This document shows, in pieces, positions 1-34,376 of a DNA stretch of 34,376 nt. The notes below the pieces were generated by a model, which was not told the origin of the DNA, did not search any database, and saw nothing but the letters and a program-made list of their open reading frames with translations. The DNA lies in IMG/VR virus record IMGVR_UViG_3300045972_000073, positions 1 to 34,376 of that record; one strand, given 5' to 3'. The number at the start of each line of letters is the position of its first letter. Positions within the stretch are counted from its first letter, which is position 1. The position numbers and the translations under genes were made by a program. The stretch is from a virus.

Positions 1-1
1 G

Positions 2-166
2 GGCCTCCCCTCCGCCGCCGAGGCCGCCGACGCGATCGGCCACACCTACGCCGGGCGCATGAACGCGATCAAGAAGTACGCCCAGGCCCACGCCGCCCCC
101 AAGGCCAAGAAGGCCCCGAAGGCGAAGAAGAAGGCCGCCAAGAAGGCCACCAAGGCGGAGGCGTAG
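2..166 (+). CDS. Partial CDS: C-terminus of a Lys/Ala-rich, histone-H1-like tailed protein
   Basis: The window opens inside this gene, so only the last 54 codons are seen (frame starting at base 2, stop TAG at 164-166). The first part looks like an ordinary small helical segment (…AADAIGHTYAGRMNAIKKYA). The last ~23 residues are almost only Ala, Lys and Pro, with repeated AKKA/KKAAKKA motifs, as in histone H1 tails and bacterial H1-like proteins. Such tails bind nucleic acid non-specifically. The gene ends 6 bases before the next start, so it probably belongs to the same operon. The upstream domain is outside the window, so the function is unknown; a DNA-binding role is an inference from the tail. 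Confidence 0.7.
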   Translation, partial: GLPSAAEAADAIGHTYAGRMNAIKKYAQAHAAPKAKKAPKAKKKAAKKATKAEA

Positions 167-172
167 AGAGTC

Positions 173-568
173 ATGGCGGACAACTTCCCGAAGACGCCGG
201 GTGCATGCGTCGATCTCTTCTACAAGCTGCGGTCGGAGCGCATCGAGTTGGAGAGGTCCGTCAAGGACCTGAAGGAGCAGCAGGATCGCCTGGAGGAGCA
301 CATCTTCAACGTGTTCAAGAAGGGTGATCTGGAGGGCTGCAAGGGTAAGACGGCGGTGGGGTCCATCACCCGCACCGTGGTCCCGGACGTGCAGGACTGG
401 GACTCCTTCTACGCCTACATGATCAAGTCGAAGCAGCTGGACCTGCTGGAGCGCCGCCCCTCCCGTGCGGCGTGCCGTGAGCGGTGGGACAACGACGTGG
501 AGATCCCCGGTGTCGCGCAGTTCGAGAAGATCGGGCTGTCCGTCACCAAGACCGGAGGTAGCAAGTGA
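173..568 (+). CDS. Conserved phage protein with N-terminal coiled coil
   Basis: A 131-residue protein starting at ATG 173. Residues ~15-50 are a charged amphipathic helix (ELERSVKDLKEQQDRLEEHI) that should form a coiled coil. The C-terminal half holds a DWDSFYAYM…LLERRPSRAACRERW segment that I recognise from small hypothetical proteins found beside replication genes in many podoviruses. No catalytic motif is visible. The stop TGA (566-568) overlaps the GTG start of the next gene in a GTGA arrangement, so the two are translationally coupled. Its position just upstream of a possible ssDNA-binding protein and DNA polymerase suggests a role in DNA replication or recombination; that is an inference from context only. 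Confidence 0.8.
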   Translation: MADNFPKTPGACVDLFYKLRSERIELERSVKDLKEQQDRLEEHIFNVFKKGDLEGCKGKTAVGSITRTVVPDVQDWDSFYAYMIKSKQLDLLERRPSRAACRERWDNDVEIPGVAQFEKIGLSVTKTGGSK

Positions 569-1308
569 GCAAGGCGATCGTGAAGAAGGCGGCTCCTGGG
601 AAGCTGGCGTCCTGGCAGCAGGAGGCGGCGCAGGAGGCCAAGGACGTGGCGGCCCGGGAGCAGATCAACGGGCAGCGCATCTCGTTCAAGGGTGGTCAGA
701 TCAGCATCGGCGGTGAGCCGGTGGGTGACAAGCTGCCGGTGATCATCACCGACTTCTGCTGCGGCAAGGCGTTCTACGAGGAGGGGTTCCAGGAGGGTGT
801 CGCCCAGACGCCCGGCTGCTACGCCTTCGGGTACGACGAGAAGACCCTGGCCCCGCACCCGCAGAGCCCCAGCAAGCAGGCGGAGACGTGCGCCGCCTGC
901 CCCCACAACAAGATGGGGAGCGCGGAGCAGGGCAAGGGCAAGCGGTGCAAGGACGAGCGGCGTCTCGCCGTGATCTCCAGCACCGCCGACGACGCGGAGA
1001 AGACGGACGTGTTCACCGCGTCCATCTCGCCCACGTCGATCCGCAACTGGGCGAACTACGTGAAGTACCTGCGGGAGCAGGGCATGGTGCCCTGGTCCAC
1101 GTTCACGGAGATCTCCCTCCACGCCATCAAGGGCAAGGCGTACAAGGAGATCAGGTTCACGAACCTCGACGGCATGACCGAGGAGATGTACCGGGCGATC
1201 AAGGTGCGGCAGGAGGGCGGGTCCATCAAGGAGCAGCTGATGGCCCCGTACCCGAACATCGAGGTGGTCGAGCCCAAGCCGCGCAAGGGCCGCGACAAGA
1301 CGAAGTAA
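565..1308 (+). CDS. Conserved phage protein, possible ssDNA-binding protein, with Cys cluster
   Basis: A 247-residue protein. The start is GTG 565, preceded by GGAGG about 8 bases upstream and overlapping the stop of the previous gene. The N-terminal third has a beta-rich 'RISFKGGQISIGG' stretch. The centre carries a Cys cluster, CAACPHNKMGSAEQGKGKRC, which is a likely metal site (C-x2-C plus a later Cys), with further Cys upstream (CCGKA, GCYAFGY). This layout matches a phage family that sits next to DNA polymerase or recombination genes and is sometimes annotated as ssDNA-binding; I recall this by pattern and have not checked it. The tail is basic (KPRKGRDKTK). A hairpin terminator lies directly downstream, so transcripts may stop or be attenuated before the polymerase gene. 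Confidence 0.75.
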   Translation: MSKAIVKKAAPGKLASWQQEAAQEAKDVAAREQINGQRISFKGGQISIGGEPVGDKLPVIITDFCCGKAFYEEGFQEGVAQTPGCYAFGYDEKTLAPHPQSPSKQAETCAACPHNKMGSAEQGKGKRCKDERRLAVISSTADDAEKTDVFTASISPTSIRNWANYVKYLREQGMVPWSTFTEISLHAIKGKAYKEIRFTNLDGMTEEMYRAIKVRQEGGSIKEQLMAPYPNIEVVEPKPRKGRDKTK

Positions 1309-1335
1309 GCGCGGCTGGTGGAGCGTAGGGAGCCC

Positions 1336-1380
1336 GGGGAGCCTCACCAGCCGTAGCGGTGGGGCTCCCCTTTTCTTTCT
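1336..1380 (+). terminator. Intrinsic terminator between the Cys-rich protein and DNA polymerase genes
   Basis: A 13-bp stem pairs 1336-1348 (GGGGAGCCTCACC) with 1358-1370 (GGTGGGGCTCCCC), with a single G-T wobble and a 9-base loop. It is followed by TTTTCTTTCT at 1371-1380. This is a textbook rho-independent terminator for the plus strand. It sits 27 bases after the upstream stop and just before the polymerase ribosome-binding site at 1381, so it may act as a partial terminator that sets polymerase expression. Confidence 0.85.
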
Positions 1381-1391
1381 GGAGGTCACAA

Positions 1392-3227
1392 GTGCAGACC
1401 CCGATCACCATCGACTTCGAGACGGAGTCGATCGAAGAGAGACCGAAGTATCCGCCGAAGCCCGTGGGGCTGGCGATCAAGTACCCGGGCAAGAAGGGCA
1501 AGTACCTCGCCTGGGGCCACCCCGACAAGAACAACACCACCCGGGCCAAGGCCCAGGAGGAGTTGAAGGACATCTACAAGAGCGGCGCGCCGATCCTCAC
1601 CCACAACGGCAAGTTCGACCTCGACGTGGCGCACAACCACTTCGGGCTGGCGCTCCCGACCTGGGACCGGCTGCACGACACCCTCTTCACCCTCTTCCTC
1701 ACCAACCCCCACGCCGCCAGCCTGAGCCTCAAGCCTGCGGCGGAGCACTACCTGGGCCTTCCCCCGGAGGAGCAGGACGCCGTCAAGGACTGGCTGGTGC
1801 AGCACAAGGTGATCGCCGCAAACCAACGGCACGGCGCGTTCATCTCCAAGGCCCCCGGGGACGTGGTGGGCAGGTACGCGATCGGTGACGTGGAGCGCAC
1901 CCTGGCGCTGCACAAGCTGCTCCACCCCAAGCTGGACCCCAAGGAGTTGAAGGCGTACGACCGGGAGCGGAGGCTGCTGCCGATCCTGCTGGCGAACGAA
2001 GGTCTCGGGATCCGGGTGGACGTGGAGAAGCTGGGCTACGACGTGGAGATCTACAAGGCGGCACTGGACAAGGCTGACAAGTGGCTCCGCAAGCGGCTGG
2101 GCGACATCAACCTCGACGCTGATCGAGAGGTGGCCCACGCCCTGAAGGCCAAGGGGATCGTCACCGACTTCGTCAAGACGCCCACCGGGCAGGACAGCGT
2201 GAGCAAGAAGAACCTCACGATCGACCTGTTCTCGGACAAGCGGGTGGCCCTGGCGCTGGGGTATCGGAACCGGCTCGTCACCGTCCTCTCCATGTCCATG
2301 CTCCCCTGGCTGGCGCAGGCCCAGGAGAACAACGGCCACATCTTCACGGAGTGGAATCAGGTGCGCCAGTCCCACGGGAACGACGGCAGCAAGGGCACCC
2401 GCTCTGGCCGCCTCTCGTGCTCCCGCCTGATGAACATCACCAAGGACTTCACGGACAAGGGCGATGGGTACACGCACCCCGCCTTCCTCAAGCTGCCCGA
2501 GTTGCCCCTGGTGCGCCGCTACCTCGTGCCGGATGGCAAGAGCGATCTCTTCCTGCACCGAGACTACAACCAGCAGGAGTTCCGGATCCTCGCCCATTTC
2601 GAGGACGCGGAGTTGATGAAGTCCTACAACGACAACCCCAAGATCGACTACCACACTGCGATGCAGGCCAGGATCAAGGAGATGGTGGGGCTGGAACTCC
2701 CCCGCCGCGCCGTCAAGATCCTCAACTTCGGCATCCTCTACGGCATGGGGGCCAGGAAGCTGGCGGAGGGGCTGGGTGTCACAGTGGACGAGGCCCGCCG
2801 CCTCCGCAACGCGCAGAAGAAGGCGGCCCCCGGGGTGGCCCTGCTCGACCGGGACCTCAAGACCAAGGGCCGGGAGGGGGACGCCATCCGCACCTGGGGT
2901 GGTCGGAGGTATTTCTGCGAGGCACCCAGGGTGATCAATGGCATCGAGCGCACGTTCGAGTACAAGCTGCTGAACTACCTGATCCAGGGCTCCGCCGCCG
3001 ACTGCACCAAGGAGGCTCTGACCAGGCTGCACGACGAGAAGTGGGAGGGGAGGTTCCTCGTCACGGTCCATGACGAGATCAACCTGTCCACCCCCAAGGC
3101 CGCTGTCAAGAAGTCCAACGAGACGCTGCGGAAGGTCATGGAGTCGATCGAGTTCGACGTGCCCATGCTGTCCGACGCCAAGGTCGGCCCCTCCTGGGGC
3201 GACCTCAAGAAGATCGAGGAGAAGTGA
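1392..3227 (+). CDS. DNA polymerase I (family A) with 3'-5' proofreading exonuclease
   Basis: The replicative polymerase of the phage, 611 residues. The start is GTG 1392, six bases after GGAGGT (1381-1386); an in-frame ATG at 1359 lies inside a terminator stem and is rejected. N-terminal DEDDy exonuclease motifs: D8 and E10 in DFETE, NGKFDLD (~residue 75), and YAIGD with Y162 and D166. Polymerase motif A is DYNQQEFR (D391), motif B is RRAVKILNFGILYG (K442, F446, Y450), and motif C is VHDE (D561, E562). All catalytic carboxylates are present. There is no 5'-3' exonuclease domain, as is normal for phage family A enzymes. F446 aligns with E. coli F762, the residue linked to nucleotide discrimination. 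The stop TGA shares its last base with the ATG of the nuclease gene downstream. Confidence 0.97.
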   Translation: MQTPITIDFETESIEERPKYPPKPVGLAIKYPGKKGKYLAWGHPDKNNTTRAKAQEELKDIYKSGAPILTHNGKFDLDVAHNHFGLALPTWDRLHDTLFTLFLTNPHAASLSLKPAAEHYLGLPPEEQDAVKDWLVQHKVIAANQRHGAFISKAPGDVVGRYAIGDVERTLALHKLLHPKLDPKELKAYDRERRLLPILLANEGLGIRVDVEKLGYDVEIYKAALDKADKWLRKRLGDINLDADREVAHALKAKGIVTDFVKTPTGQDSVSKKNLTIDLFSDKRVALALGYRNRLVTVLSMSMLPWLAQAQENNGHIFTEWNQVRQSHGNDGSKGTRSGRLSCSRLMNITKDFTDKGDGYTHPAFLKLPELPLVRRYLVPDGKSDLFLHRDYNQQEFRILAHFEDAELMKSYNDNPKIDYHTAMQARIKEMVGLELPRRAVKILNFGILYGMGARKLAEGLGVTVDEARRLRNAQKKAAPGVALLDRDLKTKGREGDAIRTWGGRRYFCEAPRVINGIERTFEYKLLNYLIQGSAADCTKEALTRLHDEKWEGRFLVTVHDEINLSTPKAAVKKSNETLRKVMESIEFDVPMLSDAKVGPSWGDLKKIEEK

Positions 3228-3985
3228 TGACCACCAAGGTGACCAGCTGGAGCCCGAGCCGCTACGAGAAGTACACCGCCTGCCCCCATCGGTTCAAGCT
3301 GGAGGCCCTGGAGAAGCTGTGCCCCCACTGCTTCCAGGGCCAGCTGACGGGCCCGTGGGGTGAGCCCCAGATCTGCGCCAAGTGCCACGCCGTGGAGGAG
3401 ACCCCGGATCCCATCCTCCGTGGGACGCGACTCCACAAGGAGATCGAGGTCCACATCCTCACCGGCAAGAAGCTGGATCCCGATCTCAAGCACGTCAAGA
3501 AGTTTATCACCGCCCTCAAGAAGAAGACGCCGATCGTGGAGGTCAACTTCGTCTTCACGGCGGGGTGGAAGCCGACCGGCAAGTTCACCAAGGGCGCGTG
3601 GCTCCGAGCCAACGTGGACGCGCTGACGATCGAGGGCGACGGGGCGGAGGTCATCGACTGGAAGTCGGGAGGGATCGACAAGCGCACGCTGGAGGTCCGC
3701 GCCGACGAGAAGTACGACGACCAGCTGGAGGTCTACGGGATCGCAACGCTCTGCGCCCGGCCCCAGGTCAACAGGGTCCAGCCCAAGCTGGTCTTCCTCG
3801 ACGCGCCGAAGGACAACGTGGTGGAGCGAGGGTCGATCTTCCGCAAGGAGTTGCCCGCCCTCAAGGCCAAGTGGGAGAAGAAGCTGAAGCCCCTCTTCGG
3901 GGACACGGTCTTCGCCCCCAAACCCAGCGACAAGTGCCGGTGGTGCCCCTTCAGCAAGACCAAGGGTGGTCCCTGCAAGTTCTAG
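3227..3985 (+). CDS. Cas4/RecB-like PD-(D/E)XK exonuclease with an inserted zinc ribbon
   Basis: A 252-residue nuclease. The start ATG 3227 follows GAGGAG (3216-3221) and overlaps the polymerase stop as TGATG; GTG 3224 is a less likely alternative. Core motifs of the PDDEXK_1 (RecB/AddB/Cas4) family are visible: SPSRYEKYTACPHRF at the N-terminus, GTRLH (H70), D131 in ANVD, D144-W-K146 in VIDWKSG, and Q166…Y170. Four Cys fit an iron-sulfur cluster clasp: C19, then C237, C240 and C250 at the C-terminus. Unusually, a second Cys4 group (C32, C35, C50, C53) is inserted between C19 and H70 and looks like a zinc ribbon. It probably processes DNA ends with the VRR-NUC and helicase products encoded next to it. 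Confidence 0.9.
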   Translation: MTTKVTSWSPSRYEKYTACPHRFKLEALEKLCPHCFQGQLTGPWGEPQICAKCHAVEETPDPILRGTRLHKEIEVHILTGKKLDPDLKHVKKFITALKKKTPIVEVNFVFTAGWKPTGKFTKGAWLRANVDALTIEGDGAEVIDWKSGGIDKRTLEVRADEKYDDQLEVYGIATLCARPQVNRVQPKLVFLDAPKDNVVERGSIFRKELPALKAKWEKKLKPLFGDTVFAPKPSDKCRWCPFSKTKGGPCKF

Positions 3986-3987
3986 CC

Positions 3988-4296
3988 ATGAAAGAAAAGG
4001 CGATCGACACGTCCGTCGAGCGCTGGCGCAAGCAGTACCTCCCCAGGGTGATCAGTATCAAGCTTAGCACCCTGGGGATGTACGGTGCCGCCGGTTGGCC
4101 CGATCGGATGTTTCTGGGGAACGTCGGCGGCAAGCCCTCCACCCTGTTCATCGAGTGGAAGGCTGAAGGTCGCCTCTCCGGGGTGACAGAGATCCAAGAG
4201 GCGAGGCACAGTGCCCTCCGCGCACTGGGCTTCACGGTCAAGGTGTTCGACACCGCGGGCGAGGGGAAGGCATACCTCGCAGGATGGTTCACATGA
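3988..4296 (+). CDS. VRR-NUC domain nuclease
   Basis: A 102-residue stand-alone VRR-NUC protein starting at ATG 3988, two bases after the previous stop. Family motifs are clear: GWPDRMFL (the GxPD motif), LFIEWKAEG (the ExK motif), then a conserved Gln (EIQEARHSAL) and the final LGFTVKVFD strand. VRR-NUC belongs to the PD-(D/E)XK superfamily and includes the FAN1 nuclease and many phage proteins; it cuts branched or flap DNA. No clear Shine-Dalgarno is seen, so translation probably depends on coupling to the upstream gene. The stop overlaps the helicase ATG as ATGA. The pairing of VRR-NUC with a SNF2 helicase is common in phages and suggests joint action on replication or recombination intermediates. 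Confidence 0.93.
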   Translation: MKEKAIDTSVERWRKQYLPRVISIKLSTLGMYGAAGWPDRMFLGNVGGKPSTLFIEWKAEGRLSGVTEIQEARHSALRALGFTVKVFDTAGEGKAYLAGWFT

Positions 4297-5666
4297 GTCA
4301 GCCGTACACGCCGCACCCGTACCAGAAGAAGATGATCAAGTTCGGCGTGTCCCAGGCATGCGCCGGATTCTTCGCTGACCCGGGCCTGGGCAAGACCTCC
4401 ACCATGTATGCGATCTTCAAGACCTTGAAGGACCAGGGGCTGGTGGAGCGCATGCTGGTGGTTGCACCCCTCCGCCCAGCCTACTCGACGTGGCCGGGAG
4501 AGGCGGAGAAGTGGGAGGACTTCGGGGATCTGAAGGTGGTGATCCTCCACGGTCCCGACAAGGCCAAGGCCCTCTGCTCCGACTACGACGTGGCTGTGAT
4601 CAATCCGGAGGGTCTGGAGTGGCTGTGGATGGCGTCGGCCAAGATCGACCTGCCGGAGATGCTGGTGGTGGACGAGAGCACCCGCTTCAAGCACACCAAC
4701 ACCAAGCGGTTCAAGACGCTGAAGAAGATGCTGGGGCGCTTCACGCGGCGGTACATCCTGACCGGGACCCCGGCCCCCAACGGGCTGCTGGACCTCTTCG
4801 GTCAGGTGTACCTGCTGGACCTGGGGCACTCGCTGGGCCAGTACATCACTCACTACCGGATCAACTACTTCGATCAGGTGGGGTTCGGCGGCTATACCTG
4901 GGTGCCCCGCAAGGGGGCGGAGGAGGCGATCTACGACAAGCTGCGCCCACTCGTGATCCGCATGAGCGCCGACGACTACCTCGACCTGCCGGAACTGGTC
5001 TACAACAAGGTCGAGGTCACGCTCCCGCCCCCGGTGATGAAGGTCTACCGGGACATGGAGAACGTGATGATCGCGGAGTTGGAGACCGACACGGTGGTGG
5101 CCGCCAACGCCGCCGCCGCAACGGGGAAGTGCAGGCAGATCGCCAATGGTGGGGCGTACATCGCCAACGGCGACAAGCGGGACACCACCCACATCCACAC
5201 CGAGAAGATCGACGCCGTCGAGGAGATCGTGGAGGAGTTGCAGGGCAAGCCCTGTCTGATCGCGTACGAGTACGACCACGATCGGGTGCGGCTGCAAGAG
5301 CGGTTCGGGGACGTGCCCTACATCGGGGGTGGGGTCAGCCCCGCCCGGTTCGCACAGATCGAGCGGGACTGGAACCTGGGGAAGATCCCCATCCTGCTCG
5401 CCCAGCCTCAGTCCGTGGCCCACGGGCTCAACCTCCAGGGCACGGGAGCCGCCGTCATCTGGCACTCCCTCACCTGGGATCTGGAGAACTACGAGCAGTT
5501 CATCCGGCGGGTCTGGCGGCAGGGCCAGAAGGAGCGGGTGGTGGTCCACCACATCATCGCCAAGAATACGATCGACGAGGTGATTCTCAAGATGCTCAAC
5601 AAGAAGGATCGTACCCAGAGGGCTCTGCTCGCTGCCTTGAAGGAGTACACGGGAGGTCGCAAGTGA
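4293..5666 (+). CDS. SNF2-type DNA helicase/translocase
   Basis: A 457-residue superfamily 2 ATPase. The start is ATG 4293, overlapping the VRR-NUC stop (ATGA); an in-frame ATG at 4284 is possible but sits worse with the AGGA at 4281. Helicase motifs occur in order: motif I DPGLGKT (K34), motif II VVDEST (D127, E128, a DExx box), motif III LTGTPAPN, motif V SVAHGLNLQ, and motif VI QFIRRVWRQGQ. The LTGTPAPN and RRVWRQGQ signatures are typical of SNF2/DEXD proteins in phages. It should use ATP to move along duplex DNA and may remodel substrates for the two adjacent nucleases. The stop overlaps the GTG start of a small zinc-finger ORF. Confidence 0.95.
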   Translation: MSQPYTPHPYQKKMIKFGVSQACAGFFADPGLGKTSTMYAIFKTLKDQGLVERMLVVAPLRPAYSTWPGEAEKWEDFGDLKVVILHGPDKAKALCSDYDVAVINPEGLEWLWMASAKIDLPEMLVVDESTRFKHTNTKRFKTLKKMLGRFTRRYILTGTPAPNGLLDLFGQVYLLDLGHSLGQYITHYRINYFDQVGFGGYTWVPRKGAEEAIYDKLRPLVIRMSADDYLDLPELVYNKVEVTLPPPVMKVYRDMENVMIAELETDTVVAANAAAATGKCRQIANGGAYIANGDKRDTTHIHTEKIDAVEEIVEELQGKPCLIAYEYDHDRVRLQERFGDVPYIGGGVSPARFAQIERDWNLGKIPILLAQPQSVAHGLNLQGTGAAVIWHSLTWDLENYEQFIRRVWRQGQKERVVVHHIIAKNTIDEVILKMLNKKDRTQRALLAALKEYTGGRK

Positions 5667-5752
5667 GCAAGACCTGCACGGCCCCGGGCTGCAAGGCCAG
5701 GGTCCTGAAGCACGATCAGTGTGAGCGGCACCGGGGCCGGGCTCCCCGGTAG
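5663..5752 (+). CDS. 29-residue zinc-finger peptide, probably the 5' half of a broken gene
   Basis: As it stands this ORF runs from GTG 5663 to TAG 5750-5752. GGGAGG lies about 6 bases upstream and the start overlaps the helicase stop (GTGA), so initiation here is well supported. The peptide has a zinc-binding pattern C5-x4-C10-x9-C20-x2-H23 (TCTAPGCKARVLKHDQCERH), the treble-clef style knuckle often found at the start of phage HNH or small DNA-binding proteins. The next frame stays open from 5725 and encodes a second similar knuckle ending at 5859, exactly where the next gene starts. The simplest reading is one ~65-residue double zinc-knuckle protein interrupted by a single-base loss in the G4 or C4 runs near 5732-5748. 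Confidence 0.6.
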   Translation: MSKTCTAPGCKARVLKHDQCERHRGRAPR

Positions 5753-5859
5753 TACATCCCCAGCGGGGTCAAGAAGATCTGGACGGACCCTGCATCTGCT
5801 GTAATCAGGTCGGCCACCACAGCGGGTGGTGCCGCCACTACCGGAGGGTCAGCGCATGA
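5725..5859 (+). pseudogene. Second zinc knuckle in a shifted frame, no start codon of its own
   Basis: Reading frame 1 from 5725 to TGA 5857-5859 encodes …GPCICCNQVGHHSGWCRHYRR…, with C-x2-C-x9-C-x-H resembling the knuckle of the preceding ORF. I find no ATG, GTG or TTG in this frame after the upstream stop at 5722-5724. Its stop overlaps the next ATG (5856) as ATGA, just as at the neighbouring junctions, which argues that the frame is or was translated. It is best seen as the 3' half of the 5663 gene separated by a -1 frame change; a programmed slip is less likely because no canonical slippery heptamer is present. Confidence 0.5.
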
Positions 5860-6107
5860 GCAAGCTACTCAGGGACATCTGCACGTCGGAGCGGTACGGA
5901 GTGCTGGTGGAACTCGCCAGCGACATCGAGCGGGCCGGGGTGCCCGAGGGAAAGATCGTCACCCTCTACACCGGGTTGGGGGAGTGGCAGTACCACACCC
6001 ACCGCCCCAACTCCCTGGTCTTCTGCCAGGAGTGCCAAGTGCCGGTGAAGCAGGGCGAGTACGTCGCCCACCTCCACGATCACGCGGTGCTGAAGGAGAC
6101 CCCATGA
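5856..6107 (+). CDS. Small protein with a CxxC…HxxxH zinc-binding motif
   Basis: An 83-residue protein from ATG 5856, with GGAGGG at 5843-5848 as ribosome-binding site. I do not recognise a named family. The C-terminal half contains FCQECQ followed by HLHDH (C-x2-C-x16-H-x-H-x-H region), a likely zinc-binding fold similar to C2H2-like knuckles. The N-terminal half is a mixed helix/strand segment ending in EWQYHTHRPN. It sits in a chain of overlapping small genes; its stop TGA 6105-6107 overlaps ATG 6104. A regulatory or host-takeover role would fit such early-arm genes but is not shown by the sequence. Confidence 0.7.
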   Translation: MSKLLRDICTSERYGVLVELASDIERAGVPEGKIVTLYTGLGEWQYHTHRPNSLVFCQECQVPVKQGEYVAHLHDHAVLKETP

Positions 6108-6251
6108 CCCGCTCCGAACGAATCGAAGCCGCTGCCAGGGCGCTCGACAAGGCACTCCAGCAGCCGATCTTGGGCAACGACGAGGGCGAGTCCTGGTGCC
6201 AGGAGCGCGCCGCCCTGGCGGCACCGGTCCGCCCCCAAGGAGAGCAAGTGA
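6104..6251 (+). pseudogene. Small N-terminal ORF apparently fused to the next gene by a C-run indel
   Basis: ATG 6104 follows AAGGAGA and overlaps the previous stop (ATGA). It encodes MTRSERIEAAARALDKAL…, a helical peptide of a type common in phage small-gene arrays. In this sequence the frame runs on without a stop into the downstream repeat protein. If one C is removed from the run CCCCC at 6232-6236, the peptide instead ends …VRPKESK at TGA 6249-6251, giving a GTGA overlap with GTG 6248. That ending closely matches those of neighbouring genes (…APKESKP at 7000, …PPKEKTK at 7680). I therefore read it as a separate ~48-residue gene joined to its neighbour by an indel, real or technical. Confidence 0.5.
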
Positions 6252-7006
6252 AGACCACCAAGAAGAAGTCCACGAAGTCCACGAAGCGCGACCCGAAGAA
6301 GATCCTGGCGTGGTGGTTCTGCGCCCCCGATGCTGACGGAGTGGTCCGTCTGCCCCACGGCGACGGGCGAGTGGTCACGGTCGGTGAGACCCTCTCCGTC
6401 GAGGGCGAGATCGTCGCCTGCCGGTCCGGGCTCCACGCCAGCGTGCGCCCCCTGAACGCGCTCCAGTACGCCCCAGGCGCGATGGTCTGCCGCGTCGAAG
6501 TTTGGGGCGGTGTGAAGGAGGAGGCGGACAAGATCGCAGGCCGGAACCGCCGCGTGCTCTGGATGGCCGACGCTGACCGTGCCCTGCGCCTGTTCGCGTG
6601 CGACTGCGCCGAGGAGGCGGGCCGCGTGGCGAACCATACCGACGAGCGGAGCCTGAACGCGATCCGCGTGGCCCGGCTCTACGCCGAGGGCAGGGCGACG
6701 GTGGACGAGTTGGCCGTTGCCAGGGACGCCGCCTGGGCCGCTGCCAGGGACGCTGCCAGGGACGCTGCCAGGGACGCTGCCAGGGCCGTTGCCTGGGACG
6801 CCGCCTGGGCCGCTGCCAGGGACGCTACCTGGGCCGCTGCCTGGGGCGCTGCCTGGGACGCTGCCAGGGCCGCTGCCTGGGACGCTGCCAGGGCCGCTGC
6901 CAGGGACGCTACCTGGGCCGCTACCTGGGACGCTGCCTGGGGCGCGCAGAACGAGTCGTTGGAGAAGCGGTTGTCGGGCCTCGCGCCCAAGGAGAGCAAG
7001 CCGTGA
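6248..7006 (+). CDS. DUF7666-like phage protein with Ala-rich Arg/Trp tetrapeptide repeats
   Basis: GTG 6248 (252 residues) follows CCCAAGGAGAGCAAG, the same initiation sequence used at 7003 and nearly that at 7682, and starts with GTGAAGACC as at 7682, so it is chosen over the open upstream extension to 6104. The N-terminus is Lys-rich (KTTKKKSTKSTKRDPKK), followed by a ~110-residue globular domain with TLSVEGEIVACRSGLHAS and ALQYAPGAMVCRVE. I match this by memory to phage proteins annotated DUF7666. The C-terminal ~80 residues are [D/A/G]-A-[A/T/V]-[R/W] repeats predicted to form one long helix with an Arg/Trp stripe. Function unknown. The stop overlaps GTG 7003. Confidence 0.8.
   Translation: MKTTKKKSTKSTKRDPKKILAWWFCAPDADGVVRLPHGDGRVVTVGETLSVEGEIVACRSGLHASVRPLNALQYAPGAMVCRVEVWGGVKEEADKIAGRNRRVLWMADADRALRLFACDCAEEAGRVANHTDERSLNAIRVARLYAEGRATVDELAVARDAAWAAARDAARDAARDAARAVAWDAAWAAARDATWAAAWGAAWDAARAAAWDAARAAARDATWAATWDAAWGAQNESLEKRLSGLAPKESKP
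6713..6940 (+). repeat. 19 tandem 12-bp coding repeats (Ala-rich, Arg/Trp alternating)
   Basis: Nineteen consecutive 12-bp units, consensus GACGCTGCCAGG, with no length change between units. Variation is concentrated at two places: the first codon (GAC, GCC or GGC) and the first base of the last codon (AGG or TGG, giving Arg or Trp). Minor changes occur in codons 2 and 3. The units encode the C-terminal helix of the 6248-7006 protein. Such arrays expand and contract easily by slippage or recombination. Confidence 0.95.
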
Positions 7007-7431
7007 GCAAGCGTTTCTGTCGAACTTGCGGTGGCGAATCTGGCGTGGATCTTCTTTGGGATACGACAATGAACGAACACGGATCAGTGGCGTTAGTGCA
7101 GTCGTTATGGGCGTTGATGCAGAAGTGGCGCAATCAGGCCCGCGGTCAGGACAACCACGCAGCCCATCACCTCCGAGTTTGCGCCGACGACCTCCGCGCA
7201 CGCCTCCGCGTGGCGCTGAACGACCCGCTGGGGCTGTCCGCGGAGTTGTCCGATTTCACCACGGGCTTCCAGGCCGGGATCGCCGCAGCGGAGCGGAAGC
7301 TGGAGGCCGACTACATGGGCCAGTCAGTCAACACCGGCACACTGCTGTGCATCCGCGCCCTCGTGCCCCTCCAGGCCACCGCCTTGCCGAAGTCTGACGC
7401 CCGCGCTGTGCTGGGGCGGGGGGAGGAGTGA
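7003..7431 (+). CDS. Hypothetical phage protein with N-terminal CxxC motif
   Basis: A 142-residue protein from GTG 7003, preceded by CCCAAGGAGAGCAAG and overlapping the previous stop (GTGA); ATG 7069 would be a shorter start but lacks such a site. The first residues are SKRFCRTCGGE, half of a zinc-ribbon-like motif. The middle is helical (ALVQSLWALMQKWRNQA, HHLRVCADDLRARLRVAL) and the second half contains GFQAGIAAAERKLEADYM. The region 7010-7100 is less GC-rich than its surroundings and uses codons such as TTT, GAT and TTA, so the 5' part may have been acquired separately. I do not recognise a family. The gene ends at TGA 7429-7431, sharing a base with the next ATG. Confidence 0.65.
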   Translation: MSKRFCRTCGGESGVDLLWDTTMNEHGSVALVQSLWALMQKWRNQARGQDNHAAHHLRVCADDLRARLRVALNDPLGLSAELSDFTTGFQAGIAAAERKLEADYMGQSVNTGTLLCIRALVPLQATALPKSDARAVLGRGEE

Positions 7432-7685
7432 TGCTGCGAGGCGTTTTAGTGATCACGGCGATGGTGATGGCGCTGCTCGTCGCCGCAGCACTGGGGGCCG
7501 ACCGAGGCCCGCCGAAGCCTCAGCCCCCAGACCTGAGCGCCCTGCTCAAGCGGCTGGACGCGCTGGAGGCCAGGCCCAACGACGCCTGCGTCATGCTCCG
7601 TGCCCCTGCGCTCAACGTGGCCGTGTACGAGACCCCGAACCTGGGGGTGAAGGTTCCGCCCCCGCCCAAGGAGAAGACCAAGTGA
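7431..7685 (+). CDS. Small exported or membrane-anchored protein
   Basis: An 84-residue protein from ATG 7431 (GTG 7428 also in frame) with GGGGAGGAG just upstream. Residues 1-22 form a hydrophobic segment after one Arg (MLRGVLVITAMVMALLVAAALGA), readable as a signal peptide with cleavage after ALGA or as a membrane anchor. The rest is short, Pro-rich and polar (RGPPKPQPPDLSALLKRLDALEARP … KVPPPPKEKTK), with a small coiled-coil stretch. There is no lipobox Cys. It could modify the envelope or act in exclusion, but nothing in the sequence shows this. The stop overlaps GTG 7682. Confidence 0.65.
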   Translation: MLRGVLVITAMVMALLVAAALGADRGPPKPQPPDLSALLKRLDALEARPNDACVMLRAPALNVAVYETPNLGVKVPPPPKEKTK

Positions 7686-7909
7686 AGACCGAAGCGGAGT
7701 TGAAGTTGATCGCGGAGCAGACGGTGACGCAGCTGTCGGCTCACTTCCCCGACGTGCGGTGTCTCGTCATCACGATCAACCACGAGCTGACGAAGGGTCA
7801 GATCCCGGTGGTCATCAAGGGCAACGTGCGAAACGTGGAGTTGTCGGTCAAGCTGCTCAGGCTGTTCGCAGATCAGCTGGAGCAGCACGGCTTGATCATG
7901 CTGTCGTAA
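7682..7909 (+). CDS. Hypothetical 75-residue phage protein, last gene of the plus arm
   Basis: GTG 7682 follows CCCAAGGAGAAGACCAA and overlaps the preceding stop as GTGA. The product is a compact alpha/beta protein: a helix (EAELKLIAEQTVTQLSAHF), strands (VRCLVITINHE, IPVVIKGN) and a C-terminal helix (LSVKLLRLFADQLEQHGL). No family is recognised and no catalytic motif is evident. It is the last rightward gene; the first hairpin of the convergent junction begins 7 bases after its stop codon. Confidence 0.65.
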   Translation: MKTEAELKLIAEQTVTQLSAHFPDVRCLVITINHELTKGQIPVVIKGNVRNVELSVKLLRLFADQLEQHGLIMLS

Positions 7910-7915
7910 TAGAAA

Positions 7916-7945
7916 GGCCCCCATCCCTGCAAAGGGATGGGGGCC
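7916..7945. terminator. Hairpin terminator at the convergence of the two arms
   Basis: A perfect 12-bp stem, GGCCCCCATCCC (7916-7927) with GGGATGGGGGCC (7934-7945), and a 6-base loop. Read on the minus strand the stem is followed by TTTCTATT, so it fits an intrinsic terminator for the leftward virion/lysis transcript. On the plus strand the downstream bases are GC-rich, so rightward termination would be weaker. It lies between two genes that face each other. Confidence 0.75.
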
Positions 7946-7952
7946 GCTGCCT

Positions 7953-8021
7953 TCCGGCCATACCCCCGGGCAGCGACAGGGGCCTGGAGATTGGGGCCCG
8001 GAGACCCCAGCGGTGGCCGGA
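7953..8021. repeat. Inverted repeat in the convergent intergenic region
   Basis: TCCGGCCA at 7953-7960 is the exact inverse complement of TGGCCGGA at 8014-8021. The enclosed 53 bases contain further short complementary GC blocks (TGGGG/CCCCA), so RNA from this stretch could fold into a branched structure. It occupies the 7946-8032 gap, in which I see no gene. It may be a second terminator or a transcript-end stabiliser; there is no adjacent T-run to settle this. Confidence 0.45.
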
Positions 8022-8032
8022 TTCCGCCTAGG

Positions 8033-8080
8033 CTAGCAGCCCTTCCCGCCCTTCTTACCGCCCTTCTTCTTGCTCGCCAT
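8033..8080 (-). CDS. 15-residue Lys/Gly peptide with C-terminal Cys
   Basis: Reading leftward from ATG 8080-8078 to TAG 8035-8033 gives MASKKKGGKKGGKGC. A purine-rich AGAGGGGGTGA lies about 8 bases upstream, in the 32-base gap after the holin-like gene, a plausible ribosome-binding site. The peptide is strongly basic (six Lys) and ends in a single Cys. It is the last gene of the leftward arm. I have no family for it; comparable tiny Lys/Gly peptides may be missed by gene finders because of length. It may bind nucleic acid or membrane lipid, but this is a guess. Confidence 0.5.
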   Translation of the reverse strand: MASKKKGGKKGGKGC

Positions 8081-8112
8081 GCCCGTCACCCCCTCTCCAG
8101 ACTGCGACGGGC

Positions 8113-8604
8113 CTAGCCCGGCTGGTAGTCAGGACCGGCGAGGTCCTTCTCGGTGCTGACCGGGTAGGTCAGCTTGCTCTGCGAGGTGACCAGAGGGTCA
8201 TGCGCCTGGGTCCACGTCGCGATGAGGCTGGCCGCGATCTTGGCGATGATGCCCGGGAGCGGAAGGCCGAGGGCGTCCCCGATCTCCTTCAGCGTGGCCT
8301 CGTCGGTCACGTCCTTGAGCATCGCCTTGACGCTGTCCTCGATCGACGCACGCTCGTCGGCGGTCATCGAGCCGTCGACCAGGGCCGCCTGGATCTTGGG
8401 GCCCAGGTCATTCCACGCCTTCTGGAGCAGGCTCGCCCCGATGGCGGCCAGCTTGAGGGCGGCAGCCTCCGCCTTGGACTGGGCGGTGGCTGCGGCGTTC
8501 CGGTTCTTGATCGAGTTCGCGAGGTAGGTGAGCAGCCCGCCCACCAGGGTGACGAGGAGACCCAGGATTGGGCTCCAGTCGATGCTCGAAATGATCGTTC
8601 CCAT
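8113..8604 (-). CDS. Holin candidate (one N-terminal membrane segment, LLH-like)
   Basis: A 163-residue protein starting at ATG 8604, preceded by AAGGAGAT at a good distance and only 2 bases after the lysozyme stop. A single membrane helix lies at about residues 11-31 (SPILGLLVTLVGGLLTYLAN). It is followed by Ala-rich helices (KAEAAALKLAAIGASLLQKA), an acidic middle, and a second weakly hydrophobic helix (GIIAKIAASLIATW). One membrane anchor followed by a long helical cytoplasmic domain resembles the LLH/phage_holin_6 type. The position next to lysozyme supports a lysis role. It could instead be a membrane accessory of lysis or a minor virion protein; identity as holin is inferred. Confidence 0.6.
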   Translation of the reverse strand: MGTIISSIDWSPILGLLVTLVGGLLTYLANSIKNRNAAATAQSKAEAAALKLAAIGASLLQKAWNDLGPKIQAALVDGSMTADERASIEDSVKAMLKDVTDEATLKEIGDALGLPLPGIIAKIAASLIATWTQAHDPLVTSQSKLTYPVSTEKDLAGPDYQPG

Positions 8605-8606
8605 GT

Positions 8607-9020
8607 TCAGATCTCCTTGCCAGTCAGCATGATTTCCGCGAGCCGAGTGGCGCGCGGCCCTACCTGCTGAGCCCAGAGCGAGCCCAGCATCCCCACCTTT
8701 GCCGCCGCCCAATCCCCCCGCTGCACCGCAGCCAGGGTCTTGGTGAACGTGAGCAGCGTACCGATCCCCATGTTGTAGCACATGTTGAGCAGCACCCCAG
8801 CCCGCGCATCGTCCAGATCCTTGACCCACGGGAGGTTGGCCTCCAGATCGGCCTCCGCCCCCAGGAGCCGGGAGTGGAGGAGCAGCAGCCCCTCCTCCTC
8901 CGAGATCTTGGTGATGTTGGTCCCGTAGCCGATCGTCCAGACGCCCAGGCTGTCCTTGTAGGGCGTGGCGCTCCACCCCTCGTCGCCCTTCAGCCGATCC
9001 ACCACCGCGTTGTAGTTCAT
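8607..9020 (-). CDS. Endolysin, T4-type lysozyme (GH24)
   Basis: A 137-residue muramidase that cuts the MurNAc-GlcNAc bond in peptidoglycan. The catalytic triad spacing of T4 lysozyme (E11, D20, T26) is reproduced as E14 in LKGDEGW, D23 in YKDSLGVWTIGYG and T29. Later landmarks include FxxxLxxNMCYNMG-like (VLLNMCYNMGIGTLLTF) and a C-terminal RATRLAEIMLTG segment typical of the family. No signal or SAR segment is present at the N-terminus, so release should depend on a holin. The ATG 9020 overlaps the stop of the upstream gene (ATGA), with little Shine-Dalgarno, so translation is probably coupled. Confidence 0.95.
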   Translation of the reverse strand: MNYNAVVDRLKGDEGWSATPYKDSLGVWTIGYGTNITKISEEEGLLLLHSRLLGAEADLEANLPWVKDLDDARAGVLLNMCYNMGIGTLLTFTKTLAAVQRGDWAAAKVGMLGSLWAQQVGPRATRLAEIMLTGKEI

Positions 9021-9334
9021 GGCTTGAGGGGCCAGCCGGGAGGGGTGGTGGCGAGCGGGATCCGCCCGTCAGAGATCAGGTGCTCGCGTACCTGCTGGAC
9101 CTCCACCTCGACGCGCTCCAGCCGCTCCAGCACCTCAGCGCGGAAGTTGGCGGCGTGAGCCTCCCCCTCCTCCGCCCACGCCCGCTCCCGGGTCTCGTGC
9201 TCGCGCACGATCGCCTTCATCTGGTCGATGACCGTGCCCCACCCCTTCAAGATGCCCAGGGCCCCTCCTAGCAACGCCACGGTCATACCTCCAAACACCA
9301 ACAGGTGCTGCGCGATGTCTGACTCTGCTGGCAT
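9017..9334 (-). CDS. Membrane-anchored coiled-coil protein, i-spanin or holin candidate
   Basis: A 105-residue protein; I choose ATG 9334, two bases downstream of the previous stop, since the open extension upstream is Arg/Ser/Trp-rich and looks untranslated. Residues ~10-30 (HLLVFGGMTVALLGGALGIL) form one membrane helix. The following ~60 residues are charged and helical (REHETRERAWAEEGEAHAAN, EVLERLERVEVEVQQVREHL), a coiled coil. An N-terminal anchor followed by a coiled coil is the layout of inner-membrane spanins (Rz), and the gene lies beside the lysozyme. I see no embedded Rz1-type lipoprotein frame, so a spanin pair is not proven; a holin is the alternative. Confidence 0.6.
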   Translation of the reverse strand: MPAESDIAQHLLVFGGMTVALLGGALGILKGWGTVIDQMKAIVREHETRERAWAEEGEAHAANFRAEVLERLERVEVEVQQVREHLISDGRIPLATTPPGWPLKP

Positions 9335-9335
9335 G

Positions 9336-9761
9336 TCAGTACGCGGGGTTAAGGTAGATCGTGCAGGCCACGCCCACACCGCTCGCCACGTAGGCGATGC
9401 GGCCACGGGGGACCGGGACGTAGATCGCGGTGAACGCCTGGGAGGCCACGGCGCTGACCACGAGGTCCAGCGAGCCATCGGCCACGCGCACCCAGGTGCC
9501 GCTGATCGGGTTCTTGACGTAGGCCTGGAGCACCCCGCCGGCGGTCATGGTGCCCGCCGTCTCGACCACCACTGCGATCGCCTTCACGGAGGAGGGGCCG
9601 AAGACCTGGGCCTCCAGCTGGAGCCCGTCGTTGACGGTGGGGGCGACGGGGGTGGTGTCGCAGGCCCCCTGAGCCCCGAAGGTGGTGGGCGCGGTCCAGA
9701 CACAGGCCGCGTACGCCGGGGTGGAGAGTCCGAGAAGCAGGGCGATCAGTAGCGTCTTCAT
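9336..9761 (-). CDS. Secreted protein with a signal peptide, function unknown
   Basis: A 141-residue protein from ATG 9761, with AAAGGATC upstream, the same type of strong site used by the capsid genes. The first 18 residues, MKTLLIALLLGLSTPAYA, form a classic Sec signal peptide with an AYA|A cleavage site. The mature part is beta-rich with four Cys-containing strands (ACVWTAPTTF, GACDTTPVAP, GVACTIYL) and no charged active-site motif. An exported phage protein next to the tailspike and lysis genes is unusual. It could be a periplasmic or surface protein active during infection, or a minor tail protein whose hydrophobic N-terminus is not cleaved. I know no family. Confidence 0.7.
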   Translation of the reverse strand: MKTLLIALLLGLSTPAYAACVWTAPTTFGAQGACDTTPVAPTVNDGLQLEAQVFGPSSVKAIAVVVETAGTMTAGGVLQAYVKNPISGTWVRVADGSLDLVVSAVASQAFTAIYVPVPRGRIAYVASGVGVACTIYLNPAY

Positions 9762-9771
9762 GGCGATCCTT

Positions 9772-10503
9772 TCAGCGCATGTTCAGCGCGCGGCGCTGCG
9801 TGTTGGAGACGAGAGATTCGTCCCAGGTGGTGGTGGAGCAGAGGAGTTCGTGGATCGTTCCGGAGAAGTCCTGCGCTCCGCCTGAGTACCGACCCAGGCT
9901 TGTGGTCACGCCCGAGGTGGAGACGGCCAGGGCGCTCGCCAGTTTGCCGGTCAGGGTGTTGTTGACCTTGATGTAGGCGTTGGTGTTGTCCCTCCCGAAG
10001 GAGGCCACCGTCCGGAAGCCGGCCACCGGCAGCGGGGCCTGGGCGCTGTTCGCCGTGGGGACGCTCACCCCATGCCACATCACCCCGGCGGTGATCTGGA
10101 TGTAGAACCCGCTGGTACCCGCCAGCCCTGAGTTGATCAGCACTTGGTTCCCCGCCACGGTGGTGGGGGTGAAGATGATCGTGCAGGTGTAGTTGGCGAC
10201 GAAGTCGAACGGATCCGCGATGTTGGTGGTCGTGTAGAAGTTCGCCACCGAGTAGGGCCCGGCCCCCGCCGGTCGGTTCTTGGCCCGCGCCACCATCGGC
10301 ACGGTGCCGGTCATCGTCCAGGCGGTGCCCTTGGTGTCCACCAGGGCCGTCCCGTTCCAGTAGACGTGGACGACCGTGCCCGCATCCTCCACCAGCACCG
10401 GGCCGCTCTGGGGCTGAGGGCTCAGGGCCTTGGGCGAGGCGTAGGCGAGGCCCTGCGCGAGGGCGAGGCCGGGGAGGAGCAGTAGGAGAGCGAGGAGTCT
10501 CAT
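9772..10503 (-). CDS. Signal-peptide-bearing concanavalin/laminin-G-like lectin
   Basis: A 243-residue protein from ATG 10503, with AGGTGAT just upstream, 8 bases after the tailspike stop. Residues 1-17 (MRLLALLLLLPGLALAQ) are a textbook signal peptide with an ALA|Q site. The rest looks like a jelly-roll LamG/ConA-like domain: an early WNG…DTKGTAWTMTGT strand pair, FVANYTCTIIFTPTT, GFYIQITAGVMWHG, then the family-typical ending FSGTIHELLCSTTTWDESL…RRALNMR. Such domains bind sugars and are common in phage tail proteins, but these normally lack signal peptides. It may bind host or surface glycans from the periplasm or outside. It may alternatively be part of the adsorption apparatus. Confidence 0.75.
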   Translation of the reverse strand: MRLLALLLLLPGLALAQGLAYASPKALSPQPQSGPVLVEDAGTVVHVYWNGTALVDTKGTAWTMTGTVPMVARAKNRPAGAGPYSVANFYTTTNIADPFDFVANYTCTIIFTPTTVAGNQVLINSGLAGTSGFYIQITAGVMWHGVSVPTANSAQAPLPVAGFRTVASFGRDNTNAYIKVNNTLTGKLASALAVSTSGVTTSLGRYSGGAQDFSGTIHELLCSTTTWDESLVSNTQRRALNMR

Positions 10504-10511
10504 GTGATCAC

Positions 10512-12965
10512 CTAAGTGGTGGTGTCGGAGATGATGCCGAGGTTCGCCAGCTTGGTGAGCAGGCTGGTGAGGGCCGCGTTCCCGGCCTTGGCCCCGGTGA
10601 CCGCCTGCGCCCCGGCGGCCAGCTGGCAGAGGATCGCCCTCCACTCGTAGGTGTCGGCGGCGTTCTTGTGGCCCAGCATGTAGTAGTCGGCCACGCCCGC
10701 CCCGCCGGGGACCTGGATCCCGAGCCCCCGGTACGCGGCGATGGCGGTGGGGATCGCACCGGAGTTGTACTGGAGGAACTCCGGGCCCATCTTCGCCTCC
10801 TCGTACGCGCTCCAGCCGCCCGCCGAGGTGGGGGTGCCGATGCCACGCGGGGTCGACCGTTTGAGCCTGACCCCGTCCCAGGCGTTGCCGTAGGTGCGGA
10901 TCCAGTTGCCGGTGGAGATCACCACCGCCCCGGTGTGTCCCGCGTAGGTGGAGACGCTGGTGAAGTCGAAGCCCGCCGTGTCGCTGATCGTGGCGTGGTC
11001 CTCGACCCAGTTGTCGGAGACTTCCGTGATCGAGCCCCGGTTGTTGAGGTTCACCCCGATGCCCCAGCGCCCACGGAGCCGGTTGCGCAGGACCCGGAGG
11101 TTCTCCGTGAAGGCGGTGCGCACCAGCCCGGAGTTGGGGAAGGCCACGGAGGTGTCGGCGGGGTCGCAGATCACCTCGTTGTCCGCGATGGTCACCCCGT
11201 CCTGCGTGAAGTAGACGCTGCCCGTGGTCTCCGACTGGAGGTCCACGATCCAGGGGGCCTTGCAGCGCAGCACCCGGTTGTTGCGGATCGCGCTGTTGGT
11301 GAGGCTGTAGGTGCGGATGGCGAAGCAGTTGAGCCCGGCGGTGGGGTCCGTGGACCGCCCACAGTCGTTGATGGTGTTCCCCTCGATCACCATCCCGATG
11401 CCAGCCGCAGCGGTCTGGACCTGATTGAGCCCGCCCTGGATAGCGAAGAACTCCATGCCCTCGATCAGATTGTTCGAGATGCGCAGGTTCTGGGTCGGGC
11501 CGCCCACCTTGATGCCCCAGCCGCAGTTGCGCAGGACGTTGTTGGAGATCAGGATGTTCCGGTCGGTGGTGTTCTGGTAGTTCTCCAGAACGATCGCACC
11601 CATCCCGCCCGAGGGGACGACCGTGGGGTTGGCCGGGTGATCCAGGGCGCTGGCGGAGTTGTTGTTGACGACGACGTTGCCGACGATCTCCACCTCGTCC
11701 GAGCCCTGGGAGATGATCCCGCGCCCCCAGCCACGGTTGGTGCCCGACTCCTGTAGCTTGTAGCCGTCGAACTTCTTGTCGATGATGTTGTTCTGGATCA
11801 CGACGTTGCGGGAGCGGTAGGGGTCGGCGTCGCTCCCGGCGTAGGTGCCGAAGATGCCGATCTGGTCGTCGCACTTGAACGGGCACTCGAACGAGTTGTC
11901 GCTGATCCGCACCCACTGGGAGCAGGTGCCCTGGACCCCGGCGTTCACGTTCCGGTGCTGGTTGTGGTGGAAGTTGAACCGGCGGGTGAGGTTGTAGAAG
12001 CAGGACCCACCCACCGTGTCGAAGAACCGACAGTCCGTGATCTCCACGTTCTCGGTGAGATCGAGGTACAGCATCTGGTTGGCCTGCGACAACTCGATGT
12101 CGGTGTGGTTCTGCCCACGCCAGCCCCGGAAGGTCAGGCCCCGGATCGTGAGACCCTGGAGGTACCAGCGGGTCTGCGCGATCTTCTGCGCGATGGTGTA
12201 GCCGCTGGCCGAGTAGTCAGAGCCGAGGGCGAAGAGTTGGCTGGAGACCGCCCCCTTCCGGCCCGTCACGTCGTACCAGACCTCCGCCCCGTCCTCCCCG
12301 ATGAACGCCACGGGCGTGGTGTTGGGGGTGGTGAAGTAGCCCTGGAAGCAGGCCCAGGACCCACCCGCAGTGGTCCCCATCGTGGCGCAGCGGTACTTGC
12401 CCCGGGGGAAGTAGACCGTCCCGCCCCCGTTCGCCACCATCGCGTTGATCGCAGACTGGATGGCGGGGGAGCAGTCGGTCGTCCCGTCGCCCACCGCGCC
12501 GAAGTCGGTCACGTCGAAGACGCTGGCCCCGCGCGCCGCCAGAGTGCGGGAGGCGGAGGTGCCGGTCGTCTTGAAGGAGGCCAGCCCCACGTCCGCGAAG
12601 GGCGAGAGGATCGATCCCTGGAGCGTGGTGTCCGCAGCTGCGCGCGACGTCACCTCGTCTTGGATCTGGAGTTCCAGCCGGTCGAGGGCCGTCTCCAGCA
12701 CGGTGGGGTCGAAGGTCCCGGCCAGGGGGAAGCTGATGGGCTGCTGGCGCACCGTGGCCCTGGCGATGATCAGCGTGCCGGTCATCGGGTTGACGGCGGT
12801 AACCACCGTCCCAGCGATCGTGTAGTCCACCCCCAGCAGCTTGACCGCGCCGTTGAGAGTGACCACCAGATCGGCGGTGGACAGGAAGGGGAACGGGATC
12901 GTGAACGGCCCGGTGCTCGCCACCGGGCCGTAGGTCACGCTGCTGGCACTCGTCAGAACGGTCAT
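10512..12965 (-). CDS. Tailspike with T7-type N-terminus and pectate-lyase-like beta-helix
   Basis: An 817-residue receptor-binding protein from ATG 12965 (AGAGGAT upstream). Residues ~10-90 resemble the N-terminal virion-binding domain of T7-like tail fibres (PFTIPFPFLSTADLVVTL … GVDYTIAG … IARATVRQQP). After a coiled-coil linker (LETALDRLELQIQDEVTSR) comes the Pectate_lyase_3 entry motif VTDFGAVGDGTTDCSPAIQ and GGGTVYFPRGKY at ~150-200. The next ~450 residues are repeated short strands with Asn/Ile ladders (NVVIQNNIIDKK, EIVGNVVVNNN, LRISNNLIEG), a right-handed parallel beta-helix. Proteins of this build often depolymerise capsule or O-antigen; which glycan is cut cannot be told here. Confidence 0.92.
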   Translation of the reverse strand: MTVLTSASSVTYGPVASTGPFTIPFPFLSTADLVVTLNGAVKLLGVDYTIAGTVVTAVNPMTGTLIIARATVRQQPISFPLAGTFDPTVLETALDRLELQIQDEVTSRAAADTTLQGSILSPFADVGLASFKTTGTSASRTLAARGASVFDVTDFGAVGDGTTDCSPAIQSAINAMVANGGGTVYFPRGKYRCATMGTTAGGSWACFQGYFTTPNTTPVAFIGEDGAEVWYDVTGRKGAVSSQLFALGSDYSASGYTIAQKIAQTRWYLQGLTIRGLTFRGWRGQNHTDIELSQANQMLYLDLTENVEITDCRFFDTVGGSCFYNLTRRFNFHHNQHRNVNAGVQGTCSQWVRISDNSFECPFKCDDQIGIFGTYAGSDADPYRSRNVVIQNNIIDKKFDGYKLQESGTNRGWGRGIISQGSDEVEIVGNVVVNNNSASALDHPANPTVVPSGGMGAIVLENYQNTTDRNILISNNVLRNCGWGIKVGGPTQNLRISNNLIEGMEFFAIQGGLNQVQTAAAGIGMVIEGNTINDCGRSTDPTAGLNCFAIRTYSLTNSAIRNNRVLRCKAPWIVDLQSETTGSVYFTQDGVTIADNEVICDPADTSVAFPNSGLVRTAFTENLRVLRNRLRGRWGIGVNLNNRGSITEVSDNWVEDHATISDTAGFDFTSVSTYAGHTGAVVISTGNWIRTYGNAWDGVRLKRSTPRGIGTPTSAGGWSAYEEAKMGPEFLQYNSGAIPTAIAAYRGLGIQVPGGAGVADYYMLGHKNAADTYEWRAILCQLAAGAQAVTGAKAGNAALTSLLTKLANLGIISDTTT

Positions 12966-12991
12966 CGGATCCTCTGGTTAGCGGTAGTGTA

Positions 12992-15900
12992 TCAGTCCCC
13001 GGAGACGGCGTCCTGCGCCATCGTGAGCGGGGTGGCAGGCTGCTTGGCCCCCCGGTCCCCGTACAGCCAGCCACTGGCGTTGTCGAAAATCCCCCGGTTA
13101 TGGACGCTGTCCGGGTTGTTGAACAGATCGGTCTCGTACTTGATCGCGCGTAGCGGGGAGTTGGCGGGGAGGGACCCCGCCATGAGCAGGGTGTTCAGCA
13201 GGTACTTCAGCTTCTCGTCCCCCGTCTTGCGATTGGACATGGCGGTGCGGACGGCCCGGTACCCCGCCTCCGCCAGCGCGTAGCTGGGGGACTGGAGGAG
13301 GCTGGAACTCTTCATCTTGCCCGTGACGGCGAGGTCCGCAGCCGCCGCACCGCCGCTGCCCCAACCCGGGAGCATGGCGAACGGAGCCGCCATCTCGTTG
13401 CGGAGGAGCCACGTGCTCCAGTCCTCGTCGTGCTCCTTGCCGTGGCCCAGCATCAGCTTGCCCATCACCACGCCGAAGGTCTGCATCGCCAGCATCCGGG
13501 CCCCGTACTCGATCCCGCTGACGCCCTTCTGGAAGGCCGACTGTTCCCGGGCGTTGAGGACCCGCTCCGCCCCCTCCTCGCGCGCCATCTGGAACAGCTT
13601 GGAGTAGTAGCCGTGGAACATGATGTTCATGCCCAGCCAGCCCTTGTCCGCCAGCAGCGCCGCCATCTCCTTCGGATCGTGCGTCGGCATGGAGGAGCGC
13701 ACCGCCTCGTCCGCCTTCTTCTGCGCCGCCTCCTTGGGCATGTGCAGGATCGCACGGTCGTACGTCATGTTAAAGATCGTGGCCGACATCATCTCGTCCA
13801 TGATCCGGATGTGGTCGAAGGCGTGGGAGCGGAAGAAGTCGGCGGTCTTGCCCACCGCGCCCGGGTGCTTCTGCATGAGATCGTCGTACCACCGCCGCAT
13901 GTCCGACTCGACCGTGCTGCGGCGATGCTCCAACTCGACCGGGGAGTTGGAGTGCGCCCTGAGCACCGCCTCGTTGGGGAGGCCCGACAGCATCCGGTCG
14001 AAGGCCCCGGCCAGCACCTCCTGCATCGCCGGGAGGGCGTGGACCGCGCCCCACCCATCCCGCATGGCACCGACCGCCAGCGGGTGCCACAGGTGCGCCA
14101 TCGCCACAGCACCGTTGTAGCCGATCGCGGAGTACGCGATCCCGCTGCGCGCCCACCGGGCCCACTTCGACTGTTCTTGGAGGTGCGACGGGATCGAGTC
14201 CGCAGCGTCCAGCGCCACGCGCTGGAGCCAGGCGTACGGCTGCTTGGCCTTCTCGGGAGAGAGATAGTCCGCCACCGCCTGCTTGAACGTGCCGTTCAGC
14301 AGGACGCGCCCAGCCTCCTGCACGAAGTCCCCGAAGGCGTAGTCGTGCAGCACCTCCCGGATGTGCTGGGGGTAGTTGGCCCAGTTGAGATCGGGGGCGC
14401 GACCCACGTAGTTGGTCCGCGACTCCAAGAACCCGCGCGGGGTCTGCGGACGACCGGCGGCGTCCGTCCCAAGGCGAGCCGCCATGCGTTGGTTGGCCGA
14501 CTGATCGTTGGAGAGATCCCACTTCACGGGCCAGTAGCCGCCCCGGTAGGATGTCTCCGTGCCGTCAGCGAACTTGATCGCGTACCCCATCAGCTTGGCA
14601 GGCTCCAACTCCAGCCCGTACCGCTTCATGTGGACCTCCTGCTCCAGCGGGAGCAGCTTCTTCTCCGAGATCTCGTGCTCTTTCTGGATGTGCTCCAGGT
14701 CCGCCCGGGTCAGGTACTTACCCGCCGCCTTCAGCACGTCATGCTCCGTCAGGTGCATGGAAGTGAGCAGCTTCTTGCGCCCGGTCTCCGTGCCCATCCA
14801 CTTGAGCATGGTCAGCAGGTAGTTCTTGGTCAGCGGGGTGCTGTACCTGCCGTTGACGCCCAGGTTGTCCTTGGTGGCGAGACCGAGATCCTCCGCCAGC
14901 CCCGGCAGGACCTTGAAGCGATCCTTCTGGGCCGCGTTGTCATCCCACAGGGCCTTGTAGTCGGCGTAGATCGTCTTCTGGAGGTTCTCGAACGTCGTGC
15001 GCGCCTGGACGAAGTTGTCGAAGATCGGCTCCGCCACCCCCATCTGCTTGAGGAGAACGCGGATCTCGGACCAGTTGGCGTCCCGGGCCTCCATGAAGCG
15101 TCGCGCCGACGCCCACTTGGACTCCTGGGTCTTGTCCACCGCGACGAAGGGCAGCGGGATCGGGTTGCCGTCCTTGTCCAGCTTCACGTCGGGGGTGGGC
15201 TGGCCCGACATGTGCTCGACGGCGGCGGCGACGATCTCGTCCGCGCTGCGGCGCTGATCCAGGATGCGCCGCTCGTTCGCCTTCTTGGCGATGTGCTGGA
15301 TGTTCTTGATCGCGTCGTAGACGAACTTCGCGTCCTGCGGGGTCAGATCCTCGAACGAGGTCGTGCGGGAGAGAATCTCCCTGAGTCGATCGACCGCCAT
15401 CTTCGGCGCGTCGGGGGAGCGCGGGATCTCCTTGCCGTCAGGGCCCTTCTCCGGGATGTCCTTCGCCCACAGCGGGGCGAGGTGCGAGCCCCACCCGTTG
15501 TCGGGGTGGTTGACCACCGCCAGGAAGGCGTCGATCTTCGCGGGGTCGGGCTGCGCGCCCTCCCGCATACCGATCGCCGCCAGGATGGAATCGTGCAGGT
15601 CTTGCAGCGACTTGTGGACCTTGCCCAGCGCCCCACGCCACTCGTCGGAGTTGACCTCCCGCTTGATGCTCTCCCACCGCTCCGCCACCGTCTTGGAGAC
15701 GACCCGGGACTCGCGGTACAGCCAGTGCTGGAGCGCCGCCTTGTCGAGCAGGTCCCACGCCTTGTCGATCTTGCCAGCGGCCAGAGCCTCCTGGGCCTGC
15801 CGGGCGTAGTCCCCCGCGCTCTTGGCGAACGCCTCGGGCTTGATCTCCTTGATGGTGCCCCCAGCCAGGATCTCCTGAGCCTGCGCCCTCCACATCTCGG

Positions 15901-18900
15901 GGGTCATGTTCGACCGCAGCTGACGGCGGTAGTCGAGGTTCTGCGATAGCACCCGCAGCATCTTGGTGATCGCCAGCGTGGTCTTGGAGGTGTGAACCCC
16001 GTCCAGCGCCGCCGCCGCCAGGGCAGTGGGATTCTGGATCAGGTCGTTGTTGTACGCGCTCTGGAGCCTAGCGTCCCGCTCCCGAGTGATGTGCTCCCCT
16101 TCCGGCAGGGCGTTGCCCAGGCGGGAGAGCATCATCTCGATCCCGTTGGCGGTCTCCGACTGCTTCTTCTGGAAGCCAAACTCACGCGACCAGTCGTCCA
16201 GCGGGAGGGACTTGTCCTCGCTCTTGGTGAGGAGATCGCGATTGACGGAGCGGATGCGCTCCACCATCTCCTTGCCGCCGTACGCCTCGATCTCCGACTC
16301 CAGCATGCGGGCAGGCTTGCCGTCCGCACGGGTGAAGAGGATCTTGCGTTCCTCCGACCCGTCGAGCGTCTCGCCGTGCGTGACGAAGTGGAGGAGGTTG
16401 TAGACGGGGCTCTGCTTCAACTCCTCGCGCACCTCAGCCGTGATCCGCTCCTTCTCCTTGGTGAGGAAGCGGCGGTCCTTGGCCTTGATCGCGCGAAGGA
16501 GGCTCTCGTGAGCCTCCTGCAACGCCTGCTGCCGCGTCTCCTTGAGCGCCGCCTTCTCCTCCGGGGACTTGGCGTGCTCCGCGACGGCGTCCGACAGGTT
16601 GAGGACGCCGCTGTCGGCTACGGCTTTCCGGGTGGCTCGGTCGGCGGTGGCGAGGACTTCAGCGGGTTGCGGCTGATCACGTCCTTCACCCTCCGCCGCA
16701 TCTCCACGTCCGTCATGCCCGGCGTCCACACCACTTCCCCGTGCAGACTCATCTCGCCGGGTTGCAGCTTCCCTTGCTGCGCTCTGCTCAGCATCTGTTG
16801 CATCACGGACGGTGATTCGTCCTGCGGCTGATCCCTTTTCATGGAGCCCCTTCTTCCCGTCTTCCGTCTTCTTGAACGCCTGGAGCGCGGCCTCTGCGGC
16901 GCTGCTGTTCTCACCGATCCCCGACGCGAAGCCCATGCCCTTGAGCATGTAAATCTTCCCGGCTTCCACGTCATGGTACACCACCACGGCGGTGGCCGCA
17001 CGCTGCTTGATTTCCTCGTCCACCGCCTTCAACGTCTCCAAATCTCGATGGGATCCGAGGAACTCGTCGCCGTGTGGATGCGACGCGCTGATCATGTCGC
17101 CCGTGACGGCTTCGACGATGGCCCCCGTCATCTTGATCGCGTTGTCCGCCAGTCCCTTGCTCGCCGCGTTCATCGCCGCGAGATCACGAAGGTCGCCAGA
17201 CCAGACGTGTTCCCCCGGCTTGAGGGACGCAGCCAGCCCAGCGGAGGAGAGCAGCCCCGTCATGGGGTCGTAGTACGCCTTCAGGGCCTCGCCCGCCGGG
17301 AGGGCCCCGTACGCCTTCTCCAGGTCGGGGTGGATGGGCTGATCGACCTTGTCCTCCGGGAAGGCGATCTTCTTCGGGTCGGTCTCCACGACGCCGCGCG
17401 GCTTTTCCGGCGGCACCTCCAGCAGCTTGCCATCCGGCCCGTAGGTGCGGGGCTTGGCCCTGGTGCCTGCGTTCTCTGCCGCCTTGCGAGCGGCGAGATG
17501 CTCTGCCTGCGCCTTGCTGATGGACTCCGACGCCGCCCCGGTGAGGGAGAACCCCTTGGCGGCGGTGATCTCCTGCGCGCGGGCCAGCAGCTGGGCCAGA
17601 CGCTCCTGGCCCTTGCCGTCGTGATCGGGAAGGATGGCGCGGAAGTCGCCCCCCACCTTGCCGATCTCGATCCCCAGTTCCTTGGCCGCACGGTGGAGCG
17701 CCACGCCCTGCGCCCGGTACAGGAAGTCCCCGGTGTCATGCCCGCTGGCTGCGAGGTCGTTGACCCACTTCGCGCCCTCGGTGGCGATGTCGCCCTCGAT
17801 GAACTTGACGCCCTGATCGAGCAGCTGCTTGCGGCGCACCCCGTACCCACGCTCGTTGTAGAGCCCGGTGTTGGGGTCGTAGTAGTACGACCGCATGCGC
17901 TGGTCGGGGGTCAGGCTGTTGTGGTGCGCGGTGACGCGCTCCTCCAGCGAGGCCCGACCCGCCTCGGTGTACGCGCCACCCGGGCCGAAGGAGTGTTCGT
18001 AGACCTCCTTCATCGTGAGGTCCTTCGCACCGCCGTGGATCGCCTTCACGGAGAAGAGGACGGCCCTGGCCTTCGCGTCGTTGGACTCCCCCGGGCGCAC
18101 CCCCGCCTTCCCCGAGTCGTCGCCGCCCAGCCACTCCAGGTGACGCTGGTAGATCAGCTTCTCCTCGGGCGTGAACCCCTTGAGACCGCCCTTGAGGATC
18201 CGCCCGGCCTCCTGCGTGCTGGCCTCCGCCCGACGCCGCACCTCGCCCAGCGACAGGTCCCGCTGGTCGAACCGGCCCTCCATGCGGATCAGTTCCGAGA
18301 AGTTGGCCGACGCGCCGATCTTGCCAGCGTGCTCGATGGGGATGTAGAGGTCCGTCAGGCCGCGCCGCACCTGGCGATCGTAGAACACCCCGCCGTCGCC
18401 CATCGCAGCCGCCACGATGTCTCGGAGGCTGGCCCCCTGCGCCTTGGCGTGCTCCTCCGCCAGCGCCCGGTCGAGGAAGAGGTAGCGCGCGCCACCGACC
18501 TCCTTGGAGGTCGTCTTGATCATCTGGGCGTACAGCGTGGGGTTCTCCACCGCCAGCTTGTCCGCCTCGTAGAAGTCCCCCATCGCCTTCAGCCGCTTGC
18601 CGGTCTCGATGGCACGCGCGTAGCGCCCGTGCTCCTCCACGAAGCGCCGACCGACGCCGAACACGAAGATCGGACCCATGTAGTTGGCGTCCGACCAGCC
18701 CGACCTGATCGTAGACGCCAGGGCGTCCGCGTCGGGGGTCTTGCCGGTGAGGCTCAACTCCACCAGCTGATCAGCGGCCTCGTTGAAGCCGTTCTGCGCC
18801 GCCATCGTGGCCTTGCCGTAGAGCCAGTCAGTCCCCAGCCGCGCCACGCCCCGCCCCGCGATGCCCCGAAGGCTGTCAGCCTTCAACGCCCCGGTGAAGA

Positions 18901-20107
18901 CCTGCTTCTCCGCCAGCCCTAGCGCCGCGAGAGGTCGCGTGCCGAACACGTCGGCCAGCCCCACCGACATCAGCTTGCCGCCCAGCGCCGCCTCACCCGC
19001 CGCCAGGGGAAGCGCCAGCAGTGCGTTCCCGCCCGACGCCTCCTTGGCCCGATCGTACAGACCGGGAAGCAGATACACCGAGTTGGCGATCGTCACACCT
19101 CGGAGGTGCGCCGCCGACAGCAGCTGGATCGCCTCGGGCGTGGTGAGCGCCCCGGCCTTCGCCACGGTGGCCGCCTCCCCAACCAGCCCAGCCTCCGCCA
19201 CCCCGGTGAGGGCCCTCGCCTTCGACAGGGCAGCGACCTCGCCGCCCGCGTACGCCGCCAGCGCCATTGGGATGAACTCCACCGCCATCTTGGTGGCCTT
19301 CGCCGCGTACAGCGTCTTCTGCCCCTCGACAGGGCCGATCTGATCAAGGCTTCCGCGCTCCGCCGCGGCCTTCGCCGATCGCTCCTCCGCCGCTGCGCCG
19401 CCGTGGTACCACCGCGCCACAGGGCTGCCCTCCCGATCGGCAGGGAGCAGGTCCAGCAGGCCCGCCGCACCCTCGTTGAGGATCTGTCCCGTCTTGTGCC
19501 ACATCTCCGGGATGTCGCTGGTGATCACCTTCTTCGCCAGCGCGTACGGGTACGGGTCCACGCCCGGGTCGTCACCGTAGTTGGGGAGCCCCGTCAGCCA
19601 GAACTGCGCGCCCTTCAGCGCGCCCGTGTTGGTGAGCGGGATCGTCGGGTTCTCGCGGATGTATCCGGCGAACTCCGGGTGCTGCTTCTTGGCCCCCTCC
19701 CAGTCAAACTGACCCGCCATCTCCCGGTACTTCGGCAGGTTCTGGGCGATCGCGTCGAAGTCCACCGCCCCGCCAGTGATCGCCAGCCACGAACCGACCT
19801 CGCTCGTCTCCCCCAGCTTGGCCTGCGGACGAGACGCCGCCCACTTGATGTACTGCTCGTGCAGGGACTTGTCGTTGGAGTACCGGAACATGTCCTGGGA
19901 AAACCCAGGGATCACCTTATCCATCGGGCCCGTGTACAGCGTCGGGTCCTGCGCCGGGGACATCGGAACCTGCGTGTCCCGCCCGTAGCTGGAGGGAACC
20001 TGCGGGGACGTGGTGGCGTCCTGCCCGTAGCCGCCCTTCGGGGGCGTGGTGGCGTCCTGCCCGTAGCCGCCCTTCGGAGGGGTCTGGTCGTCCTGCCCAT
20101 ACGGCAT
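12992..20107 (-). CDS. Giant ejection (internal virion) protein with two tandem GGDEF-like domains
   Basis: A 2371-residue protein in the position of T7 gp16, almost twice its usual length. ATG 20107 is preceded by AGGAGAT. Residues 3-36 are a 12-residue YGQD repeat; ~280-400 hold several hydrophobic Ala/Gly/Leu helices. Domain 1 (~738-880) has DPNTGL (D744), D773, VND (N783), GHDTGD (789-794) and GGDF (819-822). Domain 2 (~940-1090) has DPMTGL (D947), D972, N980 and HGDEF (1012-1016), then a GMGFASGIG strand. These are GGDEF landmarks at near-normal spacing. A low-complexity linker (~1095-1160), long helical regions and a C-terminal hydrophobic segment (ARMLAMQTFGVVMGKLML) follow. I see no lytic transglycosylase ES…GNP motif. 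It likely enters the host during DNA ejection. Confidence 0.9.
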   Translation of the reverse strand: MPYGQDDQTPPKGGYGQDATTPPKGGYGQDATTSPQVPSSYGRDTQVPMSPAQDPTLYTGPMDKVIPGFSQDMFRYSNDKSLHEQYIKWAASRPQAKLGETSEVGSWLAITGGAVDFDAIAQNLPKYREMAGQFDWEGAKKQHPEFAGYIRENPTIPLTNTGALKGAQFWLTGLPNYGDDPGVDPYPYALAKKVITSDIPEMWHKTGQILNEGAAGLLDLLPADREGSPVARWYHGGAAAEERSAKAAAERGSLDQIGPVEGQKTLYAAKATKMAVEFIPMALAAYAGGEVAALSKARALTGVAEAGLVGEAATVAKAGALTTPEAIQLLSAAHLRGVTIANSVYLLPGLYDRAKEASGGNALLALPLAAGEAALGGKLMSVGLADVFGTRPLAALGLAEKQVFTGALKADSLRGIAGRGVARLGTDWLYGKATMAAQNGFNEAADQLVELSLTGKTPDADALASTIRSGWSDANYMGPIFVFGVGRRFVEEHGRYARAIETGKRLKAMGDFYEADKLAVENPTLYAQMIKTTSKEVGGARYLFLDRALAEEHAKAQGASLRDIVAAAMGDGGVFYDRQVRRGLTDLYIPIEHAGKIGASANFSELIRMEGRFDQRDLSLGEVRRRAEASTQEAGRILKGGLKGFTPEEKLIYQRHLEWLGGDDSGKAGVRPGESNDAKARAVLFSVKAIHGGAKDLTMKEVYEHSFGPGGAYTEAGRASLEERVTAHHNSLTPDQRMRSYYYDPNTGLYNERGYGVRRKQLLDQGVKFIEGDIATEGAKWVNDLAASGHDTGDFLYRAQGVALHRAAKELGIEIGKVGGDFRAILPDHDGKGQERLAQLLARAQEITAAKGFSLTGAASESISKAQAEHLAARKAAENAGTRAKPRTYGPDGKLLEVPPEKPRGVVETDPKKIAFPEDKVDQPIHPDLEKAYGALPAGEALKAYYDPMTGLLSSAGLAASLKPGEHVWSGDLRDLAAMNAASKGLADNAIKMTGAIVEAVTGDMISASHPHGDEFLGSHRDLETLKAVDEEIKQRAATAVVVYHDVEAGKIYMLKGMGFASGIGENSSAAEAALQAFKKTEDGKKGLHEKGSAAGRITVRDATDAEQSAAREAATRRDESARGSGVDAGHDGRGDAAEGEGRDQPQPAEVLATADRATRKAVADSGVLNLSDAVAEHAKSPEEKAALKETRQQALQEAHESLLRAIKAKDRRFLTKEKERITAEVREELKQSPVYNLLHFVTHGETLDGSEERKILFTRADGKPARMLESEIEAYGGKEMVERIRSVNRDLLTKSEDKSLPLDDWSREFGFQKKQSETANGIEMMLSRLGNALPEGEHITRERDARLQSAYNNDLIQNPTALAAAALDGVHTSKTTLAITKMLRVLSQNLDYRRQLRSNMTPEMWRAQAQEILAGGTIKEIKPEAFAKSAGDYARQAQEALAAGKIDKAWDLLDKAALQHWLYRESRVVSKTVAERWESIKREVNSDEWRGALGKVHKSLQDLHDSILAAIGMREGAQPDPAKIDAFLAVVNHPDNGWGSHLAPLWAKDIPEKGPDGKEIPRSPDAPKMAVDRLREILSRTTSFEDLTPQDAKFVYDAIKNIQHIAKKANERRILDQRRSADEIVAAAVEHMSGQPTPDVKLDKDGNPIPLPFVAVDKTQESKWASARRFMEARDANWSEIRVLLKQMGVAEPIFDNFVQARTTFENLQKTIYADYKALWDDNAAQKDRFKVLPGLAEDLGLATKDNLGVNGRYSTPLTKNYLLTMLKWMGTETGRKKLLTSMHLTEHDVLKAAGKYLTRADLEHIQKEHEISEKKLLPLEQEVHMKRYGLELEPAKLMGYAIKFADGTETSYRGGYWPVKWDLSNDQSANQRMAARLGTDAAGRPQTPRGFLESRTNYVGRAPDLNWANYPQHIREVLHDYAFGDFVQEAGRVLLNGTFKQAVADYLSPEKAKQPYAWLQRVALDAADSIPSHLQEQSKWARWARSGIAYSAIGYNGAVAMAHLWHPLAVGAMRDGWGAVHALPAMQEVLAGAFDRMLSGLPNEAVLRAHSNSPVELEHRRSTVESDMRRWYDDLMQKHPGAVGKTADFFRSHAFDHIRIMDEMMSATIFNMTYDRAILHMPKEAAQKKADEAVRSSMPTHDPKEMAALLADKGWLGMNIMFHGYYSKLFQMAREEGAERVLNAREQSAFQKGVSGIEYGARMLAMQTFGVVMGKLMLGHGKEHDEDWSTWLLRNEMAAPFAMLPGWGSGGAAAADLAVTGKMKSSSLLQSPSYALAEAGYRAVRTAMSNRKTGDEKLKYLLNTLLMAGSLPANSPLRAIKYETDLFNNPDSVHNRGIFDNASGWLYGDRGAKQPATPLTMAQDAVSGD
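20000..20101 (-). repeat. 36-bp tandem repeats encoding YGQDATTPPKGG at the ejection-protein N-terminus
   Basis: Three near-identical 36-bp units in a row encode Y-G-Q-D-(A/D)-(T/Q)-T-P-P-K-G-G, starting at residues 3, 15 and 27. A fourth decayed copy (SYGRDTQVP) follows at residue 40. The segment should be disordered and may serve as a packing or docking tail. It lies at the start of the 2371-residue gene. Confidence 0.85.
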
Positions 20108-20116
20108 CGTGATCTC

Positions 20117-22039
20117 CTACTTCTTGTACATGACGGTGTCGCTACCGGGCATCCGGTAGGGGGTGCCGGGAGGAGCCTTGTCGTACTCTTCCTTCGACAT
20201 CTCCGGGGCGGTGACCTTCACTGGTACCTTCTTCGGCGGGGGCGGCGGGGGAGCCCCGGCCCGCTCCCCGGCGACGGTCCCAGGCTTGGCGATCTCCGCC
20301 CTCAGCCCCGGGCGTGTGTCATCGACGAAGCCCAGGAACCTCTTGCCGATCGTCACCGGGTCCCGCCACTTCTTCATGGCGTCCTCGTAGACCTTGTCGG
20401 CATCGACCGGACGGTCCTTACCACCGCTCGCGTTGGCGGCGGCGCGGAGGGTGGCCTCGATGTCCGCCTTGGCCTTGTGGACGCCAGCGACCTGCTCCGC
20501 CGAGACCGAGACGCCCGCCATCCCGCCCGTGGCGATCTTGGTCAACTCCTGCTCCGCGTCCCGCAGCTTCTCCTTGACCCACGGCGGATCGGCCACGACC
20601 TTCGCCGCGCCACCCACCTTCTTGACGAGGTCGGCGTAGTCGCGAGCGTTCAGTGGGGTCTTGCCAGCAGGCCCGTACTGCTGCTCGAACTCCCCGATCC
20701 CCTGCGTGCCGTCGTACATCTTGGGCGTGGGGGCGTCGGCGGCGGTCTCCTTGTAGTACGCCGACAGCGCCGACCACTCGTCATCCGTGCGCTTCGACGG
20801 CGTCGGGGCCCGCGCGTCCTTGAGCAGGGCCTCCTTGTAGGAGGTGAGCAGCTTCTCCGCCTCCCGGGTGCTCGCGATCTGTTTCCACGCAGCGGAGGAG
20901 GTCACGGCAGTGATGTCGCGCGTGGCGTTCCACACGGAGGCCACCCCGCCGATGTACGTGCTGTACTCGGCAGCCAGCTTGACCTGCTCCCGCGCGTTGT
21001 AGGTGGCGAGCGAGAGGTTCGCCTGCTCGAACTCCTTGGCCTTGCCCGGGATCACATGTCGCACGCCCTTCGCGTCCTTGGGGGCGTACTGATCCTCCAG
21101 CACCGCGAACCCGGCGGGGTTTGCCGCCTCCCAGCGCGAGAGCGGACCCACCTTGAGGGCGGCGTTGATGCCCGACGCCCTGCCGCCCTCGTCGTCGGAA
21201 ATCCCCGCCAGCTTGTGCTTCCACAGCGCGAGATCCTTCGCGCCCAGCGTCGTCGCCACGTTGAACTTGTTCCCGGAGACGGTGACATCCCCCTCCAGCA
21301 GTTTCAGCGCGTGGCGCGCCGCCGCCGCGCTTTCCGTCCCGGTGGTGGAGGCGACCGCCACGGAGGCGTCGAGGTAGGCATCGAGGCCCTCCTTGACCGA
21401 CTTGGTCAGGGCCTGCGCGACGAAGCCGCTCTTGTCCGCCGGGTCGTGACCCTTCTTGATCAGGTACTTCACGTCCTCGTGAACCATGCTGGTGATCCCA
21501 GCCTCCAGATCACTCTTCGACTTCTCGAACGCGCCCTCCGTCTCGGTGGGGAGGACGGCATCCTTCGCCTGCTCCTTGCCCAGCGACCGCTTCCCCACGT
21601 AGCTGTCGTGCTCCCAGGTCGCGTACTCCGTGGCGGCATGGTCCTCCACCCGCTGGGCGTGGATCAGGATCCGTCGCCGGGACTCGGCTCGGAACAGCTT
21701 CTGCGCCAGCGGGTCCTTGATCGTCTTGAGTTGCTCCTCGATCGCCTCGTCCATAGCGTCGAGCACCGGCTTGGTGTTCTGCGCCGCCTCGCCCTTGGCC
21801 CGGCTGCGGTACTGCGCCACGATGGCGCTGACCTGTCGGTCGGCTGCGATCGTACGGTCATCGGCCACGGTCTCCGCCGTCATCTGCCGCTGGTGTGCGA
21901 TGATCTGACGGGTCAGGCTCTCCGCATCCCCCACCGCCTGCGTGAACGAAGAGCGGTCCACGATCGCAGGGCGCTCCATCGGGAGCCCCAACGGCTGGAC
22001 CTTGACCTCGGACTCCGTCTTCTCGGGCTGCTGGGCCAT
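20117..22039 (-). CDS. Ejection (internal virion) protein in the T7 gp15 position
   Basis: A 640-residue protein; the ATG directly follows the previous stop (TAAATG) with AAGGAC upstream. It is almost wholly alpha-helical and Ala/Lys/Glu-rich, as expected for podovirus ejection proteins that assemble on the portal and form a conduit across the periplasm. Segments such as LDAMDEAIEEQLKTIKDPLA and GFVAQALTKSVKEGLDAYL fit the family's N-terminal region. The C-terminus carries a proline run (GAPPPPPPKKVPVKV) followed by SKEEYDKAPPGTPYRMPG, a likely linker plus short docking motif. Assignment rests mainly on gene order between gp14- and gp16-like genes and on composition rather than on diagnostic residues. 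Confidence 0.75.
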   Translation of the reverse strand: MAQQPEKTESEVKVQPLGLPMERPAIVDRSSFTQAVGDAESLTRQIIAHQRQMTAETVADDRTIAADRQVSAIVAQYRSRAKGEAAQNTKPVLDAMDEAIEEQLKTIKDPLAQKLFRAESRRRILIHAQRVEDHAATEYATWEHDSYVGKRSLGKEQAKDAVLPTETEGAFEKSKSDLEAGITSMVHEDVKYLIKKGHDPADKSGFVAQALTKSVKEGLDAYLDASVAVASTTGTESAAAARHALKLLEGDVTVSGNKFNVATTLGAKDLALWKHKLAGISDDEGGRASGINAALKVGPLSRWEAANPAGFAVLEDQYAPKDAKGVRHVIPGKAKEFEQANLSLATYNAREQVKLAAEYSTYIGGVASVWNATRDITAVTSSAAWKQIASTREAEKLLTSYKEALLKDARAPTPSKRTDDEWSALSAYYKETAADAPTPKMYDGTQGIGEFEQQYGPAGKTPLNARDYADLVKKVGGAAKVVADPPWVKEKLRDAEQELTKIATGGMAGVSVSAEQVAGVHKAKADIEATLRAAANASGGKDRPVDADKVYEDAMKKWRDPVTIGKRFLGFVDDTRPGLRAEIAKPGTVAGERAGAPPPPPPKKVPVKVTAPEMSKEEYDKAPPGTPYRMPGSDTVMYKK

Positions 22040-22603
22040 TTACCCGTCCTTGGGGCCGCTGTAGCCCACGCTGGGAAACTGCTGGCTGTAGTCCACCAGC
22101 GGATCCACGGGGCCGTTGCTGTTGCCGGCGGCCCCACCCCCTGAGTCCACGTTCCCCGACTTCGGGTCGAAGGACCCTGACGCGGCTCCGTAGGACGCCA
22201 CCGACGAGATGAAGGACACCGCCTCACCGGCCATCGCCCACTTCGCTGAGGTCTGATCGGCCTTCGCCTCGTCGCGGTAGTTCGCAGCCTGGAGTTCGTA
22301 GCCCAGCGCGGCGCGAGCCGCGTTCATGCGGATCTTCGCCACGTCGAGGGCCGTCACTGCCGCCGTGCTCTCCCGCACCGACGCTGGGGAGCCCTCGTTG
22401 GTGACGACGTTGCCGTGGGCGGCGGCAGCAGTCCCGGCCGCCTTGATCAGACCGCCCCGCTCTTTCATGTCCGCAGCACCCGTGAGACCGAGATCGCGGG
22501 AGTCCCCCGCCATCATATCCGACCGGCGAGCGTTGTTGGACGCTGCCGCCGCTTTGGCCTGATAGGCGTCCACCGCCGACGCGCCCGAGATCACACCGCC
22601 CAT
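22040..22603 (-). CDS. Internal virion protein in the T7 gp14 position
   Basis: A 187-residue protein from ATG 22603, preceded by GGGAG and one base from the previous stop. The N-terminus MGGVISGASAVDAYQAKAAA followed by long Ala/Arg helices (VAKIRMNAARAALGYELQAA) is typical of gp14-like proteins, which embed in the outer membrane during DNA ejection. A small hydrophobic helix (SVASYGAASG region, ~140-160) may be the membrane-active part. The C-terminal ~40 residues are Gly/Ser/Pro-rich and likely disordered. The gene order gp13-, gp14-, gp15-, gp16-like is intact. Confidence 0.7.
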   Translation of the reverse strand: MGGVISGASAVDAYQAKAAAASNNARRSDMMAGDSRDLGLTGAADMKERGGLIKAAGTAAAAHGNVVTNEGSPASVRESTAAVTALDVAKIRMNAARAALGYELQAANYRDEAKADQTSAKWAMAGEAVSFISSVASYGAASGSFDPKSGNVDSGGGAAGNSNGPVDPLVDYSQQFPSVGYSGPKDG

Positions 22604-22604
22604 A

Positions 22605-23042
22605 TCAGACTCCCAGCTTCATGTAGAAGAACACCACGCCGTTGATCTCGCGCTGCCACTGGTATCTGAACCCCAGCCGGTGCAGCCACCGCACCGCCTT
22701 GTCGTATCGGGAATCTACCAGATTCCACAGCCGGGGGTGCCGCTCTCTCAGATCCTCCAGCAGCACCTTGCTGGCCTTGTAGAACGCCTTCGGGTACCTG
22801 TCCGCCGACTCCCCGGAAAGCATCCAGACCAGCCCGTCCTGCGCACGGACCCCGTACATCGCCATGATCTCTTCGCCCTGCCAGACGGTCCAGGCTTCGC
22901 TGGACTCCGCCAGACACAGAAACAGGGCCTCCTCGGGGCCCTGCTCCAGCGCAGCCATCTCTCTACGATCATCAGCCCGCATCACCCACGCCAGCCTCAC
23001 GGCGTCGTCGTTGCAGGCTGGGGTGACGTTAGTCGCCGCCAA
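22605..23042 (-). CDS. T7 gp13-like (DUF2833, GNAT-related) virion protein
   Basis: A 145-residue protein. I choose TTG 23042, with GAGGTGG about 5 bases upstream, because the residues from there (NVTPACNDDAVRLAWVMRAD) match the usual start of the family, in which 'at..da..la..MR..D..E' precedes the core. ATG 22982 would remove this part. The core shows the acetyltransferase-like pattern of gp13 relatives: AWTVWQGEEIMAMYGV, SKVLLEDLRERHPRLWNLVD and a closing RWLHRLGFRYQ. In T7, gp13 is needed for assembly of ejection proteins into the virion. The start overlaps the end of the tail-tube gene by 14 bases. It may be annotated as an acetyltransferase, but the CoA-binding motif is not obvious. Confidence 0.8.
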   Translation of the reverse strand: MAATNVTPACNDDAVRLAWVMRADDRREMAALEQGPEEALFLCLAESSEAWTVWQGEEIMAMYGVRAQDGLVWMLSGESADRYPKAFYKASKVLLEDLRERHPRLWNLVDSRYDKAVRWLHRLGFRYQWQREINGVVFFYMKLGV

Positions 23043-25620
23043 TGTCCACCTCGCGCCCGATGCCGACGATCGTTGCAGGGAGCGGCGCGTTCTGGCGGAT
23101 GACGACCCGGCCACCGTGGTCGTAGGTGTCCGCGACCCGGACGTGGTCGAGCCCGGTGAAGGGGGTGGGCGTCCCGTAGTTGTTGATCACCCTGCGGTCC
23201 ACCCGCGAGAAGAACGTCTTGCGGTCTGCCGCCGCCATCTGGAGGCCGAGCGAGTCCACCAGTTCGATGCTGACGCGGCTGATCGTCTTCACGTTGGAGC
23301 GGACGTTGGCGTTGGGGATGATCAGGTCCAGCGTCTCCAACTCGTTGGGGATCTCCAGGCCGATCACCACCCGGAGCCCCGCCGCCACGGCGGGGAGGGT
23401 GACCGACCCACCAGCGACCGTCAGCGGCCCGGCCACGCCGCCGTTCACCAGGGCCCAGACCGCGAGCCCCTCCAGATGTCCCAGCCCGGCGAACACCGTC
23501 TGGCCCGCCGTCGCCGTGTAGACCTTGGAGGCGTCGGTGAAGGTGCCCTGCGACACGTCCACCTCACCATCCGGCAGGCGGGGAAGCACGCGGGTGGCGA
23601 ACCGCTCCACGTACCGGAGCCCCGCCCGGTTCACCGTCACGTAGACCGCATGCTCCGAGCCCTCCAAGATCGAGCACACGCTCTCGAACTTGTGGGTGCC
23701 CAGGTCCAGCGGCGTCCCGTCCCCGGGCCCGGTGTCGTGCCAGTGCCACGCCTTGATCTTCTGCTCCTTGTTGTACGTCAGCCCCAGCAGCACCCCATCG
23801 CTGCGGATGCACCAGACCGTGCCATCGGGCAGCTTCTGGTAGGCCCAGTCGGTGATCTGGTAGGACTCGAACAGGTGGCGCGACATGGTCGTCACGTCCT
23901 CCCCGTCGTAGTTCTGCATGAGGTAGGCGTACGTGAGATCGCGGATCGCGTTCCCGGTGCTCTGCACGTACAGCGCGGTGTTGCCCACGATGATCGGATC
24001 CAGCCAGGAGATCCCGTACCGGACCTGAAGGTGGGCGTCGATGCTGTTGGGTACGAGCGGGCCGCCGTTGGCTCCGCCGAAGTTCCAGACCCCGTGGCTA
24101 GTGAAGAGGAGCAGCGTCCGCATGGACGCCATCGCACGGACCTCCTCGCGTTGGAGGGAGGCGAGCGTGGAGTCCACCGGATCGGTGGCCTGCGTGACGT
24201 TGCCCTGCGCGACGAAGTTCCCGTACTGGCTGGTCCTCGACGCGAGGACCCGTGACGGGTTGAGATCAGACCCGCCAAACATGCGCCGCTGCTCAAAGTG
24301 GGTGCAGCAGTACGGGTACTTGCTGGGCGCGCTGCCGGTGGCGTAGAGATACTTCCACTGCGTGCCGATCCCCGTGCCCCTCGGCATCCACTGCGCCGTC
24401 CCATCGAAGTTGACCGGAACCAGGCCGCTCGTCATCCACGGACCCAGTGCTGGGGAGGCCGCAGACGTGCCTGCCGTCGTGCAGTAGAACACCTCGCCGT
24501 CGTTCAGCACCTCATCGTTCAGCGCGTACGCCGTGCTGGGAGCCCAAGCGTTCACCGCCCCATCATCAATCGCAGCCCCCGTACCGGATGGACCCGACCC
24601 CGTCCCTGCCGACCACCCGGTCTGGAGACACTCATACACGCTGCTGTTGGCGACCACCTGATCGCTCACCGAGTAGCGAGTGGCCCGCGTCCACGCAGGC
24701 GCGGGGGAGACGAAGATCTCCTTCCGCAACTGAGGCATTGCTGAGAAGTCGGGGGCGATCCCCGTGTCTTCAAAGTACGGCCCGGAGGCCACCGAACCCC
24801 CCGCCATAACCTGCCTCACGCGGGTGGAGGGGGAGATCGTCCCGATGTATCCGTACACCCCCGCCCGTCCCTTGTACAGGTTGATCAACACGGTCCCCGA
24901 GATCAGCCCCGCCAACGTACAGTCGATCCACGCAGTCCGGTCAGCGTAACAAGCCACGATCCCACTGTTCTTGGTGGCGAGCGGGGGTGCCTTGGCCGAC
25001 GCCCAACTGGGATCCGACTCGTTGCCCTGCACGTCCACCAACGTAGTCACCCACCGCCACGCTCGCCCCGGGTGCTGCGTGTCGACCACGGGGAAGTAGT
25101 TGGTGTCGGTGGTGAGCGCGGGCACCCCGCCCATCGCCATCGGGGATTTCGTGCTGACCTTGGCGATCGTCCACGTCAGGTTCGTCGCGTCCGTGCGCTT
25201 CAGAACCCGGGGCTCGTAGCTGGGGTGCGTCACGACGATCTCGTCGCCCGACTGGGCGAACTTCAGCTTCCAGAGATCCGGACCCTGGTACGGGGTGGCG
25301 AGCGCGTCGGTGCCGCCGTTGATCGGCGTCTGGAGCACACCCTGCTTCCACACCCGCACGTAGAGGTGGCCGAACTCCAGCACGAGGTTGTTGCTGAGGG
25401 AGTAGTCGAACGCCTCCAGCCGCACCGCGTAGGTCGAGTCCTTGACGGCCCCGCAGAGCACGGTGCCGGGCCGGTTGAGCAGCGCCCCACGCTGGTCCAC
25501 CAGCCACCCGTGACACAGCCGCAGGGCCTGCGCGTACTGCGCGAGGTCGGAGCGCCCGTAGAGGCGGGGGTCGTACTCCCCCTGAGAGAACGCGACCTGC
25601 CGGATGTCCTTCGGTGCCAT
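23029..25620 (-). CDS. Tail tubular protein B (T7 gp12-like nozzle)
   Basis: An 863-residue structural protein from ATG 25620, whose start overlaps the tail tubular A stop (TGATG), with GAGG upstream. The N-terminus carries the family signature FSQGEYDPRLYGRSDLAQY … GWLVDQRGALLNRPGT and then VRLEAFDYSLSNNLVLEFG plus LYVRVWKQG, as in gp12-like nozzle proteins. The middle contains Trp-rich strands and FEQRRMFGGS (~residue 440), also typical. The length is close to that of T7 gp12. It forms the distal part of the short tail through which DNA passes. The two stretches WAPSTAYALNDEVLNDGEVF and WTRATRYSVSDQVVANSSVY look like small chitin-binding-like carbohydrate modules inserted into the family scaffold. 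Confidence 0.92.
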   Translation of the reverse strand: MAPKDIRQVAFSQGEYDPRLYGRSDLAQYAQALRLCHGWLVDQRGALLNRPGTVLCGAVKDSTYAVRLEAFDYSLSNNLVLEFGHLYVRVWKQGVLQTPINGGTDALATPYQGPDLWKLKFAQSGDEIVVTHPSYEPRVLKRTDATNLTWTIAKVSTKSPMAMGGVPALTTDTNYFPVVDTQHPGRAWRWVTTLVDVQGNESDPSWASAKAPPLATKNSGIVACYADRTAWIDCTLAGLISGTVLINLYKGRAGVYGYIGTISPSTRVRQVMAGGSVASGPYFEDTGIAPDFSAMPQLRKEIFVSPAPAWTRATRYSVSDQVVANSSVYECLQTGWSAGTGSGPSGTGAAIDDGAVNAWAPSTAYALNDEVLNDGEVFYCTTAGTSAASPALGPWMTSGLVPVNFDGTAQWMPRGTGIGTQWKYLYATGSAPSKYPYCCTHFEQRRMFGGSDLNPSRVLASRTSQYGNFVAQGNVTQATDPVDSTLASLQREEVRAMASMRTLLLFTSHGVWNFGGANGGPLVPNSIDAHLQVRYGISWLDPIIVGNTALYVQSTGNAIRDLTYAYLMQNYDGEDVTTMSRHLFESYQITDWAYQKLPDGTVWCIRSDGVLLGLTYNKEQKIKAWHWHDTGPGDGTPLDLGTHKFESVCSILEGSEHAVYVTVNRAGLRYVERFATRVLPRLPDGEVDVSQGTFTDASKVYTATAGQTVFAGLGHLEGLAVWALVNGGVAGPLTVAGGSVTLPAVAAGLRVVIGLEIPNELETLDLIIPNANVRSNVKTISRVSIELVDSLGLQMAAADRKTFFSRVDRRVINNYGTPTPFTGLDHVRVADTYDHGGRVVIRQNAPLPATIVGIGREVDIGGD

Positions 25621-26309
25621 CAGAGCCTCGCGGTGATCGCTTCAGCGTCGGGGACGATGTCCTCCTCCTCCTCGTTGTAGCAGATCGCCAGGGCGAGTTT
25701 CAGAGCCTCGGACGCCCCCGCCTTCACCAGCTTGTGCCGCTCCGGGGAGATCGTGAGCGCCATCGCCATGTCGTCGGCCAGCGCCCAGGTGAGCGCGTCG
25801 GAGAAGAGGGGGTCGTACTTGGAGATGTCGAGGATCCTCGACGTGTACACGATCTCCGGGCTGTGCCCTGCGGAGGGGCCCAGGTCGGTCAGCAGGATCT
25901 GCGCGTCGGAGGGGGCCGTGTCGGCCTCGATCGCGTACGGGATCCTCTGGTCCTTGCGCGGGGTGCGCGGGTTCTGCCAGATGCCCAGCCGGGCGAGGTC
26001 GGGCGGTAGGGTGAACCCCACCTGATTCGTCCCGCCCGGCCAGATGTACTGTACCCTGATCAGATCGTCGGGGAGCAGGTAGGCGTTGCTCCAGCCGCTG
26101 CGCGTGTACGCCAGCGCCGCGCCGGGGATGTACCGCCGAGTGGCGAACGGCCAGTTGGCCGATCGCAGCAACGAGTCCCGGGTGTCCTCGTAGAACGCCG
26201 CGCAGATCTGGTTGGCCTCGCTCGGGCCATCCAGCGCGTCAGCGATCGTCTCTCGCACGCCAAGCCTGTACATCGCCTTCGTGCAGAGTTGTCCGGGACT
26301 CGTTGCCAT
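25620..26309 (-). CDS. Tail tubular protein A (T7 gp11-like adaptor)
   Basis: A 229-residue protein from ATG 26309, preceded by AGGAG. Family features are visible: the helical start QLCTKAMYRLGVRETIADAL, EANQICAAFYEDTRDSLLRS, NWPFATRR, the beta segment SNAYLLPDDLIRVQYIW and the closing FSDALTWALADDMAMALT. This is the gp11/gp4-like adaptor that bridges portal and nozzle in podovirus tails. It is followed without a gap by tail tubular B, the usual order. Confidence 0.93.
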   Translation of the reverse strand: MATSPGQLCTKAMYRLGVRETIADALDGPSEANQICAAFYEDTRDSLLRSANWPFATRRYIPGAALAYTRSGWSNAYLLPDDLIRVQYIWPGGTNQVGFTLPPDLARLGIWQNPRTPRKDQRIPYAIEADTAPSDAQILLTDLGPSAGHSPEIVYTSRILDISKYDPLFSDALTWALADDMAMALTISPERHKLVKAGASEALKLALAICYNEEEEDIVPDAEAITARL

Positions 26310-26318
26310 CGTCGGCTC

Positions 26319-26708
26319 CTACTTGCGGACCTGCGTGGGCTCCACGTCGGACGGGCGCTTCACCGGGGCAGGACCCTGCGCCTCGCGCATGGTGCCCGGC
26401 TCCGTCGCCCGCTTGATGCCCAGGAAGGGCGCGGGGTCGGGGTCGGCCACCTTGACCTCCTCGACGTAGATCGGATCGGGCAGCTTGGCCCGGGAGGCGT
26501 CGAGCAGCTTGTGCGGCGGGGGGACGGTGACGCCCATGCCCTGGAGCTTCTTGTGCATGGCGAGCAGCGCCGCCTCGGCCTCGCGATCGAGCGGGTACCA
26601 GCCGTGGTACGGCTCGCCCGCGTGCGAGATGACGAGGGGGTTGAGGGGGTCGGCGGCGTAATACTGCCCACCGTAGAACCAGGGGATCGTCGTGAGGTAG
26701 AGAGACAT
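26319..26708 (-). CDS. Hypothetical protein between capsid and tail modules
   Basis: A 129-residue protein from ATG 26708 with GGAGATC upstream. The first 50 residues are aromatic-rich (MSLYLTTIPWFYGGQYYAAD … YHGWYPLDREAEAALLAM), then come Pro-rich, probably flexible segments (GVTVPPPHKLLDA … KLPDPIYVEEVKVADPDPAP). I do not recognise a family; small proteins of this type sit at the same place in BPP-1-like phages and may be minor head or connector components. It ends 10 bases before the tail tubular A start codon. Confidence 0.65.
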   Translation of the reverse strand: MSLYLTTIPWFYGGQYYAADPLNPLVISHAGEPYHGWYPLDREAEAALLAMHKKLQGMGVTVPPPHKLLDASRAKLPDPIYVEEVKVADPDPAPFLGIKRATEPGTMREAQGPAPVKRPSDVEPTQVRK

Positions 26709-26729
26709 GTGATCTCCGGAAGGGGTGAA

Positions 26730-26757
26730 GCAGGGGCCCCAGCGTCAGGGCCCCTGC
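26730..26757 (-). terminator. Hairpin between cement-protein gene and downstream virion genes
   Basis: A perfect 10-bp stem GCAGGGGCCC (26730-26739) with GGGCCCCTGC (26748-26757) and an 8-base loop, in the 60-base gap after the cement-protein stop. On the minus strand it is followed by TTCACCCC, not a true T-run. It may be a leaky terminator or a stem that protects the abundant capsid mRNA 3' end, setting lower expression of the tail genes beyond it. Confidence 0.55.
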
Positions 26758-26768
26758 TCCGGGTGGGA

Positions 26769-27296
26769 CTAGACGTTCGGGAACGTCGGGTTCGCCGTCT
26801 GGAGGTCGAGGACCCAGCTGGCGCTGATCGAGCAGGCGGTCACGTTGGCCGACCACGTGTACAGCAGGCGGTAGTACCGGAACGCGAGCAGCTGGAAGTT
26901 CGGGTTGATGGAGGTCGTGTAGACCGCCGTGGCCGAGATCGCCAGCGACGCCGTGGTGATCGACTCGATGGTGGTGATGGCCGCGCCGAAGTCGGAGCGG
27001 TTGCACCCCTGGAGCGCCACGGTCAGGGTCGCGGCGGGGCCGGTGACCCCGGTGACCGTGACGTAGATCGTCGCGCTCTCCATCTCGCCGTTGGCGAACC
27101 GCTGGAGGCGGGTGCCGCCCTGGTAGTCCGGGAAGCTGGTGGAGACGGCGGCGGTGGCGACCCCGGTGTCGGGGTTGGGCACGCCGCCGCTGTAGCCGGT
27201 GGACGCCATGTCGAGCACGTTGGTGGACGCGACCGGGGTGACGTTGACCACGGTGGTCTGGCCGTCCGAGAACATCTGCTGATTGTCGATGAGCAT
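26769..27296 (-). CDS. Capsid cement protein, Bbp16-like
   Basis: A 175-residue protein from ATG 27296 (AAGGATC upstream), directly downstream of the major capsid gene. The N-terminus MLIDNQQMFSDGQTTVVN … ASTNVLDMAS matches the start of the Bbp16 family from Bordetella phage BPP-1, a jelly-roll protein that clamps capsid subunits together. The rest is beta-rich (TIYVTVTGVTGPAATLTVAL, AVYTTSINPNFQLLAFRYYR), as expected. The location and fold signature agree well. Confidence 0.85.
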   Translation of the reverse strand: MLIDNQQMFSDGQTTVVNVTPVASTNVLDMASTGYSGGVPNPDTGVATAAVSTSFPDYQGGTRLQRFANGEMESATIYVTVTGVTGPAATLTVALQGCNRSDFGAAITTIESITTASLAISATAVYTTSINPNFQLLAFRYYRLLYTWSANVTACSISASWVLDLQTANPTFPNV

Positions 27297-27327
27297 GTCG
27301 TTGATCCTTTCTTGGTCCGATCAGCGA

Positions 27328-28365
27328 CTAGCTGACGACCGCCTCGGTGTTGATGATCGCGTCGCTGTACTTGATGGGGATGCCGAAGAAGGCCGGGATG
27401 CGCCGGTCCCCGCCGCCCGCGTAGCCCTTCATCTGGTTCTCGGAGTTCGGGGTGATCCACTCCAGCCAGTTGGCCTGCCGCTTGACCAGCTGCTTGTTCA
27501 GCATCGAGAAGGTGTTCCGGGTCATGTAGAAGACCGGGCGCACCGTGTCGAGGCTGTACATCTTGGCGATCATGTCGAGCATGCGGAGCGCGAGGTCCGC
27601 GCCGCTGGAGATGTCCTCCTTGAGGCCCGCCACGTCGATGTTGCAGGCACGGACCACGTAGCGGTAGTCCTTCACGCAGAGCCCCAGCTTCCACTGCCAC
27701 CGGGTCACGTACGCGAGGAACTGCTTGCTGTTCGAGTCGAGCACCAGCTGACGGCCCAGGTCCTCGGTCTGGATCCCGCCCACGGAGCCCTTCGGGAAGA
27801 TCCCGAAGACGGTCTCCGGGCTCCAGCCCACCAGCCAGATCGAGGTCTGGCCGTTGGCGGTCGCGCCGCCGCAGTTGACGATCTGGTTGACGGACGGGTC
27901 CGCGTTGCCCGAGATCTGGTTGAGGCGCGGGGTGAACCCGGTGATCTGCTCCGGGTTGGCGAGGACGCTGGAGTACATCAGCGCGTTCGCCACCTGGATG
28001 TTCATGCCCTGGATGAACGCCTTGTCCTCGGAGAGGCGGAAGGCGGCCTCGTTGCCGTTCAGCTTGGCGAGGTCCACGTCGACCTTGCTGTAGCCTTCCA
28101 GCATGCCCACGACCTCGTCGAACTGATCGGTCTGGCTCTTGACCGGGTCGAGGCCCTGGTTGAAGCGCCGCCACGTCAGGGTCGGGAGACCCGTGCGGCT
28201 GGTGTAGCGGTGGCCGGTGGGGAGGTTGCCCTCGGACCACGCCATGTCCTCCAGCATCGGGAGGTAGCGGGTGAGGACCTCCGCGATCTGCGAGACGGAC
28301 CCGTTGGGGTCCATCCGCTTGACCACGTCGAACAGCGTCGGGAAGGTATAGCCAATGTTCGCCAT
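27328..28365 (-). CDS. Major capsid protein, BPP-1 (Bbp17)-like
   Basis: A 345-residue protein from ATG 28365, with GAAAGGATC about 7 bases upstream, one of the best ribosome-binding sites in the window. The sequence looks like the HK97-fold capsid protein of BPP-1-type podoviruses: YTFPTLFDVVKRMDPNGSVS, a long helical segment QIAEVLTRYLPMLEDMAWSE, TSRTGLPTLTWRRFNQG, and the C-terminal NTFSMLNKQLVKRQANWLEW … FFGIPIKYSDAIINTEA. No protease site or delta domain is apparent. It is preceded by a scaffold gene and followed by the cement gene, as in BPP-1. Confidence 0.92.
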   Translation of the reverse strand: MANIGYTFPTLFDVVKRMDPNGSVSQIAEVLTRYLPMLEDMAWSEGNLPTGHRYTSRTGLPTLTWRRFNQGLDPVKSQTDQFDEVVGMLEGYSKVDVDLAKLNGNEAAFRLSEDKAFIQGMNIQVANALMYSSVLANPEQITGFTPRLNQISGNADPSVNQIVNCGGATANGQTSIWLVGWSPETVFGIFPKGSVGGIQTEDLGRQLVLDSNSKQFLAYVTRWQWKLGLCVKDYRYVVRACNIDVAGLKEDISSGADLALRMLDMIAKMYSLDTVRPVFYMTRNTFSMLNKQLVKRQANWLEWITPNSENQMKGYAGGGDRRIPAFFGIPIKYSDAIINTEAVVS

Positions 28366-28392
28366 CTATCGATCCTTTCAGATCAGGGTGGG

Positions 28393-29079
28393 TTACTGCT
28401 GCTTCATGGTGGGGTACAGCGAGACTTCCAGCGGAACCTGCTCCGCTGCGTCTCCGCTCGCAGCCGCGCCCTTCGGAGTCTTGTCCTCCGCCAGCGCCCT
28501 GCCAGCCTTCGCGAAGAAGGAGATCACGTCCTTGTGGTTGCCCAGGCCCGTCTCGTTGAGGATCTTCTTCAACTCCGGGGTGGCGAACTGGGTGAGGGCG
28601 CGCTTGGCGTCGTTCACCGTGTCCGTCCACTTGGAGCCGCCGATGTCCTTGTCCGTCTTGGCCTCGTCCAGCCACTTCTCGACGCGAGCCTTCTCGTCGG
28701 TGGCGAACTTCTCCATCGCCACCTTCTCGCTGCTGATCGAGAAGTCCAGGATCTTCTGCGCCTGCTCGGCGCTGATCCCAGACTCCTGGGCCAGCTTGGT
28801 GAACTCGGTGACCAGCGCCGCGTCCACCTTCGCACCATCCGGCACCTTGATCTGGAAGTCGCCCTTCGGAGCCTGATCGCCCTTCGGCGTCTCCTTGGGG
28901 GCATCCGGCGTACCTTCCGGCTTGTCATCGGTGATCGCCGTCGTGCGCGCGTCCGGAGTTGCCTTCGGCGCGGCGACGGGTGCAGCAGCCGGGGGCGTCC
29001 CACCGGCAGGGGGTGACGCCGGGGCGGGAGCAGCTGCGGGAGCAGCGGCTGGCGCGGCGGCGGGGGTAGGGTCAGGCAT
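28393..29079 (-). CDS. Capsid scaffold protein
   Basis: A 228-residue protein immediately upstream of the capsid gene. I choose ATG 29079 (TGGAG about 6 bases upstream); ATG 29085 and the longer frame to 29112 are alternatives. Residues 1-~45 are Ala/Pro repeats (PAAAPAAAPAAAPAPA), surely disordered. The middle has a conserved helical block FTKLAQESGISAEQAQKILD and KWLDEAKTDKDIGG, and the C-terminus GLGNHKDVISFFAKAGRAL, patterns shared by podovirus scaffold/head assembly proteins, where the C-terminal helices bind the capsid subunit. It should be absent from mature virions. The start overlaps the preceding gene's stop region. Confidence 0.85.
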   Translation of the reverse strand: MPDPTPAAAPAAAPAAAPAPASPPAGGTPPAAAPVAAPKATPDARTTAITDDKPEGTPDAPKETPKGDQAPKGDFQIKVPDGAKVDAALVTEFTKLAQESGISAEQAQKILDFSISSEKVAMEKFATDEKARVEKWLDEAKTDKDIGGSKWTDTVNDAKRALTQFATPELKKILNETGLGNHKDVISFFAKAGRALAEDKTPKGAAASGDAAEQVPLEVSLYPTMKQQ

Positions 29080-29434
29080 CGTCATCTCCAGGGTCGGTGG
29101 TGGCAGCGTCACGGAGCCGCTGCTCGTTGGTCAGGTCGTTCAAATGCTCCGTGATCATCATCATGTAGCGGTCGGGCATCTTCAGCTGGAGGTCCATCAC
29201 GATCTCCGCGCCCATCTGCCGCCGCCCCTCGCTCCGGTAGATCCCGCTGTCCGATCCGGGGTAGACGCTCATCACCCCGCACCTGTCGAAGATCAGAGTG
29301 TACATGAATCGCCGCCCCTCTGGCGAGTCCATGACCGACCGGATGTCCGCGACCCTCTGGATCTCGACCAGCTTCTCCCGGCTCCGCAGCTTCCCCTGGA
29401 CGACCGGGTTGGAGTTGGGACCCTGGCGGCTCAC
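29072..29434 (-). CDS. Bbp19-like structural protein
   Basis: A 120-residue protein from GTG 29434, overlapping the portal stop (GTGA). It matches the Bbp19 family from BPP-1-like phages: DIRSVMDSPEGRRFMYTLIF, a central GVMSVYPGSDSGIYRSEGRR and QMGAEIVMDLQLKMPDRYMM near the C-terminus, where the EGRRxxG and PDxYxxM elements are conserved. Its role is unclear; it lies between portal and scaffold and probably helps head assembly or is a minor virion component. Confidence 0.85.
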   Translation of the reverse strand: MSRQGPNSNPVVQGKLRSREKLVEIQRVADIRSVMDSPEGRRFMYTLIFDRCGVMSVYPGSDSGIYRSEGRRQMGAEIVMDLQLKMPDRYMMMITEHLNDLTNEQRLRDAATTDPGDDDA

Positions 29435-31152
29435 TGGATCATCCCTTGCCCGCCGCCACCGGAGTTGAGCAGCTTGCCCAGCATGTTGTTCGGCTCAACC
29501 GACGCGCCCGAGAGGTCCTTGGCGGTCGCCGCGCCCTGCTGGGCCTGCTCCATCATCGCCTGCTGCTGCTGGGCCTTGGCCCGCTGCTCACGCAGCTGCT
29601 GGACCACCTTCTCGTCCTTCATCATGCCGGCGGGGACGCCCAGCATCTCGGCGTACTCGCGGATCATCTTGTCGAAGTCGATCAGGTCGAGGATGTCCTT
29701 GTTGACGGCGGAGAGCGAGCCGGCGAAGGACGAGAGCCGCTCGATCGCAGCCGTGCCCAGCAGCTTCTGGGCCTGCGCCATGATCGAGATGTACTCCACC
29801 CGGATGTGCTGGCCGCGCAGCATCGGCGGGGGAGGGGGCAGGCGGCGCTTGCGGGCCAGGATCTGCACCACCCGGTTGAACATCGGGTCTAGCAGTTCGT
29901 CGTGGATCAGCTCCAGCACGGGGCCCAGCTGGAGCATCTTCTCCTCGTGCCGCTCGTTGACCTCCCGGGCGGTGATCGGCTGCTTGCCCCCGTTGGGCGC
30001 GGAATCGGACTGCTCCAACATGCGGAACAGGTCCACGTAGAAGGTCTGATCGATCCGGTAGCCGTGCTCCGCGATCGTCTTCTCCGCGACCGTCACCGCC
30101 TCGGGCTTGACCTCGATCGCGGGCGCGAAGTTCTGGCCGTTGAGGTTGTCGGGGACGTAGGTGGTGTCGCCCGGCATGAGGCTGATCCGCTGAGCCTTGA
30201 GGCTCATGGGGGCCTTCATCGGCGGGTTGACGACCTTGTCGATCGCCTGGGCCTTGCGCCGCTCCCACAGCTGGAGGGCCTTGGTGTCGCCCAGCCCCTG
30301 CATGCCGGGACAGTCACCGTACACGTCCTCGCCCGTCGCCTCCCAGCGCGGAGCCATGCACGGGAACTCCTCGTAGCCCGACTCGCGGAGGAACTTACCG
30401 TCCTCGCCCGCAGCCTCGAACCACGCCGACCTGATCGCCTTGTTCTTGCCGTCCCGCTTCCCCGGCTCGCGCTGGCGGTTGGGCTCCACGACGTGGACCA
30501 CCTGGATCCAGGCGTCGTACTTCCCGAGATCCCACCGCTGCTGCACGGTGGTGCTGCACGCCTTGTAGCCGAACTCCTCGACCAGCTGCCCGACCGTGAA
30601 GGAGAACTCGCGGTAGACGGTGTCGATCCGCCCCTCGGAGGAGGAGGCGAGGCAGTACTGCCCGATCGGCCAGAGGTAGGCGCGGAAGCCCTCGTCCACC
30701 GAGTCGGTCTCCTCGATGTAGACCACCGGGGTGCCGTAGCCGCCCAGGATCGTGTACGAGGCGTGGAGCACCGAGTAGATGTTCGACTTGATGAACACCT
30801 CCCGCAGCACCTTCTCCACGGCGTCCAGCCACGCCTGGACCTCGGAGTTGTCCTTCAAGTGCTCCGGGGCCAGCAGCCGGAACCACGGACGGGCAGGGGA
30901 AGTGATCCCGGCCATCATCCCGGCTGCCAGCGTCCGAAGGGCGAGCGTGGCACGGTTGTTGATGATCTTGTCGTTCTTCTTGGTGCCCTTGTTCCGGTCG
31001 TTGGTCAGGTACCGGAACTTGCGGGGAGCGATGTACTCGCTGATCTCGATCCAGTGCGACAGCCACGTGGACCGCTCCTGTCGGAGCATCGACAGGCGAT
31101 CCTTGTACCGCTGTAGCTTGTCCGTGGGCTGGCGCGGCTGGGGGTTGTCCAC
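29431..31152 (-). CDS. Portal (head-to-tail connector) protein, T7 gp8-like
   Basis: A 573-residue portal from GTG 31152, with GGGAG upstream. Family landmarks: WLSHWIEISEYIAPRKFRYL near the start, RTLAAGMMAGITSPARPWFRL (~residues 73-93), WLDAVEKVLREVF, then SYTILGGYGTPVVYIEE, FPCMAPRWEATGEDVYGDCP and PPMKAPMSLK. The C-terminal part holds the wing/crown region with MLQLGPVLELIHDELLDPMF and a Gln-rich tail (QRAKAQQQQAMMEQAQQG). Twelve copies should form the DNA channel at the capsid vertex and dock the terminase. The protein is of normal length for the podovirus connector family (PF12236). Confidence 0.96.
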   Translation of the reverse strand: MDNPQPRQPTDKLQRYKDRLSMLRQERSTWLSHWIEISEYIAPRKFRYLTNDRNKGTKKNDKIINNRATLALRTLAAGMMAGITSPARPWFRLLAPEHLKDNSEVQAWLDAVEKVLREVFIKSNIYSVLHASYTILGGYGTPVVYIEETDSVDEGFRAYLWPIGQYCLASSSEGRIDTVYREFSFTVGQLVEEFGYKACSTTVQQRWDLGKYDAWIQVVHVVEPNRQREPGKRDGKNKAIRSAWFEAAGEDGKFLRESGYEEFPCMAPRWEATGEDVYGDCPGMQGLGDTKALQLWERRKAQAIDKVVNPPMKAPMSLKAQRISLMPGDTTYVPDNLNGQNFAPAIEVKPEAVTVAEKTIAEHGYRIDQTFYVDLFRMLEQSDSAPNGGKQPITAREVNERHEEKMLQLGPVLELIHDELLDPMFNRVVQILARKRRLPPPPPMLRGQHIRVEYISIMAQAQKLLGTAAIERLSSFAGSLSAVNKDILDLIDFDKMIREYAEMLGVPAGMMKDEKVVQQLREQRAKAQQQQAMMEQAQQGAATAKDLSGASVEPNNMLGKLLNSGGGGQGMIQ

Positions 31153-31153
31153 T

Positions 31154-31459
31154 TCAGGCTCCCAGGATCGTGGTCGGTGCGTTCAGGTTCCCGTTGCCAC
31201 CCTCGCCATCCGACTTACCCGCCGTCTGGAGGAAGGTGCTCATTCGGCCCTGCATGCCCAGCTGCTGACGCCGCTCGAACATCCGCGCGTTCTTGATCGC
31301 CTCGTCCGTGGCGTCCGGAGGGCCCAGAGCGCGGGCCCGGGCGGTTTGTTTGATGCCGTCACTATTGTACCACCCATCAGCCTGATCCTGGGCGTTTACG
31401 GACGAGACTGAAGGCCCCCCGCCGAAGAGACTCTCCACCCTGCTCGTCAAGCCGCCCAT
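31154..31459 (-). CDS. Small conserved head-region protein upstream of the portal
   Basis: A 101-residue protein. I choose ATG 31459, one base after the previous stop, since the open extension upstream is Arg/Ser/Pro-rich and reads like an untranslated shadow of the preceding gene. The N-terminal part is GGLTSRVESLFGGGPS, probably flexible. The C-terminal half, AIKNARMFERRQQLGMQGRM followed by STFLQTAG, resembles short phage proteins next to portal genes that end in a 'GR.ST.L' motif. No Shine-Dalgarno is clear, so translation is likely coupled. The function is unknown; a minor head or portal-associated role is inferred. Confidence 0.7.
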   Translation of the reverse strand: MGGLTSRVESLFGGGPSVSSVNAQDQADGWYNSDGIKQTARARALGPPDATDEAIKNARMFERRQQLGMQGRMSTFLQTAGKSDGEGGNGNLNAPTTILGA

Positions 31460-31460
31460 G

Positions 31461-31811
31461 TCAGGTGGTGGTGAACCAGTTGGCACCGTCGAAGCGGACC
31501 TTGCCCGCCGCCCAGGCAGCCGCCGCCGTGACGGCCAGCGTGGCGGAGCCGTCGATCGTGCCGGAAGCCGGGGCGAAGGTGATGGCGAACGCGCCCGCCG
31601 ACTCATTCTTGAGGGTGATCTCCTGCCCGGAGATCGGCGCGGAGGGCCCGGTCACGGTGGACCCGGCGGCCAGGGCCGTGTACGCGAAGTAGTTGATCCC
31701 GTTGTTCATCACCGCCGCGCCGGTCGTGGCCTTCTGAACGTTGTTCACGTTCTTAGCGAAGACCCCCGCGATCACCTTGCCCGCCGAGAGAACGTCCGTG
31801 TCGATGCCCAT
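31461..31811 (-). CDS. Small beta-rich protein, probable head or decoration component
   Basis: A 116-residue protein from ATG 31811, 8 bases after AAGGAG; the in-frame TTG 31817 lies too close to that site. After a short helix the sequence is rich in Ala, Thr, Gly and Val with alternating strands (YFAYTALAAGSTVTGPSAP, QEITLKNESAGAFAITFAP, ATLAVTAAAAWAAGKVRFDG). The ending VRFDGANWFTTT resembles small phage beta-sandwich proteins that decorate heads or tail tips. No family is recognised. It lies between terminase and portal genes and shares their leftward operon. Confidence 0.7.
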   Translation of the reverse strand: MGIDTDVLSAGKVIAGVFAKNVNNVQKATTGAAVMNNGINYFAYTALAAGSTVTGPSAPISGQEITLKNESAGAFAITFAPASGTIDGSATLAVTAAAAWAAGKVRFDGANWFTTT

Positions 31812-31813
31812 GA

Positions 31814-33565
31814 TCAAACTCCTTGCGATTCACGATCGAGGTAGGGATCATAGTCTTGCGACTGACCGGATCCGTTGAGTGCATTGCGAGTGTACCCTGG
31901 AAGGGTGACCTCTGCAAACACTGGTTCAGCCCAGGTCATCACCAGGGAGTCCCCCTTATCGGGGGAGGAGAGGCCCCGGGCCTTCATCTTCTCCTTGGAC
32001 TCCAGCTTGAGTCGGCTGCGCTCGTTGAAGCTGATCGTAGGGGCTATCAACTCGGCTAGCAACTCGCTGTCGTCGGGGAGGGCCACGCCCGCCCGCTCCC
32101 CAGACCCCTTCACCGCCATGTGCATGTCCCACCACATCTCGGTGCGCTTGTCCGCGAACCGCTGCGCATCGCGCGGGGTGGAGCCGAAGTTGATCCCCAC
32201 GGAGGGGAGTCCCAGCTGCGTCAGCCGGTCGTGGAGCCCAGCCCCCAGCCCGGTCATGTCCACGAAGATAACCTGCGCGGGCCACTGGCTGAACTCCCAC
32301 GCCACCTGGGAGGCCAACTCCATCAGGTCCGCGATGCGCCACGCCTTCTGCGGGAAGACGATCGGCCCCTGCCTCCGCGTCAGGACGGAGCGATCCGCCG
32401 CCAGCGACCGGGCCACGTCCACCGCCATGATCCTCGGCTCACGGTCCCACGACCCCTCCGGGAAGACGGCGTCCATCGCCCTGCGGACCTGATCGGGGCC
32501 CAACAGCTTGTTCCCCTGCACGCGGGGGAACATGCCGAAGACGTTGACCCGGGTGAAGTCGTGATCCCGCCCCCACTTCTCGATCTCCTCGCGCGCCCAC
32601 TTGAGGTCGATGCGCTTGGCCCGCTTCGGGTCGTCCGGGTCGCCCGTGATCTCCTTCACCCACCACTTGGCCCGGTCGCGGGTGCATGCGATCCCCAGCG
32701 CCCCGTCCAGTGCGGTGGGGTTCCCGGCCATCAGCGTGATGTGGACCTCCTTCAGCTTCGGGTCGTTGGTGGAGTGGTGGGCGAGCCCAGCCGCGACCAC
32801 ACCCTCGGGGATGTCACCCGCCTCGTCCACCACCACCATCGTGTGCTGGGCGTGCTGACCGGCCAGGGTGTTGGCCTGCTTGGTCTTGTCCGCGTCCTTC
32901 GGCCACGTGCGGGCGGAGGCGTACCACGTCTCCTTGTGCGCCTTGGCGTAGACCCGATCGCTCTGCCACTCGTAGAGGTCGGTCAGCATCTTCGACTTGT
33001 TCCGCCACTTCGCCAACTCCGTCCACAGACCGTCCCGGAGGTTCTCCCCTGTGATCGAAGTGCAGAGGATCTTGGGGTGGGTGAAGCAGACGAGGAACCA
33101 CCAGATCACCCAGGCAAGCAGGCAGGACTTCCCGGGGCCCTTGCACGCCTTCAAGCAGAACTTGTCGTAGCCCCCCGCCACCAGGGCGCGGAGGCACTCC
33201 TCCTGCCAGTCGTCGGGATCGACGCCGAAGACCTCTTTGACGAAGGTCCAGGGCTCCTTCCGCCACCGCCGGATGTTCTGCACGGCCAGAGCAAGCGCGG
33301 CTGGGGCCCCCGGAGTTGGAGCCCCAGCCGCCTGTCCCGTGGCGGGTGGGATCTTCTCGGCAGCGCGTCGCTCCTGCTCCGCCTTCTCAGCCTTGCGAAT
33401 CTTCGCGCGCTGCTGCGAGGCCTTGTTGCTCGCGCGCTGCTTCTGCAACCTGATCTCTTCCTTGTCCATCACGGAGAGCGTCTCGTCGATCGGCACCGCC
33501 TTCTGGCGGGGCATATCGGTCAACAGCACCATCCCGTTTTTCTTTCGGATCGTCGGAGCGACCAC
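31814..33565 (-). CDS. terL: Terminase large subunit (DNA packaging ATPase-nuclease)
   Basis: A 583-residue packaging motor from GTG 33565, with GAGGTG about 5 bases upstream and a one-base overlap with the TerS stop. Walker A is KGPGKS (142-147), slightly degenerate but with the key Lys146; Walker B is MVVVDEAGD with D247 and E248; the coupling motif is probably LMAGNPT (~279-284). The C-terminal RNase H-like nuclease shows D383 in VDVARSLAADRS, IFVDMTGLGAG and SPDKGDSL. The first ~95 residues are an unusual charged helical extension (KEEIRLQKQRASNKASQQRA and KIRKAEKAEQERRAAEK) plus an Ala/Pro linker before the ATPase core. It pumps DNA into the prohead through the portal. Confidence 0.96.
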   Translation of the reverse strand: MVAPTIRKKNGMVLLTDMPRQKAVPIDETLSVMDKEEIRLQKQRASNKASQQRAKIRKAEKAEQERRAAEKIPPATGQAAGAPTPGAPAALALAVQNIRRWRKEPWTFVKEVFGVDPDDWQEECLRALVAGGYDKFCLKACKGPGKSCLLAWVIWWFLVCFTHPKILCTSITGENLRDGLWTELAKWRNKSKMLTDLYEWQSDRVYAKAHKETWYASARTWPKDADKTKQANTLAGQHAQHTMVVVDEAGDIPEGVVAAGLAHHSTNDPKLKEVHITLMAGNPTALDGALGIACTRDRAKWWVKEITGDPDDPKRAKRIDLKWAREEIEKWGRDHDFTRVNVFGMFPRVQGNKLLGPDQVRRAMDAVFPEGSWDREPRIMAVDVARSLAADRSVLTRRQGPIVFPQKAWRIADLMELASQVAWEFSQWPAQVIFVDMTGLGAGLHDRLTQLGLPSVGINFGSTPRDAQRFADKRTEMWWDMHMAVKGSGERAGVALPDDSELLAELIAPTISFNERSRLKLESKEKMKARGLSSPDKGDSLVMTWAEPVFAEVTLPGYTRNALNGSGQSQDYDPYLDRESQGV

Positions 33566-34080
33566 TACTGCACCTCGGATCCTTCCGGCGGGAGGGCTGG
33601 GACGGTGATCTCATCCGGCTCCTGGGACGCCTGCGCCACCAACATCTCCAGGGTCATGCCGCCCGACATCTGGATCTTCTGCTGCACGGGCCCGCAGAGT
33701 TCGGCTCGGATCTCACGCGCGGCGTTCAGCACCTGTGGGGCCTTCCTGGCAGGCACCTTGCCCGCCAGCACATCCACCATGCGGGTGAAGGCGTAACCCG
33801 CGACCTCCACCATCTCGGGGCTGGCGTCGTCGGGGAGCCGGTGCCGCAGCGCGGCGATCGTCTTGACCGCCCCCACCGGGAGCCCAGATCTCGGGGCGAG
33901 GCGCGACGCCTCCGTTCCCTTGGCCTGCACCGATCGCAGCTGGTCCGCCTGCCGCTTGTCGATGACCGCCTGCTCACCACTGGCGATGCGCTCGGCCCGC
34001 CGGGCTCGGGTCCGCTCCTGCGCCTTCCGCGCTTGGCGCAGCCGGTACGCTTTTAGCTTGATCGGATCGGTTGGCGGCAC
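33565..34080 (-). CDS. terS: Terminase small subunit candidate
   Basis: A 171-residue protein directly upstream of TerL. The start appears to be GTG 34080, with a modest AGG/GAGG upstream. The first ~60 residues are highly basic and helical (LKAYRLRQARKAQERTRARR), suited to DNA binding; the middle has a helical core (PEMVEVAGYAFTRMVDVLAG … AREIRAELCGPVQQKI) and a short acidic tail. Size, basic N-terminus and position support the small terminase, which recognises the packaging site; no diagnostic motif proves it. The repeat array at the window end lies about 130 bp upstream, a natural place for a packaging or end-processing site. Confidence 0.7.
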   Translation of the reverse strand: MPPTDPIKLKAYRLRQARKAQERTRARRAERIASGEQAVIDKRQADQLRSVQAKGTEASRLAPRSGLPVGAVKTIAALRHRLPDDASPEMVEVAGYAFTRMVDVLAGKVPARKAPQVLNAAREIRAELCGPVQQKIQMSGGMTLEMLVAQASQEPDEITVPALPPEGSEVQ

Positions 34081-34209
34081 TACCTAGCCTCGAGTTAGGG
34101 ATTCATTCTAAAGTGCTTCGCGCGCTGCGCTGGGGCCCCCCAGACATGGAGCATAGCGCAAAACCCCGGGTGCCACCCCCTCGGATCTGAGCCCACGAGT
34201 TTTTTTTCC
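34081..34209. other. Non-coding leader upstream of terminase genes
   Basis: I see no gene here. Read leftward, TAGAAT (complement of 34105-34110) lies ~25 bases before the TerS start and resembles a -10 element, but no convincing -35 sits at 17 bp from it. A run of eight T (34200-34207) and GC-rich blocks (TGGGGCCCCCCA) are present. The segment probably holds the promoter of the leftward late operon or its leader, but no promoter can be called with confidence. Confidence 0.3.
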
Positions 34210-34260
34210 ACTCACGGGTAGGCCTAACTCAGGGTAGTACTGCACTCAGGGTTAGGCTAA
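34210..34260. repeat. Three degenerate 17-bp tandem repeats with palindromic cores
   Basis: Units begin at 34210, 34227 and 34244, each starting ACTCA(G/C)GGGT-like and ending in TAGGCCTA-, AGTACTGC- or TAGGCTAA-type sequence. TAGGCCTA (34219-34226) is a perfect palindrome and GTTAGGCTAAC (34251-34261) is an inverted repeat with a one-base centre. A decayed start of a fourth unit runs into the following 16-bp array. Confidence 0.75.
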
Positions 34261-34266
34261 CTCTCA

Positions 34267-34362
34267 GTATCCATAACCCTGGGTATCCATAACCCTGGGT
34301 ATCCATAACCCTGGGTATCCATAACCCTGGGTATCCATAACCCTGGGTATCCATAACCCTGC
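34267..34362. repeat. Six 16-bp tandem repeats at the window end
   Basis: The unit GTATCCATAACCCTGG occurs six times head to tail without interruption; the first five are identical and the sixth ends in GC instead of GG. Unit junctions create ACCCTGGGT, a 4-bp inverted repeat around one base. The array is not CRISPR-like as there are no spacers. It lies outboard of the terminase genes. Phages of the T7 type carry short tandem repeat arrays beside their terminal repeats, so a genome-end role is plausible. Confidence 0.95.
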
Positions 34363-34376
34363 GTACCAGGCAGCGC

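Follow-up and report, generated by a model that had tools for sequence, protein, structure and literature searches.

The window (the whole 34,376-base virus record analysed here) encodes a giant protein of 2371 amino acids with two successive GGDEF-fold domains, a degenerate domain A followed by a nearly intact domain B. The presence of two such domains, which the earlier note had proposed from motifs, was borne out by three lines of evidence (profile searches, colinear relatives and the confident predicted structure of one relative), and the homology of both segments to GGDEF domains is confirmed as not due to chance. The asymmetry between a dead and a near-intact domain, together with the A-B order, is kept across divergent giants. 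On balance we favour the reading that the two domains form a mobile GGDEF module which several phages carry in their giant virion-type proteins (ejection or polyvalent) and which would act as a virion-delivered guanine-nucleotide device.

The reading frame of the giant is intact, and residue N of the protein begins at window position 20107-3(N-1). The parts of the protein are:

12992..20107, minus strand: giant ejection/polyvalent-type protein, 2371 aa, bearing the GGDEF module; match to phrog_9880, homologues in 37 phage records
17453..17920, minus strand: domain A, degenerate GGDEF domain, residues 730-885, from profile searches and family alignment
17282..17452, minus strand: linker between A and B, residues 886-942, length and sequence varying among relatives
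16847..17281, minus strand: domain B, near-intact GGDEF domain, residues 943-1087, with D972, N980, D988, P1011, HGDEF 1012-1016, GMGFASGIG and a C-terminal helix
17060..17077, minus strand: residues 1011-1016, the PHGDEF loop in domain B, unchanged in 4/4 readable sequences, the window included
13118..16654, minus strand: conserved C-terminal core, residues 1152-2330, common to the giants of BPP-1, HU1, PfDIW6, Carin1, AF and others

The landmarks named in the earlier note are at the residues it gave: DPNTGL at 744, N783, GHDTGD at 789-794 and GGDF at 819-822 in domain A, DPMTGL at 947 and HGDEF at 1012-1016 in domain B. It was also right that D972 and N980 are 8 residues apart, that both signatures are degenerate (A has only GGDF, and in the HGDEF of B a His replaces the first Gly) and that no RxxD inhibition site lies just before the HGDEF of domain B. 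Its choice of D773 as the metal-type Asp did not hold: this residue is 10, not 8, residues before N783, and family alignments place A775 at the position of PleD D327.

We built a GGDEF HMM from eight canonical GGDEF domains, leaving out the window and its tandem relatives. It scored the window giant at 35.5 bits over two stretches in register, residues 740-855 (24.4 bits) and 943-1080 (8.3 bits). The best of 1000 local-composition shuffles reached 9.3 bits for the whole protein and 8.1 bits for a single stretch, and the reversed protein scored -1.1. With 8.3 bits against a shuffle maximum of 8.1, domain B taken alone is marginal, so its support comes from the relatives. When the domain-A region was compared with the PDB by phmmer, two diguanylate cyclases ranked first (E 0.012 and 0.017). 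Family profiles gave clearer results: hhalign matched domain A to canonical GGDEFs with probability 99.4 (E 5e-21), domain B to canonical GGDEFs with probability 97.2 (E 4e-11), and A to B with probability 97.1 (E 5e-11). With the domain A profile, 46 PDB sequences scored E <= 0.01 (best 3e-10), almost every one of them a protein named as GGDEF or diguanylate cyclase, including PleD at E 2.7e-5, and the top PDB matches of the domain B profile were diguanylate cyclases (best 6eib, 7e-7). In both, profile similarity to the GGDEF fold family, with PF00990 taken broadly, extends over the domain.

The profile search suggested as a check by the earlier note succeeded for both domains with hhalign and the HMMs, but PF00990 itself gave no match to the window giant at any E up to 10. 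This silence is the one point in favour of taking the motifs as chance matches in a long low-complexity protein. That explanation is contradicted by the shuffles, the reversed sequence, the colinear relatives L105, L098 and L103, in which PF00990 is above cut-off, and the L105 structure, and we regard it as ruled out for practical purposes.

Relatives of the pair are few. IMG/VR scans with single proteins (module, C-terminal half, tail protein) found no relatives, and relatives in that collection were reached only with alignments as query. An alignment of C-terminal halves retrieved 80 loci; GGDEF-directed scans added L098 and L103, and searching with the tandem brought in L105 and, from a bacterial genome collection, L109. 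The complete A-B pair, in the same order, was found in L098, L105 and L109. L103 matches positions 1-285 of the 365 in the tandem profile (E 1e-60), and its contig ends just before the PHGDEF position. The same colinear pair is present in at least three other giants and probably in a fourth, the truncated L103. In pairwise comparison the window matches L098 over residues 465-1072 (E 4e-12) and L105 over residues 724-1084 (E 3e-19), and identity among the proteins that keep the domain B metal Asp and acidic pair is about 25-40%. The pair is rare: apart from the window, the searched collections yielded it 4 times. Sampling of 385 alphaproteobacterial and 398 phylum-wide genomes, with five candidates scored per genome, found only the pair already known; tblastn gave no match to the L109 or L105 module in phages, nor to the L109 module in plasmids.

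The surroundings of these relatives differ. The L103 giant is preceded by an endolysin-type gene, which follows the tail gene. The L105 giant has a DarA_C domain and a match to phrog_1926, 'released from the phage upon host infection', and the gene before it we take, on our own reading of the sequence, to be a terminase fragment. L109 lies on a short contig of an alphaproteobacterial MAG and is at most a putative viral sequence. Degenerate GGDEF domains with the motif RGGSLVAW or RRGNTVAF, still above the PF00990 cut-off, occur in L103 (7965-8411) and L098 (7968-8408); PHROG families 5594, 9661 and 14602, of unknown function, match the same stretches and could represent GGDEF families of phages. 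The viral contigs L099 (7974-8384) and L100 (807-1220) encode short GGDEF proteins that stand alone and have the motifs AGDEF/SGDEF, and their N-terminal signature (MSEAELYAALYQDPLTG) is common to the GGDEF domains of the giants.

The two domains have lost different residues. PleD positions are assigned from what is generally known of PleD and from the family alignments. Domain A of the window keeps D744xxTGL, K780, N783-D784, GH789-790 and D794, while it has insertions and its motif has shrunk to GGDF 819-822. K332, N335, D336, G339-H340 and D344 (PleD numbering) are kept in domain A of 5/5 sequences; at the D327 position the window has A775, L105 has S, L109 has E, L098 has Q and L103 has D, and the GGDEF loop is replaced across the five (GGDF, AGDI, GNAL, GNTV, GGSL). 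In domain B, D327 (D972), N335 (N980) and D344 (D988) are kept in 5/5 sequences, Gly1 of the motif is His in every member where the motif is readable, and the K332 position of the window is A. Only one half-site of the window therefore has the metal Asp, at D972, with A775 in its place in domain A. The guanine-reading Asn and Asp are present in both, as N783 and D794 in A and as N980 and D988 in B, and PleD-type N335 and D344 confer GTP specificity (PMC7186502). The GG[DE]EF motif of active diguanylate cyclases is absent from both (A GGDF, B HGDEF), and we do not file the protein as one. By its residues domain A is predicted to be catalytically dead yet retains those for guanine recognition. 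Domain B retains the catalytic residues except motif Gly1, and its residues would place any activity there.

Structure prediction, the other check the earlier note had named, gave a divided result. The L105 module was modelled confidently by AF2 with ten sequences (pLDDT 90.0, pTM 0.85), and its domain B is GGDEF-like, an alpha/beta palm fold matching GGDEF crystal structures (Z 17.4 and rmsd 1.9 over 141 residues against DgcR, Z 15.9 against PleD). The VIA-align rows cover domain B almost exclusively, and the fold of domain A is supported by profiles, not by structure alignment. The model of the window module itself, from four sequences, was poor (pLDDT 44, pTM 0.31); GGDEF entries filled the first 20 Foldseek rows (best E 1.4e-3), and a model this weak gives only a hint. 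In a chain of two domains, so high a pTM (0.85) suggests a fixed A-B arrangement, with the orientation read from pTM alone.

The neighbourhood of the giant is that of late virion genes:

20117..22039, minus strand: 640-aa protein directly upstream of the giant, in the slot of a structural lysozyme/endolysin in relatives
22040..22603, minus strand: internal virion protein, phrog_418
23029..25620, minus strand: tail protein, phrog_376, same family upstream of the L098 and L103 giants

The late-gene row runs from a portal-type head-tail adaptor (phrog_332) and the major head protein (phrog_212) through the tail, internal virion and 640-aa proteins to the giant, and a tail-spike-like gene follows. 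We looked for a family match of the 640-aa protein in the window and found none. Residues 1156-2330 of the giant match phrog_9880 at E 1e-68. Its core relatives are the giants of Pseudomonas phages HU1, PfDIW6 and AF, Cobetia phage Carin1, Bordetella phage BPP-1 (Bbp10) and others, which usually come after a structural lysozyme or endolysin gene. The C-terminal match of phrog_9880/BPP-1 type and this slot point to an ejection-type giant of the BPP-1/epsilon15-like branch, with both the C-terminal core and the gene order shared. The earlier note had placed the protein at the T7 gp16 position; the slot is indeed functionally similar, but by sequence the C-terminal half is of phrog_9880/BPP-1 Bbp10 type, and no sequence kinship with T7 gp16 came up in the searches made. 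The domains found in the window giant are the GGDEF pair and the phrog_9880 core. A Pfam search found no second enzymatic domain in it, and the matches to Herpes_UL56, OCRE, DUF3362 and ORC3_N were below cut-off and set aside.

Two other proteins of the window are worth recording. In the tail-spike-like protein adjoining the giant (10512-12965, minus strand), similarity to other spikes lies mainly within the first 200 residues, a pattern expected of a swapped receptor part. Among the early genes, the product of 5984-7006 (plus strand), 340 aa long, has a DUF7666 domain (E 7e-9).

The portion of the giant in which the GGDEF module lies differs from phage to phage, and the module is missing from most of the homologous giants, as it is from most of those sharing the C-terminal core. 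One homologous giant, L053 (IMG/VR 3300001213_000075), has a canonical GGDEF domain (RLGGDEF), matched by PF00990 at E 5e-18 and flanked by the conserved N- and C-terminal parts of the protein. The canonical-only HMM found nothing convincing in the other giants beyond the window pair and this one domain, and among 12 + 50 records with a related giant, PF00990 matched only L053. The variable stretch of the L053 giant looks like a cargo slot; just after the GGDEF domain, at residues about 1264-1500, is what we read in the sequence as an ADP-ribosyltransferase-like segment (HGSPHDFEKF...YGWGLYFAGKKEIADWY).

Four matches to domain A in the phage collection are GGDEF-type sequences from unannotated faecal records. 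MT837980.1 and MT836355.1, labelled 'Bacteriophage sp.', look bacterial, with ferrous iron transporter-like and LacI-type sensor plus GGDEF genes, and are probable bacterial contamination of that collection. Limnohabitans phage DC33 (PQ492659.1) is filed as Inoviridae despite a 39-kb record and a giant podovirus-type ejection protein.

The mechanism we propose starts from the gene context, from which the giant would enter the host cell together with the DNA. The tail gene, internal virion gene and giant standing in one row in the window appear to support delivery, and we consider it quite likely that the giant is delivered with the virion. Inside the cell A and B would pack as an intramolecular pseudo-dimer holding guanine nucleotides, and binding of such nucleotides by the module is predicted as probable. 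Early in infection domain B would then make, or the pair would sense, a guanine dinucleotide such as c-di-GMP or linear pppGpG. Real catalysis, in domain B if anywhere, is conceivable but doubtful. The role in 'c-di-GMP or GTP binding or synthesising' given to the module in the earlier note seems plausible.

A classical diguanylate cyclase requires two competent half-sites face to face. With domain A lacking the catalytic residues, a normal symmetric cyclase with two half-sites would be impossible within one chain, and with one half dead a single chain could form only one bond, giving linear pppGpG, unless the B sites of two molecules meet. The module might be an injected single-chain, Cas10-like pseudo-heterodimeric cyclase or guanylyl-linking enzyme, in which A presents GTP and B forms the bond, and by which the phage floods or spoofs the host guanine-dinucleotide signal before any phage gene is read; taken as a whole, we hold this to be rather unlikely.

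It is also possible, though we would not expect it, that both domains are dead and that the module is a receptor or sponge for GTP, c-di-GMP or another cyclic dinucleotide, which senses or blunts a host signal at entry. In favour of it are the loss of catalytic residues from domain A across the family and the His for motif Gly1 in domain B, and degenerate GGDEF domains that solely bind nucleotides are well known, such as PopA, FimX and CdgG. A pure binder would not need the metal Asp and acidic pair of domain B, however, which are unchanged at the low identity given above, and the RxxD inhibitory site is not seen just before HGDEF. A role as mere structural spacer, reusing the GGDEF fold as a compact globular domain without nucleotide function, would fit a region that varies between phages and the lack of the module in most homologous giants, as well as the insertions and shortened motif of the window domain A. 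We consider it improbable, as it is the nucleotide site (N, D, D, PHGDEF) whose residues are invariant, and not the hydrophobic core alone, and the same pair occurs outside the tail-gene context in the DarA_C-bearing L105 protein.

Under the favoured reading of a mobile, virion-delivered module, the data suggest that some phages deliver a device for binding or making a nucleotide signal. If true, phages would bring this device ready-made in the particle and act on host second messengers or nucleotide-based defences within the first minute of infection, and the pair would join Cas10 as a second case in which one chain combines a dead and a live GGDEF-like palm. The module is a small, stable construct of about 360 aa, which makes the question directly testable.

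The earlier note knew of no described system of this kind. The kind is already described for polyvalent proteins, which are injected with DNA; in the portion of Iyer et al. 2017 (PMC5512222) considered here, GGDEF is listed as a rare domain of the phage ones, and interference with, or use of, cyclic-nucleotide signals is proposed for them. The claim of novelty is therefore narrowed to the asymmetric pair, which that portion does not describe and of which we found no description in the open papers searched, itself no proof of absence. The window protein resembles polyvalent proteins in having GGDEF inside a very large protein of an invading element thought to be delivered with DNA. In that portion of the paper GGDEF is treated in general, whereas here a conserved dead A and near-intact B with PHGDEF are found, and they occupy the place of the ejection protein in gene orders of podovirus type.

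The giants of BPP-1 (Bbp10), HU1, PfDIW6, Carin1 and AF share the C-terminal half and gene position but not the module, and the L053 giant carries a single canonical GGDEF, predicted to be probably active, in contrast to the pair in the window. PleD, DgcR and WspR (PF00990) match domain B of the window family in fold and nucleotide-site residues; unlike them, the pair has no canonical GG[DE]EF, its A is without the metal Asp, and its two domains belong to a single chain, not to a homodimer. In Cas10 of type III CRISPR, one chain contains both GGDEF-like palms, of which only the second has the catalytic motif GGDD (PMC7854544). No sequence match to Cas10 was seen, and no Cas10 chain was among the structure matches listed for L105, which are almost only of domain B. 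The likeness to Cas10 Palm1/Palm2, a dead and a live palm paired in one chain, is by layout only, and the residues kept here point to guanine, whereas Cas10 uses ATP.
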